From Amycolatopsis methanolica 239 (GTDB lineage: Bacteria; Actinomycetota; Actinomycetes; Mycobacteriales; Pseudonocardiaceae): a stretch of 64,000 nt of DNA. This document shows, one piece after another, positions 1-64,000 of this stretch. The stretch is from NCBI RefSeq assembly GCF_000739085.1, contig NZ_CP009110.1, positions 248,001-312,000 of the forward strand. Direction: 5' to 3'. The notes beneath the pieces were generated by a model, which made no database searches, was not told the origin of the DNA, and saw nothing but the letters and a program-made list of their open reading frames with translations. Positions within the stretch are counted from its first letter, which is position 1. The number at the start of each line of letters is the position of its first letter. A program made the translations under genes and the position numbers.

Positions 1-1
1 G

Positions 2-700
2 CCGGACCTCATCAACTCCGACAGCCGCCTCGGCCGGGCCACGTTCTCCCGCGGCTCGCTGGCCAAGCTGGACCAGCTGCCGCCGAAGCTGCAGGCCGAT
101 CCGCTGAAGTTCGACGCGCCGCAGCTGATGACGCTGCCCGACGTGTTCCCCAACGGCCTCGGCAACAAGCTGACGTTCGGGATGCTGAACAACATCTGGC
201 AGCGCACGGTGCCGAAGAAGGGCGCACGCGGCAAGATCCAGAACCTGACGCAGTTCTACCACCCGCTGGACATGCTCAGCGAGTGGAACCGCGCATACGG
301 TTCCAAGGGTTTCCTGCAGTACCAGTTCTCCGTGCCGTTCGGTCGCGAGGACGCGTTGAAGGACCTGTGCCGCAAGATCGCGACGTCGGGCCACTACTCG
401 TTCCTGAACGTGTTCAAGCGGATGGGCGAAGGCAACCGCGCGCCGCTGTCCTGGCCGTCGCCGGGTTGGATGCTGTCGGTGGACTTCCCGATCAAGGACG
501 GCCTCGGCCGCTTCTGCACCGAACTCGACGAAGACGTCCTGGCCGCCGGTGGGCGGCTGTACACCGCGAAGGACTCGCGCACCACGCCGGAGACCTTCGC
601 GAAGATGTACCCCCGGCTGGAGGAGTGGCGCAAGATCCGCCAGTCGGTCGACCCCGAGGGCGTGTTCGCGTCCGACATGAGCCGGAGGCTTGAACTGTGA
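2..700 (+). CDS. dprE1: Decaprenylphosphoryl-beta-D-ribose 2'-oxidase DprE1, C-terminal part (5' end outside window)
   Basis: The reading frame is open from the first bases, so this is the last 232 codons of a larger gene. The residues match the C-terminal substrate-binding half of DprE1, including the stretch ending [14 protein letters not shown] that is typical of the family's C terminus. DprE1 is an FAD enzyme that oxidises decaprenylphosphoryl-ribose to the 2'-keto intermediate on the way to decaprenylphosphoryl-arabinose, the arabinose donor for arabinogalactan. The next gene, dprE2, starts inside the last codons (GTGA overlap), as expected for partner enzymes made together. The FAD-binding half cannot be seen, so the call rests on the C-terminal match and the dprE2 neighbour. 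Confidence 0.93.
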
Positions 701-1455
701 TCGACGCTGTTGGCAACCCCCAGTCGCTGCTGCTGCTCGGCGGCACGTCGGACATCGCGCTGGCCATCGCGCAGAAGTACCTCGCGGACGCGCCCGAGCT
801 GCGCGTCGTGCTGGCGGCACGGGCGTCCGAGCGCCGCAAGCTGGCCGCGGAGAAGCTGCGCGCGGCAGGCGCCTCGGTGTCCGAAGTGGACTTCGACGCG
901 AAGGACACCGCGTCCCACCCCGCGGTGCTGGACCAGGCGTTCGCGCAGGGTGACATCGACGTGGCCGTGGTGGCGTTCGGCCTGCTCGGCGACAACGAGG
1001 AGGCGTGGCAGAACCACGCCACCGCGGTCGAGCTGGCCACGGTGAACTACACCGCGGCGGTGTCGGTCGGCGTGGCGCTGGCGGACAAGCTCAAGAAGCA
1101 GGGCCACGGTTCGGTGATCGCGCTGTCCTCTGTGGCCGGTGAGCGCGTGCGGCGGTCGAACTTCGTGTACGGCTCGACCAAGGCCGGCTTCGACGGGTTC
1201 TACCTCGGCCTCGGCGAGGCGCTGGCGCCGTTCGGCGTCAAGGTCACGGTCGTGCGGCCGGGCCAGGTCAAGACGAAGATGACCGAGGGCCTCGGCAAGG
1301 CGCCGCTGGAGCAGACGGCCGAGCAGGTCGCCGAAATCGCCGTCGACGCGGCGCGCAAGGGCAAGGACCTGGTGTGGGCGCCCGGCGCGTTCCGCGCGGT
1401 CATGTCGGTGCTGCGGCACGTGCCGCGGCCGATCTTCCGCAAACTGCCGATCTGA
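697..1455 (+). CDS. dprE2: Decaprenylphosphoryl-2-keto-ribose reductase DprE2
   Basis: A 252-residue short-chain dehydrogenase. The N terminus has a nucleotide-binding loop ([10 protein letters not shown], about residues 13-22) and the catalytic YGSTK motif is near residue 155. DprE2 uses NADH to reduce the 2-keto intermediate from DprE1, completing the epimerisation to decaprenylphosphoryl-arabinose. The GTG start overlaps the dprE1 stop by four bases, which indicates translational coupling. Length and C-terminal region ([19 protein letters not shown]) agree with the family. A strong terminator follows, so this ends the transcript. Confidence 0.95.
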
Positions 1456-1467
1456 TCGTTCCACGCG

Positions 1468-1504
1468 AAAGGCCCCGGGCACTCGAGGTGCCCGGGGCCT
1501 TTTT
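1468..1504 (+). terminator. Rho-independent terminator after dprE2
   Basis: A 12-bp perfect GC-rich stem (1471-1482 with 1488-1499) has a 5-base loop and is followed by a T-run. A-T pairs extend its base. It lies 12 bases after the dprE2 stop and faces the convergent gene at 1530-1892, so it may work in both directions. Confidence 0.9.
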
Positions 1505-1529
1505 CACGTCTGGCAGGTCGGAAGCCGCT

Positions 1530-1892
1530 TCAGTCCAGCGGCTCCAGCAACAAGAGCGGGATCCGGCGGTCGGTCTTCCGCTGCCACTCCAGATACGTCG
1601 GCCAGACCGCGACGCCGTACTCCCACCACTCGCGCCGCTCCTCGCCGTCTAGCTCGCGGGCGACACAGGGTTTCTTGACCGGGCCGTCCTGCAGCTCCAC
1701 CACCGGATGCGCGCGGATGTTGCTGACCCAGCCCGGATTCGCGCGGCCGCCGCCGTTGGACGCGACCGCGAGGTACTTCCCGTCCTTCTCGATCCGCATG
1801 ATCGGCGACTTGCGGATTTTGCCGGTCTTGGTGCCGGCGGTCGTGATCACGATGATCGGGCCTCCGCCGGGCTCTCCCCCCGGAGGGATCAC
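1530..1892 (-). CDS. F420-dependent nitroreductase-family protein, N-terminally short
   Basis: A 120-residue protein of the deazaflavin (F420)-dependent nitroreductase/Ddn family. Family features are the VITTAGTKTGKIRKSP block (about residues 15-30), the VASNGG...NPGW block, VELQDG and the C-terminal RKTDRRIPLLLLEP. Family members use F420H2 to reduce quinones or nitro compounds. The only available start is a GTG immediately preceded by an in-frame TGA, and no good ribosome site is visible. About 25-30 residues expected at the N terminus are missing, and only 56 bases separate this start from the end of glfT1. It is either a short family member or a 5'-truncated remnant. Confidence 0.7.
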   Translation of the reverse strand: MIPPGGEPGGGPIIVITTAGTKTGKIRKSPIMRIEKDGKYLAVASNGGGRANPGWVSNIRAHPVVELQDGPVKKPCVARELDGEERREWWEYGVAVWPTYLEWQRKTDRRIPLLLLEPLD

Positions 1893-1948
1893 TCATGTCC
1901 AGCACAAGGCGGTGAGCCGCCGTGCTATTCCCGCCGGCCGCGTTCTCG

Positions 1949-2860
1949 TCAGTAGCGGAAGAAGCGTTCCCGCTGCCCCTGCCGCACCAGCTTGAGCCAC
2001 TGCACGAACGCGCCCGGGTCCCGTTTCACGCCCACGAAGTACAGGCCGAACCGCAGGATCTCCAGCGCACCGATCTTGCGCATCCCGGGCTGGGACAGCA
2101 GGTAGCCGCGGTTGCGGTAGGTGTAGTAGCGCTTGACCTCGTTCTCCGGGTCCTGCGCGTGGAACCGCCCGCCGAGCATCGGCTTGAACTCGTCCGAGCC
2201 GTCCGGGTGCAGGTAGGACACCCGCAGCGACGTGCCGAACGGCAGTCCGGAACGGACCAGCCGCCGGTGCACCTCGACCTCGTCGCCGCGCACGAACAGC
2301 CGCAGGTCCGGCACGCCGACCACGTCCAGGGTGGACGACCGGAACAACGCGCCGTTGAACAGCGACGCGATGCCGGGCAGGAAGTCGGTGCCCAGCTCCG
2401 CCGAGGACCGCTTCCAGGTCAGGCCCCGGCGCAGCGGGAACGCCAGCTTGTCCGGCGCGTTGATGTTGGTGACCATCGGCGAGATCTCGGCCAGACCGCG
2501 CTTCTCGGCCTCCTCCAGCAGCACCGCCAGCACCGTCTCGTCGGCCGGGCGGCCGTCGTCGTCGGCCAGCCACACCCACTCCGCGCCCAGCGCGAGCGCG
2601 TGCAGGATCCCGAGCGCGAACCCGCCCGCGCCGCCCAGGTTGTGGTGTGACGGCAGGTACGTGTACCGCCCGGGGAACGACTCGACGACGTCCCGCGCGG
2701 GCTGGTCTGGACCGTTGTCCACGACCACCAGGTGGTCCACCGGCCGGGTCTGTGCGGCGATGATCTTCAGCGAGTCCGCGAGCAGCTCACGGCGGTGCCG
2801 CGTGACGACCACCGCCGCCACACCGCCCGGTCGCATCGGAGCCTGCTCCGGACCGCTCAT
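1949..2860 (-). CDS. glfT1: Galactofuranosyltransferase GlfT1
   Basis: A 303-residue GT2-fold glycosyltransferase. The nucleotide-sugar region includes VVVDNGPD (about 46-53), the glycine-rich NLGGAGGFALG and an acidic WLADDDG motif (D100-D102) for metal and UDP-Galf binding. GlfT1 adds the first galactofuranose residues to the decaprenyl-diphospho-GlcNAc-Rha linker, starting the galactan of arabinogalactan. It starts one base after the stop of the upstream ABC ATPase gene, forming a wzm-wzt-glfT1 operon read leftward. The same trio (Rv3783-Rv3781 with glfT1 as Rv3782) occurs in M. tuberculosis, which supports the specific name. Confidence 0.92.
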   Translation of the reverse strand: MSGPEQAPMRPGGVAAVVVTRHRRELLADSLKIIAAQTRPVDHLVVVDNGPDQPARDVVESFPGRYTYLPSHHNLGGAGGFALGILHALALGAEWVWLADDDGRPADETVLAVLLEEAEKRGLAEISPMVTNINAPDKLAFPLRRGLTWKRSSAELGTDFLPGIASLFNGALFRSSTLDVVGVPDLRLFVRGDEVEVHRRLVRSGLPFGTSLRVSYLHPDGSDEFKPMLGGRFHAQDPENEVKRYYTYRNRGYLLSQPGMRKIGALEILRFGLYFVGVKRDPGAFVQWLKLVRQGQRERFFRY

Positions 2861-2861
2861 G

Positions 2862-3671
2862 TCACTCCCCGCCCTGTACCGCCGGCGCGGCGTCGATCCG
2901 CTGCGCGGCTTCCGCGCTGATGTTCTCGAACGGGTCCCGGCCCTTGTACGCGGTGAGCACCTCGCGCAGGCCGCCCCGCATCTTCATCCGGCCCTCGTCC
3001 ATCCAGATGGCCGTCGTGCACAGCTCCAAGAGTAGGTCGTCGGCGTGCGAGGCGAAGACCAACATGCCGGAGCGGTTCACCAGATCCACGAGCCGGTCCC
3101 GCGCCTTGTTGAGGAACGCCGCGTCGACCGCGCCGATGCCCTCGTCGAGGATCAGGATCTCCGGGTCGATCGTCGTGACCACGCCCAGTGCGAGCCGCAC
3201 CCGCATACCGGTCGAGTAGGTGCGCAGCGGCATCTGCAGGTAGTCGCCGAGCTCGGTGAACTCCGCGATGTCGTCGACCCGCTTCTCCATCTGCTTGCGC
3301 GTCATGCCGAGGAACAGGCCGCGGATCATGATGTTCTCGTAGCCGGAGATCTCCGGGTCCATGCCGACGCCGAGGTCGAACACCGGCGCGACCTTGCCCT
3401 GCACGCGGGCCAGGCCGCGGGTGGGCTCGTAGATGCCGGACAGCAGCCGCAGCAGGGTCGACTTGCCCGCCCCGTTGTGGCCGACCAGCCCGACCCGGTC
3501 ACCTTCGCGCAGCGACAGGGTGATGTCCTGCAGCGCCTCGATGATCGGCACCTTCGACTCGGTGCCGATCTTGCCGCCGACTTTGCCGAGGACCTTCTTC
3601 TTCAGCGACCGCGTCTTGGCGTCGAAGATCGGGAAGTCGACGTACGCGTTCTGCACATCAATGCTGACCAT
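2862..3671 (-). CDS. wzt: Galactan/polysaccharide ABC exporter, ATP-binding subunit (Wzt-type, RfbE-like)
   Basis: A 269-residue ABC ATPase. Visible motifs are Walker A GHNGAGKST (64-72), the signature YSTGM (152-156), Walker B ILILDE (172-177) and the H-loop histidine near 209. The N-terminal extension before the nucleotide-binding fold and lack of a long C-terminal carbohydrate-binding domain are typical of O-antigen-type exporters with short ATPases. With the membrane subunit nine bases upstream it probably flips the lipid-linked galactan precursor across the membrane. It corresponds to Rv3781 by neighbourhood. Confidence 0.93.
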   Translation of the reverse strand: MVSIDVQNAYVDFPIFDAKTRSLKKKVLGKVGGKIGTESKVPIIEALQDITLSLREGDRVGLVGHNGAGKSTLLRLLSGIYEPTRGLARVQGKVAPVFDLGVGMDPEISGYENIMIRGLFLGMTRKQMEKRVDDIAEFTELGDYLQMPLRTYSTGMRVRLALGVVTTIDPEILILDEGIGAVDAAFLNKARDRLVDLVNRSGMLVFASHADDLLLELCTTAIWMDEGRMKMRGGLREVLTAYKGRDPFENISAEAAQRIDAAPAVQGGE

Positions 3672-3680
3672 GGTCTGTTC

Positions 3681-4637
3681 TCACACCCAGTAGGAGACGC
3701 GGGCCCGGTAGTTGCGCATGGCGACGAGCGCGAGCAGCCAGCCCACGACCGTGATGCCACCCACGGCGACCCAGCTCCAGATGCTGACGGCCTGGCCGAT
3801 CAGCGGCGCGCGCAGGATCTGGACGAAGTGGTAGATGGGGTTCAGGTGGATGATCGGCTCCGCCCAGCTGGCAGCGCCACCGCGCTGACCGGACTTGAGC
3901 TGGTCGATCGGCCAGACGATCGGGGTCAGGTAGAACAGCAGCTGGATCAGCGAGTTGATCACCTGCGGGATGTCCCGGTACCGCGTCGAGATGATGCCCA
4001 GCAGCAGCGTCACCCAGACGCCGTTGAACGCGAGCAGCAGAAACGCCGGGATCGCGGAGAGCGTGTACCAGCCCAGCCCGGGGTGGCAGATGTTGTCCGG
4101 CGTGCACATCCCGCTCTGCGACAGCGCGTAGTCGTCGTTCAGGCTGCCGAAGAAGACGCCGACCACGACCACGATGACGATCAGGTTGTGCGCGAACATC
4201 AGCGTCTGCCGCCACACCGTGCGCAGCGCGTAAACGGTCAACGGCGCGCGGATCTGCTTGATCAGACCCTCGTTCGCGATGAACGTCTCCATGCCCTCGG
4301 TGAGGCAGCCGCTGATGAAGGCCCAGACGATGAACCCCGCGCTGATGTAGGGCAGGAACGTCTGGATGTGCATGTTGAACAGCTGCGAGTACAGCAGCCC
4401 CAGGCCGAGCGCGATCACGCCCTGGCTGATGGTGATCCAGAACGGGCCGATCACCGACCGGCGGTAGCGCTGCTTGATGTCCTGCCAGCCGAGGTGGCTC
4501 CACAGTTCGCGCTGGCGGAGTCCTTCCTTGATGTCGCCGAACGCGCGCCCGAAGGTGCGACTGTCCGACAAGGGCGGAAGCTCAGCCGCGCGGGCGAGAT
4601 CTTCGCTGGTCTGATCGACCGTGCTGGTGGCTTGCAC
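3681..4637 (-). CDS. wzm: Galactan/polysaccharide ABC exporter, permease subunit (Wzm-type, RfbD-like)
   Basis: A 318-residue ABC-2 permease with about six hydrophobic segments. The N-terminal cytosolic stretch contains the W..DIK.RYRRS.IGPFW motif shared by Wzm/TagG/RfbA permeases. A loop with two cysteines (GMCTPDNICHPG, about 187-198) probably faces outside. It is the first gene of a leftward operon with wzt and glfT1. A 222-base region separates it from the divergent membrane protein at 4860 and must hold promoters for both. It corresponds to Rv3783. Confidence 0.92.
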   Translation of the reverse strand: MQATSTVDQTSEDLARAAELPPLSDSRTFGRAFGDIKEGLRQRELWSHLGWQDIKQRYRRSVIGPFWITISQGVIALGLGLLYSQLFNMHIQTFLPYISAGFIVWAFISGCLTEGMETFIANEGLIKQIRAPLTVYALRTVWRQTLMFAHNLIVIVVVVGVFFGSLNDDYALSQSGMCTPDNICHPGLGWYTLSAIPAFLLLAFNGVWVTLLLGIISTRYRDIPQVINSLIQLLFYLTPIVWPIDQLKSGQRGGAASWAEPIIHLNPIYHFVQILRAPLIGQAVSIWSWVAVGGITVVGWLLALVAMRNYRARVSYWV

Positions 4638-4859
4638 GGGACCTAGCGTAGCGAGCGGGACACGCGCACTCCGGGCAGGGCGGAGACGCCCGATTTGGCT
4701 GATCGTCGGGCGAAATCACGCTGTGCCACCGTGCATGACGGGAGCGTGCGCGGATCGGCGCGTACGCTCACGCCCGTGATCCGGTCGCTCGCCGCCGCGG
4801 ACCGCGTTGACCAGGCGGGGGTGCGCACCGGAACGGCCGGCGTGGGGAAGGGCGGCTGA

Positions 4860-6461
4860 ATGACCACTGTCGAGGCGCCGCGGCGCCGCACTCCGATCCG
4901 CGGCTGGGTGTGGGCGGCGGTCGCGGCGTTGCCGGTCGCGTTGACGGCCGCGTGGATCGGGCTCGGCCACGACGTCCGGTACGTGCTGGGCGGTCTGGAC
5001 GTCAGCCCGTTCGGCGCCACCGGCACGTTCGTGCACCGGCCGCTGGCCTACCGCTGGCTGGCCGAGGGGCTGAGCGTCTTCGACGTCGGTTCGGTCGGCG
5101 TCGGCGAGGGCCTGGTCCGGCTGGTCGCCCTGGCCCTCACGGCGGGCGCGGCGTGGTGGTTGCGCGCCGGGCTGCGTCAGCGGCTGCCGTCCGGGGAGGC
5201 GTCGGCGGTGGCCGCGGCCGTCGGGCTGGCTCTGGCGCTGGCCCCGAACTGGGACTTCCTGCAGCCCGAGTGGGTCGCGGCCGTGTCGGGTACCGCCGCG
5301 ATCGGGGCCGCGCTGCGGACGTCGAGCCTGCTCGCCGGGCTGCTGCTGGCGCTGGCGGTGCTGGTCGGGTACGCCACCCTGCCGGTGGCGTTGATCGCGC
5401 TCGGCGTGATCGCCGTGCTGGACCGGCGGCGTACGGCGCTCGCCGGGATCACCGCCGTGGTGTCCGGGCTCGCGCTGTTCGGGTTGAGCCTGCTCGCGCC
5501 GCGGGAGTGGCGGTGGCTGCGGGAGGCGTGGCTGCTCAACGACGGGATGGCCCGCGACCTCGGCTCGATCGCGCGGTTCATGGCCAACGAGGCCATGCTC
5601 GTGCCGCTGGTCGCGGTGCTGCCGGCGAGCCTGGTGGTGCTGGTGCGCGTGTCCCGGCGACGCTGGGCCTGGCCGGTGCTGACGGTGCTCGCGCTGGCGC
5701 TCGTGCTGGGTGCGGCGGTGGTGCAGGGCCAGTGGTTCCAGTACCACCTGGCCGCCTGGGTCCCGCTGGCCGCGGGGCTGTGGGCGCTCGCCGTCGCGCG
5801 CTGGACGCTCGTGCACGGGCGCCCGCCGTGGGCGCTGGTCGGGGCGACGGTCGTGGTGCTGTTCGCCGCACGTGTGTGCCTGGGCGCGTCCTACGCGTGG
5901 CGCTCCGGCCACGGCGCGCTCGCGTACGGGCTGCTCGCCGGCCTGGTCGTCGCGGCCACGCTGGCCTGCGCGTTCGAACCCGGCCGCGGCGGACGGCAGG
6001 TGCTGTCGGTGCCGGTGCTGGTCGGGGTGCTCGCCCTGACGGTGCCCATCCTGCCGACCACGCCGTACTCGTTCGACGGCGTGCACGCCGACTACACCAA
6101 CGCCGGCCGCGTCGACATCGAGCACAAGTTCACCGAGGAGATGCTGGCCGTCCGCGACCGCATCGGCGCGGACACCCCGGTGACCTACCTCGCGTTCGGC
6201 GACATCGCCTACTTCACGCGCAACCCGACGCCGTGCCGCTACCCGTCGCCGGCCCACCTGCGGCGGGGCATGGACCTACCGTCGGTGCGGGACACGGCGA
6301 GCTACGCGGAGAACCTCGCCTGCCTGTCCGACCCGTCCGTCCGGTACGTCGTCGTCCAGCCGCTCTGGATCGACGCCGCCGGCCTGGTCGAGGGCCGGTT
6401 CGACTGCACACAAGCGATCGTCAACGACGACGTCGTGGTCTGCCCACGCGCCGACAACTAA
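4860..6461 (+). CDS. Polytopic membrane protein, GT-C glycosyltransferase-like
   Basis: A 533-residue protein with roughly 10-12 hydrophobic segments up to about residue 400 and a hydrophilic C-terminal domain of about 130 residues (from PYSFDGVHADYTNAG on) with four cysteines. This layout, many membrane helices plus an outer C-terminal domain, fits GT-C enzymes using polyprenyl-phosphate sugars. By position (between wzm and bpa) it matches Rv3779, annotated as a membrane glycosyltransferase, but sequence identity cannot be checked here. The ATG has a good ribosome site (GGGGAAGGGCGG) about six bases upstream. Substrate unknown; a role in cell-wall glycan assembly is inferred from neighbours. 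Confidence 0.75.
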   Translation: MTTVEAPRRRTPIRGWVWAAVAALPVALTAAWIGLGHDVRYVLGGLDVSPFGATGTFVHRPLAYRWLAEGLSVFDVGSVGVGEGLVRLVALALTAGAAWWLRAGLRQRLPSGEASAVAAAVGLALALAPNWDFLQPEWVAAVSGTAAIGAALRTSSLLAGLLLALAVLVGYATLPVALIALGVIAVLDRRRTALAGITAVVSGLALFGLSLLAPREWRWLREAWLLNDGMARDLGSIARFMANEAMLVPLVAVLPASLVVLVRVSRRRWAWPVLTVLALALVLGAAVVQGQWFQYHLAAWVPLAAGLWALAVARWTLVHGRPPWALVGATVVVLFAARVCLGASYAWRSGHGALAYGLLAGLVVAATLACAFEPGRGGRQVLSVPVLVGVLALTVPILPTTPYSFDGVHADYTNAGRVDIEHKFTEEMLAVRDRIGADTPVTYLAFGDIAYFTRNPTPCRYPSPAHLRRGMDLPSVRDTASYAENLACLSDPSVRYVVVQPLWIDAAGLVEGRFDCTQAIVNDDVVVCPRADN

Positions 6462-6463
6462 CG

Positions 6464-6526
6464 GCGAGTTCCACGTTCAGCGCCGCGAGTTCTGCGTTCC
6501 GGCGCGCGAGTTCTGCATTCGCGCGC
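6464..6526. repeat. Three tandem copies of a 21-bp repeat
   Basis: Copies start at 6464, 6485 and 6506. Each begins GCGAGTTC and continues with a variant of TGCGTTC and a GC-rich tail. The repeat fills the gap between the stop of the membrane protein and the stop of bpa, which converge here. Confidence 0.85.
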
Positions 6527-6532
6527 CGGACC

Positions 6533-7087
6533 TCACAGGTACTGACCGGTCCCGCTGATCCCCGGCGCCTGGCCCTCCTGGCCGCCGCGCCCGGCTGGCA
6601 GCCCGCGGCGCATCTGCTCCAGCTGCACCCGCGCCGCCATCTGCTGCGCGAACAGCGCCGTCTGGATGCCGTGGAACAGGCCCTCCAGCCAGCCGACCAG
6701 CTGGGCCTGCGCGATCCGCAGCTCGGCGTCGGACGGCGTGGTGTCGTCGGTGAACGGCTTCACCAGCCGCTCCAGCTCGCTCTGCAGCTCCGGCGCGAGC
6801 GCCTGCTCCAGCTCTTTGATCGAGGTCTGGTGGATCTCACGCAGCCGGTCACGGCTCGCGTCGTCCAGCGGCGCGGCCCGCACCTCCTCCAGCAGCTGCT
6901 TGATCATGGTGCCGATCCGCATGACCTTCGCCGGCTCTTCGACTAGGTCACCGACCGACTCCTGGTGCTCGTCGTCCTCCCGCGGGATCCGGGCCGTGCC
7001 CACCGGCGAACCGTCCGGGCCCACCACGACCACGCGGTGGGGCTGCTCGTCGGGCGAGGGCGACTCGGAAAACTTTGGCTCTGTCAT
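6533..7087 (-). CDS. bpa: Bacterial proteasome activator Bpa (PafE)
   Basis: A 184-residue helical protein ending in GQYL, the C-terminal motif that inserts into alpha-ring pockets of the 20S proteasome and opens the gate. The middle (about 55-160) is predicted to be a helical bundle, the fold that forms the Bpa dodecamer ring, with disordered, proline- and glycine-rich ends. Bpa stimulates ATP-independent degradation of unfolded or specific substrates such as HspR in mycobacteria. Its place between the GT-C-like gene and the aminotransferase homologue matches Rv3780. Confidence 0.92.
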   Translation of the reverse strand: MTEPKFSESPSPDEQPHRVVVVGPDGSPVGTARIPREDDEHQESVGDLVEEPAKVMRIGTMIKQLLEEVRAAPLDDASRDRLREIHQTSIKELEQALAPELQSELERLVKPFTDDTTPSDAELRIAQAQLVGWLEGLFHGIQTALFAQQMAARVQLEQMRRGLPAGRGGQEGQAPGISGTGQYL

Positions 7088-7209
7088 TGCTCCATCCTGG
7101 CTGGTTCGTCGACGCGCTGGGTTCGAGCCTAGCGTTCGCGGAGGTCCGCGGTCGCCGACAGCCCAACCCCGGACGCACTGCGAAACTACTCGTCCGTACG
7201 GTGTTGTCC

Positions 7210-8409
7210 ATGGCGTTCGACGTCGCTCGAATTCGTGGGTTGTTCCCCGCGCTGGGTGACGGCTGGATCCACTTCGACGGCCCTGCCGGAATGCTGGTAC
7301 CCGAACAGGTGGCCTCGGCCGTGTCGACGGCGATGCGTGCCCCGGTCTCCGGCCCGGGCGGCGCGTTCCCGGCGTCCCAGCGTGCGGAGAGCATCGTGAC
7401 CGCGGCCAGGCGGGCGGTGGCCGATCTCGTCGGTGCCGATCCGGCTGGTGTCGTGCTCGGTTCGAGCGCGGCGGTGCTGTTGCGCCGGCTCGTCGACGCC
7501 CTGTCCGAGCGCTGGACGCTGGGCGACGAGGTGGTGGTCTCGCGCCTCGACGAGCAGACCAACATCGCGCCGTGGACGCACGGCGCGAAACGCGTCGGCG
7601 CGGTCGTGCGCTGGGCCGAGATCGACATCGAGAACTGCGAGCTGCCCGCCTGGCAGTACGAGAACCTGGTCAACGCCCGCACGAAGGCGGTGGCCGTCAC
7701 CGCCGCGTCGGGCGCCGTCGGCACGCGGCCCGACGTGCCCACGATCGCCGAGTTCGCCAAGCGCGTCGGCGCGCTGGTGGTCGTCGACGCCACGGCGGCG
7801 GCGCCGTTCCTGCCGCTCGACATGAACGCGCTGGGCGCGGACGTGCTCGTGGTGTCCGCGCAGGCCTGGGGCGGCCCGGCTGTCGGCGCCCTCGTCTTCC
7901 GCGACCCCGACCTGCTGGAACGGCTCCCGTCCGCGTCGCTCGACCCCGGCGCCCGCGGCCCCGCCCGGCTGGAGCTGGGCCCGCACGCGTACCCGCTGCT
8001 CGCCGGGCTCGTCGCGTCGATCGACTACCTCGCCGGCCTGGACGACGCGGCCACCGGCTCCCGCCGCGAGCGGCTGGTGACCTCGCTCGGCTCGGCGAAG
8101 TCGTACCACGCCGGGCTGCTCGCCCAGCTCAGCACCGAGCTGCGTGCGCTGCGGCACGTCATGGTCATCGGCGATGCGATGCGCCGCATCCCGGCGCTGG
8201 CGTTCACCGTCACCGGCAAGAAGGCGCCGGAGATCGCGGAGTACCTGGCCTCGCAGGGCCTGTGCGCGTTCGCCGACCTCGGCACCAGCGGCGTGTTCGC
8301 CGCGCTCGGCGTCGGAGAGGTGGGCGGCGCGGTGCGGATAGCGCTCGCCCACTACTCCAACGTCTTCGAGGTCAACCAGCTGGTGCGGGTGCTGGAAGAA
8401 CTGCGTTAA
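7210..8409 (+). CDS. Class V aminotransferase / cysteine desulfurase-like protein lacking the PLP lysine
   Basis: A 399-residue protein of the NifS/class V aminotransferase fold, positional counterpart of Rv3778c. Fold landmarks include HFDGPAG near the N terminus, the phosphate-site region VVLGSSAA (81-88) and the aspartate of VVDATAAAPF (D193) that contacts the PLP ring. Where active enzymes have S-x-H/Q-K followed by a GP loop, this protein reads SAQAWGGP (216-223), with alanine at the position of the Schiff-base lysine. It may therefore not work as a normal PLP enzyme. The ATG at 7210 is preferred since homologues start near the RIRGLFPAL segment. An in-frame GTG sits nine bases upstream. 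Confidence 0.82.
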   Translation: MAFDVARIRGLFPALGDGWIHFDGPAGMLVPEQVASAVSTAMRAPVSGPGGAFPASQRAESIVTAARRAVADLVGADPAGVVLGSSAAVLLRRLVDALSERWTLGDEVVVSRLDEQTNIAPWTHGAKRVGAVVRWAEIDIENCELPAWQYENLVNARTKAVAVTAASGAVGTRPDVPTIAEFAKRVGALVVVDATAAAPFLPLDMNALGADVLVVSAQAWGGPAVGALVFRDPDLLERLPSASLDPGARGPARLELGPHAYPLLAGLVASIDYLAGLDDAATGSRRERLVTSLGSAKSYHAGLLAQLSTELRALRHVMVIGDAMRRIPALAFTVTGKKAPEIAEYLASQGLCAFADLGTSGVFAALGVGEVGGAVRIALAHYSNVFEVNQLVRVLEELR

Positions 8410-9383
8410 CCGCGGACCGAGAGCAGCACCTTGCCGAACACGCCGCCCTCCTCCAGGGCCTGGTGCGCCTTGCCCGCCTCGGACATCGGCACGACCTGAC
8501 CGATCACCGGCCGAACCGCGCCCTCCGCGACCAGCGGCCACAGCCGTTCCCGCACGTCCGCGACAATCCGGGCCTTGTCGTCGACCGGCCGCGCCCGCAG
8601 GGTGGTCCCGGCGACGCTGGCGCGCTTGGCCATCAGCTTGCCGATGTTCAGCTCGCCCTTGACGCCGCCCTGCATCCCGATGATCACCAGGCGGCCGTTC
8701 GTCTTCAGCGCGCTGACGTTGCGGTCCAGGTACTTCGCGCCCATGTTGTCGAGGATGACGTCGGCGCCGCCGGTCTCGTCGCGGAGGACCTCGACGAAGT
8801 CCTGCTCCTTGTAGTTGATCGCGATGTCGGCGCCGAGCTGGCGGCAGCGGTCCAGCCGGTCGGCCGAGCCGGCGGTGACCGCGACCGTCGCGCCGAGGGC
8901 CTTGCCGACCTGGATCGCGTGCGTGCCGATGCCGCCGGCGCCGCCGTGCACGAGCAGCACCTGGCCCTCGGCCAGGTTCGCGTGCATCACCACGTTCGAC
9001 CACACGGTGCAGGCGACCTCGGGCAGGCCGGCGCTGGTGATGAGGTCGACCTCGCCGGGCACGGGCAGCAGCTGCCCGGCGGGCACGACGACGCGTTCGG
9101 CGTAACCGCCGCCGGCCAGCAGCGCGCACACCTCGTCGCCGACCTGCCAGCCCTCGACGCCCTCGCCGAGCTCGGCGACCGTGCCCGAGCACTCGAGCCC
9201 GAGGATGTCGCTCGCCCCGGGCGGCGGCGGGTAGTTGCCCTGGCGCTGCAGCAGATCGGCCCGGTTCACCGCGCTCGCCGCGACGTCGAGCAGGACCTCG
9301 CCGGGGCCCGGCCGCGGGTCGGGAACCTCGACCCACTCCAGGTTGTCCGGGCCGCCGGGTTCACGGAGCTTGATCGCATGCAT
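8406..9383 (-). CDS. NADPH:quinone oxidoreductase, zinc-independent MDR family
   Basis: A 325-residue medium-chain reductase. It shows the catalytic-domain NRADLLQRQGNYPPPPG segment and the cofactor motif VHGGAGGIG. No zinc-ligand cysteine cluster is seen, consistent with quinone oxidoreductases (PIG3/QorA-like). It probably reduces quinones or enones with NADPH. It converges on the aminotransferase-like gene with a four-base overlap and corresponds to Rv3777. The ATG at 9383 gives the usual MHAIKLREPGGP start; a longer TTG-initiated form is unlikely. Confidence 0.9.
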   Translation of the reverse strand: MHAIKLREPGGPDNLEWVEVPDPRPGPGEVLLDVAASAVNRADLLQRQGNYPPPPGASDILGLECSGTVAELGEGVEGWQVGDEVCALLAGGGYAERVVVPAGQLLPVPGEVDLITSAGLPEVACTVWSNVVMHANLAEGQVLLVHGGAGGIGTHAIQVGKALGATVAVTAGSADRLDRCRQLGADIAINYKEQDFVEVLRDETGGADVILDNMGAKYLDRNVSALKTNGRLVIIGMQGGVKGELNIGKLMAKRASVAGTTLRARPVDDKARIVADVRERLWPLVAEGAVRPVIGQVVPMSEAGKAHQALEEGGVFGKVLLSVRG

Positions 9384-9458
9384 GTGCCCGACCCTATTGC
9401 CGGGGTACGCCGAATGCACGATTGACCTCCACGCGAATCGGGACAAAAGTGACTGCCC

Positions 9459-10940
9459 ATGTCACTTCGGCCAAAGAGATCCTTTGCCGCCCTGGTGCTG
9501 ACCGCCGCGCTCGCGACGGCCGTCACCCCGGCCGCGATCGCAGCCCCCACCCAGTTACCCGGCCAGCTCGTCAAGAAGACCGATGTGGGCTCCATCAACC
9601 GGCACCTGATCGCGTTGCAGCGCATCGCCGACCGCAACGACGGCAACCGTGCCGCAGGCACCGACGGGCACGCCGCCTCCGCCGAGTACATAGCGGGCAA
9701 GCTCGAAGCCGCCGGGTATTCGGTGACGCGGCAGGAGTTCCCGTTCATCTTCACCGAGACGATCGAGGAGAAGCTGACGGTCGGCGGCGCCGACGTGCCG
9801 ATCACCGTCATGACGTACACGGCGTCCACGCCGGCGGGCGGGATCACCGCCCCGCTGGCCGTGGTGCTGGTCGACGCCACGCCCGGTTGCGAGGTCACGG
9901 ACTACACCGGAGTGGCCGGCCGCATCGTCCTGGTCTCGCGCGGCGGGTGCACGTTCGCGCAGAAGCAGGCGGCCGCCGCGGATGCGGGCGCGGTCGCGGC
10001 GATCATCTACAACAACGAGGCCGGCCCGCTCAACGGCACCCTGGGCGACCCGGCGGCCGCGCGGATCCCGACGGGCGGCATCTCGCAGGCCGACGGGCAG
10101 GCGCTGTCCGGCCAGAACGGCGCCACGGTCACGCTGGACCTGCGTGAGTTCCAGGAGCCGCGCACGTCCTTCAACGTGATCGCCGAAACGAAGACCGGCC
10201 GCAAGGACAACGTCGTGATGGCAGGCGCGCACCTGGACAGCGTGCCGGAGGGCCCGGGCATCAACGACAACGGCACGGGTTCGGCGGCGCTGCTGGAGAT
10301 CGCGTTGCAGCTGGGCGGAAAGCCGAAGGTGGAGAACGCGGTGCGGTTCGCGTGGTGGAGCGCCGAGGAGTTCGGCCTGGTCGGCTCGACGCACTACGTG
10401 GATTCGCTGAGTTTCGAGCAGCAGCTGGACATCGCGCTGTACCTGAACTTCGACATGATCGGCTCGCCGAACGCGGCGTACTTCGCTTACGACGGCGACG
10501 ATTCCGACGGGGAGGGCGCGGGCCCCGGCCCGTACGGCTCGGCGCAGATCGAGGCCGAGCTGACCGGGTACCTGAACGCGCGCGGTGTGCCGACGGAGGG
10601 CACGGACTTCGACGGCCGCTCGGACTACGGCGAGTTCATCGCGGTGGGCATCCCCGCGGGCGGGCTGTTCACGGGCGCGGAGGACGCGAAAACCCCGGAG
10701 CAGGCCGCGAAGTGGGGCGGCCAGGCCGGCGTCGCGTTCGACCCGTGCTACCACCAGGCGTGCGACAACCTCGGCAACGTCGACCGGGTGGCGCTGGACC
10801 GCAACGCGGACGCGATCGCCTGGACGCTGGGCACGTTCGCGCTGAGCACGGAGTCGGTCAACGGGGTCGCGCCCGGCAAGGCGGCGGTGAAGCCGCATCG
10901 CGCTCCCGCCGCTCAGGCGAGGGCGCTGGCCGCGGCCTGA
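9459..10940 (+). CDS. Secreted M28-family zinc aminopeptidase with PA domain
   Basis: A 493-residue exported peptidase. A signal peptide is clear: basic MSLRPKR, a hydrophobic core, then a likely cut near IAA-PTQ (about residue 28). A PA domain follows (about 110-230, with RGGCTFAQKQAAAADAGA). The M28 catalytic domain has the expected zinc and catalytic residues: H in AGAHLDSV, D in GINDNGTG, EE in WSAEEFGL, D in NFDMIGSPN and H in CYHQACD. It resembles the Streptomyces griseus aminopeptidase group and should release N-terminal residues from peptides outside the cell. A terminator-like hairpin follows. Confidence 0.92.
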   Translation: MSLRPKRSFAALVLTAALATAVTPAAIAAPTQLPGQLVKKTDVGSINRHLIALQRIADRNDGNRAAGTDGHAASAEYIAGKLEAAGYSVTRQEFPFIFTETIEEKLTVGGADVPITVMTYTASTPAGGITAPLAVVLVDATPGCEVTDYTGVAGRIVLVSRGGCTFAQKQAAAADAGAVAAIIYNNEAGPLNGTLGDPAAARIPTGGISQADGQALSGQNGATVTLDLREFQEPRTSFNVIAETKTGRKDNVVMAGAHLDSVPEGPGINDNGTGSAALLEIALQLGGKPKVENAVRFAWWSAEEFGLVGSTHYVDSLSFEQQLDIALYLNFDMIGSPNAAYFAYDGDDSDGEGAGPGPYGSAQIEAELTGYLNARGVPTEGTDFDGRSDYGEFIAVGIPAGGLFTGAEDAKTPEQAAKWGGQAGVAFDPCYHQACDNLGNVDRVALDRNADAIAWTLGTFALSTESVNGVAPGKAAVKPHRAPAAQARALAAA

Positions 10941-10942
10941 CG

Positions 10943-10981
10943 AGTGCGCTCCGCCCGGCCGTTCGCTGGGCGGAGCGCAGC
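10943..10981. terminator. Hairpin between convergent genes, likely bidirectional terminator
   Basis: A 12-bp perfect stem (10945-10956 with 10968-10979) has an 11-base loop. It sits between the stops of the M28 peptidase and the convergent metallopeptidase. There is no T-run, so it would act as the T-less hairpin type common in high-GC actinomycetes. Confidence 0.7.
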
Positions 10982-10993
10982 GGCCGTGGCGCG

Positions 10994-11905
10994 TTAGCCC
11001 AGGTTGTTGGTCCCGAAGGTGTCGCACCGGGCGGGGTTCCCGGTCTGGAAGCCGGTGGTGAACCACCGTTCCCGCTGGGCGGACGTGCCGTGCGTGTACT
11101 GGGACTCGTCGACGTGGCCGCCGCCGAGGTTGGACTGGATGTAGTCGTCGCCGATGCGGGACGCGGTGTCCAGTGCGCGGTCGATGTCGTCCTGGGTGAC
11201 CTCGGTGATCAGCGGCCGCCCGGTCGACGACGGCGTGGTCGTCGCGTGGTTGGCCCACACGCCGGCGTAGCAGTCGGCCTGCAGTTCGAGCCGCACGGAA
11301 CCCGAGGTCGGCCCCGTCTCGTTGCCGACGCGCCGGGACGTGCCGAGCAGGTTCTGCACGTGGTGGCCGTACTCGTGCGCGAGCACGTATGCCTCGGCGA
11401 ACGTGCCGCCCTCCGCGCCGAAGCGGGTGCGCAGCTCCTGGTAGAAGGACAGGTCGATGTAGACCTCGGAGTCGGCGGGGCAGTAGAACGGCCCGACGTC
11501 GGAGGTGGCGCTGCCGCAGCCGGTGCGCACGCCGCCGCTGAAGAAGTTCGTCTGCGCGGTGCGGTAGGTGCGGCCGGAGCGGGCGAACTGGTCGCTCCAG
11601 TAGTCCTGGATGGAGTTGACGATGGCGACGATCGCGCAGTCGTGGTTGGCGTTGGCGTCCGCGCCGGTGCGGCACTCCTGCGCCAGCGAGCCGTTGCTGA
11701 CCTGCTGACCGGCGCCGAGTTCGCCGAGGCTGCCCGCGCCGCTCGGGCTGACCCCGCCGATCTGGGAGAGCACGAAGTAGATGATCACGCCGACGATGCC
11801 GAGCCCGCCGCCGCCGAGCGCCACCCGGCTCCCGATGCCCCCACCGCCGCCGCGGAGGTCGTCGACCTCGGACGTGTCCAGCCCGGCGCCTTCGTCAAAC
11901 CTCAC
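10994..11905 (-). CDS. YpfJ-type neutral zinc metallopeptidase, membrane-anchored
   Basis: A 303-residue protein with one N-terminal membrane segment (about 30-48) after a Gly-rich stretch, then an extracytoplasmic domain with HEYGHH (177-182) and a downstream LELQADCYAG motif likely to give the third zinc ligand. This is the putative neutral zinc metallopeptidase family (YpfJ), substrates unknown. Several cysteines (for example in ECRTG, HDC, RTGCG, YCP) suggest disulfides outside the cell. The GTG at 11905 is chosen for its gggag ribosome site. Longer upstream starts would run into a perfect palindrome. Confidence 0.88.
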   Translation of the reverse strand: MRFDEGAGLDTSEVDDLRGGGGGIGSRVALGGGGLGIVGVIIYFVLSQIGGVSPSGAGSLGELGAGQQVSNGSLAQECRTGADANANHDCAIVAIVNSIQDYWSDQFARSGRTYRTAQTNFFSGGVRTGCGSATSDVGPFYCPADSEVYIDLSFYQELRTRFGAEGGTFAEAYVLAHEYGHHVQNLLGTSRRVGNETGPTSGSVRLELQADCYAGVWANHATTTPSSTGRPLITEVTQDDIDRALDTASRIGDDYIQSNLGGGHVDESQYTHGTSAQRERWFTTGFQTGNPARCDTFGTNNLG

Positions 11906-11925
11906 CGCGTACTCCCTCACAAAAG

Positions 11926-11957
11926 CCTGGGTGCGGACTCGCGAGTCCGCACCCAGG
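11926..11957. repeat. 32-bp perfect palindrome upstream of the metallopeptidase gene
   Basis: The sequence reads CCTGGGTGCGGACTCG followed exactly by its reverse complement, with no spacer. On the minus strand it is followed by CTTTTG, so it could act as a terminator or attenuator 20 bases before the metallopeptidase start. As a double-strand palindrome it could also be a protein-binding site. Confidence 0.8.
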
Positions 11958-12379
11958 ATTACCGAGGTTGTCAATTGTAATCAGCGGCTGACCACGTCGC
12001 GGGCCGGCGAGGAACTCTGCTGTGCGGACACGGAGACCGCACTGAAGCAGGCTCGAGTTCGCCGTTGTGCGCAAGCGATGGTCGAGGCGCATCGAGATGG
12101 AAACCCGTGCTGCTCACAGTCACAGCCGGACTGGGTTCACCGCATCCCGGCTGTGGGTCCACAGCTGCATCCGGTAGTCAACCGCGAGGAACTTCTCGTC
12201 ATTGAACCACCTGACCCTCTCCCGGTGGACGGCCCGACGGGCCACACCCGGGTAGTGCGTCCCCGGTCCGGTGACCGATCCACCGTTGTCCCCAAGCATG
12301 CGCCTGTGCGCGCGAATCCTCAACCGGCGCGCCGTCCCTCGTTGGTTGGTAATCGCGGTCCGGCGCTAATGTTCCGGGC
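11958..12379. other. Non-coding interval before the MarR gene
   Basis: I see no convincing gene. It contains a 9-bp inverted repeat (cacagccgg at 12121-12129 with ccggctgtg at 12147-12155, 17-base loop) that could form a hairpin. No tRNA fold was found. The last hundred bases must hold the MarR promoter. Confidence 0.5.
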
Positions 12380-12844
12380 ATGGGTGAAGTCCGCTGGCTG
12401 AGCGAGCCGGAGATGTCGGCGTGGCGCGCGTACATCGTCGCCACGCTGCGGCTCCGCCAGCGGTTGCACCGGGAGCTGGCCGCCGCGCACGACGTGTCCC
12501 TGACCGACTACGAGGTGCTGGTGTGCCTGGAGATGGCGCCGGATCGGCGGATGCGGATGTCCGAGCTGGCGACCACGATGGGGTCCACGAAGAGCCGGCT
12601 GTCGCACCAGATAGCCCGCATGGAGGTCGCTGGCCTGGCGCGCCGCGCCCCGGACCCGGAAGACAAGCGGGGCGTGGTGGCGGAACTGACCCCCGGCGGC
12701 GAGGCGCTGCTGAAGGAGGCGGCGCCAACGCACGTGGAGGGCGTGCGGGCCCACCTGATCGATTTGATGACCCCGGAGGAGCAGTCGGTGCTCGCCAGGG
12801 TCTTCTCCCGGGTCGACGAACACCTCGAAGGCCTGGGCAGCTGA
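12380..12844 (+). CDS. MarR-family transcriptional regulator
   Basis: A 154-residue winged-helix regulator. The recognition-helix region MSELATTMGSTKSRLSHQIA (about 60-79) is followed by the wing RRAPDPEDKRGVVAELT, both typical of MarR. Such proteins usually bind as dimers to palindromes near their own gene and release DNA when they bind a small ligand or are oxidised. It stands alone just before tRNA-Ser, so its target cannot be read from context. Confidence 0.88.
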   Translation: MGEVRWLSEPEMSAWRAYIVATLRLRQRLHRELAAAHDVSLTDYEVLVCLEMAPDRRMRMSELATTMGSTKSRLSHQIARMEVAGLARRAPDPEDKRGVVAELTPGGEALLKEAAPTHVEGVRAHLIDLMTPEEQSVLARVFSRVDEHLEGLGS

Positions 12845-12864
12845 GCCGCTACCCTGAGCCCAAG

Positions 12865-12949
12865 GGAAGCGTGGCAGAGCGGCCGAATGCACTCGCCTTG
12901 AAAGCGAGCGTCGGGCAACCGACCGGGGGTTCAAATCCCTCCGCTTCCG
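12865..12949 (+). tRNA. tRNA-Ser(UGA)
   Basis: The 7-bp acceptor stem pairs ggaagcg (12865-12871) with cgcttcc (12942-12948) and has discriminator G. The anticodon stem ctcgc/gcgag holds loop cttgaaa, giving anticodon TGA. A long variable arm and a ggttcaaatcc T-loop complete the class II serine tRNA. No CCA is encoded. Confidence 0.96.
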
Positions 12950-13015
12950 CGTCTGTGACCAGGGCGTTTGCCGCGGCGGGCATGTTCGACCGGTGCCGCG
13001 GCATGCGCCCTGGTC

Positions 13016-14191
13016 TCATTTCGCCGGTCGCCAGAGCAGCGCCACTCCGTGCCCGGGCAGCAGCCAGGACCGCACGTCCAGATCGCTCAGCTCCTCCGGC
13101 TTCAGCCACCGCGCCGACGCCGTGTTCGAGCGGAACGTGAACGGCACCACCCGGAATTCGAACGCGTCCCCGCCCTCGATGTCCAGCTCCTTGGCGGACA
13201 TGGAGATCCGCTCGACGTAGCACGGGTACGGCGCCTGCCAGTAGCAGTAGCCGTCGTCGATGCGTTGCAGTGCGGTCGCCCGCATCGACAGGCGCTCGAT
13301 CGCGGCCACCGTGTGGTCGTCGCCGGCGATGTCGGACAGGTCGCACTCGAAGATGCGCAGGTCGGCGAGGTGGTCGAGGGTGTTCTGGCGGGGGAGCGGG
13401 CCCATGTTGGTGCGGAAGAACGTCAGGTAGTCGGCCCACTGCTGGTACTTCACCTCGCGCAGTTCCAGCTTGCTCGACGACGCCACGTGGTGCCTGCCCT
13501 CGCCGTCGAGGTACTCGATCCGCAGTCGTACGGACGGCAGCATGTCGTCCACCGAACTTTCGAACAGCGAGCTGTCCGGCACGAACCACAGCTCGAACAG
13601 CGGCAGCTGGCAGCCGGCGCTGATGGAGTCCCGCAGCAGCGCGTTGCACGTCGCGAAGATGATGAACCGGTCGACGTGCACGTTCTTCTTGAAGCTGTAG
13701 GTCACCGCGGTCGTCAGGTGGTAGATCTCATGGTCCACCGCGCTCAGCTCGAACGTCACGCCGGTGTGGGTGCTGATCGTCAGGTCCCCGCCGAGCGGGC
13801 GCAGCCCCTCGCCGCCCAGCACGCCCGTGACGACGTCGCGGTTGGCCTCGTTGTCGCCGTAGATCGAGTGCAGGAAGGTCTCCATGACCTGCTGGGGGAG
13901 CAGCGCCTCGACGATCCGCGGGCCGGAGATCCGCGCCATCTCGGTCACCAGCCACGGGTGCACGAACAGCTCGTACCCGCCGATCGCCGCGCCCGCCACG
14001 ACGATCAGCGGGAACACCGCCTCCAAGACGTCGTGCAGGGCCGTCGGCCACCCGGGCGCCGCATGCCAGGACACGACCGTGAGCAGCGCGGCGACGCCGG
14101 CGAGGACCAGGACGAACGCGAGACGAAGGACGGGCGGGCGTGGTTTCGGGCGCGTATCAGCACCAGGCCGCTGTTTCTCCCCAGCTGTCAC
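13016..14191 (-). CDS. Hypothetical membrane protein with two N-terminal helices and a large cytosolic domain
   Basis: A 391-residue protein I do not recognise. After a basic, Pro-rich leader there are two hydrophobic segments (about 22-42 and 56-76), followed by about 300 hydrophilic residues rich in beta-type sequence. There is no clear enzyme motif. The two-helix hairpin with a large C-terminal part suggests a membrane-anchored cytosolic domain. It lies between tRNA-Ser and the GntR gene, read leftward, with no obvious operon partner. Confidence 0.6.
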   Translation of the reverse strand: MTAGEKQRPGADTRPKPRPPVLRLAFVLVLAGVAALLTVVSWHAAPGWPTALHDVLEAVFPLIVVAGAAIGGYELFVHPWLVTEMARISGPRIVEALLPQQVMETFLHSIYGDNEANRDVVTGVLGGEGLRPLGGDLTISTHTGVTFELSAVDHEIYHLTTAVTYSFKKNVHVDRFIIFATCNALLRDSISAGCQLPLFELWFVPDSSLFESSVDDMLPSVRLRIEYLDGEGRHHVASSSKLELREVKYQQWADYLTFFRTNMGPLPRQNTLDHLADLRIFECDLSDIAGDDHTVAAIERLSMRATALQRIDDGYCYWQAPYPCYVERISMSAKELDIEGGDAFEFRVVPFTFRSNTASARWLKPEELSDLDVRSWLLPGHGVALLWRPAK

Positions 14192-14266
14192 AGCCTCTCC
14201 GCCCGGTTCGAAGTAACCATGATCGACGGAGAGGCCGTGACGGCGAAAGCGGCCGATAGGCTTAAT

Positions 14267-15040
14267 TCACTCCCGGTGCCAGCGTGGCTCGTCCTCCAGC
14301 GCGTACGTCGTGAGCGTGGCCCGCTCGCCGGGCGGGGTGCCGGTCTGCGCGACCAGATCGCTGTACAGGCCGAGCAGGTGCGTGGCCATCGCCGCGCGGG
14401 CGCCGCCCTCGTCGCGGCGCTTGAGGAACCACGTGACCTGGTTGTGGTCGTTCGCCGAGCGGACGTGCACCTCGGAGCTGCCGTAGCTGTTGCGGCGGTA
14501 ACCCCGGAGCTGCGGTACCAGCGACCGGTACAGCTGGTCCAGCAGTTCGTTGTGGCTGGCCCGCACCACCGCCGAGTGGAAGTCCTCGTCGGTCTGCAGC
14601 AGTTCGTCCTTGTCGTCGATGGACGCGGACTGGTGCAGCTTCGCCAGCTTCGCGATGTCGTCCAGCTCGCCCTGCGTCGCGCGGGTCGCGGCCAGGCTCG
14701 CCGCGGTCGCCTCCAGCGCGATCCGGACCTCCATCAGGTCCGCGTCGCTGACGCGCCGGTCGAACACCAGCGGCTCGTCGTGCTCGGATACGTCGGTTGA
14801 CCGGACGTACCAGCCACGGCCCCGCATGACCTCGACCACGCCCTGGAGCTGGAGCCGCTGCAGCGCGGTGCGCAGCGAGCTGCGGGCCACCGCCATCCGC
14901 TGCGCCAGTTCCGGTTCGGTGGGCAGCCGGTCGCCCGCCTTGAACTTGCCGCTGCGGATCAGCGACCTGATCTTGTCCTCGATCAGTTCGGGCAGCGGCT
15001 TGCGCGTGTTCGGTGAGAGAGCCCAGCTCTCGTCATCCAT
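14267..15040 (-). CDS. GntR-family regulator, FadR subfamily (FCD ligand domain)
   Basis: A 257-residue regulator. The N-terminal winged helix (about 15-85) has the GntR features LIRSGKFKAGDRLPTEPELA and SSLRTALQRL. The C-terminal FCD helical domain includes EVRIALEATAASLAA and conserved aspartate/histidine positions (DEDFHSAVVRASHN, and HLLGLY near the end). The ATG at 15040 is chosen for its GAGAGG ribosome site. It is divergent from a small membrane-protein gene, and a perfect 12-bp inverted repeat lies between them, probably its operator. It may control the peptide-modification cassette to its right. Confidence 0.88.
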   Translation of the reverse strand: MDDESWALSPNTRKPLPELIEDKIRSLIRSGKFKAGDRLPTEPELAQRMAVARSSLRTALQRLQLQGVVEVMRGRGWYVRSTDVSEHDEPLVFDRRVSDADLMEVRIALEATAASLAATRATQGELDDIAKLAKLHQSASIDDKDELLQTDEDFHSAVVRASHNELLDQLYRSLVPQLRGYRRNSYGSSEVHVRSANDHNQVTWFLKRRDEGGARAAMATHLLGLYSDLVAQTGTPPGERATLTTYALEDEPRWHRE

Positions 15041-15113
15041 CGTCAACCTCTCGCGAGCTCTTGGGTTCCCGAGCTTCCGAAGACCATAAGGCCAAACTGA
15101 TGCCAGACGCAAG

Positions 15114-15145
15114 TTGTCTGTCAAGCGTCGTCACTTGACAGACAA
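15114..15145. promoter_or_regulatory. Perfect inverted repeat, probable GntR operator, with two divergent -35 boxes
   Basis: TTGTCTGTCAAG (15114-15125), an 8-base spacer, then CTTGACAGACAA (15134-15145). Each arm contains TTGACA on one strand, pointing outward, so likely -35 elements for both the GntR gene and the rightward small membrane-protein gene lie in the operator. A repressor bound here would block both promoters. Confidence 0.75.
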
Positions 15146-15236
15146 CCGACAGCGCGGCGATCATACAACTGCCGTCGAAGGTGAGCGGGCAGGCCACCAG
15201 CCGCGCCGCCACCTGGCCAGTGAGGAGGTGTTCGCT

Positions 15237-15395
15237 GTGAACTCGGAATCTCTGTTCGCTGTGATTTTCTTGGTAGCTCTCGGGGTGACCATCATCGGAT
15301 GGCGGACTGTCATCGTGATGACCCTGACGGCGGGTTTCGTTCTGGCTGTGCTGGGGTTCGCGCAGCTCGTGTCGTTCCTCGGAACAGGCGCGTAA
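15237..15395 (+). CDS. Small two-helix membrane protein, 52 residues
   Basis: A GTG start at 15237 has an excellent ribosome site (GAGGAGG, seven bases upstream), which marks this as a real gene. The product is almost entirely hydrophobic, with two predicted membrane segments (about 5-20 and 25-48) separated by a short GWRTV turn. No family is recognised. It is the first gene to the right of the probable GntR operator and precedes the HExxH protein gene by 131 bases. It could be an anchor, immunity or export helper for the neighbouring peptide system, but that is inference. Confidence 0.7.
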   Translation: MNSESLFAVIFLVALGVTIIGWRTVIVMTLTAGFVLAVLGFAQLVSFLGTGA

Positions 15396-15422
15396 GCGCG
15401 GACGACAAGGGGGTGGCTCCGT

Positions 15423-15436
15423 CTGTTGTCTGACAG
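15423..15436. promoter_or_regulatory. Candidate second regulator site upstream of the HExxH gene
   Basis: CTGTTGTCTGACAG contains the same TTGTCTG core as the perfect inverted repeat at 15114-15145 and is itself symmetric at its ends (CTGT...ACAG). It lies about 90 bases before the HExxH protein start, upstream of a possible -10 (tactct near 15474). Confidence 0.4.
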
Positions 15437-15526
15437 CCGCCCCCGGTGTGTGGGGGCCAGACCGCCTGGTTGTACTCTCGCGCGGTCCATGGCTGTTCCC
15501 TCCTAGCGGAAGAAGCCGGCGCTCGG

Positions 15527-16780
15527 ATGTACTCCAGACCTGCCTGGCCGGATGCCACCACCGTGCACGCGGCGCTGGCGCCCGCCCACGCGGTGATCGA
15601 GGAGCGCCGCGCGCTGTACCGGCTGGGGCTCGATCTGCTGGCTCCCGGCCACGAGCCGGTTCCGGACGCCCAACTCGACAACCCCCTGTTCCGCTTCCGG
15701 ATCGGGGAGGCTCTGGCCGGTCGTCTGCCCTACGTGGACGCCGACGACGACCTCGGTCCGATCACGACCGAACTGCCCGCCGGCCCGGTCTCGATCCGGG
15801 TGGCCACCGGCGCTGATGCGAACGACCGCCTCGCCGAGGCGATGCGGGTGATCCAGACGCAAAGCCTGCCCGGTCGCCGCCCGCCGCGGCTGCTGACCGG
15901 CGACGACGAGGCACTGGCCACGGTCGCGGCCGGTCTGCGCAAGGTCCGCGAGGTCAGCCCGGCGCTGGCCGACGACCTGCTCGCGCACGTCGGCCTGCTG
16001 GTGGTCCTCGATCCGGCGACCTCCGGCGGCCTGATCTCCGCGTCGTCGCGGCTCTTCCCCGGGCTGGTCCTGATCGACCGGCCGTCGTCGCCCTACGAGG
16101 TCGCCGAGGCGATCATCCACGAGGGCGCGCACGTCAAGCTGTTCGACTTCGCCATCACGCGGAACTTCCTCGGCGCCGATGCGGCGGAGGGCCGGGTCTT
16201 CCGGCCCTCCTGGTCGTCGGCCGCGTGGCCGGTGGAGCAGGTCCTCGCCGCGTTCCACGCCTACACCTGCCTCGCCCAGTTCGCCCAGGACGTGGAGCGG
16301 CAAGGGGAAATGTCCCGGCTCGGCCCGGATTCCCTGCTGTCCCGCGCTCGTGAGCGCGCCACCGAAATCGGCCGCTGGCTGCTCGGCGAGGACGACGCGC
16401 TGGAATTCGACGCCAGGTGGCTCCTGCGCACCTTGATGTGTGATGAGACTGGACCCGGACAACTGTCTCCGGTCACCCGTCCGGTGCTGTCCGGCCACTA
16501 CGCGCTGGATCCGCTGCTGCGGCTCGCCCGGATGGAGGCCACCGGCCGGGTGCTCGCCGGCCGTCCCGGCGACCCACCGGAATTGCATTGGCTCGACGGG
16601 GAAGCGGCTGATCTTGCCGTCGAGCTTAGCCAGGCCCCGGCGGGGAAGTCCCTGTCGGAAATCGGTGCCGAACGTGCGACCGTGCTCGGCGCGCTGGTGG
16701 AAGCGACCTTGGTTCGTGCCGCTCCGCGCGGAGGAGTACTGTCCTCTTCGGACGGAACATTTGCGTCGGAAGGAAACTGA
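15527..16780 (+). CDS. HExxH-motif peptide-modification protein (putative alpha-ketoglutarate-dependent peptide beta-hydroxylase)
   Basis: A 417-residue protein with the signature IIHEGAHVKLFDF; the HEGAH metal motif is at about 198-202. This matches the HEXXH-motif family found in RiPP (peptide natural product) clusters, recently described as alpha-ketoglutarate-dependent peptide beta-hydroxylases and not proteases. The rest is helical with no signal peptide, so it acts in the cytosol. Its stop overlaps the start of a 68-codon ORF (TGATG), as expected for a modifying enzyme made with its peptide substrate. The ATG at 15527 is preferred but its ribosome site is weak; an in-frame GTG at 15446 would add 27 residues. 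Family assignment is from the motif and context. Confidence 0.72.
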   Translation: MYSRPAWPDATTVHAALAPAHAVIEERRALYRLGLDLLAPGHEPVPDAQLDNPLFRFRIGEALAGRLPYVDADDDLGPITTELPAGPVSIRVATGADANDRLAEAMRVIQTQSLPGRRPPRLLTGDDEALATVAAGLRKVREVSPALADDLLAHVGLLVVLDPATSGGLISASSRLFPGLVLIDRPSSPYEVAEAIIHEGAHVKLFDFAITRNFLGADAAEGRVFRPSWSSAAWPVEQVLAAFHAYTCLAQFAQDVERQGEMSRLGPDSLLSRARERATEIGRWLLGEDDALEFDARWLLRTLMCDETGPGQLSPVTRPVLSGHYALDPLLRLARMEATGRVLAGRPGDPPELHWLDGEAADLAVELSQAPAGKSLSEIGAERATVLGALVEATLVRAAPRGGVLSSSDGTFASEGN

Positions 16781-16986
16781 TGTCAGTCCAGTGGGACCCT
16801 CGCCGGAGACACGAAAACCGGCCCGGCGAAACAATGGCCCCTCGACCGGAAAGTGGGGTTGTTTCCCCGAATCCGGGCCTCGGCCGTCAGCCTTACGGTC
16901 AGCCGATCACGCGAGTGGATTTCTTCCGCCGCATGCCCACCGGCGGAACCGCCTACCTCAAGCCCGCCGACTCCAACGACGACTGA
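16780..16986 (+). CDS. Small peptide, candidate substrate (precursor) of the HExxH enzyme
   Basis: A 68-residue ORF whose ATG shares one base with the stop of the HExxH gene and has an AGGAA ribosome site six bases upstream. It is rich in Arg, Pro and Gly, has no Cys and no membrane segment. The C-terminal part (about 44-68) holds the likely core residues: ITRVDFFRRMP, TGGTAYLKP and an acidic SNDD end. Coupled synthesis with a putative peptide hydroxylase makes it the best precursor candidate. No known precursor family is recognised, and no protease or transporter gene is adjacent. Confidence 0.55.
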   Translation: MSVQWDPRRRHENRPGETMAPRPESGVVSPNPGLGRQPYGQPITRVDFFRRMPTGGTAYLKPADSNDD

Positions 16987-17037
16987 ACCGGCCGGGCTCG
17001 TCAACCAGGCGAGCCCACAGCCTCGTGACGAACGGCC

Positions 17038-18285
17038 TCAGATCGTCCCGTTCGCCATCGCTTCGCAGCTGCGCAACACGACTGCCGCGGCGCGACGCTC
17101 CCCGGCGCTCAGCTCCGGGTTCTCCGCCTGGTCCCGCCACCGGCGCACCGCGGGCAACACCTGGTCCGGCCCGAGCCGCGCGGCTCGTGAAGTTCCGCCG
17201 GCGCCGAGCAATCGCAGGGCTTCCGCTTTCAGCTCCGCCGAAAAAGACGTCCGTCCGGTTTGCAGCGCGGCCACCAGCCGCAGCTCCCGGAAATCGTGGG
17301 CGCCCGCCAGCAACCGCTCCAGTTCGGCGGCCAGCCCGGCCGTGGCGGGGCGCGGTTCTATGCGCAGCACCACTTCCAGCCCGATCAACGCCGACCGCGC
17401 CTTGAGCACGTCCCGCCGCGCCACGAAGTACCCGTCGATCGCCTCACGCAGGTCGGCCAGGCCGCTGCGCGGCACGAGCTGACCGGCCAGCGCAGGCAAC
17501 GTGTCCGCGCCACGGCGGATCAACGTCATCGCCAGCCGCACGCCGAAGATCCCGAACCGCGCGAGCAGCGCGGCGCGGTCGGACGCGGCCACCGGCGCCG
17601 GGAACTCCGCGGCCGCGAACCGGTCCGCCGACAGCAGCCGCGGCTCCAGCTCCTCCCGCGGCACGGTGGCGAGCGTGCGCAGTACCGCGAACTCCGGCTC
17701 GGTCAACGTGCGCGCCGCCAGCGCGGGCAAGCCGGCCACCGGCACGACGTCCTGGCACAGCCCGGCGACCTCCGGCGCGACCCGGTACCGGCGCGCGACC
17801 TGCCGGGCCGAGATCACGGCGTCCACCCGGCCGCCGCCGAGTTCGTCCGCCCGCGACAACACGATCAGCGCGTTGACGGCCGCCGCTCGTGCGACCGGGT
17901 GGTCCTGCAGCGTGTGCAGAAAGGACAGATCGGCTCCGGACGGGCGCCGCACGAGGTAGAGGACCGCGTCGGCGTCCATGCAGATTCCCTCGATCGTGCT
18001 GGGCGCCGCGCCGCCGTCGATCGCCGGCGTGTCCATCAGCATCAGCTCGTCCTGCGACCGCCCCGGCGAGGTGCGGAACCAGGTCATCTCGCCCTGCGGC
18101 TGCTCCCCGGCCAGCGCGGCGAGCAGCGTCGACCGGCCCGATCCACGCGGCCCGACCACCGCCAGCCGCAGCGGGTCGTCGAACCGGGTGAGCTGGCGCT
18201 GCAGCCAGCTCGTCGCCCGCGGGCTGTCCTGGTAGACGTCGAGGGCCTCCTGCAGGACCGCGTGCGTCCTCGCGGCCAGGCTCAC
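17038..18285 (-). CDS. IniC-like dynamin-related GTPase
   Basis: A 415-residue dynamin-family-like GTPase, the downstream partner of an IniA-like protein. Its P-loop is GPRGSGRST (45-53), with arginine in place of the usual lysine. DTPAID (85-90) is the switch II region, and the G4 motif is SRADE in place of NKxD. It is shorter than the partner and has no clear membrane segment. Mycobacterial iniC lies downstream of iniA and is linked to tolerance of cell-wall drugs. The GTG start overlaps the iniA-like stop by four bases (GTGA). Nucleotide binding may be weakened by the altered motifs. Confidence 0.78.
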   Translation of the reverse strand: MSLAARTHAVLQEALDVYQDSPRATSWLQRQLTRFDDPLRLAVVGPRGSGRSTLLAALAGEQPQGEMTWFRTSPGRSQDELMLMDTPAIDGGAAPSTIEGICMDADAVLYLVRRPSGADLSFLHTLQDHPVARAAAVNALIVLSRADELGGGRVDAVISARQVARRYRVAPEVAGLCQDVVPVAGLPALAARTLTEPEFAVLRTLATVPREELEPRLLSADRFAAAEFPAPVAASDRAALLARFGIFGVRLAMTLIRRGADTLPALAGQLVPRSGLADLREAIDGYFVARRDVLKARSALIGLEVVLRIEPRPATAGLAAELERLLAGAHDFRELRLVAALQTGRTSFSAELKAEALRLLGAGGTSRAARLGPDQVLPAVRRWRDQAENPELSAGERRAAAVVLRSCEAMANGTI

Positions 18286-20081
18286 GCGGTGATCCCCCGC
18301 TGGGCGGGCAGCTGCGCCGGGGTGGCCAGGGCCTGGGCGCGGCGGCGCAGCACGTTCAGCTCCTCCATCATCCGGCGGATCTCGTTCGCCCGGACCGTGC
18401 GGCGGGTCGTGTCGTCGTCGATGGCCTGCTTGAACGTCTTCGCGGTCGCGGTGATCTCGCCGCGCAGCTCGTCGGCGACGCCGTTCAGCCGGTCGCGCAG
18501 CGCGCGGTGGATCTGCCGCGCGGTGTCCTTGCTGTGCTTGCCGTAGCGCAGGAAGAAGTCGTCGACGTACCGGTGCGCGGCGGTCTTCGCGGCGTGCTGG
18601 CGCCGCTTGAGCCGGTTGCCGCGCTCCTCGAAGACGCTCTTCGCGCCGAAGGCCGCACCCGCGCCGAGCGAAATCGGGTTGATCAGCGGCAGGCCCGCGA
18701 TCGTGGTCGCGAGGCCGAACATCAGCAGACCGCTGTAGGACCCGCGCATCCCGACGAACAGCTTCTGCCCCACGCTGAACCGCTCGACCCGCGGCATCCG
18801 CAGGTCGCCGACCGCGTCACCGGGCACCTCGCGCGGCAGCGAGTCGGGCAGCGCGTCCTCGCGGTGCGGCGCGACCTGCCGCGCGATCTTGCGGGCGATC
18901 CACTCGAACCGGTCGAGCAGCCACTCCGAGTTCGTCTCCGCGACCGTGGTCAGGTTCTCCCGCAGCCACTCCTCGAACTCGGGCCACGTCTTCGCCGGGT
19001 CGGCGGTTTCGAAGTACTCGTCGACCTCGACCAGGATCTTGCGCGTCCGGTCACGCAGGTCGAACTCGACGTCCGAGATCAGGTCGGACACCTCGTCGGA
19101 CAGCAGCGTCTGCCAGCGGTTCGCGTCCCGTTGCAGCTTCTCCAGCCGCCGCCCGGCGGCGTGCCACCGCGCGACCGCGTCGCCGTTGTCCGGCTGCTGC
19201 GTCGCGGCGAACTCGTCGGTCAGTTCGTTCTGCAGCGCCTCGACGGTGGTCGTGCTCAGGGCGGCGACCGAGCGCCGGGCCAGCAGGTCCGCCTGGCCGG
19301 GCAGGTCCTGGTGCAGGCACTTGACCAGCTCGCCGAACCCGGACTCGGCGTTCAGGGCCTGGTCGCCGGTGCGGGCCGCGGCCAGCCGCAGCGCGGCGGA
19401 AACCGGGATCAGCGACGCCATCAGCCCGCGCTGGTCCAGCCGGTTGCGGTTGCGCTGCGCGACCGTCCGCCAACCGGGCACCAGGTCGATCTTGGTGAGC
19501 ACCACGAGCACCGTCGGGCACAGCCGGACGACCTGCTCGAGCAGCTGGATCTCCGACGCCGACAGCTCGCTCGTCGCGTCGGTGGCCATCAGCACGGCGT
19601 CCGCCGAGTCGACCGTCTCGATCGCCGCTCGCGGCGGCGTGTCGACCAGCGCCAGCCCGCCGGCCAGCAGCGCGCGGGGCAGGCCCACCTCGGCCCGGAC
19701 GACCGGTGGACCGCTCACAGCGACCGCTTCCCGATTCGCCTGGCCGGTCACCGCCTCCACCGGCACCGGCTGCCGCGCCGGGCCTTCGATGGCCCGCGGA
19801 CCGGCCGTGACGACGGCCGCTGTCGGCTTCTCGGCGTGCGTCACGACGGCCGGGACCGTGGTCGTGGCGTCCTCGCCGACCGCGCACACCGGCGCGTTGA
19901 CCAGCGCGTTCACCAGCTGGCTCTTGCCCTGGCCGGTCTCGCCGATCACGACCACCCGCAACTTCTCGTCGAGCAGCTGGGCTCTGCGTCTGCGGATGCG
20001 ATCGGCCAGGTCCGGGCGCCGTTGGGTGGCGCAGACGTGGGCGGTGTCGTCCAGTACGTCGAGCCAGGGTGGTGCGAGCAC
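18282..20081 (-). CDS. iniA: IniA-like dynamin-related GTPase
   Basis: About 599 residues from a GTG at 20081. The GTPase domain has P-loop GETGQGKS (47-54), DATTTVP (switch I), DTPP (G3) and TKIDL (G4). A long helical stalk follows, with a hydrophobic stretch in the last third (about 440-475: YSGLLMFGLATTIAGLPLIN) that fits the membrane-touching tip of bacterial dynamins such as IniA. IniA remodels or fuses membranes and is induced by cell-wall stress. The start is uncertain: no clear ribosome site is seen, and an ATG at 20156 would place the 5' end inside the iniB terminator hairpin. Confidence 0.85.
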   Translation of the reverse strand: MLAPPWLDVLDDTAHVCATQRRPDLADRIRRRRAQLLDEKLRVVVIGETGQGKSQLVNALVNAPVCAVGEDATTTVPAVVTHAEKPTAAVVTAGPRAIEGPARQPVPVEAVTGQANREAVAVSGPPVVRAEVGLPRALLAGGLALVDTPPRAAIETVDSADAVLMATDATSELSASEIQLLEQVVRLCPTVLVVLTKIDLVPGWRTVAQRNRNRLDQRGLMASLIPVSAALRLAAARTGDQALNAESGFGELVKCLHQDLPGQADLLARRSVAALSTTTVEALQNELTDEFAATQQPDNGDAVARWHAAGRRLEKLQRDANRWQTLLSDEVSDLISDVEFDLRDRTRKILVEVDEYFETADPAKTWPEFEEWLRENLTTVAETNSEWLLDRFEWIARKIARQVAPHREDALPDSLPREVPGDAVGDLRMPRVERFSVGQKLFVGMRGSYSGLLMFGLATTIAGLPLINPISLGAGAAFGAKSVFEERGNRLKRRQHAAKTAAHRYVDDFFLRYGKHSKDTARQIHRALRDRLNGVADELRGEITATAKTFKQAIDDDTTRRTVRANEIRRMMEELNVLRRRAQALATPAQLPAQRGITA

Positions 20082-20106
20082 GCGGAGGAGTGTGCCGTGT
20101 CGTGAC

Positions 20107-20156
20107 CAAAACGTGAAGCGGCGGGGTCCGTTCTGAGACGAACCCCGCCGCTTCAT
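20107..20156 (-). terminator. Terminator/attenuator between iniB and iniA
   Basis: A 14-bp perfect stem (20114-20127 with 20142-20155) has a 14-base loop. On the minus strand it is followed by CGTTTT. It lies 36 bases after the iniB stop, so it should limit read-through into iniA and iniC and give much more iniB than iniAC transcript. Confidence 0.85.
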
Positions 20157-20190
20157 CGGTGAGTGGTAGCCGCGCCGTTGCGGCTACCGG

Positions 20191-22251
20191 TCAGTGCCCC
20201 AGGGGCAGGTCGCCGTGCAGGTTGTCGAGGTCGGCGGCCTCGGGCAGCGGCGCGTGGTTGACCGGGCCGAGCGTGTCGACCAGCGGGCTGTCGGTCACGG
20301 AGACGACCTCCTTGACCGGGTCCGTGGTCAGCGCGTGCTCGACGTTGCCGGTGACCTCCGGCAGCGGGTTCGCGACCGGCAGGTGCGGCAGGCCCTGCGG
20401 CAGCTCGGCGCCGAAGTGGACCGGCAGGTCGCCGGGCGCCTCGGCCGGGATCTCGGCCGGGACGGCGGCGGGCAGCACGGTCGGCACGCCGGGGGCGGCG
20501 GGCAGGTCGGAGGCGAGGTCCGCGGCCTGGTGGCCACCGTCGGAGATCGCGGTGCCTGCCTGGGCACCGGCGTTGGCGACCAGGTCACCGGTCTGCGCGC
20601 CACCCAGCGTCAGGTACTCGCCGAGGGTGGCCGAGTTCTGCGCGACGCCGCCACCGACCAGGTCACCACCGATCGAGATGTAGTCGGCGATCGTGCCGGC
20701 GGCCGGCTCGGCGCGGCCGAGGACGTCCGAGTCGAGCGAGCCGGCGAGGTCGCCCGCCTGGTCGAAGCTCGGGACGTCGGCGGGCAGGTCGGCGGGGGTG
20801 CCGTCCACACCGAGGGTGTAGGTGCCGAGGGCCGAGTCGGTGCGGCCGCCCGCGAGGACGGCGTCCTCACCGGCGGTCAGGCCGCCCTGCAGTTCACCCT
20901 CGTTGTTCTCGACGGCGAAGCCGCCGGTGAAGCCCTCGGTGCTGCCCGCGGCGCTGCCGATGAAGGCGCCCGCCGGGGTGCCCGCGGTGCCGGCGACACC
21001 GGCGCCCTCCTGGGCGGCGGCGGCCGCGGCGGCGCCCTCGGCCAGCTCGCCCTCGTAGGACACGGTGGTGGCGTAGCCGTCCTCGGAACCCGCGCTGGCG
21101 GTGTCGACGCGGCCGACCGCCGGGATGTCGAGGTCGGGAGCGGTGAACGGCTCGTCGCCCAGCGACGGCGCGGCCACCGGCAGCGAGCCCAGCGTGTCGA
21201 GGTCGACGGGCAGGTCGCCGGTCTCCGGCAGCTCGGTCAGGCCGACGGCCTCGCCGAGGGCGGCGACGTCCTCGGCACCCACCGGCAGGGAGCCGGCGTC
21301 GAGGGGCAGCGCGTTCGTGTCGAGGGGCAGGCCGCTCCCGTCGACCGGCAGGGCGGTCAGCTCGCTCGGCACGTCGGCGCGCTCGGCGCCCACGGTCGGC
21401 AGGGAGGGCAGCTCACCCAGGGCGGGCAGCTGGACCGGGAGCCCGGGCAGCGAGCCCTGCAGGCCCTCGACCTCGGGCAGCCCCACCGGCAGCTCGCCCA
21501 GCTCGGGGGCCGCGCCGGTGAGCGCCTCGGTCGGCAGGTCGTTGCGGGCGTCCAGCGGGAGGCCGTCGACCGCGGGCGGCTGGAGCGGCAGGTCGCTCAG
21601 CGCGGGGAGCTCGACCGGGATGTCACCCAGCTCGGGCAGCTCCACCGGCAGCGCGCCGGTGGGCAGGCTGTCCGTGGGCAGCGCGTCCAGCGGCAGCTGG
21701 TCCACCGGCAGCGCGTTGACCGGCAGGTCCTGGCGGGCCGGGACGTCGAGCGGGAGGCTGTCGACGGCGGGGACGTCCAGCGGCAGGTCGCCCAGCCCGG
21801 GCAGCTCAACCGGCAGGTCGCCCAGCTCGGGCAGCACCTGGGCGGTCGGGCCGCCCAGCAGCTCCTCGCCGAGCGGCAGCGCGGAGGTGTCGACCGGCAG
21901 GGCCGGGGCGTCGACGGGCAGGTCGGCGCGGGCCGGGACGTCCAGGGGCAGCTCGGGGGCCGCGACCGGCAGCGCGTCGGCCGCGTCCGCGACGGCCTGC
22001 AGCTGGGCGATGGCGCCCTGCAGGTCGGTCACGTCGGCGTCCAGCGGCAGCGCGGACAGGGCGTCGGCCAGCGGCGCGGGCGCGTAGTCGGCGACCAGCG
22101 GGGCGACTTCCTGGATGTCCTGCGGCGTGACGTCGCTCAAGCCGGCGGCGGCGAGCGCGCTGGTCGGGTCGGCGGCGAACGCCGACCGGGCAGCCTCGTC
22201 GTTCAGCAGGGTGAGCACGAATTCGTGCAGGTTCTGGGCGGGGAGAGACAA
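20191..22251 (-). CDS. iniB: IniB-like protein with long Leu-Pro-Asp repeat region
   Basis: A 686-residue protein starting at a TTG with a GGAG ribosome site seven bases upstream. The first ~50 residues (NLHEFVLTLLNDEAARSAFA and SDVTPQDIQEVAPLV) match the helical IniB N-terminal domain. Residues ~95-375 are a degenerate repeat of LPLD/LPVD/ELGDLP units, and the rest is Gly/Ala-rich. IniB is the first gene of the isoniazid-inducible iniBAC operon; its molecular role is unsettled. The protein is strongly acidic and low in complexity, with no signal peptide seen. Confidence 0.85.
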   Translation of the reverse strand: MSLPAQNLHEFVLTLLNDEAARSAFAADPTSALAAAGLSDVTPQDIQEVAPLVADYAPAPLADALSALPLDADVTDLQGAIAQLQAVADAADALPVAAPELPLDVPARADLPVDAPALPVDTSALPLGEELLGGPTAQVLPELGDLPVELPGLGDLPLDVPAVDSLPLDVPARQDLPVNALPVDQLPLDALPTDSLPTGALPVELPELGDIPVELPALSDLPLQPPAVDGLPLDARNDLPTEALTGAAPELGELPVGLPEVEGLQGSLPGLPVQLPALGELPSLPTVGAERADVPSELTALPVDGSGLPLDTNALPLDAGSLPVGAEDVAALGEAVGLTELPETGDLPVDLDTLGSLPVAAPSLGDEPFTAPDLDIPAVGRVDTASAGSEDGYATTVSYEGELAEGAAAAAAAQEGAGVAGTAGTPAGAFIGSAAGSTEGFTGGFAVENNEGELQGGLTAGEDAVLAGGRTDSALGTYTLGVDGTPADLPADVPSFDQAGDLAGSLDSDVLGRAEPAAGTIADYISIGGDLVGGGVAQNSATLGEYLTLGGAQTGDLVANAGAQAGTAISDGGHQAADLASDLPAAPGVPTVLPAAVPAEIPAEAPGDLPVHFGAELPQGLPHLPVANPLPEVTGNVEHALTTDPVKEVVSVTDSPLVDTLGPVNHAPLPEAADLDNLHGDLPLGH
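21150..21960. repeat. Degenerate in-frame repeats inside iniB
   Basis: Units of roughly 10-14 codons encode variants of L-P-L/V-D/E and LGDLPVELP. On the plus strand they appear as recurring ggcagctcgaccggcaggtc-like segments. Periodicity is irregular, so slippage followed by divergence is likely. Confidence 0.8.
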
Positions 22252-22457
22252 GGAATATCTCCGCGGATCTCGGGGGGGTGAAAACGGACAAGGCGTCCAG
22301 GGTGCACCGCAGGACGCCTCGGCTGAAGTTAGTGACCGTTCCGTTACCACGGCATCGGGGATCGGTCCGCAACCTTCGACGGGGTCGCCGGGGCAAGCGG
22401 TTAGGGGATTAGGGGATGTGACCCCAACGGGCGACTTTGGTACGAAGGGGCGACCCC

Positions 22458-23639
22458 GTGAGTGAGGATTCAACCCCTATGCGTCACGTTCTCGGCATCG
22501 ACATCGGCAGCACCGGCATCGCCGCTGCCGTGTGCCGGGACGTGGGCGAACACTGGTCGGAGCCGGTGGTCGTGCCCGCCGTCGAGTCGGTCGTGCACGT
22601 CGCCCCGGACGCGACGGTGTCGGTGGGCGGGGAGGCGGTGCGGCGGTCGGTCGTGGAACCCGATCGGGTGGCGCGTGGTTTCCTGCGCCGGGTCGGTGAC
22701 GACGTTCCGTTCCTCCTCGGTGACGAGCTGTACACGGCCGAGGCGCTCACGGCCGCGGTCGCGGGGTGGGTCGTCGACCAGGTCGCCGCCGACGAGGGCG
22801 AGGCTGCCGAGCGCATCGCGATCACCCACCCGCCGTCCTGGGGCACCTACCGGCGCAAGCTGCTGCTGGACGCGCTGGCCGCGGCCGGATTGCCGCCCGC
22901 GATGCTGTTGCCGACGCCGGTCGCCGCAGCGGAGGGGCACCTCGCGCGTGAGCGGATCGACCCGCAGACGCTCGTCGGGGTGTGCCGGATCGGCGGCGAG
23001 CACGCCGATTTCGCCGTGCTGCGCCGCGGATCCACGACGTTCGAGCTGGTCACGCACGCCGAACCGGCCGAGCCGACGGCCGGGAAGACGCTCGACGACC
23101 TGCTGTTCGAGCACGTCCGCGAGCGCTGCGGCGACGTGGCGCCGTCGGCGTTGCGGCTGGTGTGCGCGGAGGCGAAGGAGCGGCTGTCGGCGCTGCCCGA
23201 GACCGAGATCGGGCCCGTACGGGTGACGCGCGCGGAGTTCGACCGGCTGGCGCGGCCGAGCCTGCTCGCGACGCTGGAACCGCTGCGCCGGTACGAGCGG
23301 CTGAGCGTCGTGCTGCTGGTCGGCGGCACGGCGGCGGTCCCGCTGCTCACCGAGCTGGTCACCGGGCTGACCGGCGGCCGGGTGGTCGCCGAGCCCGAGC
23401 CGGCGTCCGCGGTCGCACGCGGGGCGGCGCTGGTCGCGCGGCTCGTGGAAGGCGCGGCGGTCGAGTCGACCGCGCTCGTGCCCAAGGTGACCGGCTTCCC
23501 CGACCTGGAACCCGAAGACGTGTACGACGACGAACCCGTTCCGCCGCGGCCGCCCGTCGTACTGACCCCGCTCGAACCGCCCCGACGCCGGTTCGCGCCC
23601 TCCCGCCGCGGCGGCTCCCGAAGCGAGGACGACGAGTGA
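22458..23639 (+). CDS. Hsp70/actin-fold ATPase without a substrate-binding domain
   Basis: About 393 residues carrying the nucleotide-binding fold of Hsp70 proteins: phosphate-1 motif GIDIGSTGIAAAV near the N terminus, THPPSWGTYRR, and the phosphate-2/adenosine region LLVGGTAAVPLL. After the ATPase core there is only a Pro/Arg-rich tail in place of the peptide-binding domain. It is divergent from iniB, and its stop overlaps the start of the IniR-like gene (GTGA), so the two are made together. The GTG at 22458 has an AAGGGG site; an ATG at 22479 is possible. A role in sensing or tuning the IniR-like activator is inference. Confidence 0.8.
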   Translation: MSEDSTPMRHVLGIDIGSTGIAAAVCRDVGEHWSEPVVVPAVESVVHVAPDATVSVGGEAVRRSVVEPDRVARGFLRRVGDDVPFLLGDELYTAEALTAAVAGWVVDQVAADEGEAAERIAITHPPSWGTYRRKLLLDALAAAGLPPAMLLPTPVAAAEGHLARERIDPQTLVGVCRIGGEHADFAVLRRGSTTFELVTHAEPAEPTAGKTLDDLLFEHVRERCGDVAPSALRLVCAEAKERLSALPETEIGPVRVTRAEFDRLARPSLLATLEPLRRYERLSVVLLVGGTAAVPLLTELVTGLTGGRVVAEPEPASAVARGAALVARLVEGAAVESTALVPKVTGFPDLEPEDVYDDEPVPPRPPVVLTPLEPPRRRFAPSRRGGSRSEDDE

Positions 23640-25930
23640 TCCTGCTGGACGAACCCACCGAGCGGGTCTGCGCGGCGATCAAATCCGGTCAGCTCGCGCC
23701 GGTCCGCCTCGCGATCATGGCCCCTGGCGGTTACGGCAAAACCGCCGTGCTCGACCACCTCGCCGGCGCCCCCGGCGTGCGGCTGGTCGACGACGCCCAC
23801 CTGCTCACCGACGCCGAACTGTCCGAAGTGGCCCGTCAGCTCGACGACGAGTCGGCCGGTCTGGTCATCGCGGCCCGCCCGCACCCGCGGCCGTCCGCGC
23901 TGAACCAGGTGCTCGGCCGTCTGACCGGGCAGCTCGTGCTGCGGCCGTTCGACCGGCTGCGCACGGAGACGTTCCTGGCGAGGGCCGGGCGGCCGCTGGC
24001 GGTCGACACGGTGCTGGCGCAGACCGGCGGCGTGCCGGGCTTCGTGCGCCTGCTGGCCGGTGGCGACGGTGAGCTGGTCGCGGCGTTCCGGCACGAGCTG
24101 GACCAGGCCGGTGAGGATTCGCTGTGCTACCTGCTCGCGGTCGAGGCCGGGGCCGATCCGGACCTGCTCGCCGCGTTGAAGCTGCCCGCCTCGACGGTCG
24201 AAGCGGTGCGCGCGACCGGGTACCTCGGGCCGGACGGCCGGTTGCTGCCGGTCGCCGCGCGCGCCCTGCGTGAGCTGGTGCCCGCGGACCGGCGGATCGC
24301 GTTGCGGCTGCGGCTGATCCGGCGGCAGCTCGACCGCAGCGGGCCGGTGCTGAGCCTGGTCCGGCCGCTGATCGGGACGGGCGTCACCGGGGCGGACGTC
24401 GCGACGGCGTTCGAGGTGGCCGCCGGCGAGGCGGCCGGCGATCCGGCGCTGGCCGCGCGGTTGTACGAGGCGGCGGTGCGGGCCGGGCGGCCGACGGCGG
24501 CGGTGGGCACCCGATGGGCGGAGGCGGTCGCGCGGACCGGGGACTTCGACACGGCCCTGCAGCTGGCCGACCAGGTGATCGCCGCGGACGACGCGGTGGA
24601 CCGGGCCGAGGGGGCGCAGGTCGCGGGCGCGGCGCTGGCGCACCGGGGCCAGCTGGCGCGCAGCGCGGAGCTGTTCCAGTGGTCCGACACGGCCGTGGCG
24701 CGCTGCTTCGCGGTGATCGGCCTGACCGGCTCCGGGCGGCTGGCGGAGGCGGAGAAGCTGCTCGGCAAGTCCGCTGTGGACGGTCCGCCGACGCTGCTCG
24801 CGGGCGCGGTGTCGTCGGCGGCTCGTGGTGTCCTGGAGTCGGTGACGGACCAGCCGACGGTGGCACTGTCCACTTTGATCCGTTCGGCTGAGATGCTGGA
24901 GCCGGTGTCGGACCGGGTGCTGCTGCCGGACAGCCCGGCGGCGCTGGGCGCACTGGTGGCGTTGCACTCGGGTGAGGCGGCGATCGCGGAGCCGTTGCTG
25001 GAGCGGGCGGTGTCGTCGGGGGTGCTGGTGCCGCGGCACCGGTTGCTGCTGGCGTGGATCGCGATGCTGCGTGGCGACGAGGAGGGCGCGACCGCGCAGT
25101 TGCGGTCGGCGGGGGAGCAGTTGTCGCCGCGGGATTGGTTGTTCGCGGTGGGGTTGCGGGTCGGGCTGGCGCGCCGGTCGAGCGATCTGGCCGGGTTGCG
25201 GCGGATCTGGATCCAGGCGCGCGAGGCGGTGGTCCGGCACCCGGTCGACCTGTTCACGTTCCTGCCGTTTGGGGAGTTCGAGGTGGCGGCTGCGCGGCTG
25301 GGGGAGCGGGACCGGCTGGCGCCCCACCTGAGGCAGGCGCGGGAGTTGCTGGCCGGGCTGGGGAATCCGCCGTTGTGGGCGAGCGCGTTGCACTGGAGCG
25401 GCCTGCACGCGGCGGTGATCGCGGAGCAGCCGGAGGAGGCCGCCGCGCACGCCGCGGCGTTGTCGGAGGCCGCGTCGGCGGGCCCGTACTTCGCGACGAT
25501 CGCCCGCGCGGCGCAGTGCTGGCTGGAGGTGCTGGGCGGCGAGGTCGACGCCGTGGCAGTCGAGACGGCGGCGCGTGACCTGCACGGGGTGGGCCTGTGC
25601 TGGGATGGCGCGCGGCTGGCCGGGCAGGCGGCGATCCGGACGTCCGACCGGAAGGCGATGGTGACCCTGCTGGATTGTGCCCGTGTGCTCCAGGGCCGGC
25701 CGGGCCGGGAGGCGGTGGAGCACACGGGCGGGGTGCGCCTGAGCGAGCGGGAGCGGCAGGTCGCGGAGCTCGTGGTCGCCGGGCTCACGTACAAGCAGAT
25801 CGGTGATCGCCTGTTCATCTCGGCGAAGACGGTCGAGCACCACATGGCGCGGATGCGCCAGCGCCTGGGCGCCGGAAGCCGCGGCGAGCTGCTGGCCGAG
25901 CTGCGGGAGATCGTGCAGGTGGCGTCCTAG
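23636..25930 (+). CDS. IniR-like STAND ATPase with LuxR-type DNA-binding domain
   Basis: A 764-residue regulator. An N-terminal P-loop ATPase has PGGYGKTA (30-37) and a Walker B-like RLVDDAH. A long helical-repeat (TPR-like) middle follows, then a C-terminal LuxR helix-turn-helix (about 700-760: LSERERQVAELVVAGLTYKQ, with KTVEHHMARMRQRLG). This MalT/IniR layout matches IniR (Rv0339c), which activates iniBAC in mycobacteria. Its position next to iniB supports that. The GTG start overlaps the Hsp70-like gene. It converges on and overlaps the L,D-transpeptidase gene by four bases. Confidence 0.85.
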   Translation: MILLDEPTERVCAAIKSGQLAPVRLAIMAPGGYGKTAVLDHLAGAPGVRLVDDAHLLTDAELSEVARQLDDESAGLVIAARPHPRPSALNQVLGRLTGQLVLRPFDRLRTETFLARAGRPLAVDTVLAQTGGVPGFVRLLAGGDGELVAAFRHELDQAGEDSLCYLLAVEAGADPDLLAALKLPASTVEAVRATGYLGPDGRLLPVAARALRELVPADRRIALRLRLIRRQLDRSGPVLSLVRPLIGTGVTGADVATAFEVAAGEAAGDPALAARLYEAAVRAGRPTAAVGTRWAEAVARTGDFDTALQLADQVIAADDAVDRAEGAQVAGAALAHRGQLARSAELFQWSDTAVARCFAVIGLTGSGRLAEAEKLLGKSAVDGPPTLLAGAVSSAARGVLESVTDQPTVALSTLIRSAEMLEPVSDRVLLPDSPAALGALVALHSGEAAIAEPLLERAVSSGVLVPRHRLLLAWIAMLRGDEEGATAQLRSAGEQLSPRDWLFAVGLRVGLARRSSDLAGLRRIWIQAREAVVRHPVDLFTFLPFGEFEVAAARLGERDRLAPHLRQARELLAGLGNPPLWASALHWSGLHAAVIAEQPEEAAAHAAALSEAASAGPYFATIARAAQCWLEVLGGEVDAVAVETAARDLHGVGLCWDGARLAGQAAIRTSDRKAMVTLLDCARVLQGRPGREAVEHTGGVRLSERERQVAELVVAGLTYKQIGDRLFISAKTVEHHMARMRQRLGAGSRGELLAELREIVQVAS

Positions 25931-26547
25931 CGGACGACCTGCACGGTGTCCCCGGACGCCAGGGTGCCGAAGAACTTCTGCGACGCGCTGGGTGACAGGT
26001 GGATGCAGCCGTGCGAGTACTTGCTGAGGCTGCCCTGGTGGAAGGCGATGCCGGGCTTGAAGAAGACCGAGTTCGGCATGGGGGCGTCGAACTCGCGGCT
26101 GTGGTAGTCCTTGACCTTCCCGGAGACGCGGAAGGTGCCGACGGGGGTCGGGTTGCCGGCCGAGCCGGGCATGATCTGGACCGGGCCGTAGACGACCTGG
26201 CCATCGCGGAGGAGCCACGCCTTCTTCGCCGAGAGGTCCACGCACGCGTCGACGGTGGCAGAGCAGGGCACCCCGGCGGGGGCGGCCTTCGCCTTGGTCG
26301 TCGTGCTGGTGGTCTTCTTCGAGGTGGAGGTCTTCGAGCTGGTCGACGGCGCAGGGGTGGAGCTGCTGGTGGCCGGCGCGGGTGCGGCCGGAGTGGTGGT
26401 CGCGGGCAGCGCGCTCGTGGTGGGGGCAGGGGTGGTCGCGGCGACCTGCTGCACGTCCGCAGCCTGCTCGGCGGCGTTCCCACAGGCCGTGAGCACCAGT
26501 GCGGCGGCAACAGCCGCCGCGGCCAGCACCATCTTCTTGACGGTCAC
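25927..26547 (-). CDS. L,D-transpeptidase lipoprotein (YkuD domain)
   Basis: A 206-residue exported protein. The start has a lipoprotein signal with lipobox LTAC (Cys about 22), then a Thr/Ser/Pro/Ala linker of about 60 residues that should span to the wall. The YkuD domain ends with YSHGCIHLSP; the catalytic Cys is about residue 181 and the His is two residues before it. Such enzymes make 3-3 cross-links in peptidoglycan or attach proteins. The GTG at 26547 has a GGGGGAT ribosome site. Proximity to the ini genes suggests a shared cell-wall setting, but it has its own promoter region. Confidence 0.9.
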   Translation of the reverse strand: MTVKKMVLAAAAVAAALVLTACGNAAEQAADVQQVAATTPAPTTSALPATTTPAAPAPATSSSTPAPSTSSKTSTSKKTTSTTTKAKAAPAGVPCSATVDACVDLSAKKAWLLRDGQVVYGPVQIMPGSAGNPTPVGTFRVSGKVKDYHSREFDAPMPNSVFFKPGIAFHQGSLSKYSHGCIHLSPSASQKFFGTLASGDTVQVVR

Positions 26548-27418
26548 TCGATCCCCCAGCTTTTCGCTTTGGTGTCTACGAGGGGATAGACGTGATCGGC
26601 GGTGTGGTGGTTGAGCGCCGCAGGTCACGATCTTGTTGCACCAGGTTTGAAGGACGAAGTTCACACGGATGAGTGGGGCCCGCGCTTCTCTGGGTGAGTG
26701 AGTCCGCGGCTGGGCCTGCGCCTCCCCGGCAGGGGGCCAGCGTTTGCGCGTCGCCCTCAGGCCTCGTGCCCAGCACTCCCCGCCTCGCTTCGTTCCGCCT
26801 TGTTCCGTTCCGCCTCGCCTCGCCTCGCTCCGTCTCGCCCCGCCGCGTCCCGCCGCGTCCCGCCGCGTCCCGCTCCGCTCCGCCCCGTTCGACGTCTCGT
26901 GTCCGGCGCCGCGTTCCTCATGCTTGGTGCCCAGCTCGCGGGTCTCGCGCCCGGCGCGTGCCTCGTGCCGGGTGCCCGGGGCCTCGGGTCTCGCGCCCTG
27001 GTGCCTAGCTTCTCGGTCCTCGCCCCCTGGCTCCCGGCTCCTAGGGGCTTGCACCCGTGCGCGGCGCCTTGGTCCTCACGCCTCGCACCGGTTCCTCGTG
27101 CCTCGCATCTAGTGCCGGTACCTCCCACCTGGCGCGCGGGGTCCTCACGCCCTGGCGCCCAGCGCCTCGGGTCTCGCGCCCTGGTGCCTGTCGCCTCGTG
27201 CCTCATGCGTGGCGTGCGGCGCCTCGGCCCTCACGCCTCGCGCCTGGCGCCCGGTACCCGCGTCCAGCGCCTCGCACCCGCCACATCACGCCTGGCGCCC
27301 CGTCCCCGCGCCCCGCGGCTCACGTCTCGCGCCCACGCCTGTCGGTACGCGATCGGCGCGAGTCCCAACCCTCGGAAGCACCGAGACCACTAGCCTTCCG
27401 CTCAGGCACGATGGCCCC
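26548..27418. repeat. Repeat island 1: pyrimidine-rich degenerate repeats, no gene
   Basis: About 870 bases without a convincing gene. From about 26740 the plus strand is C/T-rich and built of short degenerate units: three exact tandem copies of CGCCGCGTCC (26841-26870), CGCCT runs just before, and many CCTCGCGCC/CTGGCGCCC variants up to 27340. A 26-base stretch at 26981-27006 is repeated exactly at 27164-27189. Long open frames through it result from composition. The first ~150 bases hold the L,D-transpeptidase promoter. Confidence 0.8.
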
Positions 27419-29224
27419 ATGCGCTACGTCATCATCGGAGCGGGCGCGGTCGGCTCGACCGTCGCCGCTCAGCTGCAACTCGCCGGGCTGCCGGTCGTGC
27501 TCATCGCGCGCGGCGAGCACGGCGCCAAGATCCGCGAGCAGGGGCTCCGATACTTCCGGCCCAGCGGCGAGCAGCTCGTGCGGCTGCCCGTCGCCGGGAA
27601 CGCCGAGGAGGTCGAACTCGCCTCGTCGGACGTCCTCGTCGTGGCCACCAAGACCCAGGACACCGAGGCGGTCCTCCAGGAGTGGTCGTGGCGCCCGGCC
27701 GGCTCCGGCCTCGCCGCCGAGCTGCCGGTTGTGATGCTGCAGAACGGCCTCGAGAACGAGCGCGCGGCGCTGCGCCGTTTCGCCACCGTGTTCGGCGCGT
27801 CGCTGTGGATGCCGGCGTCCTACATCGACCCGGGCGAGGTCAGCGCACAGGGCGCCGAGCTCCCGGGCGTCCTGTGGCTGGGACAGTTCCCGTCCGGTGA
27901 CGACCCGCGCCTCAGCACGATCGCGTCTGACCTGCGCACGGCCGGCTTCGGTGTCCAGATCGTGCCCGACCTGCTGCGCTGGAAGACGGGCAAGCTCCTC
28001 GCCAACCTGGGCAACGCCGTCGACGCGCTCTTCGGACACGACGAACGCACGGCGTCGTTGAACCGGGACCTGCGAGCCGAGGGACGTCGAGTGCTGGCCG
28101 CGGCGGGGATCGAACCGGTCGATCTACGCGAAGCGTCCGAAATAGACACCTCCGCCGCGAACCCGGCCGAGATCCCTGGACGTCCGCGAGCCGGAAGCTC
28201 GACCCGGCAGAGTCTTGCCCGAGGCGCCGGATCCGTCGAAGGCGATTACCTCAACGGTGAGATCGTCCTGCTCGGACGGTTGCACGGCGTTCCGACGCCG
28301 TTCAACACCGCGGTGCAGCGCCGCCTCGCGCTGGCCGCCTCCCGTGGCGAAGCGCCAGGCTCGGCCGACCCGTTGGAACTCGACCTGCCCCGGCCGCCGG
28401 TCCTGATCAGCGCCGACGAACTCCAGCGGCAGCTCGACTCGTCCGCCCCACCCGTCCTGCTGGACGTGCGCTGGGCACTGGGCGACCCGAACGGGCACCG
28501 CCACTACCTCGACGGTCATCTGCCGGGCGCGGTGTACGTGGACCTCGACACCGAACTGGCCGCACCGCCGTCCCCCGCCGAGGGACGTCACCCCCTGCCG
28601 GACCTCGACGCTCTCCAGTCCGCCGCCCGCCGCTGGGGTATCCGCGAGGGCTCGTCCGTCGTCGCCTACGACAACAGCGGAAATCTGGCCGCCGCTCGCG
28701 CCTGGTGGCTGCTCCGCTGGGCGGGGGTCGCGGACGTCCGGCTCCTCGACGGCGGACTTGCCGCTTGGGGCGACAGGCCTCTGGAAACCGGTTTCGGCCG
28801 GAACCCCGAGCCGGGCGACATCGTCCTCAAGCCGGGTCACTTGCCTGTCCTCACCATTGACGAGGCAGCCGCGCTGCCCGGCAAGGGCACGCTGTTCGAC
28901 GCTCGGGCCGGTGAGCGCTACCGGGGCGAGCAGGAGCCGATCGACCCGCGCGCCGGCCACGTTCCCGGTGCCGTCAGTGCGCCGACGGGCGAAAACCTCA
29001 CTGCCGAGGGCCGGTTCCACTCGCCCGAGCAGCTCGCCGCCCGCTTCCGCGAGCTGGGCGCAGCCGAAGGCCCGGTCGGGGTGTATTGCGGCTCCGGTGT
29101 GACTGCAGCTCACGAAATCGCGGCTCTCGCCATCGCCGGCATCGACGCCGCCCTGTACCCCGGTTCGTGGTCGCAGTGGTCGAACCAGCCCGACCGCCCC
29201 GCGGTGACCGGCCCGAACCCGTAG
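27419..29224 (+). CDS. Fusion of a ketopantoate reductase-like domain with a rhodanese-type sulfurtransferase
   Basis: A 601-residue two-part protein. Residues 1 to ~325 are a PanE/ApbA-like reductase: NAD(P) motif VIIGAGAVGS (3-12), KTQDTEAVL, LQNGLENE and the late lysine in LLRWKTGKLLANLGNA. Residues ~330-601 are a double-rhodanese sulfurtransferase with LDVRW, HLPGAVYVDLD and the catalytic loop CGSGVTA (Cys about 557), the form found in mercaptopyruvate or thiosulfate sulfurtransferases. The frame runs straight through without stop or obvious internal ribosome site. Whether this is a true bifunctional enzyme or joined neighbours cannot be told. It follows repeat island 1. Confidence 0.85.
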   Translation: MRYVIIGAGAVGSTVAAQLQLAGLPVVLIARGEHGAKIREQGLRYFRPSGEQLVRLPVAGNAEEVELASSDVLVVATKTQDTEAVLQEWSWRPAGSGLAAELPVVMLQNGLENERAALRRFATVFGASLWMPASYIDPGEVSAQGAELPGVLWLGQFPSGDDPRLSTIASDLRTAGFGVQIVPDLLRWKTGKLLANLGNAVDALFGHDERTASLNRDLRAEGRRVLAAAGIEPVDLREASEIDTSAANPAEIPGRPRAGSSTRQSLARGAGSVEGDYLNGEIVLLGRLHGVPTPFNTAVQRRLALAASRGEAPGSADPLELDLPRPPVLISADELQRQLDSSAPPVLLDVRWALGDPNGHRHYLDGHLPGAVYVDLDTELAAPPSPAEGRHPLPDLDALQSAARRWGIREGSSVVAYDNSGNLAAARAWWLLRWAGVADVRLLDGGLAAWGDRPLETGFGRNPEPGDIVLKPGHLPVLTIDEAAALPGKGTLFDARAGERYRGEQEPIDPRAGHVPGAVSAPTGENLTAEGRFHSPEQLAARFRELGAAEGPVGVYCGSGVTAAHEIAALAIAGIDAALYPGSWSQWSNQPDRPAVTGPNP

Positions 29225-29351
29225 CGAAGCGATCACGTGCAGCCCGGGTTGGCCGCCTCACGCACGAAGTCCAGCCCGGGCAGCGCGTGGCGTGCCATGT
29301 CCACTTGCCATCACACTTTCGCGCACCTTCGTTCCTGGTAGTTGTAGACAT

Positions 29352-31649
29352 ATGCGCTTGCGGCCGAGCACCTCGCACTGGGGAGCCTTCTCAGCCGGAC
29401 TCGACGAGAACGGGCGCCTCCAGGTCGCCGCGCACCCCGAAGACCCGGCGCCGTCACCCTTACTCGGCAACCTGCCGAGCGCTTTGACGGACCCCAACCG
29501 GGTCGCTGCGCCCGCGATCCGGCGGGGGTGGTTGGAGCGCGGGCCGGGTCCGGATCCGAAACGCGGTCACGAGGACTTCGTCGAGGTCAGCTGGGACGAG
29601 GCCCTCGATCTGCTCTCGGCCGAGCTCCGACGGGTCCGGGCCGACCACGGGAACGAGGCGATCTACGGCGGCTCCTACGGCTGGGCGAGCGCCGGCCGCT
29701 TTCACCACGCCCAGAGCCAGTTGCACCGGTTCCTCAACGTCTTCGGTGGTTTCACCTCCTCTCGCAACACCTACAGCAACGGCACCAGCTCGGTGGTGCT
29801 GCCACACATCGTCGGCACCGCCAACGATGTCCTGCGCAATGGTTCGAGCTGGCCGACGATCGTGGCGAACACCGAACTCCTCGTGGCGTTCGGCGGAGTC
29901 CCCGAGAAGAACGTCTTCGTCACTCCCGGCGGAGTCACCCGGCACCACACCCCCGGGTTCCTCGCCCAGCTCGCCGACCGGGACGTCGAGGTCGCCCTGA
30001 TCAGCCCACTCCGCGCTGATCTCCCGCAACGGCTGGCCGCGCAGTGGTACCCCGTCCGCCCCGCGACGGACACCGCACTCATGCTCGCGCTCGCGCATAC
30101 CCTCGCCGCAGAAGGTTTGCACGACCGCCACTTCCTCGACCGTTATTGCACCGGTTACGACGCGTTCGAGCGCTACCTCTTCGGCGCCGACGACGGAACC
30201 GTCAAGGACGCCGACTGGGCCAGTGCCCTGACCGGCATATCGGCCGCGGATATCGTCGACCTCGCCCGACGCATGGCCGCCCACCGCACCTTCATCACTG
30301 TCACCTGGAGCCTCCAGCGCATCGAGCACGGTGAGCAACCCGTGTGGGCAGCCATCGCCCTCGCCGCCATGCTCGGTCAGATAGGGCTACCCGGGGGCGG
30401 CTTCGGCCATGGGTATGGCTCCATGGGAGACAGCGGCGACATCGGTCCGAACTTCCAGGTGCCCTACCTGCCCCAGGGGATCAACCCGGTCAAGCAGTTC
30501 ATCCCGGTGGCCCGGATCGCGGACATGCTCCTCAATCCCGGCACCCGCTACCAGTACGACGGTGCGGAACGCACCTATCCGGACATCCGCCTCGTGTACT
30601 GGGCCGGTGGCAACCCCTTCCACCACCACCAGGACCTGAACCGCCTGCGAGAAGCGTTCGCCCGGCCCGACACCGTCGTCGTGCACGAACCCTTCTGGAC
30701 CGCCACCGCGCGGCACGCCGACATCGTTCTGCCCACCACCACAGCACTGGAGCGTGAAGACTTCGGATCCGGCCGCCGTGACACCCACCTCGTCGCGATG
30801 CACCGGATCGCCGAACCCCGGGGACAGGCCCGGGACGACTACGCGATCCTCGCCGGACTGGCTGCCCGGTTGGGGATCGAGGAGCGGTTCACCGAGGGCC
30901 GCACGGCACGCGAGTGGCTCGAGCACCTCTACGGCACCTGGCGACAGCGCCTGGCTGGCAAGGGAATCTTCGTACCGTCCTTCGAGGATTTCTGGGAGGA
31001 GGGCGGCTTCCGGTTGCCGAACACGGAGACCGACCGGACGCTCTGGGCCGAATTCCGGGCCGACCCCGTAGCCAACCGGCTCGCAACCCCGAGCGGCCGG
31101 ATCGAGATCGTCTCCGAGACAGTGGCTTCGTTCGGCTACGACGACTGCCCTGGTCATCCGGCCTGGCTGGAACCGGTGGAATGGTCCGGCGGCGAGCGGG
31201 CGGCTCGCTTCCCGTTGGTTCTCATCGCGAATCAGCCCCACACCCGGCTGCACGGTCAGCTCGACGGCGGTGCGGTCAGCCAGGCGGCGAAGGTCGCCGG
31301 CCGCGAGGCCGTGCGCCTGCATCCCGACGACGCGGGCCCGCGCGGGATCAACGACGGAGACGTCGTCCGGATATTCAACGACCGGGGCGCTTGTCTGGCT
31401 GGAGCCGTGCTCTGCATGGATCTTCGCCCTGGCGTGGCACAGCTGCCGACCGGCGCGTGGTTCGATCCGGCGGGATCCCTGTGCGTGCACGGCAACCCCA
31501 ACGTGCTCACCGCGGACGTCCCGTCGTCACAACTGTCCCAAGGGTGCACGGGGCAGCACGTGCTGGTCGAAATCGAGCGTTTCGCGGGTGAACCACCTGG
31601 CGTTGTCGTGAACCGGCCACCGGTCATCTCGCGCGGACGCGAGATGTAG
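29352..31649 (+). CDS. Molybdopterin oxidoreductase, biotin/methionine sulfoxide or TMAO reductase type
   Basis: A 765-residue member of the DMSO reductase family. GGSYGWASAGRFHHA (107-121) matches the molybdenum-ligand region of BisC/TorA enzymes, with Ser113 the likely ligand. FGGVPEKN, YWAGGNPFHHHQDLNR and VLIANQPHTRLHGQLD are other family blocks. There is no N-terminal iron-sulfur cluster and no Tat signal, so it is a cytosolic BisC-like reductase of S- or N-oxides. Base composition is slightly less GC-rich than its neighbours. The ATG at 29352 is chosen for homology although its ribosome site is weak. No dedicated cofactor or electron-donor gene is adjacent. Confidence 0.87.
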   Translation: MRLRPSTSHWGAFSAGLDENGRLQVAAHPEDPAPSPLLGNLPSALTDPNRVAAPAIRRGWLERGPGPDPKRGHEDFVEVSWDEALDLLSAELRRVRADHGNEAIYGGSYGWASAGRFHHAQSQLHRFLNVFGGFTSSRNTYSNGTSSVVLPHIVGTANDVLRNGSSWPTIVANTELLVAFGGVPEKNVFVTPGGVTRHHTPGFLAQLADRDVEVALISPLRADLPQRLAAQWYPVRPATDTALMLALAHTLAAEGLHDRHFLDRYCTGYDAFERYLFGADDGTVKDADWASALTGISAADIVDLARRMAAHRTFITVTWSLQRIEHGEQPVWAAIALAAMLGQIGLPGGGFGHGYGSMGDSGDIGPNFQVPYLPQGINPVKQFIPVARIADMLLNPGTRYQYDGAERTYPDIRLVYWAGGNPFHHHQDLNRLREAFARPDTVVVHEPFWTATARHADIVLPTTTALEREDFGSGRRDTHLVAMHRIAEPRGQARDDYAILAGLAARLGIEERFTEGRTAREWLEHLYGTWRQRLAGKGIFVPSFEDFWEEGGFRLPNTETDRTLWAEFRADPVANRLATPSGRIEIVSETVASFGYDDCPGHPAWLEPVEWSGGERAARFPLVLIANQPHTRLHGQLDGGAVSQAAKVAGREAVRLHPDDAGPRGINDGDVVRIFNDRGACLAGAVLCMDLRPGVAQLPTGAWFDPAGSLCVHGNPNVLTADVPSSQLSQGCTGQHVLVEIERFAGEPPGVVVNRPPVISRGREM

Positions 31650-31899
31650 GTGGAGATGGCGCGCAGGGTGTATCGCATGGGAGCTCCTCGTCAGCGGTTT
31701 TGCTTGCACCGCAGCAGATCCGGTGGTTCTCGCGGGCTGCGGTGCCTTCGACGGTACACCAAAATTGAATTCAAACTCTAACCCAATCGATCGAATCTCT
31801 CCGGCGACCTTCGCAATATCTGTCTTTTGGTAGATGGTGCTCGCGAACCAGTTCGTGCATTCTCCTATCACCGCCACTTCCGAGCGAGGAGAAGCAGAC

Positions 31900-33075
31900 A
31901 TGAGCGCCACGACCGTCGGCAGAAGGATCAAGGCAGAACTGGGTTGGCCTGTCCCGGTTCTCGGTGCGGTGTGCGTGGTGCTCGTGGCGATGCCCGTCGG
32001 CACCGTGCTCACCACCACGTCTTCGTTGGTGGTTCTTCTCGCTGCGCTGGGCATCGCGATGCAACGCACCCGCAGGCCCGCGGTCACTGCCGCTGCGTCC
32101 GGGGTTGCAGCCGTCAGCTCTCTGATGGCGACGTTCTGCGAGGGCGAAGTGGCGGATCGGAGCCTTGCCTCGTGGCTACTGGTGGAGACCGGTTTCCTGC
32201 TGTGCGTTCTCGTGCAGGCAGTCCGACAGGCGAGAGGGCGACGTGCGCCGTTCTCCGCCGGATTGCTCATGAGTGCGGTGGTTCTGGCGCCACTGCGGCT
32301 CACGGCGGGTTCGCGTGCGTCTCCGTCGACCGGTTCGGCAAGCGAATGGTGTTTCGGCTGGGCGTTGTTGGCAGCGTGCGCCGTAGCGGTTGGTCTGTAC
32401 CTGCGTTCTCTCGACGAGAAGCGCGAGGAGTCCGTTCACGCGGCTCGCCGTGAGCAACGCGTGCAACTGGCGAGTGACTTGCACGACTGGCTGGGGCACG
32501 AGGTGACCGGGCTGGTGCTGGAGGCGCAGGTCGCGCGGCTGCACGGCCGTGCCCCGGGCGATGCGCACCGTGCGCTGGAGCGCATCGAAGAGGCCGGCGT
32601 CCGGGTGCTCGACTCGATCGACAAGGCGTTGTGCTGGCTCCGGCAAGGCGATGGTGCGCCCGGAATGGTTGACGTCGAACGGTCTCCGTGGGGTTCGGAC
32701 CTGCCAGCCCTCGTGCAACGGTTCGAGGCGCTCGGGCCGATGCGAGTGCGGCTGGAGTTGGATGACCGAGCAGAGGACGTGCGTCCCGAGATCGCGCGAA
32801 CCATCCACCGCTTGGTGCTGGAAGCTCTCACGAACGTCCGACGGCATGCCCCGGAGGCGCGTCAAGTGTCGGTGGCGGTGCGCCGCGACGGTGCACACCT
32901 GATCGTCCGGGTCGTCAACGACGGCGTGCGAAGGCAGGGACTGCTCAAGCGGGCTCGGGACGGCGGGTCGGGTTTGCGCGGCTTGGCAGAACGAGTTGCC
33001 ACGCTGGGCGGGACCGCGTGGGCGGGTCCGGTGGGTCAGGCGGGCTGGGCGGTTCACGTGGTGCTGCCGTCGTGA
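31900..33075 (+). CDS. NarL-type sensor histidine kinase
   Basis: A 391-residue membrane kinase with about four or five N-terminal membrane segments (18-170), then the HisKA_3 dimerisation/phosphoacceptor region ASDLHDWLGHEVTG (His195) and a HATPase domain with EALTNVRRHA and GSGLRGLAERVATLGG. No extracytoplasmic sensor domain is evident, so it may sense within the membrane. Its stop overlaps the start of the response regulator gene (GTGA). The upstream ~250 bases are AT-rich for this genome and likely carry the promoter. Confidence 0.92.
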   Translation: MSATTVGRRIKAELGWPVPVLGAVCVVLVAMPVGTVLTTTSSLVVLLAALGIAMQRTRRPAVTAAASGVAAVSSLMATFCEGEVADRSLASWLLVETGFLLCVLVQAVRQARGRRAPFSAGLLMSAVVLAPLRLTAGSRASPSTGSASEWCFGWALLAACAVAVGLYLRSLDEKREESVHAARREQRVQLASDLHDWLGHEVTGLVLEAQVARLHGRAPGDAHRALERIEEAGVRVLDSIDKALCWLRQGDGAPGMVDVERSPWGSDLPALVQRFEALGPMRVRLELDDRAEDVRPEIARTIHRLVLEALTNVRRHAPEARQVSVAVRRDGAHLIVRVVNDGVRRQGLLKRARDGGSGLRGLAERVATLGGTAWAGPVGQAGWAVHVVLPS

Positions 33076-33722
33076 CGGCGATCCGGATTCTCGTCGCGGA
33101 CGATCAGGAGGTGGTTCGCCGGACTCTGCGGCAGATCTTCGAGGCTGAGGATGATCTCGAGGTGATCGGCGAGGTGGCCGATGGTGATTCGGTCGTGCAA
33201 CTGGCTCGTGAGTTGCGGCCGGACGTCGTGCTGGTCGACGTCCGGATGCCGGGACGCGATGGGTTGTCGGTGACCCGGGAGCTTGCTGGACCGGAGGTGG
33301 CGGATCCACTGCGGGTCATCGTGATCACGACGTTCGAACTCGACGAGTACGCGCGAGTCGCGCTCCAGCACGGGGCTTGTGGGTTCCTGTTGAAGAGGTC
33401 CGGGCCTGGTTTGCTGGTCGAAGGTGTTCGCGCTGCCGTGTCGGGCGACATGCTGATCAGTCCGCAGATGACCATGCGCCTCTTCCAGCAGATGTGCCTG
33501 CCCGCAGTCCGTGATCGTCGGCCGGCGGCGTTGACCGAACGGGAATGGGAGATAGCGCGTCTCGTCGCGGAGGCGAAGACGAACCTGGAGATCGGCCAGG
33601 TTCTGGGAATCACGGTGGGGACGGTGAAAACGCACCTGAGGAGCGTCCAGCGGAAGCTGGGCCTGCGTAATCGGGTCGCGATCGCCGCCTGGGCGTGGGA
33701 AACCCGCGTTGAGCGGAGGTGA
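33072..33722 (+). CDS. NarL/FixJ-type response regulator
   Basis: A 216-residue partner of the preceding kinase. The receiver domain has the acidic pair ADD near residue 10, phosphoacceptor Asp56 in VDVRMPG and lysine in LLKRS. The C-terminal LuxR helix-turn-helix (about 150-212) contains LTEREWEIARLVAEAKTNLE and GTVKTHLRSVQRKLGLRNR. Start GTG overlaps the kinase stop. Targets are unknown; the next gene to the right could be one. Confidence 0.93.
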   Translation: MTAIRILVADDQEVVRRTLRQIFEAEDDLEVIGEVADGDSVVQLARELRPDVVLVDVRMPGRDGLSVTRELAGPEVADPLRVIVITTFELDEYARVALQHGACGFLLKRSGPGLLVEGVRAAVSGDMLISPQMTMRLFQQMCLPAVRDRRPAALTEREWEIARLVAEAKTNLEIGQVLGITVGTVKTHLRSVQRKLGLRNRVAIAAWAWETRVERR

Positions 33723-33974
33723 GAAGTCAGAAGGTAACGAGAGGTTGAGCGAGCACGCGGGGGTGACTACGGACCGCAGGATTGTGCACTTGATCATCAC
33801 CCGATGGAGTTATCTTAACCCGTGATCAGGGAAAGTGAGAGTCTCTCGGCATCGATCAACTCATCGCGCTGGTAGCTTTTCCCGAGCCGCAGCTGGTTCT
33901 GTAGGTGGTCGAGTGACGCCCGGCAAGCGGCGAAGTACCGGGGACAGTCCAGGCCGTGCCGATGGAGGGTGTTG

Positions 33975-34667
33975 ATGGCGCGCACGATCCTGCGTGACAG
34001 GTCGGATGACCTCGTGTGGAGCGTGCAACTGGCGGACCGTACGGGAATCGTCGCCGCGAGCGCGCCCAAGCCCGTCGACACCTGCGGAGACGACGCGCCG
34101 ACGGTTACCGATTTCCCGCCCGTGTCCGGCGAGCTCGCGCTCACCCCGGTGGTTGATTTGCCCGGTGCCGTGGAGAAGCGGCGGCTGCTCCGTCGGGTGC
34201 GTCGTAACCTGCTGGTCGCGGCTGCGGCTGTCGTCCTTTTGGGGGTGGGCTGGATTGCGGGCGGCACCTTCGGTTCTGGCGAGGATGCGGGGAGGGCGCC
34301 TGCGGTGGCTGCCGGGGTGGTGCCGAACGCCGGTCTTGCCCAGCCGGTGCAACCGGCTCCGAGCACGAGTTCCGCTCCTCAGGCGCCGGTGACCACCCCG
34401 CCGACAACGGTTCCGCCGACGGTCAAGACTTCCGCGCCGGTGCAGAAGAAGCCGACCGCAACAAAGAAGACGGCCGTCAACCACGGTGAGGCGCGTACAG
34501 GTCCGGTCGAGGACACCAAGGCGCAGGACAAGCCGCTCGGCCAGGCGATCGACGAGCAGATCAAGCAGCTGTTCGAGGTCTGGACGTGGAACCAGATCGA
34601 CCCGCGCGGTGACTTCGAGGAGAAGCAGGACCGGTCTCCGCGGTCCTACGGGCCGCTCGGTCGCTGA
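33975..34667 (+). CDS. Hypothetical single-pass membrane protein with Pro/Thr-rich outer region
   Basis: A 230-residue protein of unknown function. About 75 hydrophilic residues lead to a basic patch (RRLLRRVRRN) and one membrane segment (about 80-100, LLVAAAAVVLLGVGWIAGG), followed by a Pro/Thr/Ala-rich stretch and a Lys-rich then acidic tail. The layout suggests a cytosolic N terminus and an extended region in the wall. ATG at 33975 has a GGAGGG site five bases upstream. The 252 bases before it hold the promoter; a minus-strand open frame there is not supported. Confidence 0.65.
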   Translation: MARTILRDRSDDLVWSVQLADRTGIVAASAPKPVDTCGDDAPTVTDFPPVSGELALTPVVDLPGAVEKRRLLRRVRRNLLVAAAAVVLLGVGWIAGGTFGSGEDAGRAPAVAAGVVPNAGLAQPVQPAPSTSSAPQAPVTTPPTTVPPTVKTSAPVQKKPTATKKTAVNHGEARTGPVEDTKAQDKPLGQAIDEQIKQLFEVWTWNQIDPRGDFEEKQDRSPRSYGPLGR

Positions 34668-35601
34668 GCCCTCTCGGTCGGTGTCGGCCGAGGAACCGTC
34701 CGCGCACGCCGCCTGCGGGGTGTCGGGTTGGTCCTGGGTGCCGACGGGACGGGCGGGTGTGCCGGTGCTTGGATCGGCTGCACAGCATCCGATGCCGGGT
34801 GTTCGCCGCGGTTGGGCTGGTGGAAGAGTCGGGGCGGCCGGAACAATGACGGGTGGGCAGAGCGCGGCTGGGACTGGGCCAGGCGGGCAGGCGCGATGGC
34901 GCATGTCGCCGTGGGGAGTGGCGACGGGCGAGGCGGCGCAGTGGGCGACGTGGCGGCATGGTGAGGCTGTGACGTGGCGGGGTGGCGGCCGTGCCGCGAC
35001 GTCAACGGGGCGACGTGGCGGGGCGGCGATGGCGCGCGGCGACGAGGCGGGGCGGCGCTGACGCGGCGGTTGATGACGTCCAGCGGCGCGGCGGCGTGGC
35101 CGCGACATGACGCGGTGGCGCGGGTGCCGCGATGTCGATGTGGCGACGTGGCGACGTGGCGGAATGAGGAGACGCGGCGATGCCGTGATGGTGCGAAGCC
35201 GTGGTGGCGGCGTGCCGGAGATGGTGAGTTGCCGAGGCGTCGACGTGCTGCGGGTGCTAAGGCGTCGATGTGCTTCGGGTGTCGAGCGTCGACGTGCAGC
35301 GGGCGCGGGGGCGTCGGGGTGCCGCGGCGCTTCGGTGCCGACACGCTGCGGCGCAACTCGCCGACGTGCTGAGCTTCGACGTGCCGCCCCGCCGACCCGC
35401 CGACTGACCGGGATGTCGAGACGTCGAGACGTCGAGTTGCCGATGCGCGGGGCGTGCCGGGTGCCGACTTGCTGAACTGGCGACTCCTCGGTGCAAACCG
35501 GGGCAACTGATCGCGAGACCAGCCGTGCGCCGGGGTGGGGCGAGTCAGCCTGGCTCCTGGAGGCAGCCGGGTGACCCCGGCGCCGCGAGGCGGTGCCAGG
35601 G
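34668..35601. repeat. Repeat island 2: G-rich degenerate repeats, no gene
   Basis: About 930 bases with no convincing gene. From about 34900 the plus strand is G-rich and made of degenerate GACGTGGCG and GCGGCG units. Clear short tandems include TGGCGACG repeated with 8-base period near 35140-35161 and GTCGAGAC repeated near 35415-35436. Composition is opposite in strand to repeat island 1. Open frames here are artefacts of composition. Confidence 0.8.
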
Positions 35602-36006
35602 TCAGACGTTCGTGATCTCGTCGATGAAGGCGTCCACGTCGAAGCAGTCGCTCTCCGTGCCCAGGGGGACGAGTTCCGTAGCGGCGTCCAGGAAGCGTTC
35701 GACGTCCTCGCGCTCGATCTCGACCAGTGCGTAGCCGTCGGGGGACTCGATCTCCAGGATGAGGATGCCTTCGTCGGTCGACAGGTCAGGCCGGACGCGC
35801 ACGTCGCCGATGCCGGAGGGCTCCCGCAGGCCCGTGACGAGCAGCTCCCGGGCGAAGGTCCACTCCACCCAACGGCCACGCTCCGTCCGGAACGCGATGT
35901 TCACGGCGAACGGCTCGCTCGCGACGTACGACAGTCGAGACAGGACTGGAGCACTGGAGCCGTTGAGTGACACGAACTGGCTCTGGGTGACGGTATCGGT
36001 GTTCAC
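35602..36006 (-). CDS. SsgA-family sporulation/cell division regulator
   Basis: A 134-residue SsgA-like protein. Diagnostic blocks include LSYVASEPFAVNIAF, VEWTFARELLVTGL, PSGIGDVRVRP and the C-terminal GTESDCFDVDAFIDEI. In Streptomyces, SsgA/SsgB direct FtsZ placement and peptidoglycan events during sporulation septation; single copies in non-Streptomyces actinomycetes are SsgB-like. The GTG start has a GAGAGGTG site. It stands alone beside repeat island 2. Confidence 0.9.
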   Translation of the reverse strand: MNTDTVTQSQFVSLNGSSAPVLSRLSYVASEPFAVNIAFRTERGRWVEWTFARELLVTGLREPSGIGDVRVRPDLSTDEGILILEIESPDGYALVEIEREDVERFLDAATELVPLGTESDCFDVDAFIDEITNV

Positions 36007-36158
36007 GTGCCACCTCTCGCGGTCTTGTTCGCGCTCCCGGCGCGAACGGGTCGGACAGCGATGAGATGTAAGCGGGCGCCGAAAATGATGCGTCGCGGAC
36101 GAGTTTCACGCGATCGGTTGCAAAATCTTCGAACCTGTAACACGCGGGACCGTCGCGA

Positions 36159-36635
36159 TCAGCCGCCGTTCAGGGGAACGGTCAGGCCCACCTTGACGCG
36201 GTCCATCACGACACTCGTCGTGAAGTGCCGCACCTCGCCGTTGTCGAAGAACATCCGGCGCGTGAACGCCTCGAACTCCCCCATGTCCCGGCACTGCACG
36301 ACCAGGATGAAGTCCGCCGACCCCGTAACGTAGTAGCACTGTTGCACAGCGGAATCAGCCAGCACCTGCTTCCGGAACGCGTCCAGCACCTCCAGCCGCT
36401 CGCGCTCCATCTCCACCATCACGATGAACGTCATGTGGACCCCGACCGACGGCGGATCGATGACCGCGACCTCGCGCGAGATCACGCCGGCGTGCCGCAA
36501 CCGCTTGATGCGGCGCTGCACCGCAGCGGCCGAGAGACCCACCTCGGCGCCGATCGTCTCGGCGATCGTCCGCGAGTCGTCCTGCAGGCGTCGCAAAATC
36601 TCGTAGTCGAGTTTGTCCAGGTCAGCGGCGGGCAC
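36159..36635 (-). CDS. Lrp/AsnC-family transcriptional regulator
   Basis: A 158-residue regulator. The N-terminal helix-turn-helix (LDYEILRRLQDDSRTIAETI, then SAAAVQRRIKRLRHAGVI) is followed by the AsnC/RAM ligand domain with YYVTGSADFILVVQCRD. It probably senses an amino acid and acts as an octamer or dimer. The GTG at 36635 has no clear ribosome site and may be leaderless. It lies 37 bases downstream of the AlkZ-like gene on the same strand. Confidence 0.9.
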   Translation of the reverse strand: MPAADLDKLDYEILRRLQDDSRTIAETIGAEVGLSAAAVQRRIKRLRHAGVISREVAVIDPPSVGVHMTFIVMVEMERERLEVLDAFRKQVLADSAVQQCYYVTGSADFILVVQCRDMGEFEAFTRRMFFDNGEVRHFTTSVVMDRVKVGLTVPLNGG

Positions 36636-36672
36636 AACCGCATCGTAACTAAAACCGGGTCGGCGACGCGGC

Positions 36673-37782
36673 TCACGCAACGGCTGCGAAGCGGATGTCC
36701 CAGGCATCTTCGCCGACAGCGAAACGCACCAGCCGCGCCCCTGCGCTCTCCAGCGCATCCCGGTCCTTTGTGGAGAAACGCGCGTACGGCTCGACCTCCA
36801 GCGTCGCCCCGGCCCGGGAACGCGCGATCCGCCAGCCGCCGCGCACCAGCCCGTCGACCAGGACCGTCCCGGGGAACACCCCGTTCGGCACCCCGAACAC
36901 CCGCTTGCGCGCGTCCTCCGGCAGCACGCGAGTCCGGTCGGCGTGCGACAACAGCAGGTTGTCGAACTCGGCGATGAACCGCGGCGGCGCGGGCGTGGCC
37001 GGGTCCGGACGCGGCGCTTCGGGCAGGTCGAATACCTCGCGTCCCTGCTCGGTGCGGAACACCCGCAGCTGCGGGCGCAGCCGGTCCACCACCTCGCCGA
37101 GCCGCGTCAAGCCGCTCCACGCCTGCACGTCCGCGACGCTCGCCGGCCCGAATGCCGCCAGGTAGCGGAGCACGAGATCGTCCAGCGAGGCGTTCCGCTC
37201 CAGCGGACGCCCGAGCCAGTCCTCCGCCGTCGCGAGAGTCGTCCGCCCGCTGCGGCCCCACACCGCACGCGGCGGGACCTGCACGAGCGGGAGCAGGCCG
37301 CGGGCGGCGTGCGCGAGCGCCGCCGCCGGCGTGTCCGGCCACACCCGTGCAAGCTCTTTGCCCAGCGCGGCCGGGGTGCGCGGCTCCTCCGCCAGCAACG
37401 CGCGCGCCCGCTCCGCGACCGCACTCAGGTCAACCGGGGCAAGCGATTTCTTGTATGTGGCGTTGGTACGCAGGTCGCCGTCGAACAGCGGCTGCAGGAG
37501 CGGGCGCAGCCACCGGCAGTCGTCCGCCGTCACCAGGTGCACGGTGCCCCGCATCAACGCGATCCGCACCACCTGCCGGTCCAGCAGGAGCTGCCCGAGC
37601 TGCTCCGGCCGGAAACCGTGCAGTCGCGACCACAACCCGTAGTACGGCGGGAACGGCGCCTGTGCCTGAAGTCCGCAGAGGTGCCGGACGGCTTCCAGCG
37701 GTGTGAGCTTCGTCCTGCGCAACAGCAGCTGACGGGCGAGCAGAGCCCGGTTCAGCGCGCGCTGCCCCAGCGTGTCCGGCAT
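36673..37782 (-). CDS. AlkZ/YcaQ-family DNA glycosylase-like winged-helix protein
   Basis: A 369-residue HTH_42 protein. The region GLQAQAPFPPYYGLWSRL contains the Q-x-Q motif (Gln39, Gln41) of AlkX/YcaQ glycosylases, and LMRGTVHLV and FDNLLLSHADRTRV are family blocks. Members with Q-x-Q remove interstrand crosslinks or alkylated bases; Streptomyces AlkZ with Q-x-D gives self-resistance to azinomycin. No natural-product cluster is next to it, so general DNA repair is more likely. Start ATG at 37782 is well supported by length. Confidence 0.87.
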   Translation of the reverse strand: MPDTLGQRALNRALLARQLLLRRTKLTPLEAVRHLCGLQAQAPFPPYYGLWSRLHGFRPEQLGQLLLDRQVVRIALMRGTVHLVTADDCRWLRPLLQPLFDGDLRTNATYKKSLAPVDLSAVAERARALLAEEPRTPAALGKELARVWPDTPAAALAHAARGLLPLVQVPPRAVWGRSGRTTLATAEDWLGRPLERNASLDDLVLRYLAAFGPASVADVQAWSGLTRLGEVVDRLRPQLRVFRTEQGREVFDLPEAPRPDPATPAPPRFIAEFDNLLLSHADRTRVLPEDARKRVFGVPNGVFPGTVLVDGLVRGGWRIARSRAGATLEVEPYARFSTKDRDALESAGARLVRFAVGEDAWDIRFAAVA

Positions 37783-37902
37783 GGCCGAACCCTAGAACCT
37801 ACCGGTGACAGTTCCGGTCCGCGTAGTCCTTTCGTGGCCACGTTTTGTGACCTGGAACACAACTCACCGGTCTACCCAGGGGTAGCCCCTACAAGTGATT
37901 CC

Positions 37903-38910
37903 ATGCATGACGGACACCACGCGGTCCTTGCCGGGCTGGGAGCCTGGCTGCCGCCGCGGGTGGTGGACAACGACGACCTCGCCCAGCACCTGAACACCTC
38001 CGACGAATGGATCCGCGCGCGCACCGGCATCGGCGAGCGCCGCATCGCCGACCCTGACGTGTCCACTGTGGACATGGCGGTCGCCGCGGGCCGCAACGCC
38101 TTGCGCAGCGCCGGGTCGGACGCGATCGACGCGGTGGTGCTCGCGACGGCGACACCCGACTACCTCTGCCCGGCCAGCGCGCCGCAGGTCGCCTCGGGGC
38201 TCGGGCTCAGCGGGGTCGCCGCCTTCGACGTCAACGCCGTCTGCAGTGGCTTCATCTACGCGCTGGCCACGGCCGCGGGCCTGATCGCCGGCGGTGTCGC
38301 CGGCCGGGTGCTCGTCGTCGGCGCGGACGCGTTCAGCCGCTACTGCGACCCCGCCGACCGCACCACCGTCCCGATCTTCGGTGACGGCGCGGGCGCGGTC
38401 GTGCTGCGTGCCGGGACCGCCGACGAGCCAGGCGCGCTCGGACCGTTCGACCTGCACAGCGAGGGTGAGAACGCCGGCCTGCTGATCGTCCCGGCCGGTG
38501 GCGCGAAGCAGCGCCAGTCGGCCGACCCGCACGACCACTACCTGACCATGCAGGGCACGGCCGTGTTCCGTCATGCCTGCGCGCGCATGGCCGAATCGGC
38601 CCGTGCCGTGCTGGAGCGGTCCGGGCTCGGGGTCGGCGACGTGGACCGTTTCGTGGGTCACCAGGCGAACATCCGGATCCTCCAGGCCACCGCCAAACAG
38701 CTGGGCATGCCGAACGACCGGGTGGTGGCCAACATCGAGCGCGTCGGCAACACCAGCGCCGCCTCGATCCCGCTCGCGCTGGCCGACGCCTGCGACGACG
38801 GTGAGCTCCAGCCCGGCCACCGGGTGCTGCTGACCGCGTTCGGCGCCGGGCTGACCTGGGGTTCGACCCTGCTGACCTGGCCCGACGTCAAGCCGGGCGG
38901 CGAGGCCTAG
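37903..38910 (+). CDS. Beta-ketoacyl-ACP synthase III-like protein (FabH family)
   Basis: A 335-residue condensing enzyme with the full catalytic triad: Cys114 in AVCSGFIYAL, His253 in GHQANIRI and Asn283 in GNTSAASIP. Normal FabH starts chains by joining acetyl-CoA or branched acyl-CoA to malonyl-ACP. It is not in a fatty-acid operon here, so it may be a second FabH or serve a specialised pathway. It overlaps the convergent cyclase gene by four bases. Confidence 0.9.
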   Translation: MHDGHHAVLAGLGAWLPPRVVDNDDLAQHLNTSDEWIRARTGIGERRIADPDVSTVDMAVAAGRNALRSAGSDAIDAVVLATATPDYLCPASAPQVASGLGLSGVAAFDVNAVCSGFIYALATAAGLIAGGVAGRVLVVGADAFSRYCDPADRTTVPIFGDGAGAVVLRAGTADEPGALGPFDLHSEGENAGLLIVPAGGAKQRQSADPHDHYLTMQGTAVFRHACARMAESARAVLERSGLGVGDVDRFVGHQANIRILQATAKQLGMPNDRVVANIERVGNTSAASIPLALADACDDGELQPGHRVLLTAFGAGLTWGSTLLTWPDVKPGGEA

Positions 38911-40388
38911 TTCGTCCAGGTCTTCGTTGGCTTGTCCCGTCCGCGCAGCTGGACCGTCTCGTGCCGGGTCCACCGGGCCTGCTCGCCGGATGCCGCCTGG
39001 GACCAGAGGGTGTCGCTGGCGAGGATGCGGCCGGGCACGTGCTTCGCGTGCTCGGTCAGCCGCGCCGCTTCGTTCACCGCGTCGCCGATGACCGTGTACT
39101 CGAGCCGGCTGCGGCTGCCCAGCTGCCCCGCGAACACCGGCCCCCACGCGACGCCGATGCCCAGGTCCAGCTCGCCCTCCTCGCGAACGGCGTCCCGGAT
39201 GGCGCGCGCCGCGGACATGGCCGCGGTCGCCGGGTCGGCCAGCCGCGTGGGCGCGCCGAAGACGCACAACGCGGCGTCGCCCTGGAACTTGTTCACCAGC
39301 CCGCCGCGGGCATCGACGGCCGACACCACGCTGTCGAACAACCGGTTGAGCTTGCGCACGATCTCCTCGGGCGGCAGCCGGTAAGCCAGGGCAGTCGAGT
39401 CCACGACGTCGACGAACAACGCGGCGACCTCCCGCACGTCGCCGCTCAGCGACACGCCGTGCTCCAGGGCGTGCCGGGCGACGTCGATGCCCACGTGCCT
39501 GCCGAACAGGTCCCGCAGCCGGTCCTGTTCCCGCAGTCCGGCGACCATGCTGTTGACCGACACCTGCAGCGAGCCGATCTCGCTGGCGTCGTCCACGCGC
39601 ACCGACACGTCCTTGCGGCCGCGGGTGACGAGGCCGACCGCCATCCGCAACCGGCGCAGCGGCGCGGCGACCGCCCGCGCGAGGAGCGCCGTGCCGATCG
39701 CGCCGCTGACGAGCCCGACGATCGACAGCATGATCAGGCTGGAGGTCTCGTCGGCCCTGCCGATGTTCGGTGGCGCGGCGACGATCAGCACGCCGAGCAG
39801 CGGGACCCCGCTCGCTACGGCCCAGGTGATCGCGAGCCGGGACAGGACGCTGACCGACACCGCGTTGCGCGGCGGGCTCACCTCGAGCGCGAGGATCAGG
39901 ATCGGTCGCGCGACCCACTCCGCGGCCAGGTACATCAGGCCGACGGTGAGCAGCCCGCCGAGCCCGACGGCGAGGGTGACGCCGAGGGTGTCGAGCGCGG
40001 AGCCGAGGATGCTGGTGAGGGTGCCGAGGATGATCGTGCCGCCGAGCCAGAGGGTGCCGCTGACCAGCGCGAGGTCACGGGGCAGGCGGAGCGCGCGGCG
40101 GGCCTCCGGCGGCGTCGGGCGGCGGCCCTGGGCGAACCAGACGGCGGTGCGGCGGTGCAGGATCGCCGTCCACACCGAGCCGACGAGCACCGAGAGCAGG
40201 ACGTACGCACCGGCGCAGGTGAGCAGGATCCAGTTGCGGTCGCCCATGTCGGCGGGGATGCCCTGCAGGAACAGCAGCAGCCAGACGGCCGCCGCGCCGC
40301 ACACGCTCGACCCGACGCCGAGGACGACGAAGCCCAGCCCGGTGCGCAGCACCACGCGGAACTTCGCGAGCTGGGCGAACTTCGGCAC
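38907..40388 (-). CDS. Membrane adenylate cyclase, class III with HAMP domain
   Basis: A 493-residue protein with about six membrane segments in the first 260 residues, a HAMP linker (about 240-295, AVAAPLRRLRMAVGLVTRGR), and a catalytic domain from about 310. Metal and substrate motifs include LFVDVVDSTAL, NKFQGDAALCVFGAP and GDAVNEAARL. The layout matches the Rv1318c/Rv1319c/Rv1320c/Rv3645 group. It makes cAMP in response to an unknown membrane signal. Confidence 0.93.
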   Translation of the reverse strand: MPKFAQLAKFRVVLRTGLGFVVLGVGSSVCGAAAVWLLLFLQGIPADMGDRNWILLTCAGAYVLLSVLVGSVWTAILHRRTAVWFAQGRRPTPPEARRALRLPRDLALVSGTLWLGGTIILGTLTSILGSALDTLGVTLAVGLGGLLTVGLMYLAAEWVARPILILALEVSPPRNAVSVSVLSRLAITWAVASGVPLLGVLIVAAPPNIGRADETSSLIMLSIVGLVSGAIGTALLARAVAAPLRRLRMAVGLVTRGRKDVSVRVDDASEIGSLQVSVNSMVAGLREQDRLRDLFGRHVGIDVARHALEHGVSLSGDVREVAALFVDVVDSTALAYRLPPEEIVRKLNRLFDSVVSAVDARGGLVNKFQGDAALCVFGAPTRLADPATAAMSAARAIRDAVREEGELDLGIGVAWGPVFAGQLGSRSRLEYTVIGDAVNEAARLTEHAKHVPGRILASDTLWSQAASGEQARWTRHETVQLRGRDKPTKTWTN

Positions 40389-40653
40389 GGAGTGATCGTA
40401 TTGCCAGCAGCGGGGAAGGGCGCGTTGTTGCGGTGGTGGATCCGCGGCGGGCCTGCCCGCGCTGGGGGATCGGTGGACAAGGGCCTGCGGTGAGGCTCGG
40501 ACCGCTGGCGGGTTGGCGGGCAGTGGCGGTCGGACGCGATTCGGCGGCGCCGGGGCGTTCGCGACGGGAGCGGGGGATCGAGTCTGTTCGGGACGGTGGC
40601 GGCGCTGCCGATGCGCTCGGCGGTGGACGCCTGCGGACGGAGGAGCTCCCGGG

Positions 40654-41634
40654 TCAGGAGGCGCGCTTGCGTGAACGGGCCGGCCGCGCGTCGCGAATGG
40701 CTTTTTCCAGTTCGGCGCGGTTGAGCTTCGAGCGGCCCTTGATGTCGAGCTCCCGTGCCATCTGGTCCAGCTCCGCCTTGCTCAGCTCGGACAGGTCCGG
40801 CTCCGCGGCCTTCCGGGACTTCTTCGGGGCAGCCGAACCGCCCTTCTCCCCAGAGCCCTTGCGCCGCTCGACGCTGCGGGACAGCGCCTCGAACAGGTCG
40901 ACCACCTTCGTCGGCTCGGCGGGCTCGTCCTCGACCGTCACCGTGCGGCCGGCCTTCTTGTCGTCGATCAGCTTCAGGACGCGCTCGTTGTACTGGTCGT
41001 GGTAGTCGTCCGGGCGCCAGTCGTCCGCCATGGAGTCCACCAGCGCGACCGCCATCTCCAGTTCGCGGCCCCGCGGCTCCGCCTTCTCCGGCAGCTTCTT
41101 CAGCTCCTTCGCCGGGTTACGCACGTCCTCGGCGAACAGCAGCGTGTCCAGCACCAGCACACCGTCGCCGGCTCGGACCGCGGCGATATGTTCCTTGCCG
41201 CGCATCACGAAGCGGGCGATGCCGGCCTTGTTGGTGTCCGCCATGGCCCGCCTGAGCAGCCCGTACGCGCGCCCGAACTCCTCCTTCGTCGGCGCCAGCC
41301 AGTAGCTCTTCTGGAAGTACAGCGGGTCGATCTCGTCGAGGTCGACGAACGACTCGATGTCGATGGACCGGGACCGGCCGGGCGCGATCTGGTCCAGCTC
41401 CTCCTGCTCGACCAGCACGTAGTCGCCGTCGCCGAGGTCGTAGCCCTTCACGATGTCCTCGTAGGCCACCTCCTCGCCGGTCCGCTCGTTCACGCGCTTG
41501 TACCGGATCCGGTCCGACGTGCCGCGCTCGAACTGCCGGAAGTGCACGGTGTGGTCCTCGGTCGCGGAGTACAGCTCGACCGGCACCGTCACCAGGCCGA
41601 AGTTGATCGCACCGCTCCAGATCGCTCGCGCCAT
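40654..41634 (-). CDS. ku: Non-homologous end-joining protein Ku
   Basis: A 326-residue bacterial Ku. The core starts MARAIWSGAINFGLVTVPVE and runs to about residue 260, followed by a Lys/Arg-rich C-terminal extension with a SAP-like segment (LSELSKAELDQMARELDIKG). Ku binds broken ends as a homodimer and recruits LigD; the basic tail helps DNA binding in actinomycetes. Its ATG overlaps the stop of the upstream ligase gene (TGATG), indicating coupling, yet that ligase gene is frameshifted. Confidence 0.95.
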   Translation of the reverse strand: MARAIWSGAINFGLVTVPVELYSATEDHTVHFRQFERGTSDRIRYKRVNERTGEEVAYEDIVKGYDLGDGDYVLVEQEELDQIAPGRSRSIDIESFVDLDEIDPLYFQKSYWLAPTKEEFGRAYGLLRRAMADTNKAGIARFVMRGKEHIAAVRAGDGVLVLDTLLFAEDVRNPAKELKKLPEKAEPRGRELEMAVALVDSMADDWRPDDYHDQYNERVLKLIDDKKAGRTVTVEDEPAEPTKVVDLFEALSRSVERRKGSGEKGGSAAPKKSRKAAEPDLSELSKAELDQMARELDIKGRSKLNRAELEKAIRDARPARSRKRAS

Positions 41635-42574
41635 CACGCCTCCCGGACCACTTCGGTAGCCGACTTGTCGACACGCACGCCCGTGAACAGAGGATGCCGC
41701 AGCTTCCCGTCGCCGGTCCACTCCGAAAACCGCACCTGCACCACCACTTCCGGCTCGACCCAGCGCGGCCCGCGCTCGGGGACCGGCTCGTCGAACGGCG
41801 ACCGGCGGCGCTCCAGCCCGGTCAGCGTGCCGGTCAGCTCACGCAGCGTGGACTCGCTGTAGCGGCGCCGACCTTGCCCGCGTACCGCAACCGGCCGCGG
41901 TCGTAGTAGCCGACCAGCAACGCGCCGAACCCGGTCCGCGCCCCACCCGGCGCGCTGAACCCGCCGACGACGAACTCCTGTTCCTTGACGCACTTGAACT
42001 TCAGCCAGTCGGTCGTCCGCCCGGACCGGTACGGCGCGTCCGCCCGCTTCGCGATCACGCCCTCCCAGCCGCGCGCGCACGCGTGGGCGGAGTACTCCTC
42101 GCCGGTGGTGTTGCGGTGCGTGGCGTACCGTAACACCCCGCCCCAGTCGAAAGCCTTGCGCAGCAACTGTTTCCGTTGCCGCAGCGGCAACCCGGTCGTG
42201 TCGTGGCCGTCGAAGGCCAGCAGGTCGAACAGGTACAGGTGCACCGCGACCCCGGTGGCCTCGATGCGCCGCCGGTCGGCCAGGTGGATGCGTTGCTGCA
42301 GCCGGGCGAAGCTGGTCTGGTTGCCGTCGAAGGCGACGATCTCGCCGTCGGCGACGAAGGAGGAGGCGCCCGATCCGGCGAGCGCCTCCCCGAGTTCCGG
42401 GTATCCGGCGCTGATGTCGTTGTGGTTGCGCGACCACAGCACGGGCCGGCCGCCGTCGCGCGAGCAGATGGTGCGAACCCCGTCCAGCTTGCGCTCGAAC
42501 AGCCAGTTCTCCCTGGAAAACGGCTGCTGGGTCAGCGTCGCCACCATCGGCGCGCGCCACCCGGGATCAGCCAT
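41634..42574 (-). pseudogene. ligD: LigD-like ATP-dependent DNA ligase, frameshifted
   Basis: An ATP-dependent ligase domain of about 312 codons. The first frame carries the adenylation motif ERKLDGVR (nucleophile Lys near 31), VADGEIVAFDG, GWEGVIAKR and WLKFKCV, reaching YAGKVG. The OB-fold end (YSESTLRELTGTL to LRHPLFTGVRVDKS) continues in another frame. The break is at about 41862-41866, where one base is missing in a GC-rich stretch. The lost part includes the C-terminal domain needed for ligation. Either the gene is inactive or there is a sequencing error; the coupled ku gene looks intact. Start could be GTG 42580. Confidence 0.85.
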
Positions 42575-42615
42575 GATCACCGGTTACCCTGCGAAGCGCT
42601 CCGCAAAACCGCTGG

Positions 42616-43422
42616 TCACAGCTCCCCGTCCTGCTCGGTGAGCCCGTCGCGCAGCCGCTGCAGGGTGCGGGCGAGCAGCCGCGACACGTGCATCTGCGAA
42701 ACGCCGATCCGCTCCGCGATCTGGGTCTGCGTCATGTTGTGCACGAACCGCAGGCCGAGGATCTTCCGCTCGCGCTCGGGCAGCTCCTGGATCAGCGGCA
42801 GCAGCGCCTCGTGGTTCTCGACGCCCTCCAGGCCGGCGTCCTCCTCACCCAGCGTGTCGCCGAGCGCGAGGTTCTCGGTGTCGCCGGACAGCACCTCGTC
42901 CAGCGACATCGAGTGGTAGGCGTTACCCGCTTCCAGGCCCTCGTAGACCTCGTCCTGGCTCACGCCGAGGTGGCTCGCGATCTCGCTTGGCGTCGGCGCG
43001 CGGCCCAGCCGCTGCGCGAGCTCGGTGCTCGCGCTGGAAATCGACAGGTGCAGCTCCTTGAGCCGGCGCGGCACCCGCACCAGCCAGCCGGTGTCCCGGA
43101 AGTGGCGGCGCACCTCACCCATCACCGTGGGCACGGCGAAGGACAGGAAGTCCGAGCCGCGGCTGGCGTCGAACCGGTCCACCGCGTTGATCAACCCCAC
43201 GGTGGCGACCTGGACCAGGTCCTCCTTCGCCACCCCGCGCCCGGAGAACCGCTGCGCGATGTGCTCGGCCAAGGGCAGGTGCCCCGTCACGAGCTCGTCG
43301 CGCAGGGCGGCGCGGCGGGGGGCATCGGCCGGCAGGCTCGCCAGCTCGTCGAACAGCGGGGCCAGGTGGCCGTATTCGTTCGACGATGTGGGTTGTGTCG
43401 GCTCGGTCCGGGAACCGGTCAC
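42616..43422 (-). CDS. sigF: Stress-response RNA polymerase sigma factor, SigB/SigF/SigG family
   Basis: A 268-residue sigma-70 factor of the SigF type, with region 2 (GLINAVDRFDASRGSDFLSF), region 3 (LGRAPTPSEIASHLGVS) and region 4 (LPERERKILGLRFVHNMTQT, then RIGVSQMHVSRLLARTLQRL). The GTG start overlaps the stop of the anti-sigma gene by four bases, the usual rsbW-sigF order. It should direct stress or developmental genes and be held by its partner until released. Confidence 0.93.
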   Translation of the reverse strand: MTGSRTEPTQPTSSNEYGHLAPLFDELASLPADAPRRAALRDELVTGHLPLAEHIAQRFSGRGVAKEDLVQVATVGLINAVDRFDASRGSDFLSFAVPTVMGEVRRHFRDTGWLVRVPRRLKELHLSISSASTELAQRLGRAPTPSEIASHLGVSQDEVYEGLEAGNAYHSMSLDEVLSGDTENLALGDTLGEEDAGLEGVENHEALLPLIQELPERERKILGLRFVHNMTQTQIAERIGVSQMHVSRLLARTLQRLRDGLTEQDGEL

Positions 43423-43853
43423 GCGCCTGCCCCTGGGACGTCCACGACGACACGTCGCTTGGCGAGTTCGATGTCCACCTGGTGGCCCTGGCCGTTCGAC
43501 TTCACGTGCGCGTCGACGGAGTCCGTGAGCGTGCTCAGGACCCGCCAGCCGAACGACTTGGTGCTCGGCGCGCTGTCGTTGTCCGACAGCACCGTGCCCT
43601 GGAACCGCAGTTCGTCGTCCTCGACGACGAACCGGCAGCGCATGGTGGAGCCCGGCAGTGCCCGGGTGATCAGCGTCGAGCACGCTTCGTCCACTGCCAG
43701 CCGCAGGTCGGCGATCGAGTCCAGGTCGAAGTCGGCGCGGGTGGCGAGCGTCGCCACCACCGACCGGACGATCGGCAGGTGTGCCAGGTCGGCACCGAGC
43801 CAGAGTTCGATCTCGTTCTGCGCGCGCAGGGACGGTGGCTCCCAGTCCGTCAC
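43419..43853 (-). CDS. rsbW: Anti-sigma factor, RsbW/UsfX type
   Basis: About 144 residues with a GHKL ATPase/kinase fold. ADLRLAVDEACSTLI holds the N-box glutamate, but the usual downstream asparagine is replaced (CST), and the G-box is short (GWRVLSTLTDSVDA). It should bind and inhibit the SigF-type factor encoded next. The GTG at 43853 has the best ribosome site (GGTGAGG, five bases upstream); ATGs at 43892 or 43895 would add 13-14 residues. No anti-anti-sigma gene is adjacent. Confidence 0.85.
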   Translation of the reverse strand: MTDWEPPSLRAQNEIELWLGADLAHLPIVRSVVATLATRADFDLDSIADLRLAVDEACSTLITRALPGSTMRCRFVVEDDELRFQGTVLSDNDSAPSTKSFGWRVLSTLTDSVDAHVKSNGQGHQVDIELAKRRVVVDVPGAGA

Positions 43854-43971
43854 GTTCACCTCACCGTCGTTCGAGTGTTGCTTCGGAACCATCATGCCTC
43901 GAACGAGGGAAGTTCGCTCGGTACGGTTACCGTCCGGAAGCATTCCGTAGCTGGTGTTATGGCTGTACTCC

Positions 43972-45027
43972 TCACCGATGGCGCAAGATCGCGCCGAACC
44001 CCTCGACGAGCTCCTCGTCGACGTGCACCAGGTCCGCGTCCACGGCGATCGCCGCGGCGGGGACCGCCTCGTCGGCCCGGCACCGGTGGATCTCCGTGAC
44101 GCCGTAGGCTTTCAGCTCCTCCTCATCCAGCGCGATCTGCGCCGGGGTCGGCCCCGTGCACACCATGTCCTCACCCGGATCGCCGACGAGCAGAGTCTCC
44201 ACATTGGCCTCGCGCAGCGCGGCCGTCACCGCCTCGAGCCCTTGCACCGCAAGGCCGTCCGGCTGGTTCAGCGCGCCGCGGAACTGCTGGACGACATCGT
44301 TCAGGCCGCTTTGCCGGACCGCTTCGGCCAGCTCGTCGGCGACGTCGGAGTGCGTGGCCTCGCGCGCGATCGACTTCGCGGCCTCGGGCAGTTCGTCGAT
44401 CACGGCCTTGCGGCCCTGCACCTCGCCGGCCACCACGATCAGCTGCGCGTGCGCCTGCTCGGCCAGGCGGGCGACCACGCCCGCGATGTCGGCGACGTTG
44501 TGGCGCTTCACCTCCTCAGTGCGGTGCTGCATGCGGTGGTGCGCCTCACCGCCGCCGCGGGTGTGGTGCACCGGGTGCTCCTGGCCGCTGACCTCCTCCG
44601 CGGCCATCTCGTCGCCGTGCTCGTCGAAGGCCTTGACGGTCGCGCTCACCTGGTCGACCTCGGCGACCACGTGCGGCAGCGCCAGCTCGCCGTACCGCGC
44701 CAGCGGCAGCAGGTAGGGCAGGTCGGAGACCCGGGCGATGGTGCTCGCGGGCGGGCTCGGCAGGTGCTCGTCGACCAGGACCCGTTCGCCCGCGGCCAGC
44801 AGCGCGCGGCCGCTGCGGCCGGTGGCTCGCGGGCCGTCCAGGATCGCGCTCTCCAGCGCGCTCACCGCGCCGTCCGGGGCGTGCTGCGCGGTCAGCGCGT
44901 CCTTCAGCTCGCGCCACTTGAGCTCGAGTTGTTTCTCGGCGTCCTCCGTGTCGTGCGAGTCCTCGAAGTAGACGGACGTGAACGGACCGGTCTCGGTAAC
45001 CAGCGGGCGCAAGGTCGTCGTGTCCAT
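43972..45027 (-). CDS. Rv2629-like protein (baeRF family, release-factor-related)
   Basis: A 351-residue protein of the actinobacterial Rv2629/baeRF2 group, distantly related to eRF1 and Vms1. Recognisable blocks are GPFTSVYFEDSHDTEDA at the start, the HH-rich middle (HPVHHTRGGGEAHHRMQHRT) and EEELVEGFGAILRHR at the end. Family members are linked to ribosome rescue or hibernation under stress, though the role in bacteria is not firmly shown. The adjacent, co-directional sigF operon fits a stress role. Confidence 0.85.
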   Translation of the reverse strand: MDTTTLRPLVTETGPFTSVYFEDSHDTEDAEKQLELKWRELKDALTAQHAPDGAVSALESAILDGPRATGRSGRALLAAGERVLVDEHLPSPPASTIARVSDLPYLLPLARYGELALPHVVAEVDQVSATVKAFDEHGDEMAAEEVSGQEHPVHHTRGGGEAHHRMQHRTEEVKRHNVADIAGVVARLAEQAHAQLIVVAGEVQGRKAVIDELPEAAKSIAREATHSDVADELAEAVRQSGLNDVVQQFRGALNQPDGLAVQGLEAVTAALREANVETLLVGDPGEDMVCTGPTPAQIALDEEELKAYGVTEIHRCRADEAVPAAAIAVDADLVHVDEELVEGFGAILRHR

Positions 45028-45081
45028 GCCCGCTTCTTACCCGTCGGTTCGCGCCGTGAAACGCCACGGTTTGATGGGGTC

Positions 45082-45846
45082 ATGGAGTGGTGGGAGGCGT
45101 TGGTCGTGTTCCTGGCCGGGATGTGGGCGGGCACGATCAACACGGTCGTCGGGTCCGGCACGCTCGTCACGTTCCCGGTGCTGGTCGCGCTGGGTTACTC
45201 GCCGGTGACCGCGACGACGTCGAACGCGATCGGGCTCGCGCCGGGCACGATCAGCGGCGCGATCGGCTACCGGCACGAGCTGACCGGCCAGGGCAGGCGG
45301 GTCGCGCGGTACGCGGTGCCGTCGGCGCTCGGCGCGGTGTGCGGCACGGTGCTGCTGCTTTCGCTGCCACCCAACGCGTTCGAGACGGTCGTGCCGGTGC
45401 TGGTCGGGCTCGCCGTGGTGCTGGTGATCGTCCAGCCGAGGGTGTCCGCGTGGGTGGCGCGCCGTCGCGAGCCGGGCGGGGACGGCGGCTCGCACGGCGG
45501 CCTGGTGCTGTTCCTGATCTTCCTGGTCGGGATCTACGGCGGTTACTTCACCGCGGCACAGGGCGTCATGCTGATGGCGTTCATGGGGATGCTGCTCACC
45601 GACCCGCTGCAGCGGCTCAACGGGATCAAGAACGTCCTCTCCGCCGTGGTCAACGTGGTCGCCGGGATCGTCTACGCGTTCATCGCCCCGGTCAGCTGGC
45701 CGGTGGTGGCGCTGCTCGCCGTCGGGTCCACGCTCGGCGGGCAGATCGGCGCCAAGATCGGGCGCCGGCTGCCCGCGCCGGTGCTGCGCGGCGTGATCGT
45801 CGTGGTCGGCATCGCCGCGATCGTGCAGCTGGTGGTCAACGGCTGA
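45082..45846 (+). CDS. TSUP-family membrane transporter (TauE/SafE)
   Basis: A 254-residue membrane protein with about eight hydrophobic segments and the TSUP repeats: GTINTVVGSGTLVTFPVL in the first half and GIYGGYFTAAQGVMLM in the second. Family members move sulfite, sulfoacetate or other organosulfur anions across the inner membrane. The gene start is ATG 45082. It overlaps the convergent aminotransferase gene by 11 bases. Confidence 0.9.
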   Translation: MEWWEALVVFLAGMWAGTINTVVGSGTLVTFPVLVALGYSPVTATTSNAIGLAPGTISGAIGYRHELTGQGRRVARYAVPSALGAVCGTVLLLSLPPNAFETVVPVLVGLAVVLVIVQPRVSAWVARRREPGGDGGSHGGLVLFLIFLVGIYGGYFTAAQGVMLMAFMGMLLTDPLQRLNGIKNVLSAVVNVVAGIVYAFIAPVSWPVVALLAVGSTLGGQIGAKIGRRLPAPVLRGVIVVVGIAAIVQLVVNG

Positions 45847-46888
45847 AGCCGCGCGCCGCCTGCAGGAAGGCCTCGTTCTCCTCGCGGGTGCTGATCGTGA
45901 CGCGCACGCCGTCGCCGGCGAAGGCCCGCACGACCACCTTGTTCGCCAGCGCGTGCTCGGCGAACTCGAGCGCGCGGTCGCCCAGCGGCAGCCACACGAA
46001 ATTGGCGTGCGTCTCGGGCACCTCGTAGCCGAGGGCGAGCAGTTCGTCGGCGACGCGCTGCCGCTCGGTGACGATCGCCGCGCACCGCTCGCGCATCTCG
46101 TCCTCGGCGTCGAGCGAGGCCAGCGCGGCGATCTGCGCCAGCGAGTTGACGCTGAACGGGATGTAGACCTTGCGCACCACCTCGGCCAGCTCGGCCGGGC
46201 CGACCAGGTAGCCGACGCGCAGCCCGGCCAGGCCGTAGGCCTTCGAGAAGGTCCGCAGCGCCACCACGTTGTCGCGGGTGCGCGCGAACTCCATGCCGTC
46301 CGGCACGTCCGGGTCGGTGACGAACTCGCGGTAGGCCTCGTCCAGCGCGACGACCACGTGCGGCGGGACCTGGTCGAGGAAGCGCACCAGCTCCTCGTGG
46401 CGGTTCGCGGTGCCCGTCGGGTTGTTCGGGTTGCAGACGAAGATCAGCTTCGTCCGCGGCGTGATGGCGGCGAGCATCGCGTCCAGGTCGTGCGTGTGCG
46501 TGGCGTCCAGCGGCACCTTCACCGACGTCGCACCGGCGATCTGGGTGACGATCGGGTACGCCTCGAACGAGCGCCACGCGAACAGGACCTCGTCACCGGG
46601 CGCGCACAGGGCCTGCGTGAGCTGCTGGCACAGCGCGACCGAGCCGCAGCCGACCGCGATGCGCTCCACCGGGAAGTCGTACTTGCGCGCCAGCCGGTTC
46701 GCCAGCGCCGTCACCCCCATGTCCGGGTAGCGGTGGACGTCCGCGGCGGCGTCGGCGATCGCGGCGCGCACACTCGGCAGTGGGCCGCCCGGGACCTCGT
46801 TGCTGGCGAGCTTGATCGCACCCGGCACCGTCCGCCCGGCGACATAGGCGGGCAGCGAGCCGAGATCGGGACGGGTACGCACGGACAT
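45836..46888 (-). CDS. Histidinol-phosphate / aromatic aminotransferase (HisC2/Pat type)
   Basis: A 350-residue fold-type I PLP enzyme. Key motifs: LASNEVPGGPLPSV near the start, FVCNPNNPTGT, ALDEAYREF and the PLP lysine in TFSKAYGLAGLRVGYL. Conserved YGLAGLR is typical of HisC/Pat enzymes. As it is not within a his operon, and M. tuberculosis has hisC2 (Rv3772) in this genomic neighbourhood, transamination of aromatic amino acids is as likely as histidine synthesis. Start ATG at 46888 with GAAGGAG nine bases before. Confidence 0.88.
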   Translation of the reverse strand: MSVRTRPDLGSLPAYVAGRTVPGAIKLASNEVPGGPLPSVRAAIADAAADVHRYPDMGVTALANRLARKYDFPVERIAVGCGSVALCQQLTQALCAPGDEVLFAWRSFEAYPIVTQIAGATSVKVPLDATHTHDLDAMLAAITPRTKLIFVCNPNNPTGTANRHEELVRFLDQVPPHVVVALDEAYREFVTDPDVPDGMEFARTRDNVVALRTFSKAYGLAGLRVGYLVGPAELAEVVRKVYIPFSVNSLAQIAALASLDAEDEMRERCAAIVTERQRVADELLALGYEVPETHANFVWLPLGDRALEFAEHALANKVVVRAFAGDGVRVTISTREENEAFLQAARGFSR

Positions 46889-46991
46889 GGCGGGCACTCC
46901 TTCGGTCGAACGCGCTGCTGCCACGTTATCCCGAACACTTGATCGCGATCGGTGTTGACTCCCGTTCACCCGGGGATGGTTGAGTAGTGCG

Positions 46992-47618
46992 ATGACGCAG
47001 ACGCACACCTCGCACTACGAGCGGACCGACGGCCGGGCGATCGAGCTGACGTTCGCCGAACCCGAGAACGTCGTCCGCGGTGGGCTCGTGGTGCTGCACG
47101 AGGTCGGCGGGATCACCGACGGGGTGCGGTTGCTGATCTCGAGCCTGGCCGCGGAGGGCTGGCTGGCCGCCGCACCGCACATCGACGACACGCCTACGCC
47201 GGACAGCGTCCTGGCCGCCACCGACATCGCGCTGGCCTGGCTGGTCGAGCGCGGCGTGCAGGCCGACCTGCTCGGTGTCGTCGGCTTCGACCTGGGCGGC
47301 ACGGCCGCGCTGCTGGTCGCCGCCAACCGGAAGCTGGGCGCGGCGGTCAGCGTCGGCGGGCACCGCGTCGCCGAGAAGCCGGGGCTGGTCGACATCGCGC
47401 GTGAGCTGGTCAGCCCGTGGCTCGGCCTGTACGGCGACGCCGGTGACGAGCTGGGCGCCGCTGAGGTCGAGAAGCTGCGCGAGGCCGCCGCCGAAGCCCG
47501 GGTGGCGACGAACGTGGTCCGCTACCCGGGCGCCAACCACCGGTTCGACGCCGACCCGCAGGCCGCGGTCGAGGCCTGGCAGCGGACGTTGAGCTGGTTC
47601 GACGCCCACTTGCGCTAA
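46992..47618 (+). CDS. Dienelactone hydrolase-family protein with Asp at the nucleophile position
   Basis: A 208-residue alpha/beta-hydrolase. LHEVGGI (35-41) and GANHRFD (His183) fit the DLH family, but the nucleophile elbow reads GFDLGG (98-103), with Asp100 where DLH has cysteine. The acid is probably Asp149 or Asp152. Aspartate nucleophiles occur in dehalogenases and epoxide hydrolases, so the chemistry may differ from classic dienelactone cleavage. The gene is followed 13 bases later by acetoacetyl-CoA synthetase on the same strand, suggesting one transcript. An in-frame TTG at 46980 is a less likely start. Confidence 0.85.
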   Translation: MTQTHTSHYERTDGRAIELTFAEPENVVRGGLVVLHEVGGITDGVRLLISSLAAEGWLAAAPHIDDTPTPDSVLAATDIALAWLVERGVQADLLGVVGFDLGGTAALLVAANRKLGAAVSVGGHRVAEKPGLVDIARELVSPWLGLYGDAGDELGAAEVEKLREAAAEARVATNVVRYPGANHRFDADPQAAVEAWQRTLSWFDAHLR

Positions 47619-47630
47619 TACGCTCCCGGG

Positions 47631-49598
47631 GTGACCACCGATGTTGCTGACACCCCGGAAGTGTTGTGGCGGCCGGACCCGGAGCGGGTCGCCGCGAGCA
47701 GGATCCAGGCGTTCCGCGACTGGCTGCGCGCGGAGCGCGACGTGTCCCTCGACGACTACGACGAGTTGTGGCGGTTCTCGGTCGACCGGCCCGCGGACTT
47801 CTGGGGCGCGGCGGCGGAGTTCCTCGGCATCCGCTGGCACGCCCAGCCGAGCGCGGTCCTCGGCGACGCGCGCATGCCCGGTGCGCAGTGGTTCCCCGGC
47901 GGCACCCTCAACTACACCGAGCACGCCCTGACCGGCGCCGACGACGACCTCGCGGTGATCTTCCGCCGCGAGGACGGGCTGTCCGCCCGCCTCACCTACC
48001 GCGAGCTGCGCGAGCAGGTGGCCGCGGCGCGGGCGGCGCTGGTCGAGCTCGGTGTCGGCCGCGGTGACCGCGTCGTCGCGCTCGCGCCGAACTGCCCGCA
48101 GACGCTCGTCGCGTTCCTGGCCACCGCGAGCCTCGGCGCGATCTGGTCGTCCTGCTCGCCGGACTTCGGCGTCCGCGCGATCAGCGACCGGTTCGCCCAG
48201 ATCGAGCCGAAGGTCCTGGTCGCGATCAACGGATACGTCTACAACGGACGGTCCTTCGACGTCCGGCCGACGGTCGAGGAGCTGCGCGAGCGGATCCCGT
48301 CGCTGACGGCGACCGTCCTGGTGGACTACGCAGGCGGCGGCACGGTCAACAGCGCGCTTGCCTGGGACGCGCTGCTCGACCGGCACACCGGCGCGGAGAT
48401 GGCGTACGAGCCGGTGCCGTTCGACCACCCGCTGTGGGTGCTCTACTCGTCCGGCACCACCGGCCTGCCGAAGGGCATCGTGCAGGGGCACGGCGGGATC
48501 GTGCTGGAGCACCTCAAGGCGACCATGCTGCAGATGGACCTCGGGCCGGGTGAGAAATTCTTCTGGTTCACCACCACCGGCTGGATGATGTGGAACTTCC
48601 TGATCGGCGGGCTGCTGGCGCGCTCGACGATCGTGATGTTCGACGGCAGCCCGGGGCACCCGGACCTGAACACGTTGTGGCGGCTGGCGGCCGAGGAGCG
48701 GATCACGTACTTCGGCACGTCCGCGCCGTTCGTCCAGAGCTGCCTCAAGGCCCGGATCCGCCCGGCCGCTTCGTTCGACCTGTCGGCGTTGCGGGCTTTG
48801 GGGTCGACCGGCGCGCCGCTGTCCGACGACGGCTTCCGCTGGATCGCCGACGAGGTCGGCCGGTCGGTGCAGATCTGCTCGGTGTCCGGCGGCACCGATC
48901 TGTGCGCTGCGTTCGTCGCGGCCGCGCCGGACGTACCGGTGTGGCTGGGCGAGCTGTCCTGCCGGGCGCTCGGAGCCGCGGTGACGGCGTTCGACGAGGA
49001 CGGCCGTGAGGTGGTCGACGAGGTCGGCGAGCTGGTGGTGACCAAGCCGATGCCGTCGATGCCGGTGTTCTTCTGGAACGACGAGGACGGGTCGCGACTG
49101 CGCGAGGCCTACTTCGACATGTACCCGGGCGTGTGGCGGCACGGCGACTGGATCCGGATCACGCCCCGCGGGTCGGCGGTGATCTACGGCCGCAGCGACT
49201 CCACGCTCAACCGCGGTGGCGTGCGGATGGGCACCGCCGAGTTCTACCGCATCGTCGAGGGCTTCGACGAGATCGCCGACTCGCTCGTCATCGACACCAC
49301 GCGGGCCGGGAATACCGACGGTGAGCTGCTGTGTTTCGTCGTGATGGCGCCCGGGGCGGATCTTGCCGCGGTCGAGCCGGAGCTGCGCGCACAGCTGCGG
49401 CGCGGCCTCTCGCCGCGGCACGTACCCGATCGGTTCATCGAGGTGGCGGAGGTGCCCCGGACGCTGAACGGTAAGAAGTGCGAGGTGCCGGTCAAGAAGA
49501 TCCTGACCGGGGTGGCGCCGGAACGGGCGGTCAGCCGGGACGCGCTCGCCAACCCGGGGGCGCTCGAACCGTTCGTCGACATGGCCAGGGGGAGTTAG
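47631..49598 (+). CDS. Acetoacetyl-CoA synthetase
   Basis: A 655-residue adenylate-forming enzyme of the acetoacetate-CoA ligase type. AMP-binding motif LYSSGTTGLPKGI is near 280, with SVSGGTDLCAAF and YGRSDSTLNRGGVRMG further on. The C-terminal lysine region LNGKKCEVPVKKI completes the set. It activates acetoacetate with ATP and CoA, feeding ketone bodies into central metabolism or polymer and polyketide precursors. GTG start; length and N-terminal LWRPDPERVAASR match the family. Confidence 0.93.
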   Translation: MTTDVADTPEVLWRPDPERVAASRIQAFRDWLRAERDVSLDDYDELWRFSVDRPADFWGAAAEFLGIRWHAQPSAVLGDARMPGAQWFPGGTLNYTEHALTGADDDLAVIFRREDGLSARLTYRELREQVAAARAALVELGVGRGDRVVALAPNCPQTLVAFLATASLGAIWSSCSPDFGVRAISDRFAQIEPKVLVAINGYVYNGRSFDVRPTVEELRERIPSLTATVLVDYAGGGTVNSALAWDALLDRHTGAEMAYEPVPFDHPLWVLYSSGTTGLPKGIVQGHGGIVLEHLKATMLQMDLGPGEKFFWFTTTGWMMWNFLIGGLLARSTIVMFDGSPGHPDLNTLWRLAAEERITYFGTSAPFVQSCLKARIRPAASFDLSALRALGSTGAPLSDDGFRWIADEVGRSVQICSVSGGTDLCAAFVAAAPDVPVWLGELSCRALGAAVTAFDEDGREVVDEVGELVVTKPMPSMPVFFWNDEDGSRLREAYFDMYPGVWRHGDWIRITPRGSAVIYGRSDSTLNRGGVRMGTAEFYRIVEGFDEIADSLVIDTTRAGNTDGELLCFVVMAPGADLAAVEPELRAQLRRGLSPRHVPDRFIEVAEVPRTLNGKKCEVPVKKILTGVAPERAVSRDALANPGALEPFVDMARGS

Positions 49599-49606
49599 GG
49601 GGCAGG

Positions 49607-51328
49607 GTGTCCGGGAGGACGTTGGCCGGGGAGCGGCCGGCCGTCTGGCGCGTCACGGGCGCGGCGTCGGTCGCGGCGATCACCTGGGTGACCAGGCTGG
49701 TCGGACTGCTGGCGGTGATCTCGGTCGTCCTGCCTGCCGGGCGGCGCGGCATGCGCGGGCACGTCGCGGTGTGGCTCGGGCTGCCCCAGGAGGCGACGAC
49801 GGCCGCGGCCGCCGTCGTGCTGGCCGTGGGGGTGCTGCTGATCATGCTCGCGTCCGGGCTGAAGCGCCGCAAGCGCCGGGCCTGGCAGCTCGCGCTCGCC
49901 GCCAGCGTCGTGCTGGCGGTGTCGCACCTCGGGATGCAGCACGTGTTCGGCGCCGGGGTGGTGGCGGTCGCGCTCGCCGTGACGCTGGTGCTGAACCGGC
50001 GGCACTTCGTGGCGCTGCCCGACCCGGTGACCGGGAAGTGGGTCGCGGTGCGGGTGTTCCTGCAGCTGCTGGTGGCCGGGTTCGTAATCAACGTCGCGCT
50101 GCTGTCGGTGGCGCCGTCGCGGTTCATGGCGCCCCTGTCGTTCCCGGACCGGATGGCCGAGGCGGCGCTGGCGCTGTTCGGCGTCAGCGGCCCGGCCGAG
50201 TTCCACGTCGAGTGGATGGACGACCTGACCGCGACGGTCGGGTTGCTGTTCGGGCTGGGCGCGGTGCTGCTCGCCGCGTACTTCCTGCTGCGCTCGGCCG
50301 AGCCGGCACCGCAGCTGAGCGAGGACGAGAAGGCCCGGCTGAAGGCGCTGCTGGACAAGCACGGCGCCCGCGACTCGCTCGGGTACTTCGCGCTGCGCGA
50401 CGACAAGTTCGTGGTGTTCTCCAAGACCGGCAAGGCGGCCGTGACGTACCGGGTGATCGCCGGCGCGGCGGTCGCGTCGGCCGATCCGCTGGGCGACAAC
50501 GAGGCCTGGCCGGGCGCGATCGAGGAGTTCCTGGCGGTCTGCCGCCGGCACGGCTGGGTCCCGGCGGCGATGGGGTGCTCGGAACTGGGCGCGACCGCGT
50601 GGGCCCGGTACGACCTGGACGTGCTGGAGATCGGCGACGAGGCGGTCGTCGATGCGGACACGTTCACGCTCGAGGGCCGCGTGATGCGCGGGGTGCGCCA
50701 GGCGGTGGCGAAGACGAAGCGGGCCGGGTACGCGGTGCGCGTGCGGCGGTCGGAGGAGCTGGCCGAGGGCGAGTTGGCCGAGCTGGAGGCGCTGGCGGCG
50801 AAGTGGCGCGGGAGCGACACCGAGCGCGGGTTCTCGATGGCGCTGGGCCGGATGGGCGATCCCGGGTCGGTGCTGGTGACCGCCGAGCGGGACGGCGTGG
50901 TGCGGGGGCTGCTGCAGTTCGTGCCGTGGGGCAGTGACGGGCTGTCGCTGGACGTGATGCGCCGTGATCGCAGTGCGGACAATGGCATCAACGAGCTGAT
51001 GATCTCGGAGCTGCTGCTGGCCGCGAAGGATCATGGTGTGAGGTACGTCTCGCTGAACTTCGCCGCGTTCCGGAAGCTGATGGAGCAGGGCAGGCGGATC
51101 GGGGCGGGCCCGGTGGCGCGCGCCTCGGCGAAGGTCCTGGGATGGATGTCACACTGGGTGCAGATCGAGACGCTGTACCGGTTCAACGCCAAGTTCCAGC
51201 CGGCGTGGGTGCCCAGGTACCTGGTGTACCCGGGCGTGCGCGAACTGCCACGCGTCGGGGTGGCCGTCTTCGAGGCCGAGGGTTTGGCCGGACGTTCCCC
51301 CAGGTTGCGGCGGTTGTTGCGCAGATGA
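49607..51328 (+). CDS. MprF-like phosphatidylglycerol aminoacyltransferase domain protein
   Basis: A 573-residue protein with about six or seven membrane segments in the first 250 residues and a cytosolic DUF2156/GNAT-like domain (about 265-573) with RDSLGYFALRDDK, SADPLGDNEAWPG and a late SLNFAAFRKLMEQG block. This is the synthase-flippase layout of MprF and of the N-terminal part of actinobacterial LysX, without a fused lysyl-tRNA synthetase. It would add an amino acid from aminoacyl-tRNA to phosphatidylglycerol, lowering the negative surface charge. Start GTG 49607 with an AGGGGG site, eight bases after the previous stop. Confidence 0.87.
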   Translation: MSGRTLAGERPAVWRVTGAASVAAITWVTRLVGLLAVISVVLPAGRRGMRGHVAVWLGLPQEATTAAAAVVLAVGVLLIMLASGLKRRKRRAWQLALAASVVLAVSHLGMQHVFGAGVVAVALAVTLVLNRRHFVALPDPVTGKWVAVRVFLQLLVAGFVINVALLSVAPSRFMAPLSFPDRMAEAALALFGVSGPAEFHVEWMDDLTATVGLLFGLGAVLLAAYFLLRSAEPAPQLSEDEKARLKALLDKHGARDSLGYFALRDDKFVVFSKTGKAAVTYRVIAGAAVASADPLGDNEAWPGAIEEFLAVCRRHGWVPAAMGCSELGATAWARYDLDVLEIGDEAVVDADTFTLEGRVMRGVRQAVAKTKRAGYAVRVRRSEELAEGELAELEALAAKWRGSDTERGFSMALGRMGDPGSVLVTAERDGVVRGLLQFVPWGSDGLSLDVMRRDRSADNGINELMISELLLAAKDHGVRYVSLNFAAFRKLMEQGRRIGAGPVARASAKVLGWMSHWVQIETLYRFNAKFQPAWVPRYLVYPGVRELPRVGVAVFEAEGLAGRSPRLRRLLRR

Positions 51329-51390
51329 GGGGGTCCTTTGCCGGCGCTCTGAGGGGCTGTGTACGCTATCTCAGCAGTGGTCGTGATCCG

Positions 51391-51480
51391 GGAGGCTTCG
51401 CCTAGTCTGGTCTATGGCGCCGCACTGCTAATGCGGTTGGGGGTAACCCCCCCTCCCGGGTTCAAATCCCGGAGCCTCCG
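51391..51480 (+). tRNA. tRNA-Ser(GCU)
   Basis: The acceptor stem pairs ggaggct (51391-51397) with agcctcc (51473-51479). The anticodon arm ccgca-ctgctaa-tgcgg gives anticodon GCT. A long GC-rich variable arm (ttgggggtaacccccc) marks class II. No CCA is encoded. Confidence 0.96.
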
Positions 51481-51523
51481 CAAGGCACTCGGACCCCCGA
51501 GTGCTAGAGTGAAAACTGAACAA

Positions 51524-51596
51524 GCGCCCGTAGCTCAACGGATAGAGCATCTGACTACGGATCAGAAGGTTAGGGGTTCGAATCCCTTCGGGCGCG
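51524..51596 (+). tRNA. tRNA-Arg(ACG)
   Basis: The acceptor stem pairs gcgcccg (51524-51530) with cgggcgc (51589-51595). The anticodon arm tctga-ctacgga-tcaga gives ACG. It lies 43 bases after tRNA-Ser(GCU) and is probably co-transcribed with it. Confidence 0.96.
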
Positions 51597-51616
51597 CGTC
51601 TGGTTGAGACAGCAAG

Positions 51617-51658
51617 ACCACGAAGCCCCTCTGGAAACAGAGGGGCTTCGTGTTGTTC
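51617..51658 (+). terminator. Terminator after the tRNA pair
   Basis: A 15-bp perfect stem (51619-51633 with 51638-51652) has a GAAA loop and is followed by TTGTTC. It ends the tRNA-Ser/tRNA-Arg transcript. Confidence 0.9.
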
Positions 51659-51738
51659 GGGGTACTGGAATAGGACCGCCTTGCGGCGGCCGTTCGCGTC
51701 ACAGTCCTCTGTGTACTCGCCGGAAACCGGCGGGGGCG

Positions 51739-52295
51739 TCATCGGGACTGGAGGGCGTCCAGCGCCACGGCCTGCGCGAGCACCAGCCGGCGGTCCAGCG
51801 CCGGGTCGGTGACGCGCACCAGGTAGTGGTCCCGGAACCGGGTCTTCTTCTCGAAGCTGCCCACCAGTTGGCCGTCGCGGGCGAAGTCGAAGTGGTACTT
51901 CCACGGGAACGGGACGTCGCCAAGCCACGGGAGGAAACCCAGATGCGGCGGAACAGCGCCAGGGCCATGCTGCGCTCGCTGATCTCCACCGGCGGCAGGC
52001 CCGGCTGCTCCAGCCGCCACGTCGACCGCAGCAGCGACTTGCCGAACTGCTTGCCGAACACGCCGATCGGCTGCCCCTCGCCGGTCGTCACGTCGTAGGC
52101 GCTGGCCAGGTCGATCACCTTGCGAGCGCGGAACGCGGCGAGCACGTGCTGCTTGCTCTCGTCCGCGTAGAGGGTGACCTGCTCGCGGAAGGTCATCCGC
52201 TTCTGCTCGACGAACGCGACCAGCGCGCCGGGCCCGCCGTTGCCGTCGTCGGTGAAGACCTTGGGCGGTGACGGCGTGCTCAAGGGCTTGGACAC
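51739..52295 (-). pseudogene. Frameshifted hypothetical gene, LURP/scramblase-like
   Basis: Two frames make one protein of about 185 residues. The first (from GTG 52295) runs through VAFVEQKRMTFREQVTLYAD and STWRLEQPGLPPVEISE to FRRIW. The second continues with FLPWLGDVPFPWKYHFDFAR and FRDHYLVRVTDPALDRR to the stop at 51739. The switch at about 51935 is explained by one missing G in a GGG run. The sequence resembles small LURP-one/scramblase-like proteins, weakly. The 5' part overlaps an unrelated fragment on the other strand, so its start may also be damaged. Confidence 0.7.
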
Positions 52296-52627
52296 CGACT
52301 ACGTCCTCGGTGTCAGCAACGTCCTGGTACGGCGCAAGCTCGACGAGTTCGCGACCGAACTCGGCAAGGAACCCGGTATCGTCCTCCACCCGAGCACACG
52401 GGTGGAGAAGCGCGTCGCGATCGGGCCGGGTGGTGTTTTCATGCCCGGTGTCAACCTTCAGGAGTGCGCCTCGGTCGGGCGGCACGTCCCGGCATCGGGG
52501 GGATCGTCCTGCCCGACGTGACGGTCGATGAAGACGTCGTGATCGGAGCCGGCGCGGTCGTCACCAAGGACGTCCCGCCGCAGACCACCGTCGTGGGCTT
52601 ACCCTCCCGGCCCCTGCGGCCGACGTG
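52270..52627 (+). pseudogene. Fragment of a NeuD/hexapeptide-repeat acetyltransferase
   Basis: Only the C-terminal ~120 codons of a sugar O-acyltransferase of the sialic acid NeuD type are left. The first frame reads LKGLDTDYVLGVSNVLVRRK and VEKRVAIGPGGVFMPGV to ASVGRHV. It then shifts at about 52480-52510 to GIVLPDVTVDEDVVIGAGAV and TKDVPPQTTVVGLPSRPLRP. The N-terminal nucleotide-binding part is absent. It is antisense to the start of the neighbouring pseudogene, marking a rearrangement junction near 52265. Confidence 0.8.
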
Positions 52628-52631
52628 AGCG

Positions 52632-53996
52632 GTCAGCTGGGCTGAGACGCATGCCGCTGCCGCACGTCCACCGCGCCGTCCGTCGACGCGCGCAGGGGGC
52701 CTTCTGCAGCTTGCCCGTCGCGGTCTTCGGTAGTTCCGTCATCAGCTTGACGAAGCCGGGCACCATGTGGTTCGGCATGCGCTCGCGGCAGAACTCGGTC
52801 AGGGCGGACGCGTCGATCTCCCCCCGGGGTCCGGAATGACGCAGATCATCACCTCGTCCTCGCCGCCGGCGTCGTCGGTCTTCACGCCGACCGCGGCGCA
52901 CTCCGCGACCCCCGGGTAGTGCGACACGGCCTGCTCGACCTCGTACGACGAGATGTTCTCGCCGCGACGGCGGATGCAGTCCTTGATCCGGTCGACGAAG
53001 TGCAGCCGCTCCTGCTCGTCGAGGAACCCGGCGTCCCCGGTGTGGAACCACAGGTCCCGCCAGGCCTCGACGGTCTTCTCCGGCATCTTGAAGTACCCGG
53101 CCATGAACGCGCCCGGAATCCGCCGCCGCACGACGATCTCGCCGACCGCGCTGGCGGGACGCAGCTGCCCCGTCTCCGCATCGGCGATCGCCAGCTCGAA
53201 CGCGTCCAGCGCCGTCCCGGAGTTCCGGCCTGACGTCGGGTACGCGACCATGTTGCACTCGGTCATGCCGAACCCGCGCAGCACCTCGACGCCGAAGCGC
53301 CGTTCGAACTCCGGGGCGCCCTCGTCGGAGACCGGGATCGACAGCACCGCCGCGCAGCCCGTGGTCCAGATTGCCGTCCGAAGGCGGCTGGTGCAGCACG
53401 AAATCGGCCATCACGCCGAGCAGGTGGGTGATCGTCGCGCCGGTACGGCGCACCTCCGGGAGCCATCCCCGACGCGCTGAACCGCCTCGCCAGGTAGAAG
53501 TGGGCGCCCGCGAACAGCACCGCGCCGACCTGCATGAACAGGCCGTTCGCGTGGAAGAGCGGCAGGGCGGCGTACTCCTTGTCCGCCGCGGTCATCCGCA
53601 GGTGCGTCGCCGCACCGTCTCCAGGAGGTCGGCCTGGACGAACACCACGGCGGGCTCGGAGTTGGCCAGCTGGTGGCCGAGGAACTGCCCCGTCAGCTCC
53701 GGGTTGGGCGGCACGAAGATGGCGCCGATCAGGTTGGCGCCGAACAGCACCGCGAGGATCTCGGGCCGGTTCCCGGTGACGCACACGACGCGATCGCCCT
53801 TGCCGCAGCCGGCCGCGGAGAGCCAGCCGGCGACCGCGGCCGCCCTGTCCCACACGTCCCGGTAGGTTCAGGTCGTGCCGTCGAAGGACTCCACGAACAC
53901 CTGTTCCGGATGCGCGGCGACGTGCTTGCGCAGCAGGCTCGGCAGATCCGTCCGGACGGCGTCCACCAGTGGCGAGCGGGAGCTGGCCGAAGTCAC
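52632..53996 (-). pseudogene. Decayed acyl-CoA synthetase (AMP-dependent ligase)
   Basis: Remnant of a fatty-acid/aromatic acid CoA ligase. Segments in order are DLPSLLRKHVAAHPEQVFVE, then an in-frame TGA at 53868-53870 (probably TGG before), VWDRAAAVAGWLSAAG, NLIGAIFVPPNPELTGQFLG, a missing stretch that should hold the SGTTGxPKG ATP loop, YAALPLFHANGLFMQVGAVL, FGMTECNMVAYPTSGRNSG, HFVDRIKDCIRRRGENISSY and PKTATGKLQKA. At least four frame changes are needed. The gene is clearly inactive, and the deletion of the ATP loop cannot be a sequencing error. Confidence 0.92.
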
Positions 53997-54057
53997 GAGT
54001 CTCGTCCTCGCGGGGCGTCGGTGACCGCGTTCCGGCAGACGATGCCCCAGTTTCAAT

Positions 54058-55098
54058 TCACGCGGTAGCGTCGAACTCCGCCTGGACCTGGGGCAGCACC
54101 TTGGTGCCGAGCAGTTCGATCGCCGCCATCACGTGCTTCTGCGGCACCCCCGACCAGTCCATCTGCATGGCGTACCGGTCGGCGCCCACGAGCTTCCCGA
54201 CCGTGATCAGGCGCTCCGCGACCTCGTTCGGGCTGCCGGTGAACAGCGACGACGCCCCGGCGGTGTACGCGTCGTACTCGGCGCGGGTCGGGACTGCCCA
54301 GCCGCGGGCCCGCGCGCCGTACTTCATGGTTTCCAGCCAGTATGGGTAGAACGTGTCCTTCGCGTCCTGCGACCTGCGCGCCACCAGCCCGATCGCGCTC
54401 ATCGTCACGTGCTGCGCCGCGGGATCGTTGCCGGACACCTCGCTCGCCCGTCGGTACAGCTGCACCAGCGGCGCGAACCGCTCCGGGCGGCCGCCGATGA
54501 TCGCGTACACGACGGGCAGCCCGAGCGCGCCGGCGCGGATCGAGGAGTCCTGGTTGCCTCCCGTGCCGACCGAGATGCGCAGGTGCTCGCCGTACGGCCG
54601 CGGCAGCACCCGCGCACCCCGCAGCGGCGCCCGGAACTTGCCCGACCACGTCACCGGGTCCTCGCGGTCCAGCGCCAGCAACAGGTCGAGCTTCTCCTCG
54701 AACAGCGCGTCGTAGTCCTCCAGATCCGCGCCGTACAGCGGGAACGACTCGATGAACGACCCGCGCCCCACCAGCAGCTCGGCCCGGCCGCCGCTGAGCT
54801 GGTCGAGCGTCGTGAACTGCTGGTACAGCCGCACCGGATCCTCGGTGCTCAGCACGGAAACGGCGGTCGACAACGTGATCTTCGAGGTCACGCTCGCCGC
54901 GGCCGCCAGCACCGTGGCCGGGTTGGAGATCGCGTACGAGTCGAGGTGGTGCTCGCCGAGGCCGTAGAACCCCAAGCCGAGCTCGTCGGCCAGTTTCATC
55001 CGCTCCAGCGTGTTGGCCAGCGCCGCGGAGACGGACAGCTGTTCGCCGGTGACCGGGTCGGCCGGGCGGTCACCGAAGCTGTAGATGCCGAGTTCCAT
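54058..55098 (-). CDS. LLM-class flavin-dependent oxidoreductase
   Basis: A 346-residue luciferase-like TIM-barrel enzyme. ELGIYSFGDRPADP at the start, GEHHLDSYAISNPA, TEDPVRLYQQFTTLDQLSGG and SVGTGGNQDSSIRAG are family landmarks. It uses FMN or F420 to oxidise or reduce a small molecule; the substrate cannot be told. The ATG at 55098 has a GGGAGG only one base away, so initiation may use the in-frame TTG at 55107. It lies 32 bases downstream of the P450 gene on the same strand. Confidence 0.88.
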   Translation of the reverse strand: MELGIYSFGDRPADPVTGEQLSVSAALANTLERMKLADELGLGFYGLGEHHLDSYAISNPATVLAAAASVTSKITLSTAVSVLSTEDPVRLYQQFTTLDQLSGGRAELLVGRGSFIESFPLYGADLEDYDALFEEKLDLLLALDREDPVTWSGKFRAPLRGARVLPRPYGEHLRISVGTGGNQDSSIRAGALGLPVVYAIIGGRPERFAPLVQLYRRASEVSGNDPAAQHVTMSAIGLVARRSQDAKDTFYPYWLETMKYGARARGWAVPTRAEYDAYTAGASSLFTGSPNEVAERLITVGKLVGADRYAMQMDWSGVPQKHVMAAIELLGTKVLPQVQAEFDATA

Positions 55099-55130
55099 GC
55101 CTCCCAAGCTAACCAGCGGATGATGACACG

Positions 55131-56270
55131 TCAACCAAATCGGACGACGAGGCTCGACAGCCGCCAGGTCCCCGGATCCGGCATGCGCTCGACCTTGACC
55201 GGTTCGAACTCCCGGGCCAGCAACGCGGTCAGTGCGACCTCGGTCTGCACCCGGGCCAGCGCGGCGCCGAGGCAGAAGTGCGGGCCGTGCCCGAATCCGA
55301 GGTGCCCGCCGCCGGGCCGGGTCACGTCGAAGCGGTCCGGAAACTCGAAGGCACGTGGATCCCGGTTGGCCGCCGCGACCGCCGCGACGATCGCCTCGCC
55401 CTCGCGGATCAGCACGCCCTCCAGCTCGACGTCCTCGCGCGCGTAACGCGGAATCGTCATCAGCGTCGGCCCGCACCAGCGGATCAGCTCGTCCACCGCG
55501 CGCGGCATGAGCCCCGGGTCGGCGCGCAGCGCGGCGAGCTGGTCCGGGTGCTCCAGCAGGGTGGCCACGGCGTTCGCGATGAGGTTCGCCGGCGTCTGCC
55601 CAGCCAGCACCAGGTGCCACACGAGCGTGACCATCTCGGTGTCACTGAGCCGGTCCTCGGCCCGGATCAGGTCGGCGAGCACGTCGTCACCCGGCTCGTC
55701 CCGGCGGCGGGCGATGGCGGCCTGCGCGCCGGCCATGATGCCAGGGATGGCGGCGGCGAACGCCGGGCCGTGGCCGCTGGCGACCGCGATGCCGTACTCG
55801 CGCCAGCGCGGGCGGTCCTCGCCGGGGATGTCGACCAGTTCGCAGATCACGTCCATCGGCAGCGGACGGGCGAAGTCCCGCAGCAGGTCGGCCTCCGCGG
55901 GCAGGTCGTCGAGCAGTCGTCCGACGAGCGGTTCGACGCGTGGCCGGAAGTCCAGCGCGCGGCGTGCGGAGAACGCGGGGGAGACCAGGCGCCGCAGCCG
56001 GGCGTGCTCCGCACCCTCCACTTCGGACATCGTGCGCATGTACGCGCGGCAGTGCTCGGGCACGTCCGGCCGTTGGTAGCTGTTCGCGGTCAGCTCGAAG
56101 CGCGGGTCGGACAGGACCGCTCGCGCGGTCTCGTGGCGGGTCGCGGCCCACACCGGGCCGAAACCGGGCGCGCCGACGCGGGCGAGCGGCGACTGCTCCC
56201 GCGCCCGGCCGTATGCGGTGAACGGGTCGGTCAGCACTTCGGGGTCGGTCAGGGAGATCTCGGGGACCAC
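55131..56270 (-). CDS. Cytochrome P450
   Basis: About 379 residues. The heme loop GFGHGPHFCLG has its cysteine near 333, the ExxR helix is in VDELIRW, and the I-helix reads LVLAGQTPANLI, where the usual acid-threonine pair is AGQT. It resembles natural-product P450s of the CYP105/107 size. A GTG at 56270 has a GGAG site five bases before; an earlier GTG at 56276 is possible. Upstream is a divergent TetR gene, likely its regulator. Redox partners are not adjacent. Confidence 0.92.
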   Translation of the reverse strand: MVPEISLTDPEVLTDPFTAYGRAREQSPLARVGAPGFGPVWAATRHETARAVLSDPRFELTANSYQRPDVPEHCRAYMRTMSEVEGAEHARLRRLVSPAFSARRALDFRPRVEPLVGRLLDDLPAEADLLRDFARPLPMDVICELVDIPGEDRPRWREYGIAVASGHGPAFAAAIPGIMAGAQAAIARRRDEPGDDVLADLIRAEDRLSDTEMVTLVWHLVLAGQTPANLIANAVATLLEHPDQLAALRADPGLMPRAVDELIRWCGPTLMTIPRYAREDVELEGVLIREGEAIVAAVAAANRDPRAFEFPDRFDVTRPGGGHLGFGHGPHFCLGAALARVQTEVALTALLAREFEPVKVERMPDPGTWRLSSLVVRFG

Positions 56271-56359
56271 TCGCACTCCAGATGTTAAGTACAGATGTTC
56301 ACATCATTTGAATGCGCACGATATCTTGGTCTCCGTCCGGATGGCAACGAGGAGGCTTC

Positions 56360-57439
56360 GTGGCGCGGCTGACCAGGGCGGAGACGCAGGAGCGCAACCG
56401 CGCGAAGGTGCTGGCCGCAGCGCGGGAGGAGTTCGCGGAGCGGGGCTTCCGGGACGCCAAGGTGGACGTCATCGCCGAGCGGGCGGAGCTCACGCGCGGT
56501 GCGGTCTACTCGAACTTCCCCGGCAAGCGGGCCCTGTACTTCGCGGTCCTGGCCGACCTCGCGACCCGCGCGGAGCCGTCCCCGCACAGCCGTCCCGGCA
56601 CCGACGCCCGGTCCGCGGTCGGCTCGTTCGCCCGCGACTGGATCGTGCGGGACGCCGGCCTGGCCCGCGATCTGCCGTCCGAGGTGATGGCGGATGAGCG
56701 GGTGCGGCTGCCGTACGCGCAGCTCATGGAGCTCGGCGCGCTGCTGCTCGCCCTGGCGGTCGAACGGCTCGACCCGCCGGAGTCCCCGCCGGGCGCGCCG
56801 CCCGCGCGGTACGTGCGCCGGGCGCGAGCGGTGCTGACGTCGCTGCACGGCGCGCGGCAGCTCACCGTCGCGGCGCCCGGGTTCGTCGAGCCGTTCGACG
56901 TGATCAGCACCTGCGAACAGCTCGCCGAACTGCCGTTCAACGACTGGTGGGCGCCGCCGCAGGTGTCGCCGCAGCCGCGTCCCGCCGACGAACCGTGGGC
57001 GCCCGGCGAGGCCGTCGACCTGGTGCGCGGTGGGCCGGTCCGGCTCCCGTCCGACGGCGTCGTCGCGGTCCTCGGTCTGCACCGGCTCGCCGTCGTGGAG
57101 GAAGCGGTCCGGGCGGGGGCGGACGTCACGCTCGTGGCGGTCACCGGCGAACCGGCTGAACTGGGGCCGCTCGCGCGCCTGGTGATCACCGAGGTCGCCG
57201 CGTGCCTCCGGCAGGCGTTCCCCGAGGCCGCGTGGCCGGACCTGCGCGTTGTGTGCGACGAACGAGGGGAGCTGGCCGCGGCGGCCGGCGTGGCGGCGGT
57301 CAGCGATGCGACCGAGGTGGCGGTGCGCGTGGCCGGCGGCCGGATCGTCGCGCGTGCCGACGGGTTCGGCGCCTGCCATGCGGTGTCAGCAGGGAAACTT
57401 GCGCCCGCCGCCGCGGCCAACCACGATCGGTCCTCGTGA
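56360..57439 (+). CDS. TetR-family regulator with an extra C-terminal redoxin-like domain
   Basis: A 359-residue protein. Residues 1-65 form the TetR helix-turn-helix (RAKVLAAAREEFAERGFRDA, then AELTRGAVYSNFPGKRALY). A ligand-binding helical region extends to about 200. About 140 further residues (VRLPSDGVVAVLGLHRLAVV to VAVRVAGGRIVARADGFGAC) look like a thioredoxin/peroxiredoxin-type fold, unusual for TetR. The GTG start has GAGGAGG seven bases upstream. Its stop overlaps the MFS exporter start, so it probably controls the exporter and the divergent P450. Confidence 0.85.
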   Translation: MARLTRAETQERNRAKVLAAAREEFAERGFRDAKVDVIAERAELTRGAVYSNFPGKRALYFAVLADLATRAEPSPHSRPGTDARSAVGSFARDWIVRDAGLARDLPSEVMADERVRLPYAQLMELGALLLALAVERLDPPESPPGAPPARYVRRARAVLTSLHGARQLTVAAPGFVEPFDVISTCEQLAELPFNDWWAPPQVSPQPRPADEPWAPGEAVDLVRGGPVRLPSDGVVAVLGLHRLAVVEEAVRAGADVTLVAVTGEPAELGPLARLVITEVAACLRQAFPEAAWPDLRVVCDERGELAAAAGVAAVSDATEVAVRVAGGRIVARADGFGACHAVSAGKLAPAAAANHDRSS

Positions 57440-58926
57440 CTACGGCGGAAACCTCGCTCCGGTACGGCCAGGCCGCCGGGCGCTGGGTCCTGTTCGCCAC
57501 CGTCCTCGGGTCCGGTGTCACGTTCCTCGACGCCACGGTCGTGAACATCGCGCTGCCCAAGATCGGCACCGACCTGGAGGCGAGCACGGCTGGTCTGCAG
57601 TGGACGATCAACGGCTACACGCTCAGCCTCGCCGCCCTGATCCTGCTCGGCGGCTCCCTCGGCGACCGCTTCGGGCGGCGGCGGATCTTCGTGCTCGGCA
57701 TCTCGTGGTTCGCGATCGCGTCGCTGCTCTGCGGGCTCGCGCCGGACATCTGGACGCTGGTCGCCGCCCGCGTGCTGCAGGGGATCGGCGGCGCGCTGCT
57801 CACGCCGGGGTCGCTGGCGATCCTGGAGGCGTCGTTCCACCCCGACGACCGGGCTAAAGCGATCGGGGCGTGGTCCGGGCTCGGCGGGATCGCCGGCGCG
57901 CTCGGACCGTTCCTCGGCGGCTGGCTGGTCGAGGTGGCGAGCTGGCGCCTGGTGTTCCTGATCAACGTGCCGCTCGCGGCGGTCGTCGTGCTGGTCGCGC
58001 TCCGGCACGTCCCGGAGACCCGCAACCCGGAGGCCGCGCGGCAGCTGGACTTCACCGGCGCGGCGATTGGCGCGCTCGGGCTGGCCGGGCTGAGCTACGG
58101 CTTCACGGCGTGGCCGTCGCTCGGCGCCGGCTCGCCGACCGTGCTGGCGGCGCTGGGCGTGGGGGTCGCCGGGATCGCGGCGTTCGTGCTGACCGAGCGG
58201 CGGTCGCGGCACCCGATGCTGCCGCTCGGTGTGTTCGCGTCGCGGGCGTTCACCGCGGCGAATCTGGTGACCTTCGCGGTGTACGCCGCGCTGGGCGGCG
58301 TGTTCTTCCTGGTCGTGCTGAACCTGCAGGTGGTCGGCGGGTACTCGCCGGTCGCGGCGGGGTCGGCGATGCTGCCGGTGACCGCGCTGATGCTCGTGCT
58401 GTCGGCGCGCGCCGGGGCGTTGGGGCAGCGGACCGGGCCGCGGCTGCCGATGACCGTCGGGCCGATCGTCTGCGCGGTGGCGCTCGTGCTGCTGTCCCGG
58501 ATCTCGGCGAGTCCCTCGTACCTGACCGAGGTACTGCCCGCGGTCGTGGTGCTCGGGCTCGGTCTGTCGCTGACGGTCGCGCCGCTGACCGCGACCGCGC
58601 TCGGCGCGCTCGACGACCGGTACGCGGGCGTCGCCAGCGGCGCGAACAACGCGATCGCCCGCACCGCCGGGCTGCTCGCGGTCGCGGTGCTGCCGCTGGT
58701 CGCGGGCATCGGCGCGGGCAGCCTGACCGATCCCGCGGCGCTTGCGCCCGCCTACCGGACGGCCATGCTGGTGTGCGCCGGGCTGCTCGTCGCGGGCGCG
58801 GTGATCGCGTTCGCGCTCGTGCCCGGCCGCCCGAAGCCGACACCGGCCAGCCCGGTGAAGGTCCACTGCGCGGTGGCCGGCACCCCGCTGCACCCCGTGG
58901 AATGCCGCGAGCCCTCGGGTCGTTGA
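57436..58926 (+). CDS. MFS drug exporter, DHA2 (EmrB/QacA) family
   Basis: A 496-residue transporter with about 14 membrane segments. Motif A GDRFGRRRIFVLG follows helix 2, and the DHA2 motif LDATVVNIALPKIGTDL is in helix 1. Proton-driven export of drugs or secondary metabolites is expected. GTG start overlaps the TetR stop by four bases, giving a coupled regulator-pump pair of the kind often used for resistance. Confidence 0.93.
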   Translation: MTTAETSLRYGQAAGRWVLFATVLGSGVTFLDATVVNIALPKIGTDLEASTAGLQWTINGYTLSLAALILLGGSLGDRFGRRRIFVLGISWFAIASLLCGLAPDIWTLVAARVLQGIGGALLTPGSLAILEASFHPDDRAKAIGAWSGLGGIAGALGPFLGGWLVEVASWRLVFLINVPLAAVVVLVALRHVPETRNPEAARQLDFTGAAIGALGLAGLSYGFTAWPSLGAGSPTVLAALGVGVAGIAAFVLTERRSRHPMLPLGVFASRAFTAANLVTFAVYAALGGVFFLVVLNLQVVGGYSPVAAGSAMLPVTALMLVLSARAGALGQRTGPRLPMTVGPIVCAVALVLLSRISASPSYLTEVLPAVVVLGLGLSLTVAPLTATALGALDDRYAGVASGANNAIARTAGLLAVAVLPLVAGIGAGSLTDPAALAPAYRTAMLVCAGLLVAGAVIAFALVPGRPKPTPASPVKVHCAVAGTPLHPVECREPSGR

Positions 58927-58950
58927 CGGGTGTGCGAGGAAGGAGCGGGT

Positions 58951-59072
58951 ATGAAGAGCAGGAATTCGCTCAGGTCGCTCAATTGCCAGCCGGGTTCGAT
59001 CGTGGTCCGGCGCCGGGGCGCTCGTTCGTGATCAACAAGAACAACCCCCGGGTGAACGCCCGGCCGGGCTGA
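58951..59072 (+). pseudogene. rpmJ: Type B ribosomal protein bL36, frameshifted
   Basis: Translation from ATG 58951, which has a strong AGGAAGGAG site, gives MKSRNSLRSLNCQPGSIVVR then RRG. The expected C-terminal part RSFVINKNNPRVNARPG follows in another frame. Joined, they make the 40-residue zinc-free bL36 paralogue. One base is missing in the GGGG run at about 59014-59018. LNCQPG differs from the usual LKxKPG. The intact ribosome site and terminator suggest recent loss or a sequencing error. Confidence 0.85.
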
Positions 59073-59082
59073 ATTGTCCGGA

Positions 59083-59120
59083 AACAGGGTCCGTCCAGGG
59101 TCGACGGACCCTGTTCTTTT
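59083..59120 (+). terminator. Terminator after the bL36 gene
   Basis: A 12-bp perfect stem (59084-59095 with 59103-59114) has a 7-base loop and is followed by TCTTTT. It ends the transcript from the bL36-like gene. Confidence 0.92.
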
Positions 59121-59149
59121 GTGCGATGTGCCGCTTATCGTGGCGATCG

Positions 59150-59842
59150 ATGAACACTCGTGGAGCTGCTGTCATGGTCGGCGCTACCGGCGGGATCGGT
59201 GCGGAAGTTGCTGCCGCGCTGGCCGACCGGTACACGGTCTGGCTCGCCGGACGGGACGAGACCGCATTGAAGGAATTGGCCGGGACGTTGCCGGACGCGC
59301 ATTGCTGGACGGTAGATCTGGCGGCCGATCCGGACATTTACGATAATTGCCCGGAATTGTCGTCGGTCGACGTGATAGTGCATTGTGCGGGTGTTTTCCA
59401 ACTGGGTTCCGTCGCGGAAACCGATCCCGCCGTGTGGCGTGAGCTGTTCGCCGTGAACCTGTTCGGCGTCATCGGATTGACCCGGCTGTTGCTGCCCGCG
59501 CTGCGAGCCGCGCGGGGCCGGGTGATCCTGGTGAACTCCACGGCCGTCCTCGGCTCGCCCGCCAACCGGTCCGCCTACGCCGCCGGCAAGACGGCGCTGC
59601 GGGTGTTCGCCGAGGCGCTGCGCCGTGAGGAACTCCGGAACGGGGTGCGCGTCACGAACATCTACCCGGGGCGGGTCGCGACGCCGATGCAGCAGACCGT
59701 CCGCCGGATGGAGGGCGGGCGGTACGAGCCCGAGGGGTACCTCGATCCGTCGTCGGTGGCGGACGCGGTGCGATCCGTGCTGGACGCGCCGCGGAACACG
59801 CATCCGACCGAGCTCGTGATCGAGCCCGAATGGTGTCCGTGA
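59150..59842 (+). CDS. Short-chain dehydrogenase/reductase
   Basis: A 230-residue SDR with cofactor motif GATGGIG near residue 10, VHCAG, the catalytic serine in VNSTAVLG and the YAAGK motif. The C-terminal half (NIYPGRVATPM) is typical of classical NADP-preferring SDRs. The substrate is unknown. The ATG at 59150 is the usual family start, with ATG 59174 possible. A MarR/TetR regulator is not adjacent. Confidence 0.88.
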   Translation: MNTRGAAVMVGATGGIGAEVAAALADRYTVWLAGRDETALKELAGTLPDAHCWTVDLAADPDIYDNCPELSSVDVIVHCAGVFQLGSVAETDPAVWRELFAVNLFGVIGLTRLLLPALRAARGRVILVNSTAVLGSPANRSAYAAGKTALRVFAEALRREELRNGVRVTNIYPGRVATPMQQTVRRMEGGRYEPEGYLDPSSVADAVRSVLDAPRNTHPTELVIEPEWCP

Positions 59843-59879
59843 CCTTGCGGTCGCGGCCCGCATCCGGTGGTATGGCGGC

Positions 59880-60209
59880 ATGAACCAGACGGACGCTGTC
59901 GTCGTGATCGCGACCATCGAGGCCGCGGAAGGCAAGGAGGCCCAGGTCGAGGAGGCGCTGCGGACCGCGGTGCGGGCGGTGCACCCCGAGCCGGGCTGTG
60001 AACGCTACGCACTGCACCGCGACGCGAAGTCGCCGACGACGTTCGTGATGGTGGAGAAGTGGGCCTCCGGCCCCGCGCTCGGCGCCCACGGCAAGGGCCC
60101 GGCGCTCGCCGAACTGAACGCAGCGCTCGACGGGCTGCTCGCGAAGCCGTTGGACGTGCAGCTGCTGACCCCGCTGCCGGACGGGGACGGCAAGCTGGGC
60201 GCGCTGTGA
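59880..60209 (+). CDS. Antibiotic biosynthesis monooxygenase (ABM) domain protein
   Basis: A 109-residue ferredoxin-fold protein with VVIATIEAAEGKEAQVEEAL, EPGCERYALHRDAK and TTFVMVEKWAS, matching small ABM/YgiN-type quinol or polyketide monooxygenases that need no cofactor. It overlaps the next gene's GTG start by four bases, so it is translated together with the CoA transferase; the pair may act in one catabolic step. Confidence 0.9.
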   Translation: MNQTDAVVVIATIEAAEGKEAQVEEALRTAVRAVHPEPGCERYALHRDAKSPTTFVMVEKWASGPALGAHGKGPALAELNAALDGLLAKPLDVQLLTPLPDGDGKLGAL

Positions 60210-61387
60210 ACCTGCCGCTCGCCGGGATCACCGTCGTCAGCCTGGAGCAGGCCGTCGCGGCGCCGTTCGCGACGCGCCAGCTCGCTGATCTCGGCGCCCG
60301 GGTGCTCAAGGTGGAACGCCCCGGTGGCGGCGACTTCGCGCGGCGCTACGACACGACCGTGCACGGCCAGTCCAGCTACTTCGTCTGGCTCAACCGCTCC
60401 AAGGAGTCGCTGACCCTCAACCTCAAGGACCCCCGCGGCCGGGAGGTCCTGGCGAAGCTGCTCGCCGGCGCGGACGTGTTCGTGCAGAACCTCGCGCCTG
60501 GTGCGGCGGCCCGTCTGGAGCTGGATCCGGCGACGCTCGCGCAGCGGTACCCGTCGCTGATCCCGTGCACGATCAGCGGGTACGGCACGGACGGGCCGTG
60601 GGCGGAGCGGAAGGCCTACGACCTGCTCGTCCAGTGCCAGACCGGCCTGGTGTCGCTGACCGGCACACCGGAGGGCGCGGCGCGGGCGGGGGTGTCGGTC
60701 GCGGACATCGCGGGCGGCATGTACGCCTACTCGGGCATCCTGACGGCCCTGTTCACGCGGGCCACGACCGGCCGGGCGCGGCCGGTGGAGGTGTCGTTGT
60801 TCGACGCGCTGTCCGAGTGGATGGGACAGCCGGCCTACTACACGCGCTACGGCGGCACGCAGCCGCCGCGGGTGGGCACCCAGCACGCGACGATCGCGCC
60901 CTACGGCGCCTACACCGCGGCCGACGGAAAGGACGTGCTGTTCTCGATCCAGAACGAGCCGGAGTGGGTCGCGTTGTGCTCGCGGTTCCTGCAGCGGCCC
61001 GAGCTGGTCGACGACCCGCGGTTCGCGACCGGCTCCGCGCGGGTGGCCCACCGGGACGAGCTGAACGAGATCGTGGCGGCGCGGTTCCGCGAGCTGGACA
61101 GCGACAAGATCATGGCCCTGCTGGATGACATCGGCGTGGCGAACGCCGGGGTGAACTCGGTGCACGAGTTCCTGGCGCACCCGGTGCTCGCCGAGCGGGA
61201 CCGGTGGCGCACGGTGCCGATTCCCGGCGGGACGGTGGAGGCGCTGCTCCCGCCGGTGATCATGGGCGGGTTCGAGCCGCGGATGGGGCCGGTGCCCGAG
61301 GTGGGCGCGCACACCGACGCGATCCTCCAGGAACTCGGCCACGAGGCGGCGGCTGTGGAGCAGCTGCGTGCGGAGGGCGTGGTCTGA
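60206..61387 (+). CDS. Family III CoA transferase (CaiB/BaiF)
   Basis: A 393-residue enzyme. VVSLEQAVAAPFATRQLADL near the start and the catalytic aspartate (Asp167) in VSVADIAGG fit formyl-CoA/CaiB-type transferases, which move CoA between carboxylates by an aspartyl-CoA intermediate. NLKDPRGREVL and VFVQNLAPG are family blocks. The GTG start overlaps the ABM gene. The substrate is unknown. A partial copy of its last 14 codons lies 65 bases downstream. Confidence 0.92.
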   Translation: MNLPLAGITVVSLEQAVAAPFATRQLADLGARVLKVERPGGGDFARRYDTTVHGQSSYFVWLNRSKESLTLNLKDPRGREVLAKLLAGADVFVQNLAPGAAARLELDPATLAQRYPSLIPCTISGYGTDGPWAERKAYDLLVQCQTGLVSLTGTPEGAARAGVSVADIAGGMYAYSGILTALFTRATTGRARPVEVSLFDALSEWMGQPAYYTRYGGTQPPRVGTQHATIAPYGAYTAADGKDVLFSIQNEPEWVALCSRFLQRPELVDDPRFATGSARVAHRDELNEIVAARFRELDSDKIMALLDDIGVANAGVNSVHEFLAHPVLAERDRWRTVPIPGGTVEALLPPVIMGGFEPRMGPVPEVGAHTDAILQELGHEAAAVEQLRAEGVV

Positions 61388-61451
61388 CCCGCGGGGTTGC
61401 TGCCTGAGCCCCGGAGGCTGTTCTGTTCGCTGGCTGGGCCTGCAGCTGGGC

Positions 61452-61496
61452 GGCGATGCTGCTGCTGAGCGGCTGCACGTGGAAGGCGTGGTCTGA
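61452..61496 (+). pseudogene. Duplicated 3' end of a CoA transferase gene
   Basis: The 15 codons GDAAAERLHVEGVV plus stop closely match the end of the upstream CoA transferase (EAAAVEQLRAEGVV plus stop), with the same last bases GGCGTGGTCTGACC. This is a remnant of a second, deleted family III transferase or of a tandem duplication. Confidence 0.75.
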
Positions 61497-61583
61497 CCCT
61501 GGGCCCGCGGAAGCTGAAGCCACAGCGCGTCGGAGGTGGGGGTGACCTGGATTGAGCCCCTCGTTCGTGGGGTACTCGCCGGT

Positions 61584-62083
61584 ATGCGTCGCACGTTGCT
61601 CGGGATTTACCTGAACGACCACGTGGCCGTGGTGACCGCCGGGGTCGAGCTGGCCAGGCGCTTCGCCCACACCGAGGCCGACTGGGCAGGCAACGGCAAG
61701 CTCGACCGGCTCGCCGAGGAACTGGCCGAGGACCGCGACGCCCTCGTCGACATGATGCGCGCCCTCGGCGACCCTCCCGCCCCACCGGCCACTGGGCAGG
61801 GTGGCTCCTGGAGAAGGCGGGCAGGCTCAAGTTCAACGGCCGCCTGCTGAACCGTTCGCCGCTCAGCCGGGTCGTCGAGCTGGAGGGGCTCCGGCTCGGC
61901 GTCGAGGGCAAGGTCGCGGCCTGGCGCACCCTGCGTGCCCGCGCCGCCGTCGACCCGCGCCTGGACGCCGACCGGCTCGACGAGCTGATCGCGAACGGGC
62001 GCAGTCAGGCGACGCGGCTCGAACGCCTGCGCGCACGTGCGGTGGCCGAGCTGTTCGGCGAGGAAACCGACCAGGCCGCTTGA
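61584..62083 (+). pseudogene. Frameshifted hypothetical gene, about 165 codons
   Basis: The first frame gives MRRTLLGIYLNDHVAVVTAG and AEELAEDRDALVDMMRALG. The second frame gives HWAGWLLEKAGRLKFNGRLL, VVELEGLRLGVEGKVAAWRT and ELFGEETDQAA to the stop at 62083. Joined, they form a helical protein of a conserved actinomycete family of unknown function. The switch lies at about 61765-61785 in a C-rich run, consistent with a single-base change. Confidence 0.75.
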
Positions 62084-62236
62084 CGACACCGGTCCGCGCG
62101 CCAGGATCCACGAGTTCTTCCCCTGTGGTTAACCCGTTTCGTCGCGTCGTGTGTTAGCCGCCTCCAATCAGTCCGCAATGGACAGTCGAGTTGTCCACAG
62201 ATTGGTCCACCTGTGGATCGCTTTGTGGACAACCAC

Positions 62237-62827
62237 TCAGGCGGGTTTGGCGTACCGCGCTTCGGCCTTGAACCGCGTTCGCGCGGCGATCCGGCGCGCG
62301 CCGCTCATGTTCATGCGCCACGTGGCCATCGCGACGCTGACCCGGAAGTGGTTGGCCACCGAGTGATCCGACCAGCCCTTGAACGCGGCGATCCGCGCGG
62401 CGTCGGTGGGGATGAGGAGCTCGCCGGACAGTTCGGCGGCCTCCTCCTCGATGCCCGCGACAGCGGAGCGGCAGCCGTTCTCGTCGGTCAGCGTTGGACC
62501 GAACGGGTGTTCCAGGAGCACGTGCGCCATCTCGTGCGCGATCGTGGAGCGCCTGCGGCGCATGGGGTGCACGTGGTTCTCGATGATCACGGCACCGCTC
62601 GGGTCGAGCGGGACCAGTGCGGCGGAGAACACGTGCGGGCGTTCTTCCGTCAGGTGCCGCACCGACTCCGCGGGCAGGAACGGGCTGCGCAGGTCGAACA
62701 CCTCGATCCCGTACAGCTCGGCCAGTGCCCACGGGTCCAGCGGTGCGAAGACCTCGGTGCCCAGCTCGGCCCGCACCTCGAGGGCGAGTTCCCTGGCCTC
62801 CTTCTTGAAACCCCGGCGGAGGGTCAT
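62237..62827 (-). CDS. ImmA/IrrE-family metallopeptidase
   Basis: A 196-residue protein with the zinc motif TIAHEMAHVLLEH and a downstream glutamate-rich helix (EEEAAELSGELLIPTDA) typical of ImmA/IrrE. Such proteases cleave a partner XRE repressor on stress or DNA damage. Its ATG overlaps the stop of the XRE gene (ATGA), so the two are made together. The C-terminal part (HFRVSVAMATWRM) is a small winged segment seen in the family. Confidence 0.92.
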   Translation of the reverse strand: MTLRRGFKKEARELALEVRAELGTEVFAPLDPWALAELYGIEVFDLRSPFLPAESVRHLTEERPHVFSAALVPLDPSGAVIIENHVHPMRRRRSTIAHEMAHVLLEHPFGPTLTDENGCRSAVAGIEEEAAELSGELLIPTDAARIAAFKGWSDHSVANHFRVSVAMATWRMNMSGARRIAARTRFKAEARYAKPA

Positions 62828-63198
62828 TTCGACTCCTTGTTCTTGGCGCGGATGTGTCGCATCGTCAGGCCGACCACGTCCAGCAGGTGCTGCTGGTCGG
62901 ACTCGCTGAGTTCTTCCTCGGCCCGGAGCAGGGGCGCGAGCTGCGCTTCGAGCGAGGGCCGGCGGCGCCCGTCGGGCTGGCCCTCCGGCCACACCATGAA
63001 CGTCTCGGCGGGCATCCCGAGCCACTGGACGAGCGCGATGAACCCGTCCAGGTCCGGCCGGTGGCCGTTGCCCATCCGGCTGACCAGGGACGCGCTCACC
63101 CCGGCCTCGGCCGCGAGCTGCCGCCACGACAAGCCGCGTGACTCTCGCTCCGCGTCGAGGGCCGCATAGAGCCTCCCCGTGTCCAGCCGTCCGCCCAT
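62824..63198 (-). CDS. XRE-family transcriptional regulator, partner of IrrE protease
   Basis: A 124-residue protein with an N-terminal helix-turn-helix (LSWRQLAAEAGVSASLVSRM, then GNGHRPDLDGFIALVQWL) and a helical C terminus. ATG 63198 has GGAGG eight bases upstream. Two TTGC-N6-GCAA sites lie between it and the divergent DUF2188 gene and are the likely operators. Cleavage by the coupled IrrE-like protease would relieve repression. Confidence 0.9.
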   Translation of the reverse strand: MGGRLDTGRLYAALDAERESRGLSWRQLAAEAGVSASLVSRMGNGHRPDLDGFIALVQWLGMPAETFMVWPEGQPDGRRRPSLEAQLAPLLRAEEELSESDQQHLLDVVGLTMRHIRAKNKESK

Positions 63199-63240
63199 AT
63201 GGCACACCTCCGCGCTCCGTTCCGTCGCAGTTTTGCCGAA

Positions 63241-63295
63241 CCGTTGCGGAGGTGCAACGGTGATGTACTATAGGAACAGTATTGCTCCAGTGCAA
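63241..63295. promoter_or_regulatory. Two operator-like inverted repeats around a -10 box
   Basis: Site 1 is CCGTTGC-ggaggt-GCAACGG (63241-63260). Site 2 is TTGC-tccagt-GCAA (63282-63295). Both share TTGC-N6-GCAA. Between them is TACTATAGG, a likely -10 for the rightward DUF2188 gene. An XRE repressor at both sites would cover that promoter. Confidence 0.7.
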
Positions 63296-63317
63296 CACCC
63301 GAGGAGGGAGAGGGATC

Positions 63318-63539
63318 ATGTCGCGGACGGTGTACTGGGTCTCGCCGATGCTGGGCAGCTGGGACGTGAAGCGGGGCGAGGCCGTGCTGTCGCACCACGA
63401 GCGCAAGCGGGACGCGGTGCGCGCGGCCGCGAAGCGGGCGCGCGCCGACCGCCCGAGCGTGCTCAGGATCCAGCGGCGCGACGGGTCGATCGAGAGCAGA
63501 CGGCTCTACGGCAACGATCCGCTGTCTGCTCCGGGTTGA
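63318..63539 (+). CDS. DUF2188 domain protein
   Basis: A 73-residue protein with VYWVSPMLGSWDVKRG at the start and RRDGSIESRRLYGNDPLSAPG at the end. These two blocks define DUF2188, a small domain of unknown function common in actinomycetes and phages. GAGGAGGGAGAGG gives a very strong ribosome site. It is divergent from the XRE/IrrE pair and probably under its control. Confidence 0.88.
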   Translation: MSRTVYWVSPMLGSWDVKRGEAVLSHHERKRDAVRAAAKRARADRPSVLRIQRRDGSIESRRLYGNDPLSAPG

Positions 63540-63699
63540 CTTCTCCCGCGGCCTGCCGCCGGGGGTGGGGTGGGTGGGCATGGGGTGGACGATAGGGGTG
63601 GGGTCTGACAATTCGGGGCGCTTCGTCGTGGCGCCTCACGAGGCCCTCCGCTCGGTGTCCCCTGTGGACAGTGCGGTTTCCACCTCCGCGCACAGGATT

Positions 63700-64000
63700 C
63701 GCGCGGCCACGCCGTTCCGGTGGCGCCAGTGCGGCCGCGGCTGTGGAGGCGGTCGGCGTGACGGCGGCGGCGCCTGCCGCGGCGATCACCCGCGAGGCCA
63801 GGGCGAGGCCGTAGTCCGGCGCGAGGGCGGTGATGGAGTTGCCCAGCACGAAGACGCCGAGCGCGGCCAGCAGGACGGTGCGCCGCGGCCAGTTCCCGGT
63901 CGCCGCGGCGAGCACCGGGGACAGCACGGCGTAGGCGATCGCGAAGACGGACACGAGCTGGCCGGCCTCGTCGACGCTGACGTCCAGCGAGCGGGCGAGT
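63700..64000 (-). pseudogene. MFS transporter fragment, truncated and running off the window
   Basis: On the minus strand the first ~100 residues of an MFS permease are readable from the window edge: LDVSVDEAGQLVSVFAIAYA, then NWPRRTVLLAALGVFVLG, ALASRVIAAAGAAAVTPTAS and PPERRGRA. Similarity stops abruptly at 63700, before the third or fourth helix pair, and the frame then enters unrelated sequence. The gene is truncated, probably by a deletion. Its start is outside the window. Confidence 0.75.

Follow-up and report, generated by a model that had tools for sequence, protein, structure and literature searches.

The locus raises the question of whether a HExxH-motif protein (HEX) and the 68-residue peptide (PEP) encoded directly behind it form a small RiPP-type system. 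Both are encoded in the window, the whole stretch of 64000 nucleotides that we analysed, from a genome of the genus Amycolatopsis (7.24 Mb, single contig). An earlier note, made from the letters of this DNA, had described a 417-residue HEGAH protein, a TGATG overlap with a 68-codon ORF that has its own ribosome site, and a 52-residue two-helix protein with a ribosome site, divergent from a GntR regulator. We found all of these in place (Table 1), the stop codon of HEX overlapping the ATG of the 68-codon ORF at 16778–16782. The observation is thus confirmed, and the interpretation placed on it is partly supported. Our preferred reading, to which we give a probability of roughly 0.7, is a compact RiPP-type cassette in which HEX would oxidize the PEP core, under GntR regulation and with the membrane proteins M391 and MEM as partners.

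Table 1. Positions of the cassette features in the window
Feature	Position	Strand	Remarks
M391 (391-aa membrane protein)	13016–14191	-	Conserved unit member; two predicted N-terminal helices, C-terminal beta-rich domain
GntR-family (FadR/FCD) regulator	14267–15040	-	Divergent from peptide operon
Operator, perfect inverted repeat	15113–15146	.	Between divergent promoters
Ribosome site GAGGAGGT of MEM	15222–15229	+	Read directly
MEM, 52 aa, two hydrophobic helices, conserved GWRT loop	15237–15395	+	GTG start
HEX, predicted aKG-HExxH-type peptide beta-hydroxylase, 417 aa	15527–16780	+	
HEGAH motif, codons 198–202 of HEX	16118–16132	+	H/E/H invariant in 22 relatives
RRE-like (PqqD-like winged helix) C-terminal domain of HEX, residues ~317–401	16475–16729	+	Predicted fold
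Ribosome site AAGGA of PEP gene	16770–16774	+	Read directly
PEP, 68-aa precursor-like peptide	16780–16986	+	
Conserved PEP core, residues 42–62, PITRVDFFRRMPTGGTAYLKP	16903–16965	+	Alignment and codon comparison

The family of HEX was assessed by profile searches and by structural comparison of its AlphaFold model (pLDDT 89). HEX matches TIGR04267 (IPR026337, aKG-HExxH-type peptide beta-hydroxylase) over residues 133–302 with 91 bits, where the cut-off is 40, and is the sole member of that family in the genome; no Pfam family, PqqD included, matched it. The motif residues H198, E199 and H202 are invariant across the 22 relatives, and a profile of these relatives, when run against PDB sequences, found only SjiH (22nu/22ob) and ChlH (8s5f). 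The model aligns with ChlBH 8s5f at Z 21.0 (3.4 Å over 260 residues) and with SjiH 22ob at Z 20.1, whereas M1 (zincin) peptidases reach only Z 5–6. There is no fused radical SAM/SPASM domain, the 417 residues carrying only the HExxH match. By sequence signature and predicted fold, HEX is an Fe(II)/alpha-ketoglutarate HExxH peptide hydroxylase, the activity itself being one that we infer. The earlier note had placed the protein in the HEXXH-motif family, and the TIGR04267 match together with the ChlBH/SjiH fold bears this out; on the same two grounds we rejected an unrelated metalloprotease.

The C-terminal residues ~317–401 of HEX fall outside the HExxH oxygenase fold and are predicted to adopt a winged-helix fold, as in the RREs of PqqD, TbiB1 and PbtF. 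The best RRE structure match was TbiB1 (5v1v; Z 8.0 over 73 residues), and TigE, PqqD (5sxy), the PbtF RRE (8t19) and MccB (3h5a) scored Z 6.5–7.5, with the last three at 6.5–6.8, values of 8 or below being the range in which the structure-comparison tool warns of common arrangements. Winged-helix domains of carbamoyltransferase and ribosomal oxygenase gave nearly equal Z values, so the fold alone is no proof of an RRE. Despite the predicted likeness in fold, sequence similarity to RREs is barely detectable: Pfam PqqD (PF05402) matched the C-terminal domain in one of 11 relatives (E 0.0083), and PDB sequence searches with the domain found no RRE. The case for calling this predicted domain RRE-like is weak to moderate; such a domain speaks in favour of the RiPP interpretation given in the earlier note.

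Whether the small ORF is a gene at all can be answered from its distribution and its codons. A profile search of 32 genomes found PEP in all 23 that carry HEX and in none of the nine that lack it; within the genus, where 19 genomes were searched (own included), all 18 with HEX also had PEP. The gap between the two genes ranges from -1 to +198 nt, with the core retained throughout. Conservation is confined to this core, V-D-F/W-F-R-R-M-P-x-G-G-T-x-Y near the C terminus, the N-terminal ‘leader’ being poorly conserved between genera. Codon comparison across Amycolatopsis gave 1085 synonymous and 393 non-synonymous differences for core residues 42–62, as against 814 and 3071 respectively for linker residues 10–41, and the core is therefore under strong purifying selection and the linker is not. 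These data show that the 68-residue ORF is a real gene under selection, invariably encoded next to HEX and conserved at its C terminus, as the earlier note had anticipated; the co-occurrence in 23 of 23 genomes and the codon selection on the core led us to reject a chance overlap. PEP is apparently a new peptide family. A scan of 307 Actinomycetes genomes with the core pattern returned one match besides the window's own, which we attribute to chance because it lies antisense to a transposase. In genus g32 the number of PEP genes per genome varies from one to three, some lying at the far end of the unit, so that one enzyme may serve several peptides. The extra g32 paralogues are on the other side of the M391 gene, at L063:2643–2834, L064 (oriented) 4645–4881, L065:2882–2962 and L277:10320–10376.

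PEP, MEM, HEX and GntR occur together in 18 of the 19 Amycolatopsis genomes (again counting the window's own), and this recurrence, with the codon selection on the PEP core, indicates that the arrangement of ORFs is not due to chance. Together with M391 they make up a five-gene unit present in Amycolatopsis and two further genera of Pseudonocardiaceae and rearranged in a fourth, all four hosts being genera of related soil bacteria. Genus g427 has the full unit, with identities of 63% (M391), 59% (GntR) and 43% (HEX), together with a 52-residue protein, PEP and the operator. The HEX–PEP pair is found in g32 and g427, and also under a different gene order in genome G020, where GntR, M391, HEX and PEP all lie on one strand, in two copies and without the 52-residue protein. 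Directly downstream of the second cassette in G020 there are GntR-like fragments (L041:9378–9738, +), probably a decayed duplicate. All four genera retain M391 in the unit, and three of them MEM. The earlier note had thought of a minimal system with few parts; the unit largely agrees with that proposal but is broader, five genes in place of three, since it includes the conserved M391 and a GntR that looks dedicated, with its own operator. As the earlier note had said, radical SAM is absent, and across the compared loci we found no conserved transporter or leader peptidase near the cassette.

Downstream of PEP lies an iniBAC-like operon (17038–22281, -) with two dynamin-type GTPases (IniC/IniA-like) and a repetitive LPVDxLPL protein. 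In all same-genus loci but L052 it adjoins the cassette, and in the other genera it does not; we therefore rejected these neighbours as part of the system. Weak PADLOC matches to LeoA/LeoBC were confined to the GTPases of this operon, and PADLOC models matched none of HEX, PEP, MEM, M391 and GntR.

M391 had no match in Pfam, NCBIfam, PADLOC or PDB sequences, and a search of 396 genomes of the phylum gave, outside Pseudonocardiaceae, one weak partial match besides its own. Its predicted beta domain resembles those of M1/M61 aminopeptidases and ribophorin at a middling Z of 8–9, which we read as a common arrangement. With no sequence family and structure matches that are middling only, membership of M391 in a known family was rejected. 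A second, partial or diverged copy of M391 directly adjoins the first in L030 and L036. The roles of M391 and MEM suggested below are guesses from topology and conservation. The operator is a perfect inverted repeat with 13-base arms, TTGTCTGTCAAG-N8-CTTGACAGACAA, the arms extending to GTTGTCTGTCAAG. TTGACA is present in each arm, on both strands, as would fit -35 elements of divergent promoters that overlap. Across Amycolatopsis the operator is conserved, and the five genomes of the genus that were tested have it once each; the GntR protein therefore looks like a dedicated local repressor.

The cassette falls within the known aKG-HExxH RiPP enzymes. Standalone members have been published as acting on RiPP precursors (PMC12636437, PMC13060819, PMC12707348), with His, Asp, Phe, Gln and Pro as hydroxylation targets (PMC13060819) and with both Gln hydroxylation and oxidative cleavage among the reactions (PMC12636437). 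The HExxH oxygenase fold (Z 21) and TIGR04267 are shared by HEX with the aKG-HExxH domain of ChlH/ChlB (8s5f) and with the rSAM-fused HExxH proteins of FxsB/triceptide type; in those systems, however, a radical SAM cyclase is fused to the enzyme or works alongside it, whereas the present cassette is without radical SAM and has the RRE-like domain instead. Closer in organization are PflC/PosC (PMC12636437), likewise standalone with no protease nearby, which act on the C-terminal part of their precursor, as proposed for HEX. The pfl system differs in having NHLP-type leaders, an MNIO-nitroreductase, a GNAT and transporters (PMC12636437), and its ARMD/poly-Gln target is unrelated in sequence to the FRRMPxGGT of PEP. 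PesO of nitrilobacillin (PMC13060819) and BipH/BpmH of biphenomycin (PMC12707348, PMC12257519) are also aKG-HExxH hydroxylases of RiPP clusters, performing Pro or side-chain hydroxylation, but they are tailoring enzymes of larger multi-enzyme clusters with MNIOs and peptidases, whereas HEX is the sole modifying enzyme conserved with PEP. We found no paper that joins HExxH, GntR and a precursor peptide, or that prints the PEP core.

We also scanned IMG/VR with a degenerate core pattern, using the reversed pattern as a control. The pattern gave 22 matches and the control 74, so that the match count alone means nothing and most pattern matches are chance. Residues around the pattern nevertheless set apart a distinct group of six viral contigs (L121, L122, L124, L131, L178 and L193), in which the cores score 23–44 bits as against 18 or less for chance matches; the A2 profile matched within single contigs at E 2e-9 to 4e-12 on four of the six. 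Given the size of IMG/VR, single cores of 38–44 bits are not conclusive, and the firm cases are the tandem pair of L121 and the two proviruses, in which similarity extends past the core. The former is a predicted 94-residue protein (L121:2966–3247, +; IMGVR_UViG_3300028831_000280) with tandem cores VDFYKRMPTGGTAY and NWFRRMPNGGTVY. The latter are proteins of ~157 and 169 residues from proviruses of Amycolatopsis (L122/L118 in G017 and L124/L119 in G012), in which a PEP-like core lies close to the N terminus and the C-terminal parts are unrelated; both hosts carry the cassette. In addition, contig L178, with 43% G+C, places a core outside high-G+C phages; its 51-residue phage protein (L178:6439–6594, -; IMGVR_UViG_3300003911_000004) has MIKKVEIFQRMPTGGTVYEK followed by cysteines. 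Core-like motifs are also seen in viral proteins of L193 (~11469–11510, +; VDWFRRWPNGGTVY) and L131 (-, reverse-complement position ~3399; VQIFRRMPTGGGTV). No HEX was found on any of the four motif-bearing contigs searched for it, and no significant match for the core came from phage and plasmid collections or PHROGs when these were searched for sequences related to PEP or to the phage proteins. As the motif occurs on phage contigs without HEX, the core may have a HEX-independent role, and these copies are unexplained by a simple reading of PEP as a substrate; they may serve as decoys, mimics or a shared binding module.

In the oxidation reading that we favour, HEX would bind PEP, perhaps through its RRE-like domain, and would oxidize, most likely beta-hydroxylate, one or more residues of the core, which may form a beta-hairpin around PxGG. 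That PEP is the substrate and hydroxylation the reaction is what we infer from the published family; because the residues known to be hydroxylated by its members are Asp, His, Phe, Gln and Pro, the best candidate sites would be F49 and P53, both invariant, or residues near them. GntR would keep both transcripts repressed and let go on a signal, probably a small carboxylate. At the membrane, the modified peptide might meet M391 and MEM as partners in its reception, immunity or export. If a leader is removed at all, this would fall to enzymes encoded elsewhere.

HEX might instead be a zincin-type protease that cleaves PEP at the GG of PTGG-TAY, giving a short peptide signal that is sensed at the membrane, with no hydroxylation. 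A distantly zincin-like fold (M1 peptidases, Z 5–6), the oxidative or hydrolytic peptide cleavage by the family member PflC (PMC12636437) and the conserved GG within the core are compatible with this. We consider it improbable all the same, as the aKG oxygenases ChlBH and SjiH are the closest folds by a wide margin, the T-x-Y after the GG is as conserved as what precedes it, and phage proteins contain the motif internally, which is not what a simple cleavage site would look like. A shade less doubtful is that PEP is a partner of HEX and not its substrate, namely a small regulatory or adaptor peptide that binds a conserved cellular protein through its hairpin, with HEX tuning PEP or being regulated by it. 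The conservation of the core resembles a binding module more than a variable natural-product core, the same module is present in phage proteins without HEX, and no conserved protease or transporter is nearby; yet PEP and HEX co-occur strictly, HEX has an RRE-like domain, and the motif is nearly absent from other Actinomycetes (the 307 genomes with their one chance match besides the window's own).

The viral motifs also bear on whether the cassette responds to phages, with core-bearing phage proteins as decoys or mimics of PEP. Core-like motifs are present on six viral contigs, with a tandem pair in one small protein, and two of these contigs are proviruses whose Amycolatopsis hosts carry the cassette. 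Against this, none of the five proteins has a PADLOC family, almost all Amycolatopsis genomes tested have the cassette, located at a fixed site beside the iniBAC-like operon and not in variable islands, and the motif-bearing phage contig of 43% G+C probably infects a host without the cassette; we consider a phage response very unlikely. An equally long shot is that host and phage have the PEP core in common as a portable hairpin module: the cassette would make and modify a peptide for binding to a factor of the host or the phage, and unmodified or tandem cores would be carried by phages and proviruses to capture HEX, M391 or the target of the peptide.

If oxidation of the PEP core by HEX is indeed what the cassette does, it would be among the smallest aKG-HExxH peptide-modification systems, consisting of an enzyme with an apparently built-in recognition domain, a peptide, a regulator and two membrane proteins. 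With so few parts, it could readily be reconstituted and would help to find out what standalone HExxH enzymes do, and the conserved PEP core would provide a defined substrate motif for testing. In addition, the phage look-alikes raise the question of whether a RiPP-type peptide may take part in the interaction between actinobacterial hosts and their phages.
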